NCBI RefSeq assembly: GCF_029233945.1
Contig: NZ_JARGOQ010000012.1
Span: forward strand, 1-64,000
Origin: Sneathiella sp.
GTDB taxonomy: Bacteria; Pseudomonadota; Alphaproteobacteria; Sneathiellales; Sneathiellaceae
Direction of reading: 5' to 3'
Length of the DNA: 64,000 bases
Shown here one piece after another: positions 1 to 64,000 of the stretch. Position numbers and translations under genes: made by a program. The notes under the pieces are model-generated. The model made no database searches and was not told the origin of the DNA. It saw only the letters and a program-made list of their open reading frames with translations. Numbering within the stretch: the stretch's first letter is position 1; each line of letters starts with the position of its first letter.

Positions 1-2
1 TG

Positions 3-1589
3 CTGCTTCTGATCGGGGTGTGGATTTTCTTCATGCGCCAGATGCAGGGCGGCGGCGGCAAGGCCATGGGCTTTGGTAAATCGAAAGCGAAACTGCTCAC
101 TGAAAAGCATGGCCGCGTCACATTTGAGGATGTCGCCGGTATCGAGGAAGCGAAGGAAGAACTTGAAGAAGTAGTCGACTTCCTGAAAAACCCCCAGAAA
201 TATCAGCGGCTTGGCGGTAAAATCCCGAAGGGTGTGCTGTTGATTGGCCCTCCCGGTACGGGTAAGACGTTGCTGGCGCGCTCTGTTGCGGGTGAAGCGA
301 ATGTGCCCTTTTTCACCATTTCCGGCTCCGATTTCGTTGAGATGTTTGTCGGTGTCGGCGCGAGCCGTGTCCGCGACATGTTTGAACAGGGCAAGAAAAA
401 CGCCCCCTGCATTATCTTTATTGACGAAATCGATGCGGTTGGCCGTCATCGTGGCGCCGGTCTTGGCGGCGGTAACGATGAACGCGAACAGACCCTCAAC
501 CAGATGCTGGTGGAGATGGATGGTTTCGAGACCAATGAAGGCGTGATCCTGCTGGCCGCGACGAACCGTCCGGACGTGCTGGATCCGGCGTTGCTGCGTC
601 CCGGTCGTTTCGACCGTCAGGTTGTGGTGCCGAACCCGGATATCATCGGCCGCGAGAAAATCCTGAAAGTGCATATGCGCAAAGTCCCGCTCGCGCAGGA
701 TGTGAACGCCCGTACCATCGCACGCGGCACACCCGGTTTCTCCGGTGCTGACCTTGCCAACCTCGTGAATGAGGCGGCGCTTCTGGCGGCACGTAAATCA
801 CGGCGGCTGGTTACTCAGCAGGAATTCGAGGAAGCCAAAGACAAGGTCATGATGGGGACCGAGCGTCGCTCCATGGTCATGTCAGAAGACGAGAAGAAGC
901 TGACCGCTTATCACGAAGGTGGCCATGCGCTCGTTGGTATGCATATGAAGGCGTCGGACCCGATCCATAAGGCAACGATTATCCCGCGCGGACGTGCGCT
1001 CGGTATGGTCATGCGCCTGCCGGAGAAGGACAGCTACTCGCTGCGTCGCGATCAGTGCCTCGCCCATCTGGCGGTTGCCATGGGCGGTCGTGTGGCGGAG
1101 GAAATGATCTTCGGTCATGATGCGGTCACGACGGGTGCCTCCGGCGATATCAAGATGGCGACCGATATGGCGCGTAAAATGGTGACCGAATGGGGTCTTT
1201 CCGACAAGCTCGGTCCGCTCCTCTATGGCGCCAATCAGGAAGAAGTTTTTCTTGGTCATTCCGTCTCGCAGCAGAAGAATATGTCTGATGCGACAGCGGA
1301 TGTCATTGACCAGGAAGTCCGCCGCTTTGTTGAGGAAGGCGAGGCAACAGCCCGCAAGATCCTCAATGATCATGTGGATCAGTTGCATCGCATTGCCAAA
1401 GGTCTTCTTGAGTATGAAACCTTGAGCGGCGATGAGATTAAGATCCTGATGGATGGCGGTGATATCAACCGGCCGGAAGATGTCGATACACCTGCCGACA
1501 AGGGGCCGAGTTCAACCGTTCCCGAAGCCGACGGCCATAAGAAACCCGGCGGACCGGGTATGGAACCGGAACCGCAACCCGGCTCATAA
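3..1589 (+). CDS. ftsH: ATP-dependent zinc metalloprotease FtsH (5' end outside window)
   Basis: Frame open from the window edge ([30 protein letters not shown]). Walker A GPPGTGKT, Walker [13 protein letters not shown] region and zinc motif HEGGH. Confidence 0.97.
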
Positions 1590-1599
1590 GGACAGTTTC

Positions 1600-2475
1600 A
1601 TGAGTGAGACGAATAAGGGCTCCGCTTCATCGCGGGGCCTTTCTTCTATGACAGAGGGAGAACAGGAGAGCCGGACACGCCCCCTGATAATGGGGATCGT
1701 GAATGTCACGCCAGACAGTTTTTCCGATGGCGGTCAACATTCCAGCGTTGATGCCGCGATTGCCCATGCCCGAGAGCTTGTGGCGGACGGGGCGGATATC
1801 CTTGATATCGGCGGGGAAAGTACCCGCCCGGGCGCGGACGCCATCCGTGTGGCCGATGAATGCGCGCGCGTTGTGCCGGTTATCGAAGGCTGCCGCGATC
1901 TTGGTGTGACGATTTCCATCGATAGCCGGAAGAAGGCCGTGATGGCGGCGGCGGTCGCGGCGGGGGCGACCCTGGTCAATGACGTCAGCGCCCTTGAGTA
2001 TGACCCCGAAAGCCTCGAATTCGTGGCGGAAAGCGGCCTGCCGGTCTGCCTGATGCATAGCCTCGCGGACCCGAAGGTCATGCAGGATAACCCAACCTAT
2101 GACGATGTGGTTGCCGATGTCATGGCTTACCTGCGCGCGCGGATTGAGGCTTGCGAGGCGTCGGGGATTACGCGCGAAAAGATTATCGTCGATCCGGGCA
2201 TCGGTTTTGGCAAGACGGCGGAGCATAATCTGCTGCTGATCAAATCGCTCTCGGCGTTTCAGGCGCTTGGCTGCGATATTCTGCTCGGTGCCTCACGAAA
2301 ATCCTTTGTCGGGCGGGTGATGCATGAGCCTGAGGCGTCGAAACGCGTTATCGGATCGGTTGCTGTCGCGCTCCATGGCGCGCAATCCGGCGCCCGGATA
2401 TTGCGGGTTCATGACGTTAAAGAGACCCGCCAAGCCCTTGAAATGTGGCAGGCAATTGATGCCGCCTCTTTTTAG
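1600..2475 (+). CDS. folP: dihydropteroate synthase
   Basis: IMGIVNVTPDSFSDGG, DIGGESTRPGA and DPGIGFGKT motifs; ATG at 1600 chosen over the 1453 ORF start, which overlaps ftsH. Confidence 0.95.
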   Translation: MSETNKGSASSRGLSSMTEGEQESRTRPLIMGIVNVTPDSFSDGGQHSSVDAAIAHARELVADGADILDIGGESTRPGADAIRVADECARVVPVIEGCRDLGVTISIDSRKKAVMAAAVAAGATLVNDVSALEYDPESLEFVAESGLPVCLMHSLADPKVMQDNPTYDDVVADVMAYLRARIEACEASGITREKIIVDPGIGFGKTAEHNLLLIKSLSAFQALGCDILLGASRKSFVGRVMHEPEASKRVIGSVAVALHGAQSGARILRVHDVKETRQALEMWQAIDAASF

Positions 2476-2533
2476 ACATGTTTTAAGGGTTTCCTGATAA
2501 AGTGTTGTCAAATTTTTAGGCAGAGACTGAGCT

Positions 2534-3883
2534 ATGACACGGAAATATTTTGGAACCGACGGCATTCGCGGCACGGCGAACAAGGAGCCGATGACCGCGG
2601 AAATCGCCCTTAAAGTGGGCAAATCGGCGGGCAAGAAATTTGCCGGTCGAGGCGATTTTCGCCACCGTGTCGTTATCGGCAAGGACACCCGCCTCTCGGG
2701 CTATATGGTGGAGCCAGCGCTGACCGCCGGTTTTACCTCGGTCGGGATGGATGTGATTCTGGTCGGGCCGCTCCCCACGCCGGCGATCGCCATGTTGACC
2801 CGCTCACTCCGGGCGGATATCGGGGTGATGATTTCCGCGTCGCATAATTCGTTCGAGGATAACGGCATCAAGCTTTTCGGCCCCGATGGCTACAAGCTGT
2901 CCGACGAGGTAGAGAAAAGCATCGAAGCGGACATCATTGATGACAGTAATATCGTGCTGGCGGATCCGGCCAAGCTCGGCCGGGCGCAGCGTCTCGATGA
3001 CGCACGCGGCCGTTATATCGAATTCGCGAAAAGCAGTTTTCCCCGCAATCAACTCCTGAAAGGGCTTAAAATCGTTGTCGATTGCGCGAATGGCGCGGCC
3101 TATAAGGTGGCGCCGACCGTGCTATGGGAGTTGGAGGCGGATGTCATCTCCATGGGGGTCTCGCCTAACGGCTTCAACATCAATGACGGCTGTGGCTCCA
3201 CCTCGACGGAAGCCATGTGCAAGCGCGTGGTGGAGGAAGGGGCTGATCTCGGTATTGCTCTTGATGGGGATGCGGATCGTTTGCTGATTTGCGATGAAAA
3301 AGGCCGCCTCATCGATGGGGACCAGTTGATGGCACTGATCGCCCGAACCTGGCAGCGCCGTGAAAAGCTCCGGGGGGGTGGTATCGTCTCGACGGTAATG
3401 TCCAACATGGGGCTTGAGAAATTCCTGGAAGGGAAGGGCATGACCCTTGCGCGGACCAATGTCGGTGATCGTTATGTTGTTGAACATATGCGCGAACACG
3501 GCTTTAACGTCGGCGGGGAGCAGTCGGGTCATATTGTGCTGAACGACTACAGCACAACAGGCGACGGCCTGATCGCCGCGCTTCAGGTCCTTTCGGTGAT
3601 TGTCGAAGAGGGCCAGCCGGTTAGCGAGGTCTGCCATAACTTCGACCCCTGGCCGCAGATCCTGAAAAACGTGCGTTTCGAGGCAGGGGATCCGCTCTCC
3701 GGCTCGGCTGTGCAGAAGGCCATCCGCGACGGCGAAATTCGCCTTGGCAGTGAAGGGCGGCTCTTGATCCGGAAATCCGGGACGGAGCCGTTGATCCGCG
3801 TGATGGGCGAGGGAACGAATGACAGTCTGGTCAATGAGATTGTCGATAACATCGTCAATGAGGTTGCCGCCTCGCTTGGTTGA
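2534..3883 (+). CDS. glmM: phosphoglucosamine mutase
   Basis: [11 protein letters not shown]-terminus, ISASHN catalytic serine, DGDADR metal motif, [13 protein letters not shown]-terminus. Confidence 0.97.
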
Positions 3884-3898
3884 GAGAATTTTTAAGGG

Positions 3899-4708
3899 GT
3901 GAGTATGCAGGGGCGTGTATTGATTGTCGCCGGGTCGGATTCCGGCGGCGGTGCAGGTATTCAGGCTGATATTAAGACGGTAACGGCCCTTGGCGGCTAC
4001 GCGGCGACGGCGATAACCGCGCTGACCGCGCAGAATACCCTTGGCGTTGAGGCGATCGAGGCGATCTCTGCCCCTTTCGTTGCGCAGCAGATTGATGTTG
4101 TCCTCAAAGATATCGGCGCCGATGCCATCAAAATCGGTATGCTTCACCGAAAAGAGGTTGTGGATGCTGTCGCAGGTCTTTTCGATCAAATCGATAAACT
4201 GCCGCCGGTGGTGCTTGATCCGGTGATGATTGCCAAAGGCGGGGCGAGCCTGATCGCGGAGGAGGCGAGCGATGCCATCAAAAAGCGTTTGATCGGGCCG
4301 CATACCCTTGTTCTCACGCCGAATATCCCGGAAGCCGAGCATCTGATCGGCATGAAGATCAATAATCTTACCGATATGGAAAAGGCGGGCCGTCTTTTGC
4401 TCGATATGGGTCCCGTCGCTGTATTGATGAAAGGCGGACATAGCGAGGGCGCGGAAATCGTCGATCTTCTCGTCTCGCCGGAGGGGATTCAGACATTCTC
4501 CCACCGGCGTATTGAAAGCAGACATACTCATGGCACGGGCTGCACACTGTCTTCGGCCATTGCAACAGGCATTGCGCAAGGATTGGCGGTCCCGGTTGCC
4601 GTTGCGCGGGCCATTCGCTATGTGGAAAACGCGATCTTCGACGCCCCCGGCATCGGTGCCGGCCACGGGCCGCTCAATCACGGGCATACGGTCTCTCATT
4701 TCGAATAG
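3899..4708 (+). CDS. thiD: bifunctional hydroxymethylpyrimidine kinase/phosphomethylpyrimidine kinase
   Basis: VLIVAGSDSGGGAGIQADIKT and HGTGCTLSSAIA motifs. GTG 3899 or ATG 3905 start. Confidence 0.93.
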   Translation: MSMQGRVLIVAGSDSGGGAGIQADIKTVTALGGYAATAITALTAQNTLGVEAIEAISAPFVAQQIDVVLKDIGADAIKIGMLHRKEVVDAVAGLFDQIDKLPPVVLDPVMIAKGGASLIAEEASDAIKKRLIGPHTLVLTPNIPEAEHLIGMKINNLTDMEKAGRLLLDMGPVAVLMKGGHSEGAEIVDLLVSPEGIQTFSHRRIESRHTHGTGCTLSSAIATGIAQGLAVPVAVARAIRYVENAIFDAPGIGAGHGPLNHGHTVSHFE

Positions 4709-4787
4709 GTTTGGCTATCTTTAGGACACAACTTTTGATAGCGTTGATATTATAAAATTTTTCTGTTCGTATATCGGAGAGTATCCT

Positions 4788-5279
4788 ATGACCTATTTGA
4801 AACGCGCCGCTCTTGGCTTTTGCCTGCTGCTGGCCCTTGGATTGGGTACTGCGCGAGCGGACACGGCAAAGCAGGAAGCTATTGTTGAGCTGTTGAAAGT
4901 CACGAAGACTGCCGAGAATGTTCAGACTATCACGGCCAATAGTCTTCGATTCTTCCTCGATCAGAGCTTTAAGTCCAAGCCCGGCATCCCCGATGAGGTT
5001 AAAGAGAAAACCTATGAAATTATGCGGCAGACCTTTGAAGAGAATCTGTCCGGGCTGCTTATCCCGATCGTCAAACTTTACGAAGAAGCTTTCAGCCTTG
5101 AAGAAATTCAGGAACTTACTGGTTTCTATAGAACAGAACTGGGTCAGAAATTAATTGAGACAACGCCGGTAATTATGCAAAAATCCATGGCTATCGGCGG
5201 GCAATGGGGGCAGAAAGTGGGAATAATCGCCGTTGAACGTATCCGCAAGGAACTGGCCAGCAAAGGTTACGATATCTGA
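4788..5279 (+). CDS. DUF2059-like secreted protein
   Basis: N-terminal signal peptide (LGFCLLLALGLGTARA), then a helical domain with EIQELTGFYRTELGQKLIETTPVI typical of DUF2059. Confidence 0.7.
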   Translation: MTYLKRAALGFCLLLALGLGTARADTAKQEAIVELLKVTKTAENVQTITANSLRFFLDQSFKSKPGIPDEVKEKTYEIMRQTFEENLSGLLIPIVKLYEEAFSLEEIQELTGFYRTELGQKLIETTPVIMQKSMAIGGQWGQKVGIIAVERIRKELASKGYDI

Positions 5280-5297
5280 AGATAGCCCTTTCGCTCT

Positions 5298-6470
5298 CTA
5301 GATGTCGGCGAGCGCCTTGATCAGGGTCTCGATTTCTTCTTCCGTATTATAGTAATGAAATGAAGCCCTTACCATTTCTTCTATGCCCCGTTTCTCAAGA
5401 TCAAAGCGGGTGCTGGAAAGGCTGGTGATGGAGACATTGATATTTTGTCCTGCAAGATGGGCTTGTATGTCGGCAGGCGATTTTGTGGCATGGCTGAACG
5501 TAACGATCCCACCCTTTCTCGCGCCGATATCCTGAACCGTAATGTCGGGGAGCGCCGATAATTTTTCTCGCGCGACTTCCGCGAGGGCGCAAAGGCGGGC
5601 CGAGGTTTCCTCAATCCCGAGAGTGAGCAGATAGTCAACGGCCGCGCCGAGGCCGATAACGGCGGCGACATTATACTCCCAATTTTCGAACCGTCGCGCA
5701 TCGTCGCGCATCTTATATCCGTTTATTGATGTCCATTCCGCACTATGCAAATCGAGGAAGGGCGGCTCCAGCTTGTCCATCATGCTTTTGCGGACATAGA
5801 GGAAGCCGGTGCCGCGAGGGGCGCGCAAGTATTTTCGACCCGTCACCGAGAGCATATCGCAGCCAATTTCCGCCACATCAACCGGCAGTTGCCCCACGGA
5901 CTGACAGGCATCGAGCAAATAGGGAATGCCATGCTTTCGTGCGACCTTGCCGATTTCCGCCGCCGGATTGACGAGGCCGCCGTTGGTCGGGACATGGGTG
6001 ACCGAAATGAGTTTCACCTTGTCATCAATCATCGTTTCCAGAGCGGCAACATCTATTTGCCCGCTGTTGTCGCTCGGCACGAAATCGATTTTAACACCCG
6101 TTCGTTTGGCAACTTGCAGATAATCGATGACATTGGTGGCATATTCGGCCTCCGCCGTCAGGATGCGGTCACCAGCTTCGAATTTCATGCCGTAAAAAGC
6201 CATCTGCCAGCCGACGGTCGCATTCTCCACCAGCGCGATTTCGCTGCGGTCACAGTTGATCAGTTCGGCAATGGCATCGTATGTTCGCTCAAACGCCGCC
6301 TTCGCGCGGTTTTGCGCTTCATAACCGCCGATCGCAAGTTCCAGATCAAGATGCTCCTTTACGGCATCGAAGACCGGCAGCGGCATCAGCGCCGCCCCCG
6401 CATTATTGAAATGAAGGCGGTTTTTAACGCCCGGCGTTTCCTCCCGGAGTGCGTCGACATTAAGCGTCAT
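5298..6470 (-). CDS. aminotransferase class V-fold PLP enzyme
   Basis: LLDACQSVGQLPVDV and TGRKYLRAPRGTGFLYV (PLP lysine region). Confidence 0.88.
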   Translation of the reverse strand: MTLNVDALREETPGVKNRLHFNNAGAALMPLPVFDAVKEHLDLELAIGGYEAQNRAKAAFERTYDAIAELINCDRSEIALVENATVGWQMAFYGMKFEAGDRILTAEAEYATNVIDYLQVAKRTGVKIDFVPSDNSGQIDVAALETMIDDKVKLISVTHVPTNGGLVNPAAEIGKVARKHGIPYLLDACQSVGQLPVDVAEIGCDMLSVTGRKYLRAPRGTGFLYVRKSMMDKLEPPFLDLHSAEWTSINGYKMRDDARRFENWEYNVAAVIGLGAAVDYLLTLGIEETSARLCALAEVAREKLSALPDITVQDIGARKGGIVTFSHATKSPADIQAHLAGQNINVSITSLSSTRFDLEKRGIEEMVRASFHYYNTEEEIETLIKALADI

Positions 6471-6479
6471 GTCAATCTC

Positions 6480-7463
6480 CTATCTATGCCCTGCAACAGC
6501 ATGGGGGATATAGGCGTCCTTGAGGCGTGCCAGTTCGTTCATATCCAGCGAGATATCAAGCGCGGCCACGGCCTCGTCAAGCTGGTACATCTTGCTGGCG
6601 CCGATAATCGGGCTGGTGACGGCCGGGCTGTGATGCACCCAGGCGAGGGCGATCTGCGCCGAGGTGACGCCGCGTTCCTTCGCGATATCCTGCACAACGG
6701 CGAGTACGTCGTAATCCGCATCCTGCCCGATTCGCATGGATTTGATCATCGCATCGGAGCGCGAGCGGGTGGTCTCCCCCTCCGCATCCTTCTTCTTGTT
6801 CCCGGCGAGAAAACCACGGGCGAGCGGTGACCAGGGAATAACGCCGATGCCCTGATCCTCACAGAGGGGCAGCATTTCGCGCTCTTCCTCCCGATAAACA
6901 AGGTTATAGACATTCTGCATGGAGACGAACTTCGCCCAGCCATTCTTCTCGGAGATAGAAAGTGCCTTCATAAACTGCCAGGCAAACATGGAGGACGCGC
7001 CGATATAGCGGGCCTTGCCGGCGCGGACCACATCGTTGAGGGCTTCCAGCGTTTCCTCGATCGGAGTATCATAGTCCCAGCGGTGAATCTGGTAGAGATC
7101 GACATAATCGGTGCCGAGCCGCTTCAGCGAATTATCGATGGAGTGCAGGATATGCTTGCGCGAGAGACCGCCGGTCAGCGGGCTTTTCCCCATCCGGTTG
7201 AAGACCTTTGTCGCAATGACGACCTCGTCGCGCTTGGCATAGTCCTTCAGCGCCCGTCCGACTATTTCTTCCGATACACCAACCGAATACATATCGGCGG
7301 TATCGAAGAAATTAATGCCATATTCCAGCGCCTTCTTGATGAAGGGGCGGCTTTCCTCCTCGGGCAGGACCCAGTCCCGCCATTCCGGATCGCCATAGGT
7401 CATGGTACCGAGGCATAGATCGCTTACCTTCAGGCCGGTATTCCCCAGTCTTTTCAAATTCAT
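6480..7463 (-). CDS. aldo/keto reductase
   Basis: RLGNTGLKVSDLCLGTMTYG, GINFFDTADMYS, YVDLYQIHRWD, IPWSPLARGFLAG. Confidence 0.93.
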   Translation of the reverse strand: MNLKRLGNTGLKVSDLCLGTMTYGDPEWRDWVLPEEESRPFIKKALEYGINFFDTADMYSVGVSEEIVGRALKDYAKRDEVVIATKVFNRMGKSPLTGGLSRKHILHSIDNSLKRLGTDYVDLYQIHRWDYDTPIEETLEALNDVVRAGKARYIGASSMFAWQFMKALSISEKNGWAKFVSMQNVYNLVYREEEREMLPLCEDQGIGVIPWSPLARGFLAGNKKKDAEGETTRSRSDAMIKSMRIGQDADYDVLAVVQDIAKERGVTSAQIALAWVHHSPAVTSPIIGASKMYQLDEAVAALDISLDMNELARLKDAYIPHAVAGHR

Positions 7464-7474
7464 TCTTATCTCCG

Positions 7475-8608
7475 CTACAGGATTTTTTCTAGCGCCGCGA
7501 GCAGTCTATCGCTATCCGTCTCATTATTGAAGAGGTGAGGGGTGATCCGCATGCTGGACCCGCGAACGGAGACGAGAATATTGTCCGCCCGCAGCCGTTC
7601 CAGCAGATTCCCCGGCAGGCCACCTTTGCGTCTCAGCCCAAGAAAATGACCGGCGCGCTTGTCATCGGAGAGAGAGGTGAGGCCAAGCCCTTCGCATCGC
7701 GCTGCGATATCGCGTGTTTTCTCTGAAAGGGTTTCCTGAATATTGGCGACGCCCCAGTCGAGAATTTGCTCAAGCGCGGCCACAGCGACGGGCATCAGGG
7801 CGAAATTCGCCCGCTCCCCCATATCGAAGCGCTGTGCACCGGGCTGATAGTCATCAACATAATCGACAAGCCCGGCAAAATCCTCCGATCCTTTCCGGTT
7901 GAGCCAGTTATATTCGAGCGGCTCTCCGCCGTGATGCTCCGGCGCGACATACATAAAACCGACACTATAGGGTCCGAGCAGCCATTTATAGGCGGCGGCA
8001 ATCAGAAAATCCGGCTTGACGCGCGGTAAGGCCAATGGCATCGCGCCAAGGGATTGCGTGACATCGAGGACGAGCTTCGCGCCTTGCGCCCTGAGCTTCT
8101 CCCCAATTGCCACAAGGTCGAGAAGCGCGCCATCCGTCCAGTGGTTATGGGGCAGGGCGGCAACGGCTACCGTCTCATCAATCGCGTTAAGGACAGCCGA
8201 CGTCCAGTCATAATCGGCGGGCGTGGGCACGGTCTTGATCTCGGCGGCGCATTCATTCGCCCGCTGCTGCCAGCAATAGACATTCGATGGAAACTGATCT
8301 TCAAGGAGGAGGATTTTCTGACCCTTTTCGAGCGGGATGTTCTTCGCGGCAATGGCGAGGCCGTAAGACGCGCTCGGGATAAGTGCGATATCATCCGCCG
8401 CCGAGCCGATGAGCGATGCAAAAAGCGACCGCGCCCTCTCTGATTCGGTAAAAAAATCCTCAGGCGCAACAGTCCAAGGGGTCGACTTGCGATCAATACC
8501 CATATGTCCGGCGGCGCGCGCGGTTTTTAAAAGCGGTCCCATATAGGCGCAATTGAAATAGGTGATTTCGTCCGGAATATCAAAAAGATGGCGTTGGCTG
8601 GGGATCAT
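7475..8608 (-). CDS. aminotransferase class V-fold PLP enzyme (second, divergent copy)
   Basis: LVLDVTQSLGAMPL and AAAYKWLLGPYSVGFMYV PLP-lysine region. Confidence 0.87.
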   Translation of the reverse strand: MIPSQRHLFDIPDEITYFNCAYMGPLLKTARAAGHMGIDRKSTPWTVAPEDFFTESERARSLFASLIGSAADDIALIPSASYGLAIAAKNIPLEKGQKILLLEDQFPSNVYCWQQRANECAAEIKTVPTPADYDWTSAVLNAIDETVAVAALPHNHWTDGALLDLVAIGEKLRAQGAKLVLDVTQSLGAMPLALPRVKPDFLIAAAYKWLLGPYSVGFMYVAPEHHGGEPLEYNWLNRKGSEDFAGLVDYVDDYQPGAQRFDMGERANFALMPVAVAALEQILDWGVANIQETLSEKTRDIAARCEGLGLTSLSDDKRAGHFLGLRRKGGLPGNLLERLRADNILVSVRGSSMRITPHLFNNETDSDRLLAALEKIL

Positions 8609-8786
8609 GAACGGGCCTCAAACAGTAATAATTCCCGTCATTTTCGCGCAAAGCAGAGGCGGCGACTAGCCCTTTATTGTCACCGGGACAATAAACCCGC
8701 GTGGCTTATATCGTGGATTCGATACGGAACTGAAATTCTAATCTTTGGCCAGCGGATATTTTTCTTAACCACAGAGTGAGCCTGCT

Positions 8787-9356
8787 TTAGCTGGTAGGCA
8801 ATGGAACCGTCGGCCACTCGGTCGTAATGTCGGCATGCACACCACGTTCAAGATAGGTTGATAGTACGATGAAACTCTTGGTTCCTCGAACACCCGGGAG
8901 AACATAGAGCTGTGAAAGAAGCTGCTCGAGCGCATGGGCGTTTGCGGTTCGAACCTTCATGATGACGCACGTGTCACCTGCTACCGAATGCATCTCTTCG
9001 ACTTCCGGAAATCGCCGCAAAGTCAGCATTCGCTCACTTTTCCCCCAGCCGTCGGCATCCACATGGACAAAAGCGAGAAAGTCTTTGCCGCTGGATGGCC
9101 CATCAATGCGTGCGGAGATACCCGTTAGTGTTCCGCTGCTTCGTAGTCGCTTTACACGCTCAAAAACAGCCGGGGCTGAAAGGCCAACGATTTCGCCTAT
9201 TTCAGCATAGGTGGCGCGCCCGTTTTCAGACAATGCACCTAATATCTTTCGATCAAAACTGTCCAAAGGCCGTGGTGGTCTGGCAGTCAGCTGATTATCT
9301 TCTGTTTCTATATTCATTCGTGCAATTTCCATTACCAGAATTGATTTATTCGGCAT
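8787..9356 (-). CDS. Lrp/AsnC family transcriptional regulator
   Basis: LDSFDRKILGALSENGRATYAEIGEIVGLSAPAVFERVKRLRSSGTL helix-turn-helix plus RAM-type C-terminus. Confidence 0.92.
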   Translation of the reverse strand: MPNKSILVMEIARMNIETEDNQLTARPPRPLDSFDRKILGALSENGRATYAEIGEIVGLSAPAVFERVKRLRSSGTLTGISARIDGPSSGKDFLAFVHVDADGWGKSERMLTLRRFPEVEEMHSVAGDTCVIMKVRTANAHALEQLLSQLYVLPGVRGTKSFIVLSTYLERGVHADITTEWPTVPLPTS

Positions 9357-9384
9357 ATTAAGCTGAAAGCGAAAGGATATTCAA

Positions 9385-9771
9385 ATGAAGCATCAGATTA
9401 TTAATCCCTCAAACGGCATATACGCTGCAACAGACGACTACGTTCATGCACTTGAGGTAAGCGGTGCAAATCGTCAGCTTTTTGTGAGTGGCACGATGGG
9501 GCTGAATGAGCATGGTAATGCGCCGGAAGATTTGGACGAACAGCTTGAGTTGATCTGGTCGAACATCGATCGCATCCTGTGCGACGCTAATATGACCGTC
9601 GCAAACATCGTCAGAATTACAAGCTACCTCCGCAAGGCCGAGTATGCGAAGCGCAATCAAGCCGCACGAATTCGCGCTCTGGGTGATCGAAGGGTGCCAA
9701 CAACTGCGATTGTCGTTGCCACGCTTGATCCGACTTGGCTCGTTGAGCTTGAAATCGTTGCGCTGGCCTGA
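9385..9771 (+). CDS. RidA family protein (enamine/imine deaminase-like)
   Basis: LFVSGTMGLNEHGNAPEDLDEQLELIWSNIDRILCDANMTVANIVRITSYL; YjgF/RidA pattern. Confidence 0.85.
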   Translation: MKHQIINPSNGIYAATDDYVHALEVSGANRQLFVSGTMGLNEHGNAPEDLDEQLELIWSNIDRILCDANMTVANIVRITSYLRKAEYAKRNQAARIRALGDRRVPTTAIVVATLDPTWLVELEIVALA

Positions 9772-9974
9772 CTGTTCGTTGAAAGCCGTCATTATTGCAA
9801 ATGCGGCTAATGGCAGTTTTGTCCGCGCTGTGATCAAGGGTATTTTCAGTGAAAGAATCTGTCAAAATGTCGCAGCGCAGAAATTCCCGTTGACATCCCC
9901 ATCGAAATTTTGTCTATGAACGGCGGGCCACATCCCCCCACCGGGATGCTCTAGACTGGAAGGTTTAGTTTATT

Positions 9975-11144
9975 ATGACAGTACAAATGCGTCCTGAGAG
10001 TCTCCCTGACTCTCCTATGTTTTCATCCGGCCCTTGCGCGAAGCGCCCCGGATGGTCCCTCCAAAACCTTGAAAATGCCTGCCTTGGTCGCTCCCACCGT
10101 TCGGGTGAGGGTAAAGCCAAGCTGAAAGCCGTGATCGATCAGCAGCGTGCGCTGCTCGGTATCCCCGATGATTATAAGGTCGGCATTGTGCCGGGCTCCG
10201 ACACCGGTGCCGTGGAAATGGCGCTCTGGTCGATGCTGGGTGCGCGTCCCGTCACCATGCTGGCATGGGAAAGCTTCGGCTCCGGCTGGGCGACCGACGT
10301 GGTCAAGCAGCTGAAGCTCGATGATGCCGAAGTCATCACCGCCGAATATGGTGAGATCCCGGATCTTGCCGCGACCGACTGGAGCCGCGATGTTGTCTTC
10401 ACCTGGAACGGTACAACCTCTGGCGTGCGGGTACCGAATGGCGACTGGATTTCTGACAGCCGCGACGGTCTCGCTATTTGCGATGCCACCTCCGCCGTGT
10501 TCGCCATGGAACTGCCGTGGGAAAAGCTCGATGTTGTCACCTGGTCCTGGCAGAAAGTGCTGGGCGGGGAGGCGGCCCATGGCATGCTTGTCCTGAGCCC
10601 GCGCGCTGTTGAGCGGCTGGAAAATTACACCCCCGTATGGCCCCTCCCGAAAGTCTTCCGCATGACAAAGGGCGGCAAGCTGATTGACGGTATCTTCAAG
10701 GGGGAAACCATCAACACCCCGTCCATGTTGGCGGTTGAGGATGCGCTGGACGCGCTTTCCTGGGCGGAAAGCATCGGCGGGGGCAAGGGCATGATCGCCC
10801 GTACCGATGCCAACGCGAAGGTGATTTCCGACTGGGTCGCGAAAACCGACTGGGTTGATTATCTAGCAAGCGATCCGGCAATTCGCTCCACCACCTCGGT
10901 CTGCCTTAAGATCACCGATGACTGGTTCACGGCGCTTCCTGCGGAAGACCAGCCAAAGGCGGCGAAAGAACTCGTCAATCTGCTCGCATCGGAAGGCGCG
11001 GCGCTTGATATCGGGCATTACCGCGATGCTCCGGCGGGTCTTCGGATCTGGGCGGGCGCGACGGTGGAGAAAGCCGATCTCGAAGCATTGATGCCCTGGC
11101 TCGACTGGGGTTACGCGACACTTAAAAATACATTCCAGAAATAA
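9975..11144 (+). CDS. serC: phosphoserine transaminase
   Basis: [38 protein letters not shown]; adjacent to serA. Confidence 0.93.
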
Positions 11145-11165
11145 TCCTTAAGAAGGATCGATAAA

Positions 11166-12743
11166 ATGGTCAAAGTCCTTATCTCTGACAAGATGAGCCC
11201 GCGCGCTGCTGAAATTTTCCGCGATCGTGGCGTAGAAGTAGACGAAAAACCCGGCATGAGCCCTGCGGAACTGAAAGCCTGCATTGGCGAGTATGACGGC
11301 CTCGCCGTGCGCTCCGCCACCAAGGCGACCGCCGAAATTATTGCGGCCGCCACCAACCTCAAAGTTATCGGCCGCGCCGGTATCGGGGTGGATAACGTGG
11401 ATATCCCGTCGGCAACGGCGGCCGGTATCTGCGTGATGAACACACCGTTCGGTAATGCCATCACCACGGCCGAACATGCCATCGCCATGATGTTCTCTCT
11501 CTCCCGCCATATTCCGGCGGCGAATGCCTCCACCCAGGCCGGGAAGTGGGAGAAATCGAAATTCATGGGGGTCGAGCTTTACGGCAAGACGCTCGGAGTC
11601 ATCGGATGTGGTAACATCGGTTCCATCGTCGCGGACCGTGCGGTTGGCCTTAAAATGAAAGTCGTTGCCTATGATCCGTTCCTCTCCCCTGAACGGGCGC
11701 TGGAACTTGGTGTCGAAAAGCTGGAACTGGACGATCTGTTCACCCGCGCCGACTATATCTCGCTGCATACCCCGATCACGGACAGCACCCGCAACATCAT
11801 CAATGCGAAGAATATCGCCAAGATGAAAGAGGGCGTGCGCATCATCAACTGCGCCCGCGGTGGTCTTGTCGTCGAGGAAGACTTGAAGGCAGCGCTCGAA
11901 TCCGGCCAGGTTGCCGGTGCGGCGCTTGACGTCTACGCGGTTGAACCGGCGACGGAAAATATCCTTTTCGGCATGGAAAATGTGGTGACGACCCCGCATC
12001 TGGGGGCCTCCACCGATGAGGCGCAGGTCAATGTCGCGATCCAGGTGGCGGAGCAGATGTCCGATTACCTGCTGGTCGGGTCCGTGACCAACGCGCTCAA
12101 CATGCCGTCCGTCACGGCGGAAGAAGCACCGAAGCTGAAACCCTATATGGAGCTTGCGGCCCAGCTTGGCGGGTTCGCCGGTCAGGTCACGGAAAGCGGC
12201 ATCAAGTCCGTGCGCATCGATTATGAAGGCGCGGCGGCGGGCCTTAATACCAAACCGCTCACCTCTATCATTATTCAGAGCCTGCTCAGCCCTCTGATGG
12301 ACAGCATCAATATGGTGAATGCCCCGGTCGTTGCGAAGGAACGGGGGGTCGATGTGACTGAAAGCTATAACGACCGGGAGGAGGACTATCAGACACTGAT
12401 CCGCCTCACGATCACGACAGAGCATCAGACGCGTGATATCGCGGGCACGCTGTTCGGGGATAACCGGCCGCGCATCGTCAGTATCAAGGGCATTAATATA
12501 GAGGCGGAAATCGGTCCTCATATGCTTTATGTCACCAATCAGGACAAGCCGGGCTTTATCGGGGCGCTGGGATCGGTGCTGGGTGATGCCGGGGTCAATA
12601 TTGCGACCTTCCATCTCGGTCGTCACAAGCAGAAAGGGGAGGCGATTGCCCTGATCGAGATAGATTCGGAACTCTCCCATTCAACGCTGGAGAATGTCTG
12701 TAACCTGCCGCATGTCGCTCAGGTTAAGGCGCTCAATTTCTAG
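11166..12743 (+). CDS. serA: D-3-phosphoglycerate dehydrogenase
   Basis: NAD-binding GCGNIGSIVADRA, NCARGGLVVEEDL, TPHLGASTDEAQ, C-terminal ACT-type domain. Confidence 0.96.
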   Translation: MVKVLISDKMSPRAAEIFRDRGVEVDEKPGMSPAELKACIGEYDGLAVRSATKATAEIIAAATNLKVIGRAGIGVDNVDIPSATAAGICVMNTPFGNAITTAEHAIAMMFSLSRHIPAANASTQAGKWEKSKFMGVELYGKTLGVIGCGNIGSIVADRAVGLKMKVVAYDPFLSPERALELGVEKLELDDLFTRADYISLHTPITDSTRNIINAKNIAKMKEGVRIINCARGGLVVEEDLKAALESGQVAGAALDVYAVEPATENILFGMENVVTTPHLGASTDEAQVNVAIQVAEQMSDYLLVGSVTNALNMPSVTAEEAPKLKPYMELAAQLGGFAGQVTESGIKSVRIDYEGAAAGLNTKPLTSIIIQSLLSPLMDSINMVNAPVVAKERGVDVTESYNDREEDYQTLIRLTITTEHQTRDIAGTLFGDNRPRIVSIKGINIEAEIGPHMLYVTNQDKPGFIGALGSVLGDAGVNIATFHLGRHKQKGEAIALIEIDSELSHSTLENVCNLPHVAQVKALNF

Positions 12744-12782
12744 GCGGTTTCTGCAGAAAATAACGCCTTCGGGCTACTTTGG

Positions 12783-12813
12783 AAAAGCGGCGGTTAAAAA
12801 CTGTCGCTTTTTT
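12783..12813 (+). terminator. Rho-independent terminator after serA
   Basis: AAAAGCGGCGGTT-AAA-AACTGTCGCTTTT 13-bp stem (two G-U pairs) followed by T-run. Confidence 0.8.
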
Positions 12814-12862
12814 GTTGTTCCTGTTGGCGGCGGCGGGGAAATATGCTTTATAGGCCCATGTA

Positions 12863-14002
12863 ATGAATGACTATTCCGAAAAAGGCCTGCTGCCCGCCGG
12901 TTTGGCAGATATGCTCCCGCCCGCAGCCGCACGCGAAGCGCGGATTAACCGTACCCTGATGGATGTTTTCGCAGGCAATGGCTATCTGCAAGTCAAGCCC
13001 CCCCTGATCGAATTTGAGGAGCATCTGCTGGAGGGCTCCGGCGCGGCGCTTGCGTCCAAAATGTTTCGTGTGATGGACCCGGTCTCGCATCGGATGATGG
13101 GCATTCGGACCGATATCACCTTGCAGATCGCGCGCGTTGCGACCACCCGAATGAAGCAGGATCCGCGCCCCTTGCGACTTTCCTATGCCGGACAGGTTTT
13201 GCGGGTCTATGGCTCCCAGCTCCGGCCAGAGCGGCAGTTTGCGCAAGCCGGCGTAGAGCTGATCGGCCCGTCGGAGACCTCTGCCGATGCGGAGCTGATC
13301 CTGCTCGCGGCGGAAGCTTTGGGCGCGTTGGAGGTAGAGAATTTCTCGATTGATCTGACACTGCCGACGCTCGTGCCAACGCTTTGCCGTGAACTGGGCA
13401 TTGATGAAGAGACGGCCGCCTCGGCGCGTGAGGCCCTCGATCACAAGGATGCCGCCGTACTTGATGATTATGACGCGAACTTAAGCCGGATTCTTATCGC
13501 ACTTCTGAAAGCGGCAGGACCGGCAAACAGTGCGATAGAGGCGCTTGAAAAAATCGACCTTCCTGACGCGGCGGCGGCACAGGTCGCGGCACTTAAAAAG
13601 GTGGTTGCGCAGCTCCAGCAATCCGCGCCGGATCTGAAATTGACAATTGATCCCGGCGAATATCGCGGGTTTGAATATCAGACCGGCCTCAGCTTTACGG
13701 TGTTTGGCCGCGGCGTGCGCGGGGAACTTGGCCGCGGCGGGCGCTACCAGTTGATGGACGGGGAATCTGCCTCTGGCTTTACGCTCTTCCTCGATAGCCT
13801 GATGCGTGCGGTGCCGCGCAAGGTGAGCGATGACCGATTGTATCTTCCCTTCGAAACCAGCCTTGACCAGGGATACGCCTTGCGTCAGGAAGGCTGGAAA
13901 ACGGTCGCGGGCCTTGATCCGGAAGACGATATCGAGGCTGAAGCGCGGCGTCTTAACTGCGGCCAATTTCTCGGGCCGGATGGTATTACGAAACTCTCCT
14001 GA
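12863..14002 (+). CDS. hisZ: ATP phosphoribosyltransferase regulatory subunit
   Basis: HisRS-like: LLPAGLADMLPPAAAREARI, RTDITLQIARVATTRM, RELGRGGRY; next to purA. Confidence 0.85.
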   Translation: MNDYSEKGLLPAGLADMLPPAAAREARINRTLMDVFAGNGYLQVKPPLIEFEEHLLEGSGAALASKMFRVMDPVSHRMMGIRTDITLQIARVATTRMKQDPRPLRLSYAGQVLRVYGSQLRPERQFAQAGVELIGPSETSADAELILLAAEALGALEVENFSIDLTLPTLVPTLCRELGIDEETAASAREALDHKDAAVLDDYDANLSRILIALLKAAGPANSAIEALEKIDLPDAAAAQVAALKKVVAQLQQSAPDLKLTIDPGEYRGFEYQTGLSFTVFGRGVRGELGRGGRYQLMDGESASGFTLFLDSLMRAVPRKVSDDRLYLPFETSLDQGYALRQEGWKTVAGLDPEDDIEAEARRLNCGQFLGPDGITKLS

Positions 14003-14032
14003 TCAAAATTTTACATTCAAGGACTGAGGATA

Positions 14033-15325
14033 ATGGCGAACGTAGCGGTGGTTGGCTCCCAATGGGGTGACGAGGGCAAAGGCAAGATTGTTGACTGGTT
14101 GTCCGAGCGAGCGGATGTTGTCGTGCGCTTTCAGGGCGGCCATAACGCTGGTCATACGCTCGTTGTCGACGGCAAGGTCTATAAACTCAGCCTGCTCCCC
14201 TCCGGCATTGTGCGCGGTGGCAAGATTTCGGTGATCGGCAACGGCGTTGTCGTCGATCCCTGGGCGCTGGTGAAAGAAATCGACACCGTGCGCGGGCAGG
14301 GCGTCACTGTTGATCACACTACTTTAAAAATTGCTGAGAATGCGACGCTGATCCTGCCGCTGCATGGGGAGCTGGATGCCCTGCGGGAGGATGCAACTTC
14401 GGCGATAAAGATCGGCACGACCCGGCGTGGTATCGGCCCGGCTTATGAAGACAAGACCGCCCGCCGCGCAATTCGCGTGTGCGACCTGACGGACACGGAC
14501 CTGATGAAGCGAAAAATTGCAACTTTGCTCGATCATCACAACGCGCTTCGCAAAGGCATGGGCGCGCCGCTGGTGGATGGGGACAAGCTACTCGCACAAC
14601 TTATTGAAATTGCACCAAAAGTTCTGGAATTTTCCGATATTGTCTGGCGCCGTCTGGATGAGGCGAAGAAGGCGCGCAAGCGCGTCCTGTTCGAAGGGGC
14701 GCAAGGGGCGATGCTCGATAACGATCACGGCACCTATCCGTTCGTGACCTCCTCCAACACGCTCGCCGGACAGGCAGCGGTTGGCAGTGGTGTCGGGCCG
14801 GGCTCGGTCAATTATGTGCTGGGTATTACCAAGGCCTACACAACCCGTGTTGGCGAAGGGCCGTTTCCGACGGAACTTTTCGATGAGGTCGGCAAGGGAC
14901 TTGGCGAGCGGGGGCATGAATTTGGTGTTGTCACCGGACGCAAGCGTCGCTGCGGCTGGTTCGATGCGGTGATGGTGCGTCAGGCCGTCAAAACAGGTGG
15001 CATCACGGGCATCGCGCTGACCAAGGTTGATGTGCTGGATGGCATGGATGAACTTAAAATCTGTGTTGGCTATGAGCTGAATGGCGAGCAGATCGACTAT
15101 TTCCCGTCCAATATGGCGGATCAGGCCGCAGTAAAACCCGTCTATGAAACGATGGAAGGCTGGAGTGAGAGCACCTATGGCGCGCGCAGCTGGGCCGATC
15201 TTCCGGCGGCGGCGGTCAAATATATCCGCCATGTGGAAGAATTGATCGAGGCGCCGGTCGCGCTCCTCTCCACCAGCCCGGAGCGCGAAGACACCATTCT
15301 CGTCCGCGACCCGTTTGAAGATTAA
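14033..15325 (+). CDS. purA: adenylosuccinate synthase
   Basis: [50 protein letters not shown]. Confidence 0.98.
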
Positions 15326-15383
15326 ATTAAAATGTGAGCAAAAGAGGCTGCCCGCCTTTTTATCCTCATGCTAATGTTTTGAC

Positions 15384-16574
15384 ATGACGAAATCTTCCGG
15401 ACGCATGAGGCTGCTGGCTGTCGGAGGGCTGTTGGCCCTTGCCGTCGGCTTGGGCATTGGCCGCTTTGTCTACACCCCGATATTGCCGTTTATGGAAACC
15501 GGTCTTGGCGTGAGCAAGTCTGATGCAGGGTTGATCGCGTCGGCCAATTATCTCGGCTATTTGCTGGGCGCATTGCTCGGTATTCGGCAGAGCCTGCCCG
15601 GAAGTACGCGGGGCTGGTTCCTGCTATCATTAATTGTTTGTTCCGCAACGACAATCTCCATGGGACTGACAGAAAGTTTCGAGCTGTTCCTGTTGATTCG
15701 CTTGATGAGCGGGGCCGCCTCTGCCTTTGTCATGGTGTTCGGCTCGGCGCTTATATTGAGCCGTCTTGCGGCGGAAGGACGATCGCGTTTATCGGCGCTT
15801 TATTTCGCGGGCGTCGGTGTTGGCATATCGCTTTCCTCCCTGATGATCATCATGTTGGAGACGATGGATATCGGATCGCAGGGCATGTGGATCGCCACGG
15901 GTATCCTCTCGTTGCTTCTGACGGTTCCGGTATTTCTGTATGTGCCTGCTGTGCCCGAGCCAAGCAGCGGCGAGGCGGCGAATATACCGCTCCGCTATAG
16001 CCGACCGCTCAAGGCTCTGATTCTTTCCTACTTCTTGTTCGGTTTCGGCTATATCATCACGGCAACCTTTATCTCCACGCTGGTGCGCCAGATTCCGGAA
16101 GTACAGTGGATGCAGTCCATTATCTGGCTGATTGTCGGGGTTGCCGCCATTCCGTCCGTGGCGCTCTGGGCGGGAATTGCCGCGTATCTCGGTAACAACC
16201 GGAGCTACGCAATCGCCTGTCTTGTTCTGGCGATCGGTGTTGCCGGCAGCGTGATTGCGGAGCATCCGCTGATACTGGTTGTGTCAGCTGTTCTGCTTGG
16301 TAACACGGTTATCGGTATTACCGCCCTTGGTCTGGTTGAGGCGCGGAATATGGCACCTAATCACGGACGACAGATTCTTGCGGTGATGACCCTGTCCTTT
16401 GGCATCGGGCAAACAATCGGGCCGGGTTTTGCCGGGTTTATCTATGACTACTTTGGCGATTTTTTCGTGGCCTCGCTCATCGCCGCCGTCGGGCTTGTTG
16501 TCGCCTCCTCGCTGGCATGGGGCCTGGATAACAAAAAGCAGATTCCTCCTGCGCTGCCATCGGATCAAATTTAA
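15384..16574 (+). CDS. YbfB/YjiJ-type MFS transporter
   Basis: Polytopic; LAVGLGIGRFVYTPILPFM and SADxG-type loop (SKSDAGLIASANYLGYLLGAL). Confidence 0.85.
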   Translation: MTKSSGRMRLLAVGGLLALAVGLGIGRFVYTPILPFMETGLGVSKSDAGLIASANYLGYLLGALLGIRQSLPGSTRGWFLLSLIVCSATTISMGLTESFELFLLIRLMSGAASAFVMVFGSALILSRLAAEGRSRLSALYFAGVGVGISLSSLMIIMLETMDIGSQGMWIATGILSLLLTVPVFLYVPAVPEPSSGEAANIPLRYSRPLKALILSYFLFGFGYIITATFISTLVRQIPEVQWMQSIIWLIVGVAAIPSVALWAGIAAYLGNNRSYAIACLVLAIGVAGSVIAEHPLILVVSAVLLGNTVIGITALGLVEARNMAPNHGRQILAVMTLSFGIGQTIGPGFAGFIYDYFGDFFVASLIAAVGLVVASSLAWGLDNKKQIPPALPSDQI

Positions 16575-16586
16575 CGGCATATTAAC
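16571..16586 (+). promoter_or_regulatory. candidate CtrA box (TTAA-N7-TTAAC)
   Basis: TTAA CGGCATA TTAAC, exact match to the alphaproteobacterial CtrA consensus, 58 bp before the ATG of the pseudokinase gene. Confidence 0.4.
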
Positions 16587-16643
16587 GCCAAATTGCGACA
16601 ATCAAGGCTAGAATTCGACCAGATGGATTAAAGCCGCGCATAA

Positions 16644-18689
16644 ATGACAGTTGCCGAAAAAATAGATAAGCCGACGGAATCGTCGACAGCCAGTGCTGGC
16701 CCTGTTCTTGCGGGGCGGTTCAGGATCGATCTGTCCCGGCGTCTGGGCGACCTGGAAAGCGGCGCCAATATGGTTGTTCAGGCGACCGATGTTCAGGATT
16801 CGTCTGCCAAATATTTTGCCGTTGTTTCAAACCCTTACAGCAGTTTTCGCCGAGCCATGGCGCAAGCGATGACCGAGAGCCATATCCCCGGTATGGTTGA
16901 TCTTTTAGCGCATGGAAAGGTGCAGTTTTCTGAAACGGATATCTGCTATGTCTCCGTCTTCGATATGCTGCGGGGCGGCGGTCTGTATCGTGAAGGGGAC
17001 GCCCCGCTCGAAGAAAATACAGTGCTTGATCTGGTCTTGCCGACAGTGATGGCTTGCCTTCAGAATTTGCATAAAAGCGGCCTGACCCATCGTGGTATCC
17101 GCGCGGGCAATCTTTTTTTCGCTGATGACAGTCGAATTGAACTCCTGCTGGGGGAGGCTGTAACCGCCGCGCCGGGATCAGCGCAGCCGGACGTCTATGA
17201 ACCGCTTCAAAGCGCAATGGCGCATCCCATGGGACGAGGCAATGGGACACCGGCGGATGATATCTATGCGGTCGGTGTTCTGATGCTGCATCTGTTGGGG
17301 GGCAGGCTTCCCGCGGCGGATTTGAGTGCAGACGAGATTTACATGAAGAAGCTGGAACTGGGCAGTTTCGCGGCCCTTACCGAAGGCATGATCTTGTCGA
17401 CGCGGGTGAGCGATGTACTCGCTGGGGTTTTGCAGGACGATCCGAAGCGCCGCTGGGATGCGGAAACCTTGCTTCACTGGCGGGAGGCGATCGGTGAGAC
17501 ACCCCGGCGCGGTCGCGGTGATCGTCATGCGTTTGGCAAGATTTTGTTCCAGTCGGAAGAATACAGCTCTCCCAGGCTTCTCGCCCATGCCATGACGCGC
17601 AAACCGAAGGCCGCACTGGAGCTTATCGAGAATGGTAAGTTGGTGAAATGGGTCAAGGGGGCGCTTCGTGATGAGGACGCGGCGACCAGGATTGAGCAAA
17701 TTCAGGCCTCTGCTGCGTCATCGCGCAGCGATAAGCGTTTCGATACTGCCGCCGTGACACAGGCCGTCCGTCTGTTGGATCCGGATGGTGTCTTCTGGTA
17801 TCGCGACGTTGCCTTTTGCCGGGGAGCCCTCGGCCCCTTGTTGCTGTGGGCGTTTCAGAATGACGATACTGAAATGAAGAAAGCCCTGACGGACTTGCTG
17901 GAGAGCAGCCTGTTGCAGACAGTGTCGATAGAGGAGGCGCGCGCCAGCAAGGATAGGCACGTGGAATGGGTGCCCGAGAGCGCTTTGATAAGCTGCTATA
18001 ATTATATGAAGCAGAAGCGGGATGTCGGGTACGGGTTGGAACGATGTCTTTATGAGTTGAACCCGAAAAGCCCCTGCCTTAGTCCGCTTGTCTTGGGATC
18101 ACATGTGAGGAATGTATCCGAATTTATTGAAATTGCTGAGAAAAAATTGATATCTTCCAACGGGCAAGGGAATCCGTTTGACAGACATGCTGCCGCCTTT
18201 ATCACCTCCAAAGCGAAGGGGCTTGATAAATATCTTCGAATGTTCGCCGCGAACGCGCCGGGCACCTCGGTCCATGCGCTGGTTCAGATTAAGCTCTTTG
18301 CGAAGTTACAGGCCGTCGCCCATCCGGGTCCGCTGCCGGGCTTTTGCCGCTGGATGGAGGAAACGCAGAAGCCGATCCTCTTAAAGATCCGCTCCCGCTT
18401 GCGCCGGGAAGTGGTCAACCAGAAGTTCCAGGAGGCGAAGAAGAGCGGTAACTTGGCGGCCATCCTGAGCGAAACGGATATCGAGCGGCAACTGATCGAA
18501 GATACCCGCGAGTATGAAAATGCGCTTGCAACGGCAGGTGAGGCCGAGCGGGTCGCGGCCTATCTGGAAGGGGCGAGCGAACAACGCAAGCAGGAAGCGG
18601 CGCTTTATGGGAGCTGGATCACGTCGGTTCTGGCGATTACGTCCCTTGTGACCAGTATGGTCGTTTCCGCCCTTTATTTCCTGGGATGA
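16644..18689 (+). CDS. protein kinase-like (probable pseudokinase) with C-terminal transmembrane anchor
   Basis: LHKSGLTHRGIRAGNLFF (HRD replaced by HRG), DDIYAVGVLMLHLLGG (subdomain IX), DDPKRRWDAETLL (subdomain XI); C-terminal TM SVLAITSLVTSMVVSALYFLG. Confidence 0.72.
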   Translation: MTVAEKIDKPTESSTASAGPVLAGRFRIDLSRRLGDLESGANMVVQATDVQDSSAKYFAVVSNPYSSFRRAMAQAMTESHIPGMVDLLAHGKVQFSETDICYVSVFDMLRGGGLYREGDAPLEENTVLDLVLPTVMACLQNLHKSGLTHRGIRAGNLFFADDSRIELLLGEAVTAAPGSAQPDVYEPLQSAMAHPMGRGNGTPADDIYAVGVLMLHLLGGRLPAADLSADEIYMKKLELGSFAALTEGMILSTRVSDVLAGVLQDDPKRRWDAETLLHWREAIGETPRRGRGDRHAFGKILFQSEEYSSPRLLAHAMTRKPKAALELIENGKLVKWVKGALRDEDAATRIEQIQASAASSRSDKRFDTAAVTQAVRLLDPDGVFWYRDVAFCRGALGPLLLWAFQNDDTEMKKALTDLLESSLLQTVSIEEARASKDRHVEWVPESALISCYNYMKQKRDVGYGLERCLYELNPKSPCLSPLVLGSHVRNVSEFIEIAEKKLISSNGQGNPFDRHAAAFITSKAKGLDKYLRMFAANAPGTSVHALVQIKLFAKLQAVAHPGPLPGFCRWMEETQKPILLKIRSRLRREVVNQKFQEAKKSGNLAAILSETDIERQLIEDTREYENALATAGEAERVAAYLEGASEQRKQEAALYGSWITSVLAITSLVTSMVVSALYFLG

Positions 18690-18693
18690 ATTA

Positions 18694-19200
18694 ATGGCAA
18701 AGAACGCAGATAAAGCGAATAAATCGGCAAAGGCGGCGGGAGGCAATGTCGGACAGAATATTGCCTTGTTCTGGGTGCTTATCCTGTCGGGCCTTGGGAT
18801 TGTGTTTATTCCCCCGACAATGCTGGTTCTGATCGCCGGCATGATCCCGAGTTTTGTGGCGCTGCTTCTCAATACGGACCGGTCCGGCAGTCTTGCGGCA
18901 ATGCTGGCCTTCAATCTGGCCGGCGTTATCCCCGTGATCGGAATATTGTGGGAGCGAGGCCAGACATTTCATGAAGCCTTCAAGATTCTCTCTGATGTTT
19001 ATATGTGGCTTGCCATGCTGGGCGGTGCCGGTGTTGCCCTGTTCTTGGCCTGGGCCGTCCCGGTGATCGTCTTTTCAACCTATGAGCTGCAGGCTCGCGC
19101 AAGTCTTGCGAAGCTGAATAAACAGCGGACCAAGCTGGTCGAGGAATGGGGCGGGCAGTTTGTCTCCGATATGAAGGAAGTTTCACGCCGTCAGCGGTAG
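18694..19200 (+). CDS. membrane protein of unknown function, paired with the pseudokinase
   Basis: Three or four hydrophobic segments; starts 4 nt after the upstream stop codon, consistent with co-transcription. Confidence 0.7.
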   Translation: MAKNADKANKSAKAAGGNVGQNIALFWVLILSGLGIVFIPPTMLVLIAGMIPSFVALLLNTDRSGSLAAMLAFNLAGVIPVIGILWERGQTFHEAFKILSDVYMWLAMLGGAGVALFLAWAVPVIVFSTYELQARASLAKLNKQRTKLVEEWGGQFVSDMKEVSRRQR

Positions 19201-19295
19201 GCGCGTTCATCATACTTTCGGCTAAGGGCTGGAAATCATGCGCCGCATTGGGCATAGTGCCGTCCTCACAATAATTCAAATAAGGAAGAACAAGA

Positions 19296-19655
19296 ATGAC
19301 AGGGCATGTCTACTGGATACTTGAGGTCGATATCAAAGACGGGGAATACGAAAAATTTGAAGCATTGGTGGCGGAAATAGTCGCTGCGACAGAGGCAAAT
19401 GAGCCGGGTGCGCTCAATTACGAATATTCCGTGAGTGAGGATAAGAAAAGCTGCCATATCCTCGAACGATACGAAGATTCGGCTGCGACGATGGTTCATA
19501 TGGGTAATTTCGGCAAGAATTTCGCCCGGCGTTTCATGGAAGTTCTCAAACCGAAATCCGTTACTCTTTATGGCGATCCTTCCGAGGAGGTTGTAAAAGC
19601 CCTTGCGCCAATGGGCGTCGTTAAAATGACATCGGTCGGCGGCTTCTCCCGCTAG
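19296..19655 (+). CDS. antibiotic biosynthesis monooxygenase (ABM)-like / putative quinol monooxygenase
   Basis: ~119 aa; GEYEKFEALVAEIVAATEANEPGALNYEYSVSEDKKSCHILERYEDSAATMVHM ABM pattern. Confidence 0.75.
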   Translation: MTGHVYWILEVDIKDGEYEKFEALVAEIVAATEANEPGALNYEYSVSEDKKSCHILERYEDSAATMVHMGNFGKNFARRFMEVLKPKSVTLYGDPSEEVVKALAPMGVVKMTSVGGFSR

Positions 19656-19689
19656 GCCAGGGGATATCTGCGGAAGCGCCTGTTTGCGT

Positions 19690-20199
19690 CTATGCTGTCG
19701 TTGTTAAACGCTTACCCAGAGTGATGACCCGCAGGGTACGACCGGTGAAGCTACCGGAACAGGCGCCGATCACAGCGCTAAAGATAACAGTATAAGTTGT
19801 TGCTTCAATAAAGTGCGGCGCGATAGCGCCAAGCACACCGTTTATAAAATTGGAAAAGAAGATCAGCATCAGGATCACAATTGTTATGCGATCCCCTTGA
19901 AGCGTCATGTTCCAACCGGACTTTTCCAGGATCAATCCGTCTTGCCATCGAAAGGCGACGGCGGCGCCAAGCAGATAGCTGAAAGCAAAGACCAGCCAGC
20001 CTGTCGAAACCTGAGCAAGTCCACTGTTCGCATTTGCTGCAGCCAGGCCTAATAGCGGATAGAAAAAATAAGGTATAATGGAGCTATTGCGTGTTCTCAT
20101 GGCCTTCAGGCCGATAAACAGTAGAAAGAAGAATAGGGGCCAGACCCAAACCGGCGCATTCTGCCATATTCCAAAAGCAATCTCTCTCATGAAAGGCAC
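19690..20199 (-). CDS. DUF6622-like integral membrane protein
   Basis: Polytopic; NAPVWVWPLFFFLLFIGLKAMRTR start. Confidence 0.6.
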   Translation of the reverse strand: MPFMREIAFGIWQNAPVWVWPLFFFLLFIGLKAMRTRNSSIIPYFFYPLLGLAAANANSGLAQVSTGWLVFAFSYLLGAAVAFRWQDGLILEKSGWNMTLQGDRITIVILMLIFFSNFINGVLGAIAPHFIEATTYTVIFSAVIGACSGSFTGRTLRVITLGKRLTTTA

Positions 20200-20248
20200 C
20201 TATTTTTCTGGTGTTGTTCAAAGCTCGAAACTGCCGATGGATCGAAGA

Positions 20249-20270
20249 ACGCGTCGCATCTGAGACGCGT
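20249..20270. repeat. perfect inverted repeat ACGCGTC-N8-GACGCGT
   Basis: ACGCGTC GCATCTGA GACGCGT in the intergenic space between rpoH and the upstream end of the 19690-20199 gene. Confidence 0.6.
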
Positions 20271-20340
20271 ACTCTTCACCACATTTAGTAAAGAGACTGC
20301 CGGTGAGGGCAGCCCCCTTTTTATTTGCGAGGAGGGCGGT

Positions 20341-21219
20341 TTAGTTCAGCCGCTCTTCCATGACTTTTGACTTCATCGCCCGTTGCAGCTTCTCAAACGC
20401 CCGGACTTCAATCTGACGCACGCGTTCGCGGCTGATATCATACTCCTGGCTCAGCTCCTCAAGGGTGAGGGGGTCGTCGCGCAGGCGGCGTTCGGTCAGG
20501 ATATGGCGTTCCCGTTCGTTGAGAACCTCCATCGCGTTTTGGAGCATCGCGCGGCGGCTTTTAAGCTCTTCGCTCTCGGCATAGACGGTTTCCTGGTTTG
20601 GCGTCTCATCTTCGAGCCAGTCCATCCATTCGCCTTCGCTCTCGGCGCGCATCGGGGCATTGAGGCTGTGATCCGGCGCTGTCAGGCGGCGGTTCATGCT
20701 GATCACTTCATCCTCGGTAACACCCAGCTTCGTGGAGATGGTTTTCACCTGCTCCGATGTCATGTCGCCTTCGTCAATGGCCTCGATCTGGCCCTTGATC
20801 TTGCGAAGATTGAAGAACAGCTTTTTCTGGGCGGCGGTCGTCCCCATCTTCACGAGGGACCAGGTCCGCAGGATATATTCCTGAATGGCCGCGCGGATCC
20901 ACCACATGGCATAGGTGGAGAGGCGGAAGCCTTTGTCGGGCTCGAACCTTTTCACTGCCTGCATCATGCCGACATTGCCTTCCGAGATCAGTTCGGCAAT
21001 CGGCAGGCCGTAACCGCGATAGCCCATGGCGATCTTCGCGACCAGGCGGAGATGGCTCGTCACCATTTTATGGGCGGCTTCGGTGTCTTCATGGTCTTTC
21101 CACGCTTTAGCCAGCATATATTCTTCGCTTGGTTCCAGCATCGGGAATTTGCGAATTTCCTGCAAATACCGGGACAGACCGCCTTCCGGCGTTAATACGG
21201 GTAAAGTAGATGTTGTCAT
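20341..21219 (-). CDS. rpoH: RNA polymerase heat-shock sigma factor
   Basis: LISEGNVGMMQAVKRFEPDKGFRLSTYAMWWIRAAIQEYILRTWSLVKMGTTAAQKKLFFNLRKIK (RpoH box) and region 4 LTLEELSQEYDISRERVRQIE. Start MTTSTLPVL at 21219. Confidence 0.96.
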   Translation of the reverse strand: MTTSTLPVLTPEGGLSRYLQEIRKFPMLEPSEEYMLAKAWKDHEDTEAAHKMVTSHLRLVAKIAMGYRGYGLPIAELISEGNVGMMQAVKRFEPDKGFRLSTYAMWWIRAAIQEYILRTWSLVKMGTTAAQKKLFFNLRKIKGQIEAIDEGDMTSEQVKTISTKLGVTEDEVISMNRRLTAPDHSLNAPMRAESEGEWMDWLEDETPNQETVYAESEELKSRRAMLQNAMEVLNERERHILTERRLRDDPLTLEELSQEYDISRERVRQIEVRAFEKLQRAMKSKVMEERLN

Positions 21220-21335
21220 ATCAGGACCCTCTCTCTTCGTGGCACCCGGTTTTTGTCGCATTATACGCCCAAAAAACGGGCCCGGATTACATTCCTGTCT
21301 ACTCAAGAACCGTGGCATTTCTATGATACTGGGCG

Positions 21336-22307
21336 TTATCCCCTGAATGCCTTGGTCAGTTCCCTTAAGTCAGATGGGAAATCTACCTCGAATTTCAAGC
21401 GTTTGTCTGTGACGGGATGCACAAAACCGAGGGTTTCGGCATGAAGCGCCTGACGGTTGAAGGAAAGGATGGTTTTTTGCCGTTCTTCGGGCAGGGCGCT
21501 GACACGGCTGCGCTTTGCGCGGCTGTAGAGGGGATCGCCGACCAGCGGATGCCCGATATGGCCCATATGCACCCGGATCTGATGGGTGCGCCCGGTTTCC
21601 AGCTCGCAGGAGACTAGCCCGGCCATATCAGAGAAATTCTCCTCAAGTTGATAGCGGGTGAGGGCGCTTTTGCCGCCCTTGGTCACCATCGCCATACGTT
21701 TGCGGTTATGGGGATCGCGCCCGATATTTCCTTCAATCTCGCCGTTTGGCGGATATACCCGGCCCCAGACAATGGCTTTGTAGCGCCGCTCGATATCATG
21801 GGTCGCAAAGAGATTGGCGAGACCCTGATGCGCCGCATCGTTTTTCGCGACCACCATCAGGCCGCTGGTATCCTTGTCGATACGGTGCACGATGCCGGGG
21901 CGCTTTACACCGCCAATTCCGGACAGACTATCGCGGCAATGATGAAGCAGCGCGTTTACCAAGGTTCCCGACCAGTTCCCCGCCGCCGGATGCACCACCA
22001 TGCCGGCGGGCTTGTTGATAACAATCAGATGCTCATCCTCGAAAATAATATCGAGGGGGATATCCTCAGGCTCCGGCTCGCTTTCCGCCGCTTCGGGTAC
22101 GGTCACCTCATAGATATCGCCCGCGCGGACCTTGTGGGACGGGTTGAGCACCGCCGCATCGTTCAAGAGGACCAGCCCCTCCTTGATCAGCGGCTTGATC
22201 CGGCTTCGCGATAGCGCGTCAAGCGCTTCCGCGAGCAGCCGGTCGAGCCGGGTGCCGTCATCGTCGGCTGAAACTTCAACTTGAAGTGAACCCTCATTGG
22301 ATGGCAT
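21336..22307 (-). CDS. rluD: RluA-family 23S rRNA pseudouridine synthase (RluD-like)
   Basis: S4 domain, KRPGIVHRIDKDTSGLMVVAKN, ETGRTHQIRVHMGHIGHPLVGDPLY. Start MPSNEGSLQ at 22307 rather than the ORF start at 22712. Confidence 0.92.
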   Translation of the reverse strand: MPSNEGSLQVEVSADDDGTRLDRLLAEALDALSRSRIKPLIKEGLVLLNDAAVLNPSHKVRAGDIYEVTVPEAAESEPEPEDIPLDIIFEDEHLIVINKPAGMVVHPAAGNWSGTLVNALLHHCRDSLSGIGGVKRPGIVHRIDKDTSGLMVVAKNDAAHQGLANLFATHDIERRYKAIVWGRVYPPNGEIEGNIGRDPHNRKRMAMVTKGGKSALTRYQLEENFSDMAGLVSCELETGRTHQIRVHMGHIGHPLVGDPLYSRAKRSRVSALPEERQKTILSFNRQALHAETLGFVHPVTDKRLKFEVDFPSDLRELTKAFRG

Positions 22308-22347
22308 ACAAATGAACCAGAACCGTTTGTTAAAAGAGGGCGACCCT

Positions 22348-22737
22348 ATGTCGGAAAAGGCACCTGAAAAATCCGGACCCAATCTCACCTTGCTGAAATG
22401 GATTGTCGGTATCCTTGGTGTGCTGATCGTCCTGTTCGCCACTGTCATAGCGGTTACCATATATAAGCGCATGACGGCAATGGAAACAAAGTCCTCGCCG
22501 GAGATGCAAGACGCGATGTTGCCCAAGGTTACCGGAGGGCGAGTAACGCTTGAGAAGTTTGGCGATATCCGCCTTCCCATTCCCGATGACATGGATGTGA
22601 TCAGCCTGACGCCCTCAAGCGAGCGGCTGTTCGTCACTGTCGGCACGGAGGGTGCGGCGCGGCTAATCCTGGTCATCAGCCTCGATGACGGCAGCGTTCT
22701 TGGCAGCTTCAATCTCGATAAAGATGGTATTCAGTAA
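22348..22737 (+). CDS. DUF6476-like small single-TM protein
   Basis: MSEKAPEKSGPNLTLLKWIVGILGVLIVLFATVIAVTIYKRM; divergent from rluD. Confidence 0.55.
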   Translation: MSEKAPEKSGPNLTLLKWIVGILGVLIVLFATVIAVTIYKRMTAMETKSSPEMQDAMLPKVTGGRVTLEKFGDIRLPIPDDMDVISLTPSSERLFVTVGTEGAARLILVISLDDGSVLGSFNLDKDGIQ

Positions 22738-22791
22738 AGGGACGTTCCCCCGTTGCACCAATTTGGGCAGTAGTGGAACGTGTAAAGTCAG

Positions 22792-23835
22792 ATGGTGAAG
22801 AACGGAACAGTCGTTAATTTTGCAAGTGATAACTCGGCGCCTGTCGCGCCGAAAATTATAGCCGCGCTGCAAAAGGCCAACGCAGGGCCCATGCCGAGCT
22901 ATGGCAATGACCCGCTCACCCGCGGGGTTGAAGAAAAGCTTAAACAAATTTTCGAATGCGACCTCCGTGCGTTTCCCGTTGCCACGGGAACGGCCGCCAA
23001 TGTCCTCGGCCTCAGCGTGATGACGCCGCCTTACGGGTCCATTTACTGCCACCAGCTTGCCCATATAGAGCATGACGAGTGCGGTGCGCCGGAGTTTTAT
23101 ACCCATGGCGCGAAGCTCGTAAAGTTTGACGGCGCAGGGGGGAAGCTGCGGGCGGCTGAGTTGGATGCGGCGCTCAAAAACTCCGGTGCAGGCAATGTCC
23201 ATCATGTGCAGCCCGCCGTTATCTGTCTCACCCAGGCCACCGAAAGCGGCACTGTCTACCGGCCCGAGGAAGTAGCCGAGATCGGATTAGTCGCGCAGAA
23301 ATATGATCTCGGGTTGCATATGGACGGTGCCCGCTTTGCCAATGCGTTGTCTTATCTTGGCTGCGCGCCGGCCGATGTCACCTGGCGCGCCGGGGTCGAT
23401 GTTCTGTCCTTCGGGGCGACGAAAAATGGCGCGATGGGCACCGAAGCGGTGGTTTTCTTCAATCTGGAGAAAGCGCGCGAGTTTGAATTCCGGCGCAAGC
23501 GCGGCGCGCATCTGTTTTCGAAAATGCGCTATCTCTCGGCCCAGCTCGATGCTTATCTGACCGATGATCTCTGGCTCGATCTCGCGGGTCATGCCAACCG
23601 GATGGCGCGGGAGGCCGCCAAGGGGATTTCCGCGATCCCGGGAGCGGAGGTTCTGTACCCGGTAGAGGCCAACATGATTTTCGCGCGGTTGCCGGAGGTT
23701 TCCCTTGAATGCCTTGCTGTTTCCGACATTCTCTACTATCGGAATGGAGAGGAGTCCGCGGGCGAGGTGCGGCTTGTAACTTCCTGGAATACGAGTGAGC
23801 AGGATGTTAGTCATTTGCTTAAGGTTATCGCTTGA
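22792..23835 (+). CDS. threonine aldolase / beta-eliminating lyase family protein
   Basis: NFASDNSAPVAPKIIAAL, LHMDGARFANAL, LSFGATKNGAMGTEAVVFF (PLP lysine). Confidence 0.9.
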   Translation: MVKNGTVVNFASDNSAPVAPKIIAALQKANAGPMPSYGNDPLTRGVEEKLKQIFECDLRAFPVATGTAANVLGLSVMTPPYGSIYCHQLAHIEHDECGAPEFYTHGAKLVKFDGAGGKLRAAELDAALKNSGAGNVHHVQPAVICLTQATESGTVYRPEEVAEIGLVAQKYDLGLHMDGARFANALSYLGCAPADVTWRAGVDVLSFGATKNGAMGTEAVVFFNLEKAREFEFRRKRGAHLFSKMRYLSAQLDAYLTDDLWLDLAGHANRMAREAAKGISAIPGAEVLYPVEANMIFARLPEVSLECLAVSDILYYRNGEESAGEVRLVTSWNTSEQDVSHLLKVIA

Positions 23836-23941
23836 ATTAGGCCATTAAGGTAATTTCCCTCCGGCAACATTTGATTTCGCGGGCGCCACCCGTTATGCAG
23901 GGCGGCAACGCATTAAAACGGACGAATAGGACAGGCATAAA

Positions 23942-25129
23942 GTGCAGAATTTCTGGGATTTTTGGGAAATCGTCAAAGAAGTCTGGCACGAGGGGTACGC
24001 GGGCATTGATTTCAGCTCGCTGATCATTGCTCTCGGGATTATTCTGGTCGCTCTGCTGGTGCGCGGTATTTTCACCAAGTTCGTCATCAATCGCCTGATC
24101 CAGTTCGCCGAAAGATCCGATAGCAAGATCGATGATCACCTGATTACCGCACTGAAGGGGCCGATTCGCTTTATCCCGGTGGTGATCGGCATTTATCTGG
24201 CGCTGGAAATTCCCGGGTTTGATGAAGATCCGGATTTTTCTCTTGCGGCGGGCAAGATTATCCGTTCCCTCATTGTCTTTAATCTCTTCTGGGCCCTTTA
24301 TTGCGCCATCAGTCCGCTGACCTTCCTGCTCGGCAAGCTGGAGGAGTTGTTCTCGGCGGAGATGGTTGAGTTTCTCGTCAAGATTATGAAGGGGCTGGTT
24401 TTTGGTCTTGGTGCGGCGACGGTGCTGCAGCTCTGGGGGATACAGGTCGGGCCGATTATTGCGGGTTTCGGCATCGTCGGTGTCGCCGTCGCCCTCGGTG
24501 CGCAGGATCTGTTCAAAAACCTGATCAGCGGATTTCTCATCCTTGCCGAGAAGCGCTTCAAGGCCGGGGATTGGGTGCTGGTCGATAGTGTGGTCGAGGG
24601 GACAGTTGAGAAAATCGGCTTTCGCTCCACCGTGATCCGCCGCTTTGACAAGGCGATCACCATTGTTCCGAATGCTGTGTTTGCGGACAAGGCGGTCACC
24701 AACTTCTCGGAAATGACGCATCGGCGCATTTATTGGAAAATCGGCCTGGAATATTCGACGACCGTGGCGCAGCTTCAGGAGGTTACGGAAAATATCCAGA
24801 ATTACCTCGTTGGAAACAAGGACTTCGCCCAACCGGGAGAGGCGTTGATGTTCGTCGTGACCGACAGCTTCAACGCCAGCAGTATCGATATCATGATCTA
24901 TTGCTTCACCAAGACGACGAAATGGGGCGAATGGCTCGATATCAAGCAGGATTTCGCCTATGCCATCAAGGGCATTGTCGAGCAGGCGGGCACCGGCTTT
25001 GCCTTCCCGTCCATGTCGGTCTATCGCGGTATCGGCGCGGCGGAACCGGACCCCTTCGTCCCGCCGTCCGGCCACAAGGACGGGCATGCGCTTACCAACG
25101 GCGATACGGGATATGGAAACGCGAGCTAA
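23942..25129 (+). CDS. mechanosensitive ion channel (MscS) family protein
   Basis: GFGIVGVAVALGAQDLFKNLISGFLILAEKRFKAGDWV MscS pore/beta domain. GTG start. Confidence 0.9.
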   Translation: MQNFWDFWEIVKEVWHEGYAGIDFSSLIIALGIILVALLVRGIFTKFVINRLIQFAERSDSKIDDHLITALKGPIRFIPVVIGIYLALEIPGFDEDPDFSLAAGKIIRSLIVFNLFWALYCAISPLTFLLGKLEELFSAEMVEFLVKIMKGLVFGLGAATVLQLWGIQVGPIIAGFGIVGVAVALGAQDLFKNLISGFLILAEKRFKAGDWVLVDSVVEGTVEKIGFRSTVIRRFDKAITIVPNAVFADKAVTNFSEMTHRRIYWKIGLEYSTTVAQLQEVTENIQNYLVGNKDFAQPGEALMFVVTDSFNASSIDIMIYCFTKTTKWGEWLDIKQDFAYAIKGIVEQAGTGFAFPSMSVYRGIGAAEPDPFVPPSGHKDGHALTNGDTGYGNAS

Positions 25130-25369
25130 CTAAGTGGTCGCCTGCTTGACGATGATATATTCGAACAGGCCGTCGGTTTCGCGCATATTTTCAAGCAGAT
25201 AACCGCTGACATCGCAGAAATGCCGGAAATCGATGGTTGAGGCCGGGTCGGTCGCATGCACTTTCAGCCGCTCCCCCTCCTTCAGTGCCTTCATCGCCTT
25301 TTTCGCCTTCAGGACGGGCAGCGGGCAGTTGAGGCCCGTGGTATCGAGAAAATGCGGAGTTTCTACCAT
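25130..25369 (-). CDS. TusA-family sulfurtransferase-like protein
   Basis: LDTTGLNCPLPVLKAKKAMKALKEGERLKVHATDPAS (CPxP motif); start MVETPHF. Confidence 0.9.
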   Translation of the reverse strand: MVETPHFLDTTGLNCPLPVLKAKKAMKALKEGERLKVHATDPASTIDFRHFCDVSGYLLENMRETDGLFEYIIVKQATT

Positions 25370-25536
25370 TATTCGCTCGTTTCTGCGGTATTCAGCCCTG
25401 ATATTCGCTGCAAAATAGCGTTCCTTCGGGCAGGGTGCAACCGATGATTTACTGTGCCGGTATAGCATGTTCCTGACCATCGAATTAACCTTTTCTACAC
25501 TCTATTCTGACAAAATTCATCGTTAGGGTTCGCCCT

Positions 25537-26871
25537 ATGGGAGCTATGAATTTACTGGATGCAGTTAAAGAAAAGGTGAGGATGCGGAACCAAATCGGGC
25601 ATCGCTCGGGTATCAATCCCGACTACTTTAACCAGGGCAGAAAGACGGAAGATAAAAAACCGGATTCCGCCGCCGGAGAGGTGAAGCATTATGAAATCGG
25701 GGAAGCCACCAGTTTTTTGCGACCTTTCGGCAAGACCTACCATGAGGCCCTTGAAAACCTGATTACCGGCAGTATCCAGATTATCGGCCTCGATGAGGTG
25801 AAGGCGCAATATGCCGAGCAATGGGGCAGCATCAAGAAAAATGTGATGGAGATTGCGGACGCCTTTATCAGCCGCAAGCTGGACCGTCATGACGTGTTTG
25901 TCCCGCTTGATGACGGGCATTTCGCCCTGCTGTTTGCGGATGCCACGCGTGAGGAGGCGCTGGAGCGCTCCAAAACCATCGCACATGATCTGGTCAACAA
26001 ACTGTTCGGCGAACTCCCGGGCGGGGAGTTGATCTCTGTCGAAGCGGCGATGCTAAAAATCGAGGATTTTGATGGGCTCGATAAAATCAAATCCCTCGAC
26101 GGGTTGGTTAAATGTTTCCGCGCGGCCATCGTCAAGGCAAAGGGGCGGGAGGAGCGCGTTTTTCAGGAACATGAAACCGAGCTTAATGTGCGCTTCCGTC
26201 CGCTGATCAACCGGCGCAAGGGCTTTATCGGCATGTATGAAGCGGTCAGCATGACGAATGCCGATGACGAGCAGGCGGACGTGGCGGCGAATGATCCGCT
26301 GTTTAACGAATCGCCGCGGCTGCGTGCGGAAATGGATTGCGTGATTTTGCGCGAGACGGGAACGATCTTCAAGAAGCTCGGCGGGGCCGGGAACAAGCCG
26401 GTCATCTTCCTTCCCGTTCATTTTGAAACATTGGCCAACAGCTATTTTCGGAGCAAATATGCCCGTATTCTCGCATCCTTGCCGGATTATACGGAATGGC
26501 ATCTGGTCCTGAATGTGCAGGATATCGCGGCAGGTGTGCCGAACAGTCGTTATCGCCAGATTTTCACCTCGCTGCGCCAGCTTGTGCTCGGATTCACGTT
26601 CGAGGTCGGGCCGAGCTGGAATGAATTCGACGCCATTCGCGACCTTCCCATCCTCGCGATGACGCTTGCGGGGCATGAGAGCCTGGAGCTGTCGCAAATC
26701 GAGGCTTTCTTCAAACGGGCCAAACAGAACAAGAAAAAATGTATCTGGCGATCGGTCGATAACGATACGCTGGCCCGTGCGGCCTTCAAGATGCAGGTTG
26801 ATTATGTGAGCGGGCCGATCTTCGGCGCGCTGCAGACCGTACCGGCGAAACCCTTCTCCCTGCCGAAATAA
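25537..26871 (+). CDS. degenerate GGDEF/EAL-like domain protein
   Basis: RHDVFVPLDDGHFALLFADATREEALERSKTIA resembles a GGDEF core; FRPLINRRKGFIGMYEAVSM and QVDYVSGPIFG resemble EAL start and end motifs with active-site residues lost. Confidence 0.5.
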   Translation: MGAMNLLDAVKEKVRMRNQIGHRSGINPDYFNQGRKTEDKKPDSAAGEVKHYEIGEATSFLRPFGKTYHEALENLITGSIQIIGLDEVKAQYAEQWGSIKKNVMEIADAFISRKLDRHDVFVPLDDGHFALLFADATREEALERSKTIAHDLVNKLFGELPGGELISVEAAMLKIEDFDGLDKIKSLDGLVKCFRAAIVKAKGREERVFQEHETELNVRFRPLINRRKGFIGMYEAVSMTNADDEQADVAANDPLFNESPRLRAEMDCVILRETGTIFKKLGGAGNKPVIFLPVHFETLANSYFRSKYARILASLPDYTEWHLVLNVQDIAAGVPNSRYRQIFTSLRQLVLGFTFEVGPSWNEFDAIRDLPILAMTLAGHESLELSQIEAFFKRAKQNKKKCIWRSVDNDTLARAAFKMQVDYVSGPIFGALQTVPAKPFSLPK

Positions 26872-26875
26872 TCTG

Positions 26876-28135
26876 TCAGTTTCGTTTCAGGGTCGCCGCC
26901 ATCTCGATATGCGGTGAGAAGAGAAATTGATCCACGGGCAGCACCTTATCGAGGCTGTATCCTCCATCCATCAGCGCCTTGACATCCCGTGCAAAAGTGA
27001 CCGGATTGCAAGAGATCGCCACGACGGTCGGGATATCAGATTTCGCAATCTCCTCGGCCTGCGCTTTCGCCCCAGCCCGCGGCGGATCGAAAACAAGGCC
27101 GTCAAAAGCGTTGAGTTCGTCCGTTAGCAGTGGGCGGTGAAACAGATCGCGTGTCTCGGATGTGATGGGCAGAATGGCGCGGTTTGCGGCGGCCTGCAGG
27201 GATGCCGTCAGTTCCGCATCCCCTTCCACCGCATGCACCCGGGCACTGGCCGCGAGCGGGAAGGTGAAGCTGCCGACCCCGGCGAAAAGATCGGTGATAT
27301 TCCGTGCCTCACTCAGGGCATCGCGGGCAAAATCGGCGAGCGCCGTCTCACCTGCCTTGCTTGCTTGCAGGAAACTGCCGGGCGGAAGAGTAACGGGCAC
27401 ATCATTCAGCCTGATTTCTGCAGGCAGGCGCGCGGCGATAACCTCCGGGATTTCTTTTGCACTTTGCTGCCAGGCGATCCGGGCGAGCTTCTGTTCCCCG
27501 GTAAAGGCGGCGAGCGCCTCACGGGTTTCCAGATCCAGCTCCTTCTTCGCCGTGATCAGCAAGTCAGGGCCGTTCTCCGTTATCGTCGCCATGATCTTTG
27601 CTTCACTATTGCGCGGCAAGAGGGGTGGCAACAGGGCACGGAGCGGCTTTACGAGGGCGAGCAGCGTCTCATCAATCACCGGGCAGTCGCCGATATCGAA
27701 AATCTGGTGGCTACGGCGCAGGTGAAAGCCGATCATCACGCCCTTCTTGCGTTTTGAGGCGATAAACTCGACCCGCCGCCGGCTTGCCAGGGGGCTCGTA
27801 ACTGTTTCCAAAACCTCTGCGCTCTCTATGCCCGCCATGGACAGGCAGTCAACGATGCGCTGGCGTTTCCAGTTCGCCGTGAAGTCCGGGGCGAGATGCT
27901 GCAGGCCGCAACCACCGCAGGTGCCGAAATGGCGGCAAGCGGGCTTGATGCGCTCCGTTCCGGGAGTGAAGATTTCCTCAATCGCGGCAACATTTCCGTT
28001 GCCCCGCTCTTCCAGCACAGAGACGCGCAGCCAGTCTCCCGGGGCGGAAAAAGGGACGTAAAAGCGTTTGCCGTCCTGTTCCGCGATACCGTCGCCGCTT
28101 GCGCCGATATGGTCAATCACAAGCTCAACCGTCAT
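26876..28135 (-). CDS. TrmA/RlmD-family 23S rRNA/tRNA (uracil-5-)-methyltransferase
   Basis: TRAM domain, Fe-S cluster CRHFGTCGGCGLQHL, ADFARDALSEARNITDLFAGVGSFTFPLA, VAISCNPVTFARDV. Confidence 0.92.
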   Translation of the reverse strand: MTVELVIDHIGASGDGIAEQDGKRFYVPFSAPGDWLRVSVLEERGNGNVAAIEEIFTPGTERIKPACRHFGTCGGCGLQHLAPDFTANWKRQRIVDCLSMAGIESAEVLETVTSPLASRRRVEFIASKRKKGVMIGFHLRRSHQIFDIGDCPVIDETLLALVKPLRALLPPLLPRNSEAKIMATITENGPDLLITAKKELDLETREALAAFTGEQKLARIAWQQSAKEIPEVIAARLPAEIRLNDVPVTLPPGSFLQASKAGETALADFARDALSEARNITDLFAGVGSFTFPLAASARVHAVEGDAELTASLQAAANRAILPITSETRDLFHRPLLTDELNAFDGLVFDPPRAGAKAQAEEIAKSDIPTVVAISCNPVTFARDVKALMDGGYSLDKVLPVDQFLFSPHIEMAATLKRN

Positions 28136-28871
28136 AACGGCCTCCGATCAGGAATTCCCTATTGCCATCACTTCCCAAAATCGGGCTGTCGATATAACCA
28201 AGGGAGGACCAGCCGGGAAGGGCGTTGATCCAGTCTTCCAACACAATAGGTACGGTGGCGGCGAGAGCCTCGTCCCGGACAATGCCGCCCTTGCCGACAT
28301 TGCCTTTGCCGACCTCGAACTGTGGCTTCACGAGGGCCAAGAGATGCGCACCGGGAGCGGCGAGGGAGAGCGCGGCGGGCAACGCTTTTTGAAGCGAGAT
28401 AAAACTGACATCCGCAACGATAAGATCAAGCGGCTCGGGGATCAGCGTCTCGTCGAGATCGCGGGAATTGGTCTTTTCAAGATTGATAATGCGCGCGTCT
28501 TCGGCAACCAACGGATCGAGCTGCCCATGGCCGACATCCACCGCATAAATCCGCGCCGCGCCGCGTTCCAGCAATACCTGGCAAAATCCACCGGTTGAGG
28601 CACCGATATCGGCGGCGGTTTTCCCTTGGACCTCTATGGCAAAATGATCAAGCGCAGGGAGGAGTTTTTTCGCCCCCCGTCCGACCCAGTCGATATCCGG
28701 TACCGTCACGCTGAGTATCATTCCATCGGTGACTTTTCGCGTTGCCTTTGTCGTAGTGACGCCATCGACGGAAACCCGCCCTTCCGCAATCAGGCTTTGC
28801 GCTTTCGCGCGGCTCTTCACCAGATCGCGGGCGACAAGCGCGAGATCAAGCCTTTGCGGGAGCTCTGTCAT
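28125..28871 (-). CDS. tlyA: TlyA family rRNA methyltransferase (S4 domain + SAM methyltransferase)
   Basis: RLDLALVARDLVKSRAKAQSLIAEGRVSVDG S4 domain; ADIGASTGGFCQVLLERGAARIYAVDVGHGQL. Confidence 0.92.
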   Translation of the reverse strand: MTELPQRLDLALVARDLVKSRAKAQSLIAEGRVSVDGVTTTKATRKVTDGMILSVTVPDIDWVGRGAKKLLPALDHFAIEVQGKTAADIGASTGGFCQVLLERGAARIYAVDVGHGQLDPLVAEDARIINLEKTNSRDLDETLIPEPLDLIVADVSFISLQKALPAALSLAAPGAHLLALVKPQFEVGKGNVGKGGIVRDEALAATVPIVLEDWINALPGWSSLGYIDSPILGSDGNREFLIGGRYDG

Positions 28872-28880
28872 TTTGTCTGC

Positions 28881-30815
28881 CTAGATGGCGGAGATATTCC
28901 GCTGTTTCGCCTTGCCGGTGCCGAGGGCGGAGAGGGCCGCTTCGACAATCTGTCCGTGATTGACCCCGGCCTCGTCATACATATCCTCGATCTTCTGCTG
29001 GTCGATGAAGATATCTTTCATGCAGAGCGGCCGGATCTTGAGCCCATTATCGAGAAGGCCGTTCAGGCTAAGGAACTGCATCACATGGCTACCGAAACCG
29101 CCGATCGCGCCTTCCTCGACGGTAATCAGAACTTCATGGTGGTTGGCGAGGTCGCGGATCATCTCTTCATCGAGCGGCTTGCAGAAGCGCGCATCGGCGA
29201 CGGTCGTGGAAATGCCCTTGGCCTCCAGCTCTTCCGCTGCGATCAGCGCCTCTTTCAGCCGAGTCCCGAAGGAGAGAATGGCGACTTTATCGCCTTGTTT
29301 GATCATCCGGCCCTTGCCAATTTCCAGCACCTCGCCCCGTTCCGGCATATCAACGCCGATGCCTTCTCCGCGCGGATAGCGAAAGGCGCAAGGCCCCTCG
29401 TTATATGCGGCGGCGGTCGCGACCATATGTTTCAGCTCCGCCTCATCCGCCGGGGCCATAACCATCATATTGGGCAGCGTGGCGAGATAGGTAATATCGA
29501 AGGAACCGGCATGAGTTGCCCCATCCGCCCCGACAAGCCCGGCCCGGTCCATGGCGAAACGCACAGGCAGGTTCTGGATCGCCACGTCATGCACCACCTG
29601 GTCATAGGCGCGCTGCAGGAAGGTGGAATAGATCGCAACAAACGGCTTCAATCCTTCTGTTGCCATACCGGCGGCAAAGGTGACGGCATGCTGTTCGGCA
29701 ATGCCGACATCGAAGCAGCGGTTCGCGAATTCCTTGGCAAACTGATCAAGGCCGGTGCCATCGGGCATGGCGGCGGTCACGGCGACAATCTTGTCATCGT
29801 GGCGAGCTTCCTCAATCAGGCTCTGGGCAAAGACCTTGGTGTAGGAGGGCGCGTTCGGTTTTGATTTCGCCTGCGCGCCGGTAATCACGTCGAATTTGGA
29901 AACGCCATGGTATTTATCGGCCGCTTCCTCGGCGGGCGGGTAGCCCTTGCCCTTCTGCGTGACGCAATGGATCAGGATCGGCCCGTATTTCGATTCCCGC
30001 GCATTTTTCAGGACGGGGATCAGATGTTCAAGGTTATGGCCGTCGATCGGCCCGACATAGTAAAAGCCAAGCTCCTCAAACAATGTGCCGCCGGTGACCA
30101 TGCCGCGTGCGAATTCCTCGGCGCGCCGGGCTGTCCGCTCCAGTGGATCAGGGAGGAGGGAGGCGACCTGTTTCGCCAGTTCCCGCAGGCTGCGATAGGG
30201 CTTGCCCGAAAGAAGTCGGGAGAGATAAGCGCTCATCGCGCCGACGGGCGGGGCGATGGACATGTCATTGTCGTTGAGGATAACGATCTGCCGTGCATCC
30301 ATGGCGCCGGCGTTATTCATCGCCTCATAGGCCATGCCCGCGCTCAACGCGCCGTCGCCGATCACGGAGATGACATTGTTATGCCGTCCCTGCAGATCGC
30401 GCCCGACCGCCATGCCAAGCCCTGCGGAGATGGAAGTGGAGGAATGCGCCGCGCCGAAGGGGTCATATTCGCTTTCGGCCCGCTTGGTAAAGCCGGAAAG
30501 ACCGTCCGGCTGACGCAGGGTACGAATACGATCGCGCCGTCCGGTCAGGATCTTATGCGGATAGCATTGATGGCCGACGTCCCAGATCAGACGGTCGGCC
30601 GGGGTGTTAAAGACATGATGAAGCGCCACGGTGAGTTCGACAACGCCAAGGCCCGCGCCCAGATGCCCGCCGGTCACGGAGACAGCGCTGATTGTCTCCT
30701 GACGCAGCTCATCGGCGAGCTGTACTAGCTCTGGCAGCGTCAGGTTGCGCATGGCTTGCGGATAATCGATGGTGTCCAGTAATGGGGTAGCCGGTCTCGT
30801 CGTCAAAATATTCAC
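28881..30815 (-). CDS. dxs: 1-deoxy-D-xylulose-5-phosphate synthase
   Basis: [78 protein letters not shown]. Confidence 0.97.
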
Positions 30816-30821
30816 CCGTCT

Positions 30822-31712
30822 TCAGTTGCGGCGCTCAATCGCGAAGCGCGCCGCATGTCTTAACAGATCAGCCTTCGGTCCGAAAGGTCCCAGATGATCG
30901 ATTGCCTGGTCAACCAGCATGCCGGCATGGATTTTAGCCTCTTCCAGCCCCATGAGCGAAACAAAGGTGACTTTACCTGCCGCTTCGTCCTTGCCGGTTG
31001 CCTTGCCCATATCTTCCGGGCTGCCCTCAGTATCCAATATGTCATCCGCAATCTGAAAGGCCAGCCCTAAATCATGTGCATAGGCTTTGAGCGCCTGCAG
31101 CTGTGGCGGAGATGCATGCCCGAGGATGGCGCCCGCCTCGCAGGCGAAGGTAATGAGCGCGCCGGTCTTGAGCTGCTGCAGCCGGGTGATGGTGACAATA
31201 TCGATATTATCGCCATCGGCGTAGATGTCCATTGTCTGCCCGCCGACCATGCCGCGCATTCCGATGGCGCGCGCCAGTTTTGAGACCAGCTTGACGCGCA
31301 CCTCTGCCGAGGAATGGGTTTGGGCATCGCCGATAACCTCAAAAGCGAGCGATTGCAGCGCGTCCCCGGCGAGCACGGCTGTCGCCTCGTCAAACTTCTT
31401 ATGCACCGTCGGCTTTCCCCGGCGCAAATCATCGTCGTCCATGCAGGGTAGGTCATCATGGATGAGGGAGTAGCTGTGAATTATTTCAAGTGCCGAGGCA
31501 ACGCGCGTCGAATGCAGGCGCGGCACACCAAAGAGATCCGCCGCCTGAATAACCAGAAAGGCGCGCAAGCGCTTTCCGCCGGAGAGAACCGAATAGCGCA
31601 TCGCTTCATAGAGCTGCTTTTCAAGGCCGTTGTTTTCAGGCAGGAACTCACGAAGCTCCCGGTCCATCAGCTCGGCAGTCTGACGGAGGGCCTTGCCGAA
31701 ATCATCTTCCAT
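30822..31712 (-). CDS. ispA: polyprenyl (farnesyl/geranyl) diphosphate synthase
   Basis: First Asp-rich motif DDLPCMDDDDLRRGKPTVHK, second motif FQIADDILD; next to dxs and xseB. Confidence 0.93.
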   Translation of the reverse strand: MEDDFGKALRQTAELMDRELREFLPENNGLEKQLYEAMRYSVLSGGKRLRAFLVIQAADLFGVPRLHSTRVASALEIIHSYSLIHDDLPCMDDDDLRRGKPTVHKKFDEATAVLAGDALQSLAFEVIGDAQTHSSAEVRVKLVSKLARAIGMRGMVGGQTMDIYADGDNIDIVTITRLQQLKTGALITFACEAGAILGHASPPQLQALKAYAHDLGLAFQIADDILDTEGSPEDMGKATGKDEAAGKVTFVSLMGLEEAKIHAGMLVDQAIDHLGPFGPKADLLRHAARFAIERRN

Positions 31713-31741
31713 TTTAATGTCTCAATCCGCCACGCCTAAGC

Positions 31742-31999
31742 CTATTCAACATTTGCCGGCTCGACCGACAGATTGCCGTTCTTGCCGACGATCTTGTCGA
31801 CCCGCTCCTGCGCGTTCCGGAGCTTGGCCTCGCAATGCTGTTTCAACAGGGAACCGCGGGTATAGATATCGATGGACTGATCGAGATCGACCTGGCCGGA
31901 ATCAAGCTTTTCGACAATCTGTTCCAGCTCATTCAGAGCTTCCTCGAAGCTCATTTTTTCGATATCGGCGGGGATTTCCTGGCTATTCGGGTCAGACAT
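31742..31999 (-). CDS. xseB: exodeoxyribonuclease VII small subunit
   Basis: MSFEEALNELEQIVEKLDSGQVDLDQSIDIYTRGSLLKQHCEAKLRNAQERVDKI. Confidence 0.95.
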   Translation of the reverse strand: MSDPNSQEIPADIEKMSFEEALNELEQIVEKLDSGQVDLDQSIDIYTRGSLLKQHCEAKLRNAQERVDKIVGKNGNLSVEPANVE

Positions 32000-32030
32000 G
32001 ATTTCTCCTTTGCCGTCTTATACTCTTCTC

Positions 32031-32957
32031 TTAAGCACGGAGCAATGCTTTCACATGGGCATCCACCCCATCGGCCAGCCCCTCCAGATCATAACCGCCT
32101 TCGAGGGCAGAAACAACACGACCTGCCGCATGCCTGTCCGCGAGAGCCACCAGCTTTTTGGTGATCCAGCCATAATCGGCACCGGTCAGATTGAGGTTGG
32201 CGAGCGGGTCTTTTTCATGGGCATCGAAGCCCGCGGAAATTATCAGCAGTTCGGGGCGGAAAGCCTCCAGTGCGGGGAGGATAATATTATCATAGGCCTC
32301 CCGAAAGGCGCGGGAGCCTGATCCGGCGGCAAGGGGAACATTCACAATATTGCCAACCCCGGTTTCGCTGGCATCGCCCGTGCCGGGATAAAAGGGCGCC
32401 TGATGGCTGGAGGCATAGAGCAGTCCTGCGTCTTTTTCGAAAATCGCCTGAGTGCCATTGCCATGGTGCACATCGAAATCGACGACGGCAACGCGCTCAA
32501 GCCCGTATTTTTTCCGCGCATGGTAAGCGCCGATGGCGACATTATTATAAAGACAGAAGCCCATGGCCCGGTCCGCCTCCGCATGGTGGCCCGGCGGACG
32601 GATGGCGCAAAAAGCATTGCTCTTCTTATTTTTCATGACGGCATCGATGGCGGCGATAACGGCGCCGGCGGCACGCATCGCGGCCATTTGCGAGCCGGGC
32701 GACATCTTTGTATCGGGGTCGAGATTAATAATGCCAGCGACCGGCGCCCGCGCCACCAGCCCATCCAGATGAGCCTCCGTATGGGCCAAAGCAAGCTGCT
32801 CGCGTGACGCAAGGGGGGCGTCCACACGTTCCAGGGCCGGGAAGTTTTCAAGATCTAGCTGATGCAGGACAGCCCTCAACCGATCAGCTCGTTCCGGATG
32901 CCCGACACCGGTGTCATGAAACAGACAATCACGATGGGTAAAAAGATAGGTTGTCAT
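32031..32957 (-). CDS. histone deacetylase family protein
   Basis: HPERADRLRAVL, RPPGHHAEADRAMGFCLYNNVAIGA, VVDFDVHHGNGTQAIF, ISAGFDAHEKDPLANL; start MTTYLFTHRD. Confidence 0.93.
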   Translation of the reverse strand: MTTYLFTHRDCLFHDTGVGHPERADRLRAVLHQLDLENFPALERVDAPLASREQLALAHTEAHLDGLVARAPVAGIINLDPDTKMSPGSQMAAMRAAGAVIAAIDAVMKNKKSNAFCAIRPPGHHAEADRAMGFCLYNNVAIGAYHARKKYGLERVAVVDFDVHHGNGTQAIFEKDAGLLYASSHQAPFYPGTGDASETGVGNIVNVPLAAGSGSRAFREAYDNIILPALEAFRPELLIISAGFDAHEKDPLANLNLTGADYGWITKKLVALADRHAAGRVVSALEGGYDLEGLADGVDAHVKALLRA

Positions 32958-33079
32958 ATGCAGTCGATTCAACGCCTCGAAAAATGATCAATTTTATGTA
33001 TGTGCAGATTTTTTTGTTGCTTTTCAAGCAATTCAGTCTCAATTCTGTTATGATACGTGCAGAGTGAAATGTAATACAA

Positions 33080-34177
33080 ATGAACAAAACAGCACAATTG
33101 GCCATCATAGTGGTCATTGCCGCATTGGGCTATGGGGCGTGGCATTATCAGGACCAGCTTCCCTTCATCGGCGGCGGTAACGGCGAAGCACAGGCGACCA
33201 AGGGTCCCGCGCGACCGCCTCAGAACGTCATTGTTTCTGCGGTTGTGAGCAGGGCGTTGCCCCGCACCATCACGGCTATCGGCACGGCCAGAGCCAATGA
33301 ATCGGTGGTGATTACGTCGAAAGTTACCGGCAAAATCAATACACTGGACTTTAATGAGGGACAAAAAGTGAAGGTCGGCAAGCTGCTGGTTCAGCTTGAC
33401 GATACGGAACTGCGCGCCAACTTGACCGAATCGGAGGCTGCGCGCGACAATTCGCAGAAGCTTTATGACCGGGCGTTGAAGCTCTATGCCACGCGAAATG
33501 TCGCCAAGGCGCAGGTCGACCTGCTTCTCTCCGAGTTGCAGGCGACGGAGGCGGCGGTCTCGGCCGGAAAAGCGCGGCTCAGCGATTACCGGATCGCGGC
33601 ACCCTTCTCCGGGGTTCTCGGATTTCGGGAGGTGAGCGTTGGCTCGCTCGTGCAGCCGGGGGATGTTATTACCACGCTCGACGATACGGACACGATCAAG
33701 GTGGATTTCGATCTGCCGGAGACATATATCGCCGATGTCGGCCCGGGACTGAATTTCTCTGCGAAGAATGTCGCTTATCGCGACCGATTATTCAAAGGAG
33801 AGGTTGATACCATTTCCACCCGGGTGAATGAATTTACCCGTGCCGTCCGGGTGCGTGGATCGGTCCCGAATGAAGACGGGCTTCTGAAACCGGGCATGTT
33901 CCTCTCGGTCGAGCTGCAGATCAGTGTCGATGAAAATGCCCTGCTGATCTCTGAAGAGGCGGTTGTGCTCACGATTTCCGGGCCTATCGTCTATGCGGTC
34001 TCGGATGGCAAGGCGGTGCGCACACCGGTTAAAATCGGGCGTCGTATCAGGGGGTTTGCGGAAGTTATTGAGGGATTGGATGAAGGTGATCAGGTGATCA
34101 CTGAAGGCCTTCAGAAAGTCAAGGATGGTGCGCCGGTCAACCCGAGCGCATCGGTTTCAACCTCTGAGGCATCATAA
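33080..34177 (+). CDS. RND efflux transporter periplasmic adaptor (membrane fusion protein)
   Basis: N-terminal anchor; biotinyl-lipoyl-like VTGKINTLDFNEGQKVKVGKLLVQLDD; RIAAPFSGVLGFREVSVGSLVQPGD. Confidence 0.93.
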   Translation: MNKTAQLAIIVVIAALGYGAWHYQDQLPFIGGGNGEAQATKGPARPPQNVIVSAVVSRALPRTITAIGTARANESVVITSKVTGKINTLDFNEGQKVKVGKLLVQLDDTELRANLTESEAARDNSQKLYDRALKLYATRNVAKAQVDLLLSELQATEAAVSAGKARLSDYRIAAPFSGVLGFREVSVGSLVQPGDVITTLDDTDTIKVDFDLPETYIADVGPGLNFSAKNVAYRDRLFKGEVDTISTRVNEFTRAVRVRGSVPNEDGLLKPGMFLSVELQISVDENALLISEEAVVLTISGPIVYAVSDGKAVRTPVKIGRRIRGFAEVIEGLDEGDQVITEGLQKVKDGAPVNPSASVSTSEAS

Positions 34178-37100
34178 TGCGGCTGCCTGACCTCGCCATC
34201 AAGCGTCCGGTTCTGGCCATCGTTTTCTCGGCAGTACTGGTCCTTTTCGGCCTGTTTTCCTATCAATCCTTAAGCGTTCGGGAATATCCGGATATCGACA
34301 GCCCGAATGTCTCGATCCAGACCTCCTATCGCGGCGCGTCGGCGGAAATTATCGAAAGCCAGATAACCCAGGTGATCGAGGATGCAGTCGCCGGGATCAG
34401 CGGGGTGGAGCGGATTTCCTCCACCAGCCGGGAAGAATATTCCACGGTCGGTGTGGAATTCTCGCTGAACCGGGATATTGAATCCGCGACAAACGATGTG
34501 CGCGACCGCATTTCCCGCATCGTCAACCAGCTTCCCGAAGAGGCGGACCCGCCGCGTATTTCAAAATCCGAGAGTGACGCCCGGCCCATCCTCTGGCTGT
34601 CGCTGACCAGTGATAGATTTAACCAGCTTGAACTTACCGACTATGCAGAACGAAACCTTGTCGACCCCTTATCGACGGTTGACGGGGTGGCAAATGTGCG
34701 CATCGGCGGCGCCCGCCGCTATGCCATGCGCATCTGGCTTGATACGCCGGCGATGGCCGCGCGGGGCATAACGGTCGCTGATATTGAATACGCCATTCGC
34801 GAACAGAATGTGCAAATTCCCTCCGGCCGGATTGAATCGAACATGCGGGAATTCAGCATCAAGACCCAGTCGGATCTCAGAACAGCCGAGGAATTTCGCC
34901 GGATCATCCTTTATGACTATGCCGACGGCCGGGTGCGCCTCGGCGATGTGGCCGAAGTGGAGATCGCGCCGGAAAACGACCGGACGAACCTCCGGGTCAA
35001 CGGGCAGACGGCCATCGGTCTTGGCGTGGTTCGCCAATCGGGCGCCAATGTGCTGGAGGTTGCCAATGGTGTGAAGAAAATTGTCGAACGGCTGCAGAAC
35101 AATCTTCCCACCGGCTTGAACATCCAAGTGTCCTATGACCAGTCGGTCTTCATCAGCCAATCGATCAAGGAGGTGTTCTTCGCCCTCGGCGTTGCCATGG
35201 TTCTGGTCATTCTGGTTATCTTTTTCTTCCTGCGCTCCATCGCGGCCACCTTTATTCCGGCCGTTGCCATACCGGTCTCGATCATTGCCACGCTGACCAT
35301 TCTCGGCGCGCTCGATTATTCCGTGAATGTGCTCACGCTGCTTGCGCTGGTGCTGGCCATCGGCCTTGTTGTCGATGACGCGATTGTCGTGCTGGAAAAT
35401 ATCCATCGCCGGATCGAGGCGGGGGAACCACCTCTCCTCGCGGCGAGCCGGGGCGCGAAGCAGGTCGGCTTCGCCGTTGTTGCGACGACCATCGTCCTGA
35501 TCGCTGTCTTTATCCCGATTTCCTTCCTTGACGGCACAACGGGCCGGTTGTTCCGGGAGTTTGGCGTTGCCGTTGCCGCCGCTGTCATGTTTTCGTCCTT
35601 CGTTGCGTTGACATTGACACCGATGCTCTGCTCCAAGCTGCTGGTTGAGACGAATAAGGAAGGCTGGTTCTATAAATCGACGGAGCGTCTTTTCACCGGC
35701 CTTGCCGCTCTCTATGGCGGCGCATTGAAATGGACGTTGAAAATTCCGTTGGTGGTCGTGGCGATTGCCATCGGCTTTTCGGCGCTGGCCTATAACTTCT
35801 ACGAGATCATCCCGAAGGAATTCGCTCCGACCGAAGATCGCGGCGTCTTTTATATGCCGGTGAAAGGCCCTGAAGGGGCCACCATGGAATATACCCGCAA
35901 TAATGTCGACAGGATCGAAGAGGTTCTGAAACCCCTCGAAGAAAGCGGGGAGGCGCGACGCCTTTTTGCCTTCCTCGGCACCTTCCGCCAGCCGGGACCA
36001 GTCAATGAGGCCTTCATGCTGGTCGGTCTTGTCCCTTGGGAGCAGCGGGAACGGTCACAGCAGGAAATTGTCAATGAAGTGTTCCCCAAGCTGCTCGCCA
36101 TCCCTGGCGTAAAGGTCTATGCGATTAATCCCGCCAGTCTCGGTCAGCGCGGCTTTTCCGCCCCGGTCCGGATTATCATCGGGGGTCCCTCCTATGACAT
36201 CATCAATGAATGGGTCGATAGGGTTATAGAACGCGCACAGGAAAATCCGCAGCTTCTCAATATCACCAAGGATTTTGAGGAAACCCAGCCGCAGATCCAT
36301 CTGGATATCGATCGTGCGCGCGCGTCTAACCTCGGGGTGACGATCGAAACCATTGGCCGAACCCTTGAAACACTGATGGGTGCGCGCAATGTCACTACCT
36401 ATGACCAGGGCGGCAAGCAGTATGAAGTGATCGTGCAGGCCCGCAAGGAAGATCGTGGCAGTCGCGATGATTTGTCGAATGTCTATGTTCGCTCCGAGGT
36501 GGCGGATCAGCTGATCCCGCTTTCTGGCTTTGTCACGCTAAGGGAAGAGGCAGGGCCGGGTGAGCTCAAGCGCACTGACCGCCTGCGCACGATTGAGATT
36601 TCCGCTTCTCTCGGGCCGGACTACACGCTGGAAAAGGCGCTCAACTATCTGGAGACCATTGTCCGGGAGGAAGCCGGGGAGGAAGCGACGATCTCCTATG
36701 ATGGTCTCAGCCGTTCGTATAAGGACTCCAATCAGGCGCTGGTCTTCACATTCGTGACGGCGCTTCTGGTGGTGTTTCTCGCCCTTGCCGCGCAGTTCGA
36801 AAGTTTCATCCATCCGATGATCATCATGACGACGGTGCCGCTCGCCATTACGGGCGCGCTTGGTTCCATCTTGCTCGCGGGGCTGACGCTCAATATTTAT
36901 AGCCAGATCGGGATGATCATGCTGATTGGGCTGACAGCGAAGAACGCGATTTTGATCGTGGAATTTGCAAACCAGCTCCGGGACGAGGGCGCGGATATCC
37001 TCACCGCGATACAGGAGTCGGCGATCATCCGGCTGCGCCCGATCCTGATGACGACGATTTCAACGGCCCTCGGGGCGGTTCCGCTCGCAATCGCAACCGG

Positions 37101-37287
37101 CGCGGGCGCGGAAAGCCGGGAGGCCATCGGCATTGTCATCATCGGTGGTTTGATATTCTCGACCGTTCTATCGCTCTTTGTCGTGCCGGTGGTCTATATT
37201 TTGTTGGCCCGGTTCAGCCGCCCCTCCGGTTATCTTGCGGCGCGCCTTAACGAGCTGGAAGCCGCACATTCGGACATCCATAAGTAA
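34177..37287 (+). CDS. RND (AcrB/HAE1-type) efflux transporter permease
   Basis: 1036 aa; PDLAIKRPVLAIVFSAVLVLFG, LVLAIGLVVDDAIVVLENIHR; 1-bp overlap (TAATG) with adaptor gene. Confidence 0.95.
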   Translation: MRLPDLAIKRPVLAIVFSAVLVLFGLFSYQSLSVREYPDIDSPNVSIQTSYRGASAEIIESQITQVIEDAVAGISGVERISSTSREEYSTVGVEFSLNRDIESATNDVRDRISRIVNQLPEEADPPRISKSESDARPILWLSLTSDRFNQLELTDYAERNLVDPLSTVDGVANVRIGGARRYAMRIWLDTPAMAARGITVADIEYAIREQNVQIPSGRIESNMREFSIKTQSDLRTAEEFRRIILYDYADGRVRLGDVAEVEIAPENDRTNLRVNGQTAIGLGVVRQSGANVLEVANGVKKIVERLQNNLPTGLNIQVSYDQSVFISQSIKEVFFALGVAMVLVILVIFFFLRSIAATFIPAVAIPVSIIATLTILGALDYSVNVLTLLALVLAIGLVVDDAIVVLENIHRRIEAGEPPLLAASRGAKQVGFAVVATTIVLIAVFIPISFLDGTTGRLFREFGVAVAAAVMFSSFVALTLTPMLCSKLLVETNKEGWFYKSTERLFTGLAALYGGALKWTLKIPLVVVAIAIGFSALAYNFYEIIPKEFAPTEDRGVFYMPVKGPEGATMEYTRNNVDRIEEVLKPLEESGEARRLFAFLGTFRQPGPVNEAFMLVGLVPWEQRERSQQEIVNEVFPKLLAIPGVKVYAINPASLGQRGFSAPVRIIIGGPSYDIINEWVDRVIERAQENPQLLNITKDFEETQPQIHLDIDRARASNLGVTIETIGRTLETLMGARNVTTYDQGGKQYEVIVQARKEDRGSRDDLSNVYVRSEVADQLIPLSGFVTLREEAGPGELKRTDRLRTIEISASLGPDYTLEKALNYLETIVREEAGEEATISYDGLSRSYKDSNQALVFTFVTALLVVFLALAAQFESFIHPMIIMTTVPLAITGALGSILLAGLTLNIYSQIGMIMLIGLTAKNAILIVEFANQLRDEGADILTAIQESAIIRLRPILMTTISTALGAVPLAIATGAGAESREAIGIVIIGGLIFSTVLSLFVVPVVYILLARFSRPSGYLAARLNELEAAHSDIHK

Positions 37288-37311
37288 GACAGAAATCGGG
37301 CGGAAGGGCGC

Positions 37312-37968
37312 CTAGAGCGACTTGCCGATCCAGCGGACCCGGCCGATAATATTCAACTGGTCAAGATCGGCATTGCGGATCTGGTGGGGGGGGTAAAAGT
37401 CCCTGTTGTCGCTGACCACATCGATACCGCCCGGAAACTTCTGTAGCCGCTTGATATAGGCACAATCCTCGAACACGAACGCCATGATCGAGCCGGAGAC
37501 ATCCGGGTCTGTCTGATCGACCATTACCAGGCTGCCGTCGCTGATGGTCGGTTCCATGCTGTCGCCACTGACCTCCAGAACAGCGAGCCCGTCCACTGAA
37601 CTGCGGCCGAACTTCCGAAGGAGATAGCTGCGCGTGAAGGGGATGTAGTCGCGGATTTGCAGACGGTCATTGATGGAGCCATGGCCCGCTGCCAACTGCG
37701 CTTCCACATGCGGTACGAAGGCCAGAACGCTGTTGTCATCGCCCGTGCCGGGTTCGGCGATAGCGCCGCGGCCAGTGAGAAGCCAGTCGATGCTGATACC
37801 TAATATATTAAGTCTTTGCAGAATTTTGCCGCCGGGCAGGTTATTTCCCGCCTCATAGCCTTGCCAGGCCTGATGACTGCAGCCCAGCCTTCCTGCAATG
37901 GCTTTCTGGGAAAGTCCCAAATACTCCCTTGTTTCCCGTATTCGTCTGTATATTTCGCGGTCATCCAT
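37312..37968 (-). CDS. XRE-type HTH repressor with S24/LexA-like C-terminal domain
   Basis: N-terminal HTH (LGLSQKAIAGRLGCSHQAWQGYEAG); LAAGHGS putative Ala-Gly region, GDSMEPTISDGSLVMVD (Ser) and CAYIKRLQ (Lys). Confidence 0.85.
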   Translation of the reverse strand: MDDREIYRRIRETREYLGLSQKAIAGRLGCSHQAWQGYEAGNNLPGGKILQRLNILGISIDWLLTGRGAIAEPGTGDDNSVLAFVPHVEAQLAAGHGSINDRLQIRDYIPFTRSYLLRKFGRSSVDGLAVLEVSGDSMEPTISDGSLVMVDQTDPDVSGSIMAFVFEDCAYIKRLQKFPGGIDVVSDNRDFYPPHQIRNADLDQLNIIGRVRWIGKSL

Positions 37969-37970
37969 CT

Positions 37971-38103
37971 ATCAGTACCAAAAGCAGCATTCATGGTGTA
38001 TCAAGCCGGGCATCATATCTCATAAAATTTAAAATAAATACTAAAAAAATATATATTAGTACTAATTTAATCTTCAAACTACTAAAAAAATATATATACT
38101 GAT
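37971..38103. promoter_or_regulatory. AT-rich putative operator/promoter region of the S24-type repressor
   Basis: 38011-38100 has 12 G/C in 90 nt. ATTAGTACTAAT perfect palindrome at 38055-38066, related ATCAGTACCAAA at 37971-37982, TACTGAT at 38097-38103. Confidence 0.5.
38039..38097. repeat. 18-bp perfect direct repeat TACTAAAAAAATATATAT, two copies 41 bp apart (start to start)
   Basis: Copies at 38039-38056 and 38080-38097. Confidence 0.85.
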
Positions 38104-38132
38104 ATCGAGAAAGGATTGGCACCTCCTTTCCA

Positions 38133-38366
38133 ATGCGTATTTCAAAGCAAGGGAGAAGGGCATTGAATTCGGTTATGACGACTGCAATCAACGGATATGA
38201 ATCTGTTCTGAACGGGGAGAAAAGCGGTGTCGACTATCTTATCGAGATTATCAGGACGCACCGAATCACGGATGATGAACTCATCTATCTTACCTACATG
38301 GCGGCCGATATCGTGGAGCGGCGGGTGCCTGCGGAGTTGATTCTCGCGAAATACGGATCGGAATGA
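38133..38366 (+). CDS. small protein of unknown function divergent from the S24-type repressor
   Basis: 77 aa ORF beside the AT-rich region; alternative TTG start at 38163 preceded by GGGAGAAGG, or ATG at 38175. Confidence 0.55.
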   Translation: MRISKQGRRALNSVMTTAINGYESVLNGEKSGVDYLIEIIRTHRITDDELIYLTYMAADIVERRVPAELILAKYGSE

Positions 38367-38475
38367 TCCTTTTCCCCGGTGGAGTGTAATCGCGGTTCCC
38401 TCAAGGACCGGGCACGGCTATGATTAAGCGCGATTTTGAAGTATGGGCGCCTTATTTATTCAAGGAACGGGTTAA

Positions 38476-39213
38476 ATGCCAGACAAAGGGAAAGTTCTAT
38501 TGTTGACCGGCGCGAGCCGGGGGATTGGGCACGCCACAGTCAAACGCTTTAGTGCTGCGGGCTGGCGGGTTCTGACGGTATCGCGTCAGGCCTTTTCAGA
38601 ATATTGCCCCTGGGAAGGCGGCGAGAAGGATCATTTGCAGATCGACCTTGCGGACATTGAGGCGCTTCCGGCAGCCATCGATCATATCCGCGAGAAGCTT
38701 AACGGCGCACCTCTCCATGCACTGGTGAATAACGCTGGCGTATCGCCCAAGGGGCCAGAGGGGGAGCGTTTCAACACCCTTAATTCGAACTTCTCCGATT
38801 GGCGGCATGTCTATAACGTCAACCTGTTTGCGCCGCTGATGCTGGCGCAAGGGTTGTTCGACGAGCTGGTGGCCGGGAAGGGCGCCATCGTCAATGTCAC
38901 CTCCATCGCCGGGGGGCATGTCCATCCTTTCGCGGGCTCGGCCTACGGTACGTCGAAGGCGGCACTTGCGGCGCTGACGCGGGAAATGGCGTCGGATTTC
39001 GGCCCCTACGGTGTCCGCGTCAATGCCATCGCACCTGGCGAGATCGACACCTCCATCCTGTCGCCGGGAACGGAAGACATGATCAAGGATATCCCGCTCC
39101 GCCGTCTGGGCCGGCCCGAAGAAGTGGCCTCCACCATCTATTTCCTCTGCGATGCGCCATCGTCCTACGTGACCGGTGCGGAGGTTCATATCAACGGCGG
39201 CCAGCATGTGTGA
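38476..39213 (+). CDS. SDR family oxidoreductase
   Basis: LLTGASRGIGHATVKRF, NNAG, SAYGTSKAAL, C-terminal YVTGAEVHINGGQHV. Confidence 0.93.
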   Translation: MPDKGKVLLLTGASRGIGHATVKRFSAAGWRVLTVSRQAFSEYCPWEGGEKDHLQIDLADIEALPAAIDHIREKLNGAPLHALVNNAGVSPKGPEGERFNTLNSNFSDWRHVYNVNLFAPLMLAQGLFDELVAGKGAIVNVTSIAGGHVHPFAGSAYGTSKAALAALTREMASDFGPYGVRVNAIAPGEIDTSILSPGTEDMIKDIPLRRLGRPEEVASTIYFLCDAPSSYVTGAEVHINGGQHV

Positions 39214-39220
39214 AGCATAG

Positions 39221-39826
39221 ATGGAACTTCCGGGTACTGCAGCCTATACGGAGACGGCGGAGCGGTTAATTCCGCGCTTTGAAGCACTGGCCTTTGATGA
39301 TGTGCATGCGGTTATGCTCGACCTGATGCCGGTTGAACCGGTTTGCCTGCTGGATATCGGGGCAGGGACCGGGCGGGACGCGGCTCACTTTGCGGTGCAA
39401 GGCCATCAGGTAACGGCAGTGGAGCCGACCGATGCCCTGCGTAACGCCGGTCAGAAAATTCACGCGGCTCATGATATTGAATGGATCGATGACGGCCTTC
39501 CCGAACTTGCCGCACTTGCAGGACGAAAAGGCGCGTTTGATTTTATCCTGCTTGCCGGCGTCTGGATGCATCTGGACATGCAGGAGAGGATCAAGGGTAT
39601 GCAGGTGCTTGCTTCCCTTATGAGCCCGGGGGCAAGTCTGATTATGTCGCTTCGCCATGGTCCTATACCGAGAGGTCGACAGATATTCGAGGTAACGGGT
39701 GCGGCAACAATCGAACTCGCCAAACAGGCCGGGTTGCGCCTGGTCCGTGAACGCCATACGGAGTCCATCCAGCCGGACAACCAGGCCAACGGCGTGCACT
39801 GGACAATGCTGGCATTTCAAGGCTAA
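39221..39826 (+). CDS. class I SAM-dependent methyltransferase
   Basis: VCLLDIGAGTGRDAAHFAVQGHQVTAVEPTD motif I; 7 nt after the SDR gene. Confidence 0.88.
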   Translation: MELPGTAAYTETAERLIPRFEALAFDDVHAVMLDLMPVEPVCLLDIGAGTGRDAAHFAVQGHQVTAVEPTDALRNAGQKIHAAHDIEWIDDGLPELAALAGRKGAFDFILLAGVWMHLDMQERIKGMQVLASLMSPGASLIMSLRHGPIPRGRQIFEVTGAATIELAKQAGLRLVRERHTESIQPDNQANGVHWTMLAFQG

Positions 39827-39834
39827 CCGCCGAC

Positions 39835-39880
39835 TGCTTAAAAAGAAGGCTCTTTGTTGCGCTTGAGTATTTTTTAAGCA
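39835..39880. repeat. 10-bp perfect inverted repeat TGCTTAAAAA-N26-TTTTTAAGCA
   Basis: Arms at 39835-39844 and 39871-39880 between the methyltransferase gene and ABC permease gene. Confidence 0.6.
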
Positions 39881-39977
39881 TATTTTGAATCTGATCCGCC
39901 ATTTTCCCATAGAAAACAAGACATCCTAATATGGCATTCTTCTTGCTGATACAGGGGAACAGAGTGGGATATGTGCC

Positions 39978-40655
39978 TTGGAATTCAGGTTCTTTGAAAT
40001 ATACCGCAGCGGAGAATATCTCTCCTTGCTGGCGGAGGGGGCGGGACTAAGCGCGGCACTTGCCGTTGGCGGCGGTCTGATGGGCTTGATTTTCGCGACT
40101 CTTCTGGCGTCCTTTCGCTATTCCAAAGTGCCTGTATTGCAGCAGGTTTCGACCGTCTACACCGAATTTATCCGCAATACACCGCTGATCGTGCAGCTTT
40201 TTATTGTGGCCTTCGGTCTACCGCTTTTACTTGGCTATCAATGGCCGTTCTGGGGCCATGCCTTGCTGGCCCTCACCATCAATTTCTCTGCGTATTTTGC
40301 CGAGATTTTGCGCTCAGGTTTCAGCGCCATTCCGGGTGGCCAGATCGAGGCGGCGGCCTCTCTCGGCCTTAAAAAGCCGGTTATCTTTCGCAAGATTATC
40401 TTTCCGCAGGCCGTGGCGATGATGTATCCCTCGCTCAACAGCCAGTTTATCTTTCTCTTTCTCACCACGGGCGTGATCGCCGAGATCGGGGTGAGGGACC
40501 TGATGTATGCGGGGCTTTACATCGACAGCCGGACTTTCCGCTCATTCGAGGTCTTTTTCTCCATCACCGTCATTTATATCGCCATGGCGCTCCTGTTCAA
40601 GACACTGCTGCAGCTTCTGCATCGCGGCCTGTTCAAATGGAAGGGCGTGCGATGA
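39978..40655 (+). CDS. polar amino acid ABC transporter permease
   Basis: EFIRNTPLIVQLFIVAFGLP; EAAASLGLKKPVIFRKIIFPQA (EAA loop). TTG start. Confidence 0.9.
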   Translation: MEFRFFEIYRSGEYLSLLAEGAGLSAALAVGGGLMGLIFATLLASFRYSKVPVLQQVSTVYTEFIRNTPLIVQLFIVAFGLPLLLGYQWPFWGHALLALTINFSAYFAEILRSGFSAIPGGQIEAAASLGLKKPVIFRKIIFPQAVAMMYPSLNSQFIFLFLTTGVIAEIGVRDLMYAGLYIDSRTFRSFEVFFSITVIYIAMALLFKTLLQLLHRGLFKWKGVR

Positions 40656-41359
40656 AAGACGCCTTTGTTGCAGTTCTTGGAAAGCCGTTCGGGATTGTCC
40701 TCTTCCAGCTGATCGATGCGACCCAGTTCACGATCTATCTCTCGCTTATCGCCTTTATCGGCGGCGGGATTGTCGGGCTTCTGATCACCTTGGTGAAAAC
40801 CTCCCCGTCGAAATACGGGAAGATGGCGGCGACGAGCTATATCTGGATGTTCCAGTCCGTGCCGCTCTTGCTGATGCTGTTCCTGCTTGGGCTTGGTATC
40901 CCGCGTCTGTTCGGTATTGTCATCGATCCGTGGCTGGCGGCGAGTATCGCGCTCACGGTCTATGCCAGCGCGTATCTTGCGGATGTCTGGCGCGGCGCGG
41001 TGGAGGCGGTCCCGGCGGGGCAATGGGAAGGGGGGCGCTCCCTCGGGCTTGGCTTCCTGCAGATTGTCCGGCTGATCATCCTTCCGCAGGCCTTTCGCTT
41101 GTCCCTCGCGCCGACCGTCGGCTTCATGGTGCAGATTATCAAGGGAACCTCACTCGCCTATATCATCGGCTTTCACGACCTGATGAATGTGGGGAAACGC
41201 TGGGCCAATGCGCCGGTCACGGGAACCGAGCCCTATATTATCTTTCCGATCATGGCGCTGATCTATTTCTGTCTCTGCTTTCCCTTGTCCTACTGGTCCC
41301 GCTATCTGGAGCGAAAGCTGGGTTCGGTCCCCAAAAGGAAACTTCCCACAACCGCGTGA
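40652..41359 (+). CDS. polar amino acid ABC transporter permease (second)
   Basis: QSVPLLLMLFLLGLGIP; EGGRSLGLGFLQIVRLIILPQAF. ATGA overlap with preceding gene. Confidence 0.9.
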   Translation: MKDAFVAVLGKPFGIVLFQLIDATQFTIYLSLIAFIGGGIVGLLITLVKTSPSKYGKMAATSYIWMFQSVPLLLMLFLLGLGIPRLFGIVIDPWLAASIALTVYASAYLADVWRGAVEAVPAGQWEGGRSLGLGFLQIVRLIILPQAFRLSLAPTVGFMVQIIKGTSLAYIIGFHDLMNVGKRWANAPVTGTEPYIIFPIMALIYFCLCFPLSYWSRYLERKLGSVPKRKLPTTA

Positions 41360-41408
41360 AACAACACCCAGGCATGGGTAAATGCATCAACAGAAAAGGA
41401 GTTACTTC

Positions 41409-42197
41409 ATGATAAAAAAACTAAAAATGGGCTTTCTGGCCCTGGCCCTCGCAGGGGTGGCCGCCATCAGCCCGGCATCCGCGGACCTTTCCGATGTTCT
41501 GGAGGCGGGCACTGTCAAGATCGCCATTCCGGAAAACTTTCCGCCGTTTGGCTCCCTGGGGGCAGAGGGGGAATATGTCGGTTATGACGTGGATGTCGCC
41601 AAGCTGATCGCCGAGGATTTGGGTGTCGAGCTGGAACTGGTGCCCGTCACTTCGAAACAGCGTATTCCGTTCCTTGAAACCGATCGGGTCGACCTTGTTA
41701 TCTCTTCCATGGGGGCAAACCCGACGCGTGCAAAATCCATCTGGTTTTCAAGCGCTTATGCACCGTTCTTCTCAGGCGCCTTCTCGACATCCGAAATGGC
41801 TATCACCTCGCTTGCGGATCTTGCAGGCAAGAAAGTCGGTGTAACCGGCGGTACGCTTGAGGATCTGGAGTTGACCGAAAAAGGCCCTGAAGGGATTGAG
41901 ATTATCCGCTTTGGCGATAACGCGGCCAACCTTTCCGCCTATCTGTCCAAGCAGGTGGATGTGCTGGTCACCGGCAATACGGTCGCCGCCAAGCTGTCCA
42001 GCGATAATCCCGGCCTTGATATCGAGACCAAGTTCATTATCAAGGAAAGCCCGGCCTTTATCGGCATCAAGAAGGGCCAGATCGATCTTCTGCAATGGGT
42101 GAATGTTTTCATCCTGCATAAAAAGCTGGGTGGTCAGCTCAATGAGCTGTCCGAGAAATGGCTGGGCCAGGAACTCCCGCCGCTTCCATCCTTATAA
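41409..42197 (+). CDS. amino acid ABC transporter substrate-binding protein
   Basis: Signal peptide; SBP_bac_3-type FPPFGSLGAEGEYVGYDVDVAKLIAEDLGVELELVPVTSKQRIPFLETDRVDLVISSM. Confidence 0.92.
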   Translation: MIKKLKMGFLALALAGVAAISPASADLSDVLEAGTVKIAIPENFPPFGSLGAEGEYVGYDVDVAKLIAEDLGVELELVPVTSKQRIPFLETDRVDLVISSMGANPTRAKSIWFSSAYAPFFSGAFSTSEMAITSLADLAGKKVGVTGGTLEDLELTEKGPEGIEIIRFGDNAANLSAYLSKQVDVLVTGNTVAAKLSSDNPGLDIETKFIIKESPAFIGIKKGQIDLLQWVNVFILHKKLGGQLNELSEKWLGQELPPLPSL

Positions 42198-42218
42198 TCT
42201 ACATCGGTTCAGCAATCG

Positions 42219-42246
42219 GGAAGGGGCTTCGGCCCCTTCTTTTTTT
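42219..42246 (+). terminator. Rho-independent terminator after ABC transporter operon
   Basis: GAAGGGGC-TTCG-GCCCCTTC followed by T-run (tetraloop hairpin). Confidence 0.9.
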
Positions 42247-42298
42247 AAGCGGGAACTCCTGACTGCTTGCTGAAAATAGTATGCTCAAGCGCAGCAAG

Positions 42299-42709
42299 TC
42301 ATTGATAGAAAGTCTTAAGAAGCTTGACGGCGACATGCGGGTTCTCGACAATAGACGGATCCGTGAAGCGCCCGTTTTTAAATTCGGCAAATTCCGGGAT
42401 ATCCTTTACATCACCGGGGGTTAGAGTTTGAAAGCCCATCGACCAGCCTTGGAAGATGCGACTTTCCGCTTTTTCTTCGCACAGAACAATGATTCCGGAA
42501 TGCCGCTTATCTTCGCTGATCCGGGCAAAAGTTTTTGTAACGGTATCTGCTTCGCCTTCGAGCACTTGCATAAAGCTGCCGTTCTTATAGAGCAGCATAC
42601 CAGTCACATCGACCATGGCATTATTGGTACGGCTTTTTCCCAGAATATCTTTTAGTTCGGCGTCCTCCAGAAGATAGCTCGCCGAACTAACATATATGAG
42701 ATAATGCAT
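42299..42709 (-). CDS. BLUF-domain blue-light photoreceptor (short, single-domain)
   Basis: MHYLIYVSSASYLLEDAELKDILGKSRTNNAMVDVTGMLLYKNGSFMQVLEGEA and FQGWSMGF; conserved Tyr, Asn, Gln and Trp/Met positions of BLUF. Confidence 0.9.
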   Translation of the reverse strand: MHYLIYVSSASYLLEDAELKDILGKSRTNNAMVDVTGMLLYKNGSFMQVLEGEADTVTKTFARISEDKRHSGIIVLCEEKAESRIFQGWSMGFQTLTPGDVKDIPEFAEFKNGRFTDPSIVENPHVAVKLLKTFYQ

Positions 42710-42747
42710 GGTCAACACTCCTCTCGTAGCAGCGGGAAGGAAAAGTT

Positions 42748-44151
42748 CTAGCCTTCCTGCCAGTTTTCGCGGAATGCCATCGCGGTGATGTCGTCAAGGC
42801 CCTTGGAAAAGCGGTCGAACATCTCGTCGATTTCGTCTTCCGTGATGATCAGCGGTGGGCAGAGCGCAAGATTGTCCCCGGCAACGGCCCGGCTGATCAC
42901 CCCTGCGTCCTGCATGGCCTGCGCGGTTTTCGGCCCGACCTTGAATTTTGGATCGAAGGGGCGCTTGGTCTTCTTGTCCGCAACCAGTTCGATCGCGCCG
43001 ATCAGTCCCATTGAGCGGACTTCGCCGACCAGCGGATGATCGGCGAGGGCGTTGAACCGCTTATTGAAGCGTTTCGAGACATGGCGCACATGGCCGAGGA
43101 TGTTGCGCTCTTCCATCAGTTCCATGGTCCGCATGCCGACGGCGGCCGGGACCGGATGGCCGGAATAGGTGAAGCCATGGGCAAAGGCGCCATGCTTCTC
43201 GCTCTGCCGGACCATTTCATCGAAGATGTCTTCCGAGACCATCACCGCCGAGATCGGTAAATAGGCACCGGAAAGGGCTTTCGCACAGGAGAGGATATCC
43301 GGCTGGATATCAAACGTCTGCGACCCCCACATCTGGCCGGTTCGGCCAAAGCCGCAAATCACTTCATCGGCGATCATCAGCACGTCATATTTCCGAAGCA
43401 CCGACTGTATTTTATCGAAATAGGTGGCGGGTGGAATGATCACGCCGCCTGCGCCCATGATCGGTTCGGCGATGAAGGCGGCGACTGTGTCCGGCCCTTC
43501 CTTCAGGATGAGCTGCTCCAGATCATCGGCGCAGCGCGCAGCAAATTCCTCCTCCGTCTCGCCATCCTTGCCGTAGCGGTAATAATGCGGGCAGGAGGTA
43601 TGCAGGATATTCTGGATCGGCAGATCGAAATCATTATGGAGCGGCGGAAGGCCGGTCAGGCTCGCGGCGGCCACCGTGACGCCGTGATAGGCCTTCTGGC
43701 GGGAAATGATCTTCTTTTTCTCGGGCCGACCGAGGCTGTTGTTGTAATACCAGACCAGCTTGATGACGGTATCGTTCGCCTCGGAGCCTGAGTTGGCGAA
43801 GAAAACCTTTGAGAAGGGCGCTGGCGCGATCTCGAGCAGCTTTTCCGCAAGGCGGATGCCCGGCTCCGTCGATTTGCTGGCGAAGGAGTGATAGAAGGGA
43901 AGCTTGCGCATCTGCTGAATGGCGGCCTCGATCAGTTCTTCCTCGCCAAAACCGAAGGAGGCGCACCAGAGACCGGCCAGCCCCTCGATATATTCCTTGC
44001 CGTTTTCATCGAAGACGTTGACGCCCTTGCCGGTCTCGATAATCAGCGGACCTTCGGTCAGGTGTGTCGAGAGATTGGTGTAGGAATGGATCATGCTTTT
44101 CGCATCGCGGGCGGCAAGGGAATTTCCCTGAAGAAGGCTGGGGCTGCTCAT
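42748..44151 (-). CDS. class III (omega) aminotransferase
   Basis: GLAGLWCASFGFGEEEL, KVFFANSGSEANDTVIKLVWYY, LMIADEVICGFGRTGQMWGSQTFDIQPDILSCAKALSGAYLPISAVMV. Confidence 0.93.
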   Translation of the reverse strand: MSSPSLLQGNSLAARDAKSMIHSYTNLSTHLTEGPLIIETGKGVNVFDENGKEYIEGLAGLWCASFGFGEEELIEAAIQQMRKLPFYHSFASKSTEPGIRLAEKLLEIAPAPFSKVFFANSGSEANDTVIKLVWYYNNSLGRPEKKKIISRQKAYHGVTVAAASLTGLPPLHNDFDLPIQNILHTSCPHYYRYGKDGETEEEFAARCADDLEQLILKEGPDTVAAFIAEPIMGAGGVIIPPATYFDKIQSVLRKYDVLMIADEVICGFGRTGQMWGSQTFDIQPDILSCAKALSGAYLPISAVMVSEDIFDEMVRQSEKHGAFAHGFTYSGHPVPAAVGMRTMELMEERNILGHVRHVSKRFNKRFNALADHPLVGEVRSMGLIGAIELVADKKTKRPFDPKFKVGPKTAQAMQDAGVISRAVAGDNLALCPPLIITEDEIDEMFDRFSKGLDDITAMAFRENWQEG

Positions 44152-44293
44152 TGCAATATCCTCAGTTAAGAATTAGGAACGTTTATATATTTGTAGAGCG
44201 AATATAAAGCCGCTGTCAAAGCACGTTTACAACTATCTTGCCTGACGTCCCGCTCCATGGCTTAATAGGTGAAATAATCGGGGAAGTGGTCGT

Positions 44294-45217
44294 ATGAGTG
44301 AGTATTTTACCTATTCCGGTGCCGACGGGCAAGCAATCCATATATATCGCTGGATGGGGGAGAAAAAGCCAAAGGCGATTGTGCAGATCGCGCATGGTAT
44401 GGCGGAACATGGGGCTCGCTATGAGCGGCTTGCCCGGGCCCTCAATGAATTCGGTTATATCGTTTATGCGAATGATCATCGCGGCCACGGACAGACGATT
44501 GCGGAAGGAGAAGTTCCGGGCCATATGGGGGATGACGACGGCTGGAACAAGGCGGTCGAGGATCTCTATCTGCTTAACCGGGAGATCGCCGTGGAGCATC
44601 CGGGTTTGCCGATCCTGATGCTCGGTCATTCGATGGGCTCTTTCATCGTGCAGCAATATATGGCGCAGCATGGCGAGACGATTGCCGGGGCGGCGCTGTC
44701 CGCCACCAATGGTCCGCCCGGCGCCCTTGGCCGGATCGCCCAGCTTGTTATCCGCTTTGAAAAGCTGCGCTTCGGCGCGAAGGGGCACAGCCCCCTCATT
44801 GCCGGGATGACGTTCAAGACGTTTAACAAGCAGTTTGCGCCCAACCGGACGGAGTTCGACTGGCTCTCCCGTGACGAGGCAGAGGTGGACAAATATGTTG
44901 CCGATCCGCTCTGCGGCTATGACTGTTCGGTTGCAACATGGCGGGGCCTTCTGGATGCACTCCCGAGAATAGCAAGTTCCTCTGCGCTTAAAAAGATGAA
45001 CAGGCAGATGCCGATTTTTGTCTTTAACGGCAGTGAGGACCCCGTGGGCGAGAACACGAAGGGGGTGAAACGGCTCCTTGCGGCCTACCACCGGCAGGGC
45101 TTCACGCGAGTTACCCATAAATTCTATGTCGGCGGGCGGCATGAGATGCTGAACGAGATCAACCGCGACGAGGTCACGACCGATATTATCGCCTGGGCCA
45201 ACAGCATCATCGGCTAA
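44294..45217 (+). CDS. alpha/beta hydrolase (monoacylglycerol lipase-like)
   Basis: QIAHGMAEHGARYERLARALNEFGYIVYANDHRGHGQT; nucleophile LGHSMGSF. Confidence 0.92.
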   Translation: MSEYFTYSGADGQAIHIYRWMGEKKPKAIVQIAHGMAEHGARYERLARALNEFGYIVYANDHRGHGQTIAEGEVPGHMGDDDGWNKAVEDLYLLNREIAVEHPGLPILMLGHSMGSFIVQQYMAQHGETIAGAALSATNGPPGALGRIAQLVIRFEKLRFGAKGHSPLIAGMTFKTFNKQFAPNRTEFDWLSRDEAEVDKYVADPLCGYDCSVATWRGLLDALPRIASSSALKKMNRQMPIFVFNGSEDPVGENTKGVKRLLAAYHRQGFTRVTHKFYVGGRHEMLNEINRDEVTTDIIAWANSIIG

Positions 45218-45299
45218 CCGGCGTATGTCGCGGCAGGCTGGACAGCAATCGGTTGATGCCATAAGGTTTTCGCGCTCTCAATCAACAAGGAAAAACAAC

Positions 45300-46313
45300 A
45301 TGAGCGGACAGGCACAGGATCGTTATACCCTTATCGGCGGCAACGCCTCCCCTTATTCCCTGAAAATGCGCGCCCATATGCATTACCGGCGGCTGCCTTA
45401 CAACTGGGTCCTCCGCACGGTGGAGAATGATCATCTGCTGGAAGGATTGCGTCCGGTTCTCGTGCCGGTCTTGAAACTGCCGGAGGATGGCAGCCTGCAT
45501 CTCGACAGCACAAAGCTCATCTACATGCTGGAAGAACGGCACCCGGAAGATCGCTCGGTCATTCCCGACAATCCCGCCCATGCTTTCCTCTCTCATTTGG
45601 TGGAGGATATGGCGGACGAGTGGGTCACCAAGATGATGTTCCATTACCGCTGGGCCTATGACGCGGACATTCATTATGCCGCGCGCTGGATTGCTGATGA
45701 CCGCTCCCCCGGCGATACGGAGGAACAACGCGAGAAGTTCGCCCAGTTCTTTACCGATCGGCAGATTGGCCGGATGCCGCTTGTTGGCTGCACGCCGGAG
45801 AACGCCCCGATTATCGAGGCGGGCTTCCACCATATTCTGGCGCTGCTGCATGCCGATGTCGGGCAGTATAAATATCTGTTCGGCACGCGGCCCTCTATTG
45901 CCGATTTCGGGCTCTACGGCCAGCTCAGGACGCTGTCCATCGATCCGACGCCGATGTCGATCATGCGCAAGGAAGCGCAGCGGACGGAAAGCTGGCTGCG
46001 GCAGCTTGATGACGCCTCAGGAGTTGAAGGGGACTGGTTCGCCGTCGGAGATCTGCCGCCAATGACGAAGGGACTGATTACCTATAGCGCGGAGGTTTAC
46101 CTTCCCTTCCTCGCGGCCAATGCGGCGGCGGTTGAAAAAGGGGAGGAGACCTTCTCCGTCGAACTTGACGGCAAGCCTTATTCGCAGGGTGTCTTCAAAT
46201 ATCAGGTAAAATGCCTCGATGAATTGAAGAAACGCTATCAGGCCCTCCCCGAGGAGGCCAAAGCCATCGTCGATGACCTGATCGGGGAGGCCGGGATTAA
46301 AATCCTGGGCTAG
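45300..46313 (+). CDS. glutathione S-transferase family protein
   Basis: YTLIGGNASPYSLKMRAHMHYRRLPYNW; VPVLKLPEDGSLHLDSTKLIYMLEERHP. Confidence 0.8.
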   Translation: MSGQAQDRYTLIGGNASPYSLKMRAHMHYRRLPYNWVLRTVENDHLLEGLRPVLVPVLKLPEDGSLHLDSTKLIYMLEERHPEDRSVIPDNPAHAFLSHLVEDMADEWVTKMMFHYRWAYDADIHYAARWIADDRSPGDTEEQREKFAQFFTDRQIGRMPLVGCTPENAPIIEAGFHHILALLHADVGQYKYLFGTRPSIADFGLYGQLRTLSIDPTPMSIMRKEAQRTESWLRQLDDASGVEGDWFAVGDLPPMTKGLITYSAEVYLPFLAANAAAVEKGEETFSVELDGKPYSQGVFKYQVKCLDELKKRYQALPEEAKAIVDDLIGEAGIKILG

Positions 46314-46315
46314 CC

Positions 46316-47743
46316 CTAGATTGAGAAGCCGCCGAGTTTGGTTTCAAGATACTCCATGATCCCTTCCTTGGCGCCTTCACGGCCGAGGCCGCTGTCCTTC
46401 ATCCCGCCGAAGGGGGCGGCGGCGCTGGTCGGGTTGATATCATTGATGCCAATGATCCCGAAGCGCAAATCCTCAAACATCCGCATGGCGCGGGAGATAT
46501 CGCGGGTATAGACATAGGCCGCAAGGCCGTATTCCGTGTCGTTCGCCTTTTCCAGCACTTCGACCTCACTCTCGAAGCGGATGATCGGCGCGACGGGGCC
46601 GAAGGTTTCCTCCCGATAGATCAGCATGTCTTCCGTGACATTGGCGAGCACGGTCGGGGCGTAGAAATAACCCTTGTCGAGCCCGTTGGACTTGATCGGC
46701 ACGCCGCCGGTCACGAGTTCGGCGCCCTTGGATATTGCGTCCTGCACCTGCCGTTCCACTTTGTCGATGGCCGTCTGATTGACGAGGGGGCCGATGGCAA
46801 CGCCATCCTCGAACCCGCTGCCTGCCTTCATTTTCGAGACACGCTCTTCGAAGGTCGCGACGAACTGATCGTAGGAGCCGTTCTGCACGAAGAAACGGTT
46901 CGGGCTGATGCAGGCCTGCCCGGTATTGAGGAATTTGACGAGCGATCCGCCCTTGGCTGCATGGGCTGGATCGACATCCTCGAATACGACGAACGGCGCA
47001 TGGCCGCCCAGCTCCGCCGAGACGCGCTTCATATTGGCGCTCGCCTGACCGGCCAGCATCTTACCGACATTGGTGGAGCCGGTGAAGGTCAGTTTGCGCA
47101 CCGACGGATGGCTTGTAAAAACCTCCCCGATGGGTTTCGGATCGGCGGCGGTCACCAGATTGACAACCCCCGGCGGGATGCCGGCGGCCTCAAAAATCTC
47201 GAACATCGCAATGGCGCAGAGCGGTGTGGCTTCAGCCGGTTTCAGAACGATGGTACAGCCAGCCGCAAGCGCCGGGCCGGCTTTCCGTGTGATCATCGAG
47301 ATCGGGTAGTTCCAGGGAGTCACTGCCGCGACAACGCCGACGGGCTGATGCAGTACCATGAAACGCTGATCCCCGCGAGAGGAAGGAAGGATTTCCCCAT
47401 TCACGCGTTTCGCTTCCTCCGCATACCAGAGCAGGAAGTCGGCGCCGTACTGCACCTCGTTCCGGGCGGCTTTCAGCGGCTTGCCCTGTTCCTCGGTCAT
47501 AATGCGCGCGAGATCCTCTTTGCGCTCGATCATGATCTGGTAGGCCTTATAGAGGTAGGCGCTCCGCTGATAGGCGGTGGTCTTCGACCAGTCGCGGAAG
47601 GCAACATCCGCCGCCTTGATTGCGCGGGTAGCCTCCAAAGCGCCGCCATCGGCGACTTGCTTGATCACATCTCCCGTCGCGGGATTGAAAACGTCGAAGC
47701 TGTTACCGCTGTCGGCGGTAACCCATTTTCCGTCTATATACAT
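46316..47743 (-). CDS. NAD(P)-dependent succinate-semialdehyde dehydrogenase-like aldehyde dehydrogenase
   Basis: TPWNYPISMITRKAGPALAAGCTIVLKPAEATPL, ELGGHAPFVVFEDVD, FLNTGQACISPNRFF; start MYIDGKWV. Confidence 0.9.
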   Translation of the reverse strand: MYIDGKWVTADSGNSFDVFNPATGDVIKQVADGGALEATRAIKAADVAFRDWSKTTAYQRSAYLYKAYQIMIERKEDLARIMTEEQGKPLKAARNEVQYGADFLLWYAEEAKRVNGEILPSSRGDQRFMVLHQPVGVVAAVTPWNYPISMITRKAGPALAAGCTIVLKPAEATPLCAIAMFEIFEAAGIPPGVVNLVTAADPKPIGEVFTSHPSVRKLTFTGSTNVGKMLAGQASANMKRVSAELGGHAPFVVFEDVDPAHAAKGGSLVKFLNTGQACISPNRFFVQNGSYDQFVATFEERVSKMKAGSGFEDGVAIGPLVNQTAIDKVERQVQDAISKGAELVTGGVPIKSNGLDKGYFYAPTVLANVTEDMLIYREETFGPVAPIIRFESEVEVLEKANDTEYGLAAYVYTRDISRAMRMFEDLRFGIIGINDINPTSAAAPFGGMKDSGLGREGAKEGIMEYLETKLGGFSI

Positions 47744-47826
47744 TTTTTGAAACCTTTCGCGTCGGCGAGATATTTGTTTTTGTGTTTTGGCGCAGTCTAC
47801 TGATTTATCCGCGCCCGTAAAGCGGA

Positions 47827-48738
47827 TCAATCCGCCGCATCTGCGGCCTGACCCGCGAGGCGTGTTCTCTCCCGTTCCTTGATCATCCGGGAGGTAAGGC
47901 GGGAGCCGTCCTCGCTCCAGCCGGGCGGACCGAAGACATACATAAAGGCGGCATTGAGGCTCTTCGCATGGATAAGGTCAGCAAAAATTCCTGCCCATTC
48001 ATGGAAAGCGATAATCAGGGGATTAAAGCTCGCGATCTGCTTGACGATGCCATAACGGCAGGGCTCGGCCTTGTCCTCCGGTACGAAGCTGCCGAACAGC
48101 TTGTCCCAGATGATGAAAATCCCGGCGTAGTTGGCATCGAGATAGCGCGGATTGGTCGCGTGATGCACCCGGTGGTGGGACGGCGTGTTCATCACCGCCT
48201 CAAACGGCTTCCACATCTTGTCAATCGCCTCGGTATGGATCCAGAACTGATAGACGAGACTGATCCCCTTCTGGAAGATGATCAGCGCAAGCGGAAAGCC
48301 GATGAAGGAGAGTAGCAGCCAGAGTATCCAGGTACCGGCGAGACTGCCCGTCCAGGTCTGACGCAGCGCGGTGGTCAGGTTATAATATTGCGAGGAGTGA
48401 TGATTGATATGCGCGGCCCACCAGATGCGATGCTCATGGCTGAGGCGATGGAACCAATAATAGACGAAATCCTCCGCGAAGAGGATCAGGACGAACGCCC
48501 ACCAGTGATAGCCGATATCAAACAGGCGATATTGATAAACCCAGAGTGAGGCCGCGCCGACAATCCCGAAGTTCACCAGCCCGATGGCGAAATTGCCAAG
48601 CCCCATAAAGAGTGACGCGGCGCTGTCCCGCGCCTCGTAATTGGATTTTTCCGGCGCAAAACGACCGATGACCGCCTCAATCAGGATTAGAAGGACAAAG
48701 GCCGGAATGGCGAAAGTGACCGGATCAGGCAGCTGCAT
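47827..48738 (-). CDS. sterol desaturase / fatty acid hydroxylase family protein
   Basis: Histidine motifs HRLSHEHRIWWAAHINHHSSQ and HRVHHA. Confidence 0.92.
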   Translation of the reverse strand: MQLPDPVTFAIPAFVLLILIEAVIGRFAPEKSNYEARDSAASLFMGLGNFAIGLVNFGIVGAASLWVYQYRLFDIGYHWWAFVLILFAEDFVYYWFHRLSHEHRIWWAAHINHHSSQYYNLTTALRQTWTGSLAGTWILWLLLSFIGFPLALIIFQKGISLVYQFWIHTEAIDKMWKPFEAVMNTPSHHRVHHATNPRYLDANYAGIFIIWDKLFGSFVPEDKAEPCRYGIVKQIASFNPLIIAFHEWAGIFADLIHAKSLNAAFMYVFGPPGWSEDGSRLTSRMIKERERTRLAGQAADAAD

Positions 48739-49150
48739 CTTTTCCTCCGTTTATCATCGCCTCAATGATCGTGCGATCTGTCTCGCTCGCGGCGAAGGTG
48801 ACCGAGGGAAACGCAAATCCCTGACGCGGGATATAAAGTTCCCCGTCCTGCCGCCAGTCCGTTTTTTCGATGTCTGCGGCCCCTAATGTTTGAAGCACCA
48901 GCGTGTTCCCGAAACTCCGGATGAGACCGACGCCCAGAGAATTGCGCCAGCGAACCAGAGCATATTTCCCGTCGTTGCTGATAACGGAACTTGCGATCAT
49001 CTCGCCCGGCTCTTGTTGGCTGAGGAATTGCGCCACGGTCTCGGCTGTCAATTCAGCATCCCGCCGGCCTGCCACCAGCCGGATGACAAGGATTACGATC
49101 AGCACTGCGAGCGCCGCCGCAGGCAAGAGTATCAGCGGATCGATGGCCAT
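48725..49150 (-). CDS. hypothetical protein with N-terminal TM segment
   Basis: PLILLPAAALAVLIVILVIRLVAGRR hydrophobic N-terminus; overlaps downstream gene by 14 bp. Confidence 0.65.
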   Translation of the reverse strand: MAIDPLILLPAAALAVLIVILVIRLVAGRRDAELTAETVAQFLSQQEPGEMIASSVISNDGKYALVRWRNSLGVGLIRSFGNTLVLQTLGAADIEKTDWRQDGELYIPRQGFAFPSVTFAASETDRTIIEAMINGGKDAAA

Positions 49151-49377
49151 TCCCGAAAGCCCCTTGATTCGTTGTTTTCTGCGCTATTGATACAAAAAAT
49201 CCGGAGGTTTGACAAAATTCATGCTTTATAACGCCTTCTGCGCCCCGTCTCCCCTGCGTAAAGGGCCTTCAGATATATGAAAAACCGGCGAATCTCAAAG
49301 GGTCTTTACCTAAGGCGAGTGCGGTTTTATGCTGCCCTTAACAGTCTAACAAACAACACAAACATGGGATGTACTTA

Positions 49378-51006
49378 ATGCTAGGTCTTATTCAGGATCG
49401 GCCGCTGCTGATTTCTTCTTTAATCGAATATTCGGGTCTTAATCATGGCGACGTGGAAATTGTCTCGCGTTCGGTCGAAGGGCCGATCCACCGCACCAAT
49501 TACCGCAATATAAATCTGCGTGCGAAAAAGCTGGCGCAGGCATTGGGTAAGCTCGGCGTGGAGCTTGGCGACCGCATCGGTACACTTGCCTGGAATGGGT
49601 ATCGCCATATGGAGATATATTTTGGCGTGTCCGGCATGGGCGCCGTCTGTCATACGATCAATCCGCGCCTGTTCCCTGAGCAGATCGCCTATATCGTCAA
49701 TCATGCTGAGGATAAATATATCTTCGTCGATTTGACCTTTTTGCCCCTGATCGAGGCGCTGAAGGATCACCTTAAAAATGTGAAAGGCTTTATCGTGATG
49801 ACCGATGAAGCCCATATGCCGGACAGCACTCTTGATAACCTGCTCTGCTATGAGACGTTGGTCGAGGCGGAAGATGGCGATTACGCCTGGCCGCAGTTCG
49901 ACGAGATGACGGCCTCTTCACTCTGCTATACTTCCGGCACGACGGGCAACCCGAAGGGCGTGCTCTATGCCAACCGGTCAACCGTGCTGCATAGCTTCTG
50001 CGTCTGTACCAATGACGGCCTTGGCGTCAGCAACCGGGACAGCATCCTCGCCGTGGTGCCGATGTTCCATGCCAACGCCTGGGGCCTGCCATATGCCGCC
50101 GCCATGTGCGGGGCGAAGATGGTCATGCCGGGCGCGGCCATGGACGGCCCCTCGCTTTACGAACTGATGGAGGCGGAAGGCGTGACGCTCTCCGCGGGTG
50201 TGCCGACCATCTGGATGATGCTGCTTGGCCATGTGAAGGAGAACAACCTTAAATTTTCGTCCATGAAGCGCACGGTGATCGGCGGTTCCGCCGCGCCGCG
50301 TTCGATGATCGAAACCTTTGTCGATGGCCACGGGGTCGAGGTGATCCACGCTTGGGGCATGACGGAGACCAGCCCGCTCGGCACGACCGGCAACCTTCTT
50401 AAAAAGCATGAAAACCTCTCCGAGAAGGAAAGAACCGATATCCGCGTCAAGCAGGGCCGGGTGGTTTTCGGGGTTGAGCTTAAAATCACCGGAGATGACG
50501 GGAAAGAACTGCCGCGCGATGGCGTCGCTTTCGGCGATCTCAAGGTGCGCGGTCCCTGGATCACCAGTGGCTATTTCAAGGGTGAGGGCGGAAATGTCCT
50601 CGATGAGGATGGCTGGTTCACCACTGGTGACGTCGGCACTATTGATCCGGATGGCTATATGCAGATCACGGATCGTTCGAAAGATGTGATCAAGTCCGGC
50701 GGCGAGTGGATTTCCTCCATCGATGTGGAGAATGAGGCGCTTGGTTGTGCCGGTATCGTCGAGGCTGCGGTGATTGCCATTCCGCATCCAAAATGGGATG
50801 AACGCCCGCTGGTCATTGCGGTGAAGGAGAAGGGCCACGGCGTCACGCGCGAGGATGTGATCAAGCATCTGGAAAGCACGCTCGCCAAATGGCAGCTCCC
50901 CGATGATGTGGTCTTCGTCGACGAACTTCCGCATACGGCGACGGGTAAACTCCTCAAAACCAAGCTCCGCGAGGATTTCAAGGACTACAAATTGCCGACC
51001 GCGTAA
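49378..51006 (+). CDS. long-chain fatty acid--CoA ligase (AMP-binding)
   Basis: [67 protein letters not shown]. Confidence 0.95.
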
Positions 51007-51035
51007 TGCTAATGCTGTCCGTGTGATGCAAATGG

Positions 51036-51062
51036 AAAAGCCGGGCGAAAGTCCGGCTTTTT
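51036..51062 (+). terminator. Rho-independent terminator after acyl-CoA ligase
   Basis: AAAAGCCGG-GCGAAAGT-CCGGCTTTT 9-bp perfect stem. Confidence 0.85.
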
Positions 51063-51144
51063 GTCTTTCAAGTGATAAATTCCATTGTATTGGCGGGTAA
51101 ATGCAATAACTGTGGCAGGAAGCAAACTAAGCAGGGAAAACATC

Positions 51145-52155
51145 ATGCCGACACTGAACAAGCAATATCGTCTCGCCGCACGGCCCGTTGGCGTCCCGAA
51201 GGACAGCGATTGGGAATTTACCACAGAAGAACTGCCGGAAATCGGCGCGGATGAGGTGCTGGTGAAAATTCATTATGCCTCTCTCGATCCGGCCATGCGC
51301 GGCTGGATGAACGAGGGGCGCTCCTATATCCCGCCGGTCAGGATTGGCGAGGTGATGCGTGCCGGAACTGTGGGCGAGGTGATTGCTTCCAACAGCCCGG
51401 ATTTCAAGGTTGGCGATTTTGTAAGCGGCACCCTCGGCATTCAGCAATATGGCAAGGCGCTCGCGAAAGACCTCACCAAAGTCGATCCGAACCTCGCGCC
51501 GATCGAGACATATCTCGGCGGTCTCGGCATGCCGGGCCTGACAGCCTATTTCGGTCTGCTCGATGTGGGCGCGGTGAAGGAGGGCGATACAGTGCTTGTC
51601 TCCGGTGCGGCCGGGGCCGTCGGCTCCCTTGTTGGGCAGATTGCGAAAATCAAGGGCGCGCGCGCCGTCGGGATCGCGGGCGGAGCGGAGAAATGCGCCT
51701 ATGTGGTCGATGAACTCGGCTTCGATGCCTGCCTCGATTACAAATCGGGGACCTTCATGCAGGATCTGAAGGAGCCGCTGAAAAGTGGTGTTGATGTCTA
51801 TTTCGATAACGTCGGCGGGGAGATTCTGGATATCGCGCTTGCGCGCATCAACCGCCATGCCCGCATCGTGATTTGCGGCGCAATCTCTCAATATAACAAC
51901 ACGACACCGATGCGCGGACCGCAAAATTACATCAACCTTCTGGTGCATCATGCCCGCATGGAAGGCTTCGTGGTTTTCGATTATCTCTCGCGCTATGGTG
52001 AAGGCGTGAAGGAGTTGGCGACATGGTACTCCGAGGGCAAGCTCAAATTCCGCACCCAAACAGAGACGGGCATCGAGAATTTCCCCGCTGTTCTGCTCAA
52101 GTTGTTTAAGGGCGAAAACACCGGAAAACTGGTTCTGAAAGTTCTAGACGACTGA
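51145..52155 (+). CDS. NADP-dependent oxidoreductase (MDR/leukotriene B4 dehydrogenase-like)
   Basis: YASLDPAMRGWMNEGRSYIPPV, VLVSGAAGAVGSLVGQIAKIKGARAVGIAGG. Confidence 0.93.
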   Translation: MPTLNKQYRLAARPVGVPKDSDWEFTTEELPEIGADEVLVKIHYASLDPAMRGWMNEGRSYIPPVRIGEVMRAGTVGEVIASNSPDFKVGDFVSGTLGIQQYGKALAKDLTKVDPNLAPIETYLGGLGMPGLTAYFGLLDVGAVKEGDTVLVSGAAGAVGSLVGQIAKIKGARAVGIAGGAEKCAYVVDELGFDACLDYKSGTFMQDLKEPLKSGVDVYFDNVGGEILDIALARINRHARIVICGAISQYNNTTPMRGPQNYINLLVHHARMEGFVVFDYLSRYGEGVKELATWYSEGKLKFRTQTETGIENFPAVLLKLFKGENTGKLVLKVLDD

Positions 52156-52182
52156 CAGATAAGCGTTTTTCACGTATGATAG

Positions 52183-52212
52183 AGGCGTCGCCGATTTACG
52201 GCGACGCCTTTT
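52183..52212 (+). terminator. Rho-independent terminator
   Basis: AGGCGTCGCC-GATTTAC-GGCGACGCCT 10-bp perfect stem followed by TTT. Confidence 0.88.
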
Positions 52213-52258
52213 CTCTGTAGGTTGCTACAGAGGCGTTGCGTAGTGTGAAAGACGGACC

Positions 52259-53494
52259 ATGGAGTCGCTCGAGTTAATCCTGATACTGGTATCCTTCCTT
52301 TTTCTGATCGGTTGTCTGTTGACGCCCATCGCTGATCGGTTGGGCGCGCCTTTTCTGCTTCTTTTCCTCTGTATCGGGATGCTCATGGGGGAGGATGGCC
52401 TTGGCGGGGTCCGCTTTGATGATTTTAACCTCGCCTATAATATCGGGTCCATCGCGCTGGCCTTGATCCTCTTCTCCGGCGGTCTTGATACCAGCCGGGA
52501 GATTTTCAGGAAAGCCGCCGCGCCGGCCAGGGCGCTGGCCACTTTCGGTGTGGTGGCGACGACTGTCATCATGGGTGCGTTGATCCATTTCCTGTTTGAC
52601 CTGCCGCTTGCCCTTTCGCTGCTTCTGGGCGCAGTAGTCGGATCGACCGACGCCGCGGCAACCTTTCTTCTGCTGCGTCAGCGGAATATCAAGCTGAAAG
52701 ACGGTTTGGGTGAGACCCTGATGGTCGAGGCGGGGATCAATGACCCGATGGCGATCTTCCTGACCATTACCATGGTGGCGATTGTCGATAACGATTTACC
52801 GGTCGATCTGCCGACGCTGATCAGCTTTCTGCCGGAACTCGCGCGGCAGCTAGGCTTAGGTTTGGTTGCGGGTATTGTCGGCGGTGTTGTGACCGCGTTC
52901 CTGATCAACCGGGTCAAGATGCCGGTCAGCCTGTTCGCACCCTTCGCCATGGCGTCGGCCTTGCTTCTCTTCAACCTGACCGCCCTCGGAGGGGGCAGCG
53001 GGTTTCTCGCTGTGTTCATTTGCGGCGCGGTTTTGCGGGACCGCATGACCCATCAGACAGAACGGGTCCGCCAGTTTCATGATGGCCTCTCCTGGATATG
53101 CCAGATCGTTCTCTTCCTGATGCTGGGTCTTCTGGTGTCGCCGACCGACGTGATGGCCCATATTCCGCTCGGCCTGGGGGTCGCGGTTTTGCTGATCTTT
53201 ATCGCCCGACCGCTGGCGACAACACTCTCACTGACGCCGTTCCGCATCGGCTGGCGGCAGCAGGCGTTCGTCGGCTGGGTGGGCTTGCGCGGTGCGGTGC
53301 CGATCTTCCTCGCTATTATCCCGGTGATCAGCCCGGGCCCGCTCAGTTCGGGCTTTTTCGATGTGGTTTTCGTGGTGGTGGTTGCCTCCCTTTTCCTGCA
53401 GGGCTGGACACTCTCGCTGGTGGCGGGCTGGCTTGGCCTGATCGCGGAACCGGAGGAGGAGCCGTCGCTGCCCCTCGGCGAAGGCAAGGATTGA
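52259..53494 (+). CDS. cation:proton antiporter (NhaP/CvrA-like CPA1)
   Basis: Polytopic; LLGAVVGSTDAAATFLLLRQRN, MVEAGINDPMAIFLT, GWVGLRGAVPIFLA. Confidence 0.9.
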   Translation: MESLELILILVSFLFLIGCLLTPIADRLGAPFLLLFLCIGMLMGEDGLGGVRFDDFNLAYNIGSIALALILFSGGLDTSREIFRKAAAPARALATFGVVATTVIMGALIHFLFDLPLALSLLLGAVVGSTDAAATFLLLRQRNIKLKDGLGETLMVEAGINDPMAIFLTITMVAIVDNDLPVDLPTLISFLPELARQLGLGLVAGIVGGVVTAFLINRVKMPVSLFAPFAMASALLLFNLTALGGGSGFLAVFICGAVLRDRMTHQTERVRQFHDGLSWICQIVLFLMLGLLVSPTDVMAHIPLGLGVAVLLIFIARPLATTLSLTPFRIGWRQQAFVGWVGLRGAVPIFLAIIPVISPGPLSSGFFDVVFVVVVASLFLQGWTLSLVAGWLGLIAEPEEEPSLPLGEGKD

Positions 53495-53522
53495 TTTTTA
53501 CCCTAAAAGGCCTTATTTAAGC

Positions 53523-53565
53523 GCCAGCCCGCGATGGGGAATTTCCCCTTCGCTGGCTCTTTTTT
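53523..53565 (+). terminator. probable terminator after antiporter gene
   Basis: Interrupted hairpin GCCAGC..GGGGA-ATT-TCCCC..GCTGGC followed by TCTTTTTT. Confidence 0.65.
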
Positions 53566-53607
53566 AATCCCGTGATGGATGAACCCGCGCGGGGATCAGG
53601 ACATATC

Positions 53608-55197
53608 ATGACGACGTTGGAAGAACGGGTCGCCAACCGGCGGACCTTCGCAATTATCGCCCATCCGGATGCGGGCAAGACGACGCTGACCGAGAAGCTG
53701 CTATTGTTCGGCGGCGCCATTCAGCTTGCCGGCGCGGTGAAGACGCGCGGGGAGCAGCGGCGCGCGCGCTCCGACTGGATGAAGGTGGAACGCGAACGCG
53801 GCATTTCCGTGGCCTCCTCCGTCATGACGTTCGATTATCGCGAAAAGACTTTTAACCTGCTCGATACCCCGGGCCATGAGGATTTCAGCGAGGATACCTA
53901 CCGCACGCTAACCGCGGTCGATAGCGCCGTCATGGTGCTGGATGGCGCGAAAGGCATCGAGAGCCAGACCCGTAAACTGTTCGAAGTCTGCCGGCTCCGC
54001 GATATGCCGATCACGACCTTCATCAACAAGTTTGACCGAGAGGCGCTGGACCCGTTCGATTTGCTGGATGATATCGAGCAGACCCTCGCCCTCGACGTGG
54101 TACCGGCGAGCTGGCCGATTGGTATGGGCCGGAATTTCCTGGGCTGTTATGACCTGTTTAACGACCGGCTCGTGTTGGTCTCGAAGGGGAAGGGGAACCA
54201 TCTCGACGAGGGTGTCACTTGTAACGGGCTTGATGATCCGAAACTCGATGAACTGCTACCCGCCATTGAGGTTGCCAAATTGCGCGAAGATATCGAAATG
54301 GTGCGGGGCCTCTGCCCGGAATTTGATATGCAGGCCTATCTGGACGGCACGATGACCCCGGTCTATTTCGGCAGCGCGATCAACAACTTTGGTGTTGAAA
54401 CTTTGCTCAACGGCTTGACCGAGACAGCACCGAGCCCGCGCGCAGCGCCGTCGGCGGGGCGTGATATTTCTCCGCTTGAGAACAAGGTTAGCGGCTTTAT
54501 CTTTAAAATTCAGGCGAATATGGATCCCAAGCATCGCGACCGCATCGCCTTCATGCGGCTTGTGTCGGGCCATTTTAAGCGGGGCGCGAAGCTGAAGCAT
54601 ATCAGAAGCGAGAAGACGCTTAATATCCATAACCCGGTGCTCTTCCTCGCGCAGGATCGGGAACTCGCGGAAGAAGCCTGGCCCGGCGATATCATTGGCA
54701 TCCCCAACCACGGCAATCTGCGCATCGGCGATGCGCTGACCGAGGGGGAAGAAATCCGCTTTACCGGTATCCCGAGCTTTGCGCCGGAGCTTTTGCAGAA
54801 GGTCCGCCCGGTTGATCCGATGCGGGCGAAACATTTGGGCCGGGCGCTGATCCAACTCGCGGAAGAGGGCGCGGCGCGGACTTTCAAAACACGGATGGGC
54901 TCGGACTGGGTGGTCGGTGTTGTCGGTGCGCTGCAGTTTGAAGTGCTGGCGGATCGTATCCGCACGGAATATGATATCCCGGTTAATTTTGAACAGACCG
55001 AGCTTTATACCGCCCGCTGGGTTGAATGCGATGATGCGCGGGAGATGAAGAAATTTCTCGATGGCAATCAGGCATCGCTCGCAGAGGATCATGACGATGC
55101 GCCGGTATTCCTCGCGCGGAACAGCTGGCATCTGGAACGGGCAGAGAAAGACTGGCCGAAAATCAACTTCCTGAAGACGAAAGAACAATCCGCCTGA
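53608..55197 (+). CDS. prfC: peptide chain release factor 3
   Basis: FAIIAHPDAGKTTLTEKLLLFGGAIQLAGAVKTRG, RGISVASSVMTFDY, DTPGHEDFSEDTYRTL. Confidence 0.96.
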   Translation: MTTLEERVANRRTFAIIAHPDAGKTTLTEKLLLFGGAIQLAGAVKTRGEQRRARSDWMKVERERGISVASSVMTFDYREKTFNLLDTPGHEDFSEDTYRTLTAVDSAVMVLDGAKGIESQTRKLFEVCRLRDMPITTFINKFDREALDPFDLLDDIEQTLALDVVPASWPIGMGRNFLGCYDLFNDRLVLVSKGKGNHLDEGVTCNGLDDPKLDELLPAIEVAKLREDIEMVRGLCPEFDMQAYLDGTMTPVYFGSAINNFGVETLLNGLTETAPSPRAAPSAGRDISPLENKVSGFIFKIQANMDPKHRDRIAFMRLVSGHFKRGAKLKHIRSEKTLNIHNPVLFLAQDRELAEEAWPGDIIGIPNHGNLRIGDALTEGEEIRFTGIPSFAPELLQKVRPVDPMRAKHLGRALIQLAEEGAARTFKTRMGSDWVVGVVGALQFEVLADRIRTEYDIPVNFEQTELYTARWVECDDAREMKKFLDGNQASLAEDHDDAPVFLARNSWHLERAEKDWPKINFLKTKEQSA

Positions 55198-55221
55198 TGC
55201 GCGGAAACGAAGGAGAAACCC

Positions 55222-55707
55222 ATGCCCTCATTTGATATTGTCTCGAAAACAGAAATGGCGGAAGTCGATAACGCGCTGAATAACATTCGCCGGGAAATCG
55301 AGACCCGCTATGACTTCAAGGGCAGCAACTGCACGGTCGAGCGGGCGGAGCAGGCCATCACCATCCATGCGGATGATGACCTCAAGCTGAAACAGATGCA
55401 TGAGCTGCTGGCGACGCATTTGACACGCCGGAAAGTCGATGCCGGGGTTCTGGACTATCAGGCGCCGGAGAAATCTGCCGGACAAAGCGTCCGGCAGGTG
55501 GTGATCGTCCGGGAAGGCATCGATAAGGATCTCGCAAAAAAGCTGGTAAAAGAGATCAAGGGCTCCAAGGTCAAGGTGCAGGTTGCCATTCAGGGAGATG
55601 AGCTTCGCGTGACCGGCAAAAAACGCGACGATCTGCAGGAGACCATCGCCTTCTGCAAGGGCCTTAAGCAGGAACTTCCCCTGCAATATGTGAATTTCCG
55701 CGACTGA
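55222..55707 (+). CDS. yajQ: YajQ family cyclic di-GMP/nucleotide-binding protein
   Basis: MPSFDIVSKTEMAEVDNALNNIRREIETRYDFKGS, QGDELRVTGKKRDDLQETIAF. Confidence 0.95.
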   Translation: MPSFDIVSKTEMAEVDNALNNIRREIETRYDFKGSNCTVERAEQAITIHADDDLKLKQMHELLATHLTRRKVDAGVLDYQAPEKSAGQSVRQVVIVREGIDKDLAKKLVKEIKGSKVKVQVAIQGDELRVTGKKRDDLQETIAFCKGLKQELPLQYVNFRD

Positions 55708-55711
55708 GACG

Positions 55712-56221
55712 TTACGGCATCGGCCCGAAGGTCCGGTGGGTGATCTTCGGCGGGCCTTCTTCATAAATCTGCATGATGGCAATCTCGCCATATTTGTCGG
55801 GTTGGCGGTCGCGGCCGCCGAGCTGCCCGTAGATGCTCTGCAGGTTATCCGTATTGCCGACCCACATCACCGCCTTGCCGGGATTTTCCGTGATCAGCCG
55901 TTCGGCGACATTGCTGACATCGATCACTTTGAGCTCGATCCCGCGCTGTTCGATCAATGGCATCACTGTATCAATATTGCGCTTCTTGTCGGGGCTGTAG
56001 ATCACGTCGATATCTAGATCAGCGACGGCGGCGGGCAAGGCCTCAGCGCGGGCGATGCCCTTTTCATTGAGGTCGGTCGCAAAGGGGATGCGGTCTGCGT
56101 GACGCAGGAGAATGACAGTCGTTGTCGTGCCGGGTGGGGAGTTGACCGTGCTGCAGGCCGCGAGCAGTCCGAAACTGACGGCGATCAGGCCGAGAGTGAC
56201 AATCCTGCGTCCGATGCTCAT
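55712..56221 (-). CDS. histidine phosphatase-like lipoprotein
   Basis: Lipobox LLAAC at N-terminus; VILLRHADRIPFATDLNEKGIARAEALP. Confidence 0.8.
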   Translation of the reverse strand: MSIGRRIVTLGLIAVSFGLLAACSTVNSPPGTTTTVILLRHADRIPFATDLNEKGIARAEALPAAVADLDIDVIYSPDKKRNIDTVMPLIEQRGIELKVIDVSNVAERLITENPGKAVMWVGNTDNLQSIYGQLGGRDRQPDKYGEIAIMQIYEEGPPKITHRTFGPMP

Positions 56222-56243
56222 GACGTCCCCCTTCAACTTAATT

Positions 56244-57140
56244 CTAACCGAGACTATAATCCGAGGTCTCCGAGGGTGTTCCCTCGGCCTTGATCTCCCC
56301 CTCATTCACCATATGCAGGATATGTGCATAGACCGAGCGGGCGGCGGCGGGATGCAGGTTCTCAGGCACATCCGTATACATTCTTTTCACCATGTCGGGG
56401 ATGGCCATGGGGCCGGAACTCAGGCATTTGCGGATCTGGTCCATGCGTTCCTGCCGGTGGGCGATCAGGGCCTCGACAAAGGGCTTTGTCTCCGTAATCG
56501 CGGGGCCGTGGGTCGGCCAGTAGGTGTCATAGTCAAAGCCGAGCAGCTTATCGAGGCTTTGCATATACTCGCTCATATTGCCGTCGGGCGGGGAGACGAC
56601 CGTGGTCGACCAGCCCATCACATGATCGCCGGTAAAGAGGGTGTTTTCTTCGCGCAAACCAAAGCACACATGATTTGAAAGATGCCCCGGCGTATGGACG
56701 ACATCGACGGTCCAGCCGTTGCCGAGGATGACATCGTTATCTTCGAGCTCGATGTCGGGCACGAATGCCATGTCGCCGCCTTCTTCCAAGCCTGATTCGA
56801 GCTTGCCGCCGCCATGGGGCCCAAAGCCGTAGGTCTTCGCGCCGGTCAGCTGCTTCAAGGGTTCAGCGGCGGGAGAATGGTCGCGGTGGGTATGGGTAAT
56901 CAGGATGTGGGTGACCATCTCCCCCTTCAGCGCCGTCATCAGGGCGCCGACATGTGCCCCATCCAGCGGGCCCGGATCAATAACCGCGACCTCGCCACGC
57001 CCGATGATATAGGTGCCGGTGCCGTGAAAGGTGAAGGCGCTCGGGTTTTTGGCGACTACCCGGCGAATCAGCGGGCTGAGATCCTCCGCCACGCCATATT
57101 CAAACTCCAAGTCTCTTCTGAACGGGACTTTAACTGCCAT
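56244..57140 (-). CDS. MBL-fold metallo-hydrolase (LACTB2-like)
   Basis: ILITHTHRDHSPAAEPLKQLTG (HxHxDH), HTPGHLSNHVCFGLREENTLFTGDHVMGW. Confidence 0.93.
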   Translation of the reverse strand: MAVKVPFRRDLEFEYGVAEDLSPLIRRVVAKNPSAFTFHGTGTYIIGRGEVAVIDPGPLDGAHVGALMTALKGEMVTHILITHTHRDHSPAAEPLKQLTGAKTYGFGPHGGGKLESGLEEGGDMAFVPDIELEDNDVILGNGWTVDVVHTPGHLSNHVCFGLREENTLFTGDHVMGWSTTVVSPPDGNMSEYMQSLDKLLGFDYDTYWPTHGPAITETKPFVEALIAHRQERMDQIRKCLSSGPMAIPDMVKRMYTDVPENLHPAAARSVYAHILHMVNEGEIKAEGTPSETSDYSLG

Positions 57141-57220
57141 GATCTTGCTTTCCGGTTTTCAGCAATTGTACTGATAAGAACCGGAGCAGCAACAGGAAGT
57201 TTCATCAAATGCCGGAGAAT

Positions 57221-57697
57221 TTAAGCCCGGCTGGAAAAATTCGCCAACCCGAAGGAAGAAATCGACGGTTTCGAGAGGTTCGGAATTCTCGAGAAAACGA
57301 AGTTTTTCGCTTCGTCCATGCAGATCGTTGACGTTAACTGCAAATCGATATCTTTCGTGTCGGCTACCGCATGGGACAGTTGAACAATGCTGCGATATCC
57401 GGCTTCATTAGTAACGGAAGCTGCTACCACGCGCGTTATGCCCGCTTTGATAAAAATATCACCAAATATAAGCATATCGTCGTACGAGATTTCGTCCTCA
57501 TAGCCGGCGCGATTATCAAAGATAGCAAAGAAATTGGAGGAGGGATTGGTTTTGAGTGTCTTCCGATAGACCGGTATGCGGTGCTCGCGGCTGACCGGTC
57601 CCAATGCTGTCATGAAATTGATATACTCTCCGCCGTATTCCCGTGTTTCATAGCTGATATTGGCGAATGCTCCTGAGGAGACTTTATGTCCTTGCAT
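57221..57697 (-). CDS. unknown-function tandem paralog 1 of 3 (possible STAS/SpoIIAA-like fold)
   Basis: MQGHKVSSGAFANISYETREYGGEYINFM...FFAIFDNRAGYEDEISYDDM; aligns over its length to the next two ORFs. Confidence 0.85.
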   Translation of the reverse strand: MQGHKVSSGAFANISYETREYGGEYINFMTALGPVSREHRIPVYRKTLKTNPSSNFFAIFDNRAGYEDEISYDDMLIFGDIFIKAGITRVVAASVTNEAGYRSIVQLSHAVADTKDIDLQLTSTICMDEAKNFVFSRIPNLSKPSISSFGLANFSSRA

Positions 57698-57977
57698 CTC
57701 GTTTCTCGCATTAAATAATGATCTCCAAATTAATACAGACAGTTACTAATACTTTGTGAACGAGTTATCACATAATTCAGATTAATGTAATATCATAAAT
57801 TCTAAATAATTAATTTTAATATTCATATACTATGTATACTATTACTTATTTATACTAAATATTTCTTACATATCTAAGAATCTAAGAGAATAAATACTTG
57901 ATTTCATGAGTGAATGAAGATCGACCAGGCGGCATCGACGTACTTGAACATGTCTGGAATGTCCGGAGTCAGGGTAA

Positions 57978-58415
57978 TCATCCGACGCGCGCGAGGGTCT
58001 CGATCCGCGACAGAATGAAGTTTTCCGCATCCGTCATATTCTCTGAAAATTCCGTATGTGATTCCAGGGTTTTGACTTTGGCAACCGCGCGGGCCAGCTT
58101 GAGGATATTGTCATACCCAAATTCCCTAGTGATGATGGCGCCGTGAATCCGTTTAATGCCGGCATCCAAAAGAATGTCAGCAACGATCTGCATATCATCA
58201 TAGGAGAAGTTATCTTCATGGCCGCGGCGGTTGTCGAGAATAACGAAATAATCCGCAGACGGATTATTCTCAAGCGTCTGGTAGTAAAAGGGGATGCGGT
58301 GTTCACGGTTGATCGGTCCCATCACTTTCATGATGTGGATATGCTCGCCGTTATACTCCCGGGTTTCATAGTCAATGTTGGCAAATGACCCCGAGGAGAT
58401 CTTGCGTCCTTTCAT
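57978..58415 (-). CDS. unknown-function tandem paralog 2 of 3
   Basis: MKGRKISSGSFANIDYETREYNGEHIHIM...YFVILDNRRGHEDNFSYDDM; ATG 58415 preceded by GGAAA (alternative start 58436). Confidence 0.85.
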   Translation of the reverse strand: MKGRKISSGSFANIDYETREYNGEHIHIMKVMGPINREHRIPFYYQTLENNPSADYFVILDNRRGHEDNFSYDDMQIVADILLDAGIKRIHGAIITREFGYDNILKLARAVAKVKTLESHTEFSENMTDAENFILSRIETLARVG

Positions 58416-58717
58416 CACAGTTTCCAAATTAGTCAATGTTCAGTCGTCTCAGGATAAATAGGCAATCACCCGGCAGCTATTCCCGCCCGGAGAATGCCGT
58501 GTTTGAGCGATTAATTATGGAAAAAATAGTTACTAGCTATCAGATGATTTCCGTTAATATAACATTCTGGGCGGGTTTCAAATTTTCTGGAAAGCGTCTT
58601 TCAAATTCCATCACACCCAAGGGCATATGCCCGACAATGTCGGTCGGGACAGCAAGCCCGCAGACATATAGTAGACGCTCTTAATATACAATAGGTTTTT
58701 TTAAGAAATAAAACGGG

Positions 58718-59155
58718 CTAGTTTTCTTTTACGCACTCATCCATCCGTAGGAGAACAAATTTCTCCGCTGTCGCGAAATCGGGGCTCGAAATCGCCTCAA
58801 CCTCCAAATCCTTCGTTATTGAGATTGCCTTGATCAGCTTGATGATTTTATCATAGCCAGGATCTTTGGTGACGACAGCATAAATGAAGCGATTGATGCC
58901 ATGTGAGACGAGCATGTCGCCGAAATTGGACATGTCCGCCATGGAAAGAAGGCTCTCCTTGCCTTTGCGATTATCCAGAATGCAAAAATAGTTGCCTGAT
59001 TTGGTCAGGGCTAATGTCTTTTCATAAACCGGCACACGGTCTTCCTTGTCCAGTGAGCCGCTCTGCGTCACGACATGCAGGAACTCTCCCCCGCATTCCT
59101 TCGTTTCATACTTGATGTTCGTGAAAGAACCGGACGCTACCTTACGCCATTTCAT
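58718..59155 (-). CDS. unknown-function tandem paralog 3 of 3
   Basis: MKWRKVASGSFTNIKYETKECGGEFLHVV...YFCILDNRKGKESLLSMADM; preceded by AAAGGGT. Confidence 0.85.
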   Translation of the reverse strand: MKWRKVASGSFTNIKYETKECGGEFLHVVTQSGSLDKEDRVPVYEKTLALTKSGNYFCILDNRKGKESLLSMADMSNFGDMLVSHGINRFIYAVVTKDPGYDKIIKLIKAISITKDLEVEAISSPDFATAEKFVLLRMDECVKEN

Positions 59156-59448
59156 GTAATACCCTTTCTACACCCTTCTGACTGCCGCCTCCCTGCAACA
59201 CCGGACAAAACCAAAATATATATGCCGCGATATTAATGGAATTCAAGGGGCGTTTCAAGCATGTCCGCATTCCCCGTTTCGATAAAAGCATGGTTTTTCC
59301 GGGCGAGGATTTCCGATCTTGCACAAAGGGAAGCTTTACGGATTGACCGGGAATTGTTAGGCTTTCGCTCTTGGAATGCCATTCGTTGTTTGGCGGTCAT
59401 TTGGTGACAAACAACCTTCAAGATTGAATCCGGAATAGGGGACGTAAA

Positions 59449-60210
59449 ATGGCTCGGATAGGACAGTTGAAACTATTGGCGACCCTGCTGTGGGCCTTGT
59501 TTCTGGTCCTGCCGTCGGCGGCCCTCGCCGAAGACAAAACCGGCGAATATGACATTGCGATTGATTTGGCGACCATGTTGCAGTCCGCCCGCTCGATTAT
59601 CGGGGAAAACCAGGATCTTATTAATGATCCCACTATCGGCGACAAGGGGCTCACCGCGGAAGTCGTACGGGCGCGGGCGCTTGAAAAATTCACGGTGGCC
59701 AAAGGCGGCACCCAGCCGGACTTATCGGGTGGCGATCTCAGGAGCCGCCTCCTGAAAGCTCAGATTGAGGCAATTTCCAAGGTGATAACCGAGCATCAGG
59801 GCACCATCAACCAGCCCGGTGTCGCCTTCAAAGGTTTTGTGCCGGCGGTTTTTGCCCGTCTGGTGAATGAAGAATTCAAGCAGGCGATGGGCGAAGAGGC
59901 GGAGGTGAAAGTCACCGCGCCGCCGGAACTGATCCGCAACCGCAAGGCCCGCCCCGATGATTGGGAGGTTGAGGCCATTCGCAATGATCTGTCCGCGCCG
60001 GGATGGGAGAAGGGCGCCATCTTCTCCGCTGAGGCGGCTAATCGCGGCCGACCGGCCTTTCGTGTTCTTGTGCCGGAGTATTACGGACAGGGATGTCTCG
60101 CCTGCCATGGGGCACCGAAGGGCGAACTTGATGTGACGGGTTATCCGAAAGAGGGGGGCAATCTCGGCGATCTTGGCGGTGTGATCAGTGTAACGCTGTA
60201 CCGCAACTGA
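59449..60210 (+). CDS. DUF3365/Tll0287-like periplasmic haem-type sensor protein
   Basis: Signal peptide (LFLVLPSAALA); C-terminal FRVLVPEYYGQGCLACHGAPKGELDVTGYPKEGGNLGDLGGVISVTL with CxxCH. Confidence 0.82.
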   Translation: MARIGQLKLLATLLWALFLVLPSAALAEDKTGEYDIAIDLATMLQSARSIIGENQDLINDPTIGDKGLTAEVVRARALEKFTVAKGGTQPDLSGGDLRSRLLKAQIEAISKVITEHQGTINQPGVAFKGFVPAVFARLVNEEFKQAMGEEAEVKVTAPPELIRNRKARPDDWEVEAIRNDLSAPGWEKGAIFSAEAANRGRPAFRVLVPEYYGQGCLACHGAPKGELDVTGYPKEGGNLGDLGGVISVTLYRN

Positions 60211-60238
60211 ACCGGTCGCCCGGAAGGCGGATATCCTG

Positions 60239-62986
60239 ATGAGCAACTTTTCCATTCTCACCCGATTATCGATCCTGAGCGTGGCGCTTCTGGCAATCCT
60301 GATCGGATCGAACCTGTTTCTCGATTACCGCCTGACGCAGAATGCCAAGACAATCGCGAGCGAGGCGGCGCTCGTTGGCCGGATAACCACTGCCAATGCC
60401 GCCAGCAAGTCCTTTGGCGATTTGAAATTCTGGCTCGCCGACCTTGCGGTTAGCCTACTTACCCTGTCAGAGCGCAATGCAGATGCGGCGCTGAAATCCC
60501 TGACGACCAGCCTTGAGGAGTTGAAGGAGTTTGATCCCGAAAGGGTGGCCCTGATCAAACAGGAGCTTGACCTGTTGATGAACGAGGCCCTTCTCGCCGT
60601 TGATGCCTATACGGATGAGCGTCGCGTGATCGGAAATTCCCTGATGGCCAAGGCGCGCGTACATATCCAGACAATCGATGGGCATCTTTCCAGTATTGTG
60701 GATGAACTGGAGGCGGAATCGCGTGTGCGCAGCAGTGCCGGTCTTGCCTCTGCCCGGGATGCGGTCAGCCTCTCTCATATCATTATCATCGTCGGTGCTC
60801 TCATTGGGTTGCTGCTGACGTTCCTCGTGCTTCGCTCAATCCGCACGCCGCTCTCACGGATTGTTACGGCCATGCGGGCCATCACCAAGGGAGACTTGAC
60901 CGCAGAGGTGCCTCCCGCCGGACGCGATGAAATCGGTGAGATGGCCAAAACCCTGTCCCTGTTTCGCGATAGCCTGATCGAACGGGACCGGCTGGCAGCA
61001 GAGTGGGAGGAAGCGCAGGCCGAAGCCCGGAATGCTCAAGAGAAGCTGCTTGTGGCGATTGAGGCGGTGACCGACGCCTTTGCCCTCTATGACACCGAAG
61101 ACCGGCTGGTCATTGCCAACAGCAAATATAGTGAAATGTATGAGTATCTCGGGTTGAGCATCGAAAAGGGCATCCGCTATGAAACGATCATTTCCGCCGC
61201 TGTGGACAAGAAAATGATCGTTGCGGCTCAGGAAAACTCTGATCAATGGCTGAAAGAGCGAATTGAGCGCCACCGCAACCCGACGGGCCCATATGAACAT
61301 TTGCGCGCCGATGGAAAATGGCTCCGGATCAATGAACAGAAAACAGCGGATGGGGGCGTCGTCGGTGTTTTTACTGACATAACGGAGGCCAAGGCACGTG
61401 AGACGGAACTTGGCGAAATGGTGGATCGGCTGGCCGAGGCGCGCGATGTGGCAATGAAGGCGACGCAAACAAAGAGCCAGTTCCTTGCCAATATGAGCCA
61501 TGAACTCAGAACGCCGCTCAATGCCGTGATCGGCATTACAGAGATGCTGGAAGAAGACGCGATCGAGGATGAGGATGAGGATATGATCGAGCCCTTGCAG
61601 CGGATCAGCCGTGCGGGCAAGCATCTTCTCAAGCTGATCAATGATATCCTTGATCTGTCCAAGATCGAGGCCGGCAAGATGGAACTGCATGTGGAAAGCT
61701 TCGATCTTGCTGCCGTTGTCCGGGATTGTGTTGATATGGCCGGGCCGCTCGCCACGCCCAACAATAATACAATCGATGTCAGCCTGCCGGATGATCTGCC
61801 GTCCATGACCTCCGATGTGACGCGGGTCCGGCAGGTTGTCTTCAATCTTCTCAGCAACGCCTGCAAATTTACGGAAAACGGGACAATCGGTATTTCGGTT
61901 AGTCGGGCGGCGGGTGATATTATCAAAATCGATGTTTCCGACACGGGGATTGGTATGTCGCCTGAACAGCTTGAGCGCCTGTTCAGTGATTTCTCTCAGG
62001 CCGACAGCTCGACCACCCGTAAATATGGCGGCACGGGGCTGGGCCTCGCTATCTCGCAGCGCTTCTGCCGCATGATGGGCGGAGATGTCACCGTGGAAAG
62101 CACGCCGGGGACGGGTTCCGTCTTTCGTGTCAGTCTGCCGCGGCAGATTTCATCGGAGGAGGAGAGCGGCCCGATGGAAGGGGCGCTCTCAAGCGCGCCG
62201 ACGGGAGGGGAGCTTGAGGGGAATGTCGTGTTGGTCGTCGATGATGACCCGGTTGCCCGCGATATCCTGCGCCGTTTCCTGGAAGCGGAAGGCTATGACG
62301 TTGCCACTGCCGTCGATGGGGATGAGGGGCTTGAGAAGGCGCGCACCCTTTGTCCCGCCGTAATCACGCTGGATGTGGTGATGCCGGGGAAGGATGGCTG
62401 GACACTGCTCCAGGAACTTAAGGATGATCCGAAGCTTAAGGATATCCCGGTATTGATGGTATCCATCGTCGATGACAAGCATAAGGGCTTTTCGCTTGGC
62501 GTTGCCGACTATATGACCAAGCCGGTCGACCGCAAGCGCCTGTTGACCTTGTTGGAGCGGTACAAACTCAATGGCAATGGCGGCAATGTGCTGATCATCG
62601 AGGATGATGGCTCGACCCGCCAGTTGATGCGTCGGATTTTTGTAAGCGAAGGCTGGCGGGTGCGCGAGGCGGTGAATGGTCGGGCCGGTCTGCAACTCGT
62701 TAAGGACGCCATTCCGGACTTGATCCTGCTCGACCTGATCATGCCGGAAATGGATGGTTTTGAATTTGTTGATTCCCTGAAAGCAGTCCCCGAGGCAAAG
62801 GGGGTACCGGTGGTTGTCATCACCGGGGCAGACCTGTCCGACGACGACCGTAAGCGTCTCAATGGCGGGGTTGAACAGGTTATCAAGAAATCAGCGGACG
62901 GGGCGCCAACGTTCCTCGATGAAGTCCGCCGATATGTGGGTCAACACCTGATTGCTCGTGCCAAAATGTCTGGAGAAGCAAAATGA
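60239..62986 (+). CDS. hybrid sensor histidine kinase (TM-HAMP-PAS-HisKA-HATPase-REC-REC)
   Basis: HAMP LRSIRTPLSRIVTAM; SQFLANMSHELRTPLNAVIG (H box); N, G1, G2 boxes; two REC domains (LDVVMPGKDG, LDLIMPEMDG). Confidence 0.95.
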   Translation: MSNFSILTRLSILSVALLAILIGSNLFLDYRLTQNAKTIASEAALVGRITTANAASKSFGDLKFWLADLAVSLLTLSERNADAALKSLTTSLEELKEFDPERVALIKQELDLLMNEALLAVDAYTDERRVIGNSLMAKARVHIQTIDGHLSSIVDELEAESRVRSSAGLASARDAVSLSHIIIIVGALIGLLLTFLVLRSIRTPLSRIVTAMRAITKGDLTAEVPPAGRDEIGEMAKTLSLFRDSLIERDRLAAEWEEAQAEARNAQEKLLVAIEAVTDAFALYDTEDRLVIANSKYSEMYEYLGLSIEKGIRYETIISAAVDKKMIVAAQENSDQWLKERIERHRNPTGPYEHLRADGKWLRINEQKTADGGVVGVFTDITEAKARETELGEMVDRLAEARDVAMKATQTKSQFLANMSHELRTPLNAVIGITEMLEEDAIEDEDEDMIEPLQRISRAGKHLLKLINDILDLSKIEAGKMELHVESFDLAAVVRDCVDMAGPLATPNNNTIDVSLPDDLPSMTSDVTRVRQVVFNLLSNACKFTENGTIGISVSRAAGDIIKIDVSDTGIGMSPEQLERLFSDFSQADSSTTRKYGGTGLGLAISQRFCRMMGGDVTVESTPGTGSVFRVSLPRQISSEEESGPMEGALSSAPTGGELEGNVVLVVDDDPVARDILRRFLEAEGYDVATAVDGDEGLEKARTLCPAVITLDVVMPGKDGWTLLQELKDDPKLKDIPVLMVSIVDDKHKGFSLGVADYMTKPVDRKRLLTLLERYKLNGNGGNVLIIEDDGSTRQLMRRIFVSEGWRVREAVNGRAGLQLVKDAIPDLILLDLIMPEMDGFEFVDSLKAVPEAKGVPVVVITGADLSDDDRKRLNGGVEQVIKKSADGAPTFLDEVRRYVGQHLIARAKMSGEAK

Positions 62987-63360
62987 CCAAGATCCTCTAT
63001 GTCGAGGACAATGAGGACAATATCTACATGTTGTCCCGCCGCCTGAAGCGCAAAGGGTTCGAGGTCGTCATCGCGAGAGATGGTGCCGCCGGGATCGAGG
63101 CGGCCCATGGCGAGATGCCCGCGCTCATCCTGATGGATTTGAGCCTTCCGAAAATGGACGGCTGGGAGGCGACGCGGCGGCTGAAATCAGATGAGACAAC
63201 GAAAGCCATCCCAATCATCGCCCTGTCGGCCCATGCGCTGGAAGGCGAGCGGGAGAAGGCGCTCGATGCTGGCTGCGATGACTTCGATACCAAACCCGTC
63301 GAATTTTCCCGCCTCATGGGAAAGATTGAAGGATTTCTGGATATGGGAGGGACATCTTGA
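62983..63360 (+). CDS. single-domain response regulator (CheY/DivK-like)
   Basis: ILYVEDNEDNIYMLSRRLKRKGFEV, ALILMDLSLPKMDGWEA; ATGA overlap with kinase gene. Confidence 0.94.
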   Translation: MTKILYVEDNEDNIYMLSRRLKRKGFEVVIARDGAAGIEAAHGEMPALILMDLSLPKMDGWEATRRLKSDETTKAIPIIALSAHALEGEREKALDAGCDDFDTKPVEFSRLMGKIEGFLDMGGTS

Positions 63361-64000
63361 TCCAGGAAGACGCCCGCATTCTGATCGTCGATGATAATGA
63401 GGATAATCGCTTTACCCTGAAGCGGCGGCTTAAAAAGATCGGCTATGGGAATCTGGAAATTGCGGTTCATGGACGCGACGCGCTGGAGAAGATGCAGGCG
63501 CAGCCCTTCGATCTTGTCCTCCTGGATATCATGATGCCGGAAATGGATGGCTATGAGGTGCTGGAAACCGTTAAGCGGGATATGCATCTTCGCCATATCC
63601 CGGTCATTATGATTTCGGCGGCAGACCAGCTTGAAAGTGTCGTAAAATGCATTGAACTCGGGGCGGAGGATTTTCTGCCCAAGCCCTTTAATGCGACCTT
63701 GTTGCGGGCGCGTGTTTCCGCCTCGCTTGAGAAAAAGGCGCTGCGCGATCAGGAGGAGGCCTACCGCGCCCAGATCGTCGCCGAGAAGAAACGCACCGAT
63801 GAGTTGCTGCATGCGATCATTCCGGCCATGGCGGTGCAAGAGCTTAAACAGACCGGGATGGTGCGCCCGCGCAATTACGATGCGGTCGGCATTCTGTTTT
63901 GCGATATCGTCGGCTTTACCGCCTATTGCGACCGTAATCTGCCGGAAACGGTTGTCGCCCATCTTCAGGCGCTGATCGAGGCGTTCGAGCAGATCGTCGA
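63357..64000 (+). CDS. response regulator fused to class III adenylate/guanylate cyclase (3' end outside window)
   Basis: My translation from TTG 63357 (TTGA overlap) stays open to the window edge: IQEDARILIVDDNEDNRFTLKRRLKKIGY...LDIMMPEMDGYEV...YDAVGILFCDIVGFTAYCDRNLPETVVAHLQALIEAFEQIV. Not in the supplied ORF track. Confidence 0.92.
   Translation, partial: MIQEDARILIVDDNEDNRFTLKRRLKKIGYGNLEIAVHGRDALEKMQAQPFDLVLLDIMMPEMDGYEVLETVKRDMHLRHIPVIMISAADQLESVVKCIELGAEDFLPKPFNATLLRARVSASLEKKALRDQEEAYRAQIVAEKKRTDELLHAIIPAMAVQELKQTGMVRPRNYDAVGILFCDIVGFTAYCDRNLPETVVAHLQALIEAFEQIV

Follow-up and report, generated by a model that had tools for sequence, protein, structure and literature searches.

A rare, unnamed protein family of predicted SpoIIAA-like fold encoded by a tandem gene array in Sneathiella

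A tandem array of three diverged paralogs

Three tandem genes of a Sneathiella sp. genome encode proteins that, judging from their sequences and predicted structures, belong to a new, rare and unnamed family of a known fold, the SpoIIAA-like fold, with a plausible role as switches. They were found as minus-strand ORFs in the window, which is the whole stretch of 64,000 nucleotides that was analysed. Paralog A (57221–57697, 158 aa) carries a C-terminal tail of about 13 extra aa, while paralogs B (57978–58415) and C (58718–59155) are both 145 aa long. Their pairwise identities are 51%, 42% and 42% over 142–143 residues without gaps, with BLASTP E-values of 2e-55 to 1e-41, so the likeness is not due to chance. 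The original prediction, made from the letters alone, had described three same-strand tandem ORFs sharing a full-length motif. The ORFs lie where it had placed them, the motif is found in the sequences as it had been written, and the DNRxGxE core is, as claimed, identical in all three paralogs. The count of three paralogs is right for the array and too low for the genome, which holds a fourth, more distant copy on contig 24 (G000:C24:2305–2727, G000 being this genome).

The most probable start codon of paralog B is the ATG at 58415 rather than the TTG at 58436, which would add 7 aa, because the ATG aligns with the starts of its orthologs. Comparison of the array genes with their orthologs gave dN values of 0.11–0.24 and dS values of 0.87–2.1, with third codon positions varying the most. 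Since change is biased towards third positions and dN is far below dS, the sequence comparison identifies the three ORFs as genuine coding genes under purifying selection.

A scan of positions 56000–60500 with Rfam models found no element. Promoter or operator patterns of the EcfG, CtrA, FnrL, LexA and RpoN types were searched for, and none was common to the regions upstream of the array genes, where sigma-70-like sites were barely more frequent than in shuffled controls. A stretch of low GC at 57250–59250 (32–49% per 250 bases) spans the array, in a region of about 56% GC.

Distribution and history of the family

The family was detected in 11 of the 25 genomes of the genus, with one to five copies per genome. 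Outside the genus, it was present in three genomes (G130, G219 and G311) among the 385 alphaproteobacteria sampled, each with two to four closely spaced copies, and a sample of 399 genomes from across the phylum yielded no carriers beyond those already found. A search of the genome collection gave two Sneathiella species and one alphaproteobacterial MAG as named relatives. The family is rare across the sequences sampled. Its members are often arranged in tandem arrays of 2–4, and the copy number per array ranges from 1 to 4 overall. Four tandem members, only one of which has Ser or Thr at position 71, occur in a genome from a different taxonomic family of the class (L048:8796–10935).

The phylogenetic tree separates members from distant genomes, solo-type members and members of the array types. 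The array type of paralog C is the one most widely shared in the genus, with orthologs in five other species (G001, G003, G015, G019 and G022). Orthologs of paralogs A (G003_b and its relatives in the tree) and B (G022_a) were found in a subset of species, which places the growth of the array before the divergence of those species. The copies had been proposed to be old rather than recently duplicated, and this agrees with the tree, in which distinct orthologs of the array genes occur in other species.

The coding sequences of the array have a GC content of 47–48%, against about 56% for the window, and most members of the family in the genus also have less GC than the sequence around them. Such values, together with the patchy distribution, the variable number of copies per array and an integrase gene adjoining the solo copy in G003, could reflect a selfish or accessory cassette devoid of a fixed cellular role and kept by transfer and local duplication. 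However, orthologous subtypes are found at orthologous positions under purifying selection across species, which argues for long vertical maintenance, and searches of plasmids and phages retrieved no family match at the sensitivity used. We, thus, regard a cassette of this kind as improbable. The solo-type copy (L058:2242–2742, on contig 24 of G000, L027 and L062–L065) lies near tRNA-Lys(CTT) in some species and is followed by a truncated-globin gene in some.

Predicted fold and relationship to known families

The family is unnamed, as had been proposed: none of the Pfam, NCBIfam, PHROG and PADLOC models recognises it, and no credible match to a model of a defence system or a phage family was obtained. 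No scanned member matched the Pfam model PF11964 even at E-values up to 1–10, the Sneathiella genome itself contained no PF11964 match, and the family members did not match the Pfam STAS models (PF01740/PF13466). PIN7 and other sub-threshold Pfam and NCBIfam matches (E of about 0.1–0.3) were dismissed as chance. A sequence search of the PDB gave chance-like matches only, among them the homeobox protein NANOG, whose E-value rose from 0.004 with a 3-row profile to 0.05 with a 21-row profile.

AlphaFold models of paralog B (pLDDT 92.8) and of a distant member (pLDDT 92.0) have an identical topology, beta-beta-beta-alpha-beta-alpha-beta-alpha-beta-alpha, in which the last element is a long helix. 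The SpoIIAA-like fold is described as beta1-beta2-alpha1-beta3-alpha2-beta4-alpha3-beta5-alpha4 (PMC2954212), and the predicted structures therefore correspond to the published order plus one extra strand at the N-terminus. When the distant member was compared with the PDB using Foldseek, the two Shewanella SpoIIAA-like proteins 2ook and 2q3l (DUF3478/PF11964) ranked first and second with a probability of 1.00, followed by anti-sigma-factor antagonists (4qtp, 0.93, and usfx-RsfB, 8ih8, 0.80). Paralog B matched usfx-RsfB (8ih8_B) with a probability of 0.99, with SiaC and an SLC26 STAS domain among unrelated weak matches. These Foldseek E-values are individually weak (the best is 3e-3), with TM-scores of about 0.5.

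Profile–profile alignment points to the same relationship. Using hhalign, the family was compared with a profile built from 16 alphaproteobacterial PF11964 proteins collected for this analysis, which gave 78.6% (E 1.7e-5) over about 100 aligned columns, whereas column shuffles and reversals reached at most 0.2% and 16 unrelated families at most 1.3%. PF11964 in turn aligned with STAS_2 at 77.9%, and the direct comparison of the family with canonical STAS_2 gave 0.9%. From these alignments and models, we conclude that the family branches off within the SpoIIAA-like superfamily as a divergent lineage, closest to PF11964 but outside its curated threshold. A STAS/SpoIIAA-like fold had been guessed from the sequence alone, and the confident AlphaFold models, Foldseek and the profile–profile comparison all bear it out. 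The proteins are single-domain and probably cytosolic. What had been called a candidate for an undescribed system is better described, on this evidence, as an undescribed family, one more unnamed family of the SpoIIAA-like fold. To our knowledge, the closest solved members of the SpoIIAA-like group still have no proven function.

The family shares with the PF11964 proteins 2ook and 2q3l the order of strands and helices, the single-domain architecture and a significant profile alignment over nearly the whole domain. It differs from them in its extra N-terminal strand, in a signature of its own (R40, D61-N62, E67, D74 and T96) and in the lack of the Trp-rich lid, with 0.5 Trp per protein compared with 3.2 in a PF11964 domain. 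It belongs to the same fold class as the STAS-domain anti-sigma-factor antagonists SpoIIAA and RsbV (PF01740/PF13466), with Foldseek matches to usfx-RsfB and to a Mycobacterium paratuberculosis antagonist, and resembles them in its conserved beta3-alpha2 loop and in the Ser or Thr that most members have where alpha2 begins. Unlike SpoIIAA/RsbV, it lacks a DSxG-type motif and a significant direct profile match, and neither an RsbW-like kinase nor a sigma-factor gene was found beside the family genes. DUF7793 (PF25056) appears to have a similar fold, since a Marseillevirus member was matched with a probability of 0.97 in a Foldseek search against viral models, but it has no sequence match to the family and is rare in the sampled genomes. 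We considered equating Arg40/Asp74 with the Tyr34/Asp73 pair found in the Shewanella proteins and dropped the idea, as the Arg40 side hinges on gap placement.

A conserved loop as a putative docking site

Conservation was counted over 30 members, 22 of them from the genus. R40, N62, G86 and T96 are present in all 30, D61 in 29, and E67 and D74 in 28. The densest conserved run, DNRxGxE..[ST]xxDM, comprises the beta3-alpha2 loop and the start of alpha2. The loop, which is the most conserved stretch of the family, reads DNRAGYEDEISYDDM in paralog A (57473–57517, minus strand), DNRRGHEDNFSYDDM in paralog B (58191–58235, minus strand) and DNRKGKESLLSMADM in paralog C (58931–58975, minus strand).

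Residue 71 is Ser or Thr in 26 of the 30 members, including all 22 from the genus; four distant copies carry Ala, Gly or Asn instead. It is located at the N-terminus of alpha2, near the phospho-serine site of antagonists; in STAS antagonists, the phosphorylated serine sits in a conserved loop (PMC8256260). The conservation of Ser/Thr71 supports, without proving, a putative phospho-switch. It need not imply phosphorylation, given that S-x-x-[DE] also occurs as a normal helix cap and that the four distant copies deviate.

Our main reading is that the array proteins are interaction switches of SpoIIAA-like fold, to which we assign a probability of about 0.5. Paralogs A, B and C would act as single-domain protein-interaction switches, docking through the beta3-alpha2 loop and the start of alpha2 as anti-sigma-factor antagonists do, with Ser/Thr71 as a possible control site. 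The diverged copies would bind different partners, or a single partner under differing conditions. A natural series of tandem paralogs is available in culturable marine bacteria and, if the proteins do act as switches, the size of the array across species offers a ready comparison.

No RsbW/SpoIIAB-type kinase adjoins the array. A search of the Sneathiella genome with HATPase_c_2 retrieved no stand-alone kinase of the RsbW/SpoIIAB type either, only weak segments inside larger frames, which makes a classical partner-switch set unlikely in this genome. The more ambitious proposal of a new alphaproteobacterial partner-switching circuit, in which a diverged STAS-like array would operate without an RsbW-type kinase, its paralogs would compete for one or more partners, and the size and make-up of the array would tune the response, strikes us as a long shot.

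The kinship with PF11964 also raises the possibility that the array proteins carry or sense small nonpolar ligands between alpha2 and alpha3, perhaps touching the membrane. Their closest relatives by fold and profile, 2ook and 2q3l, belong to the carrier-like Shewanella group, whose members resemble CRAL-TRIO carriers and have been reported in open and closed forms and with a hydrophobic cavity (PMC2954212). An aromatic residue is kept at the start of alpha3 (Y101, in 29 of the 30 members), where PF11964 has a Trp, and the solo copy adjoins the gene of a DUF2254 membrane protein in several species. However, the Trp-rich lid is missing, and the strongest conservation is polar and located in the beta3-alpha2 loop, so that we hold ligand carriage to be a tentative alternative with perhaps a modest chance of being correct.

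Genomic neighbourhood and the adjacent kinase operon

The array is placed head-to-head with a plus-strand operon, headed by the gene of a Tll0287-like sensor protein (59449–60210) and continuing with those of a hybrid histidine kinase with HAMP, PAS_7, HisKA, HATPase_c and two REC domains (60239–62986) and of a single-domain response regulator (62983–63360). The original prediction had suggested this phosphorelay/cyclase operon as a possible partner of the array. The array proteins would then be its dedicated input or output partners, and head-to-head placement was found in G000, G003, G019 and G022. Moreover, Tll0287 orthologs are present in 7 of the 11 family-positive genomes of the genus and in none of the 14 family-negative ones (Fisher p 0.0007, a value that ignores kinship).

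The co-occurrence thus stands in raw counts, but adjacency is not general, being restricted to those four genomes. In G009 and G015 (98% complete), an array-type gene is retained at the same position, close to the gene of the metallo-hydrolase, and the Tll0287 gene was not found, while G001 and G002 carry the operon on a different contig. A PhoD-type gene lies near the array in G001 and G015, whereas in G000 the same gene comes after the signalling block, which therefore looks to have been inserted or lost as a unit between species. Outside the genus, the neighbours of family genes encode, among others, an adenine deaminase and an alkyl-sulfatase-like hydrolase, with no common signalling theme. 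We consider a dedicated partnership unlikely; the sensor, kinase and response regulator are probably unrelated to the array, beside which the operon probably lies by accident. Recognising that the tie between array and kinase operon is not a general, conserved one spares effort on the wrong partner. At 59449–64000 of the window and at L066, the operon combines the Tll0287-like sensor, the hybrid kinase and a REC protein with a REC-adenylate/guanylate cyclase, after which comes a CYTH-CHAD protein.

On the other side of the array, a minus-strand gene at 56244–57140 encodes a hydrolase of metallo-beta-lactamase fold (Lactamase_B and BLACT_WH). It does not belong to the family, and in other species it likewise adjoins the array or lies close to it. 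A metallo-beta-lactamase neighbour is common to two lineages, a sharing that we judged coincidental because the subfamilies and the orientation differ.
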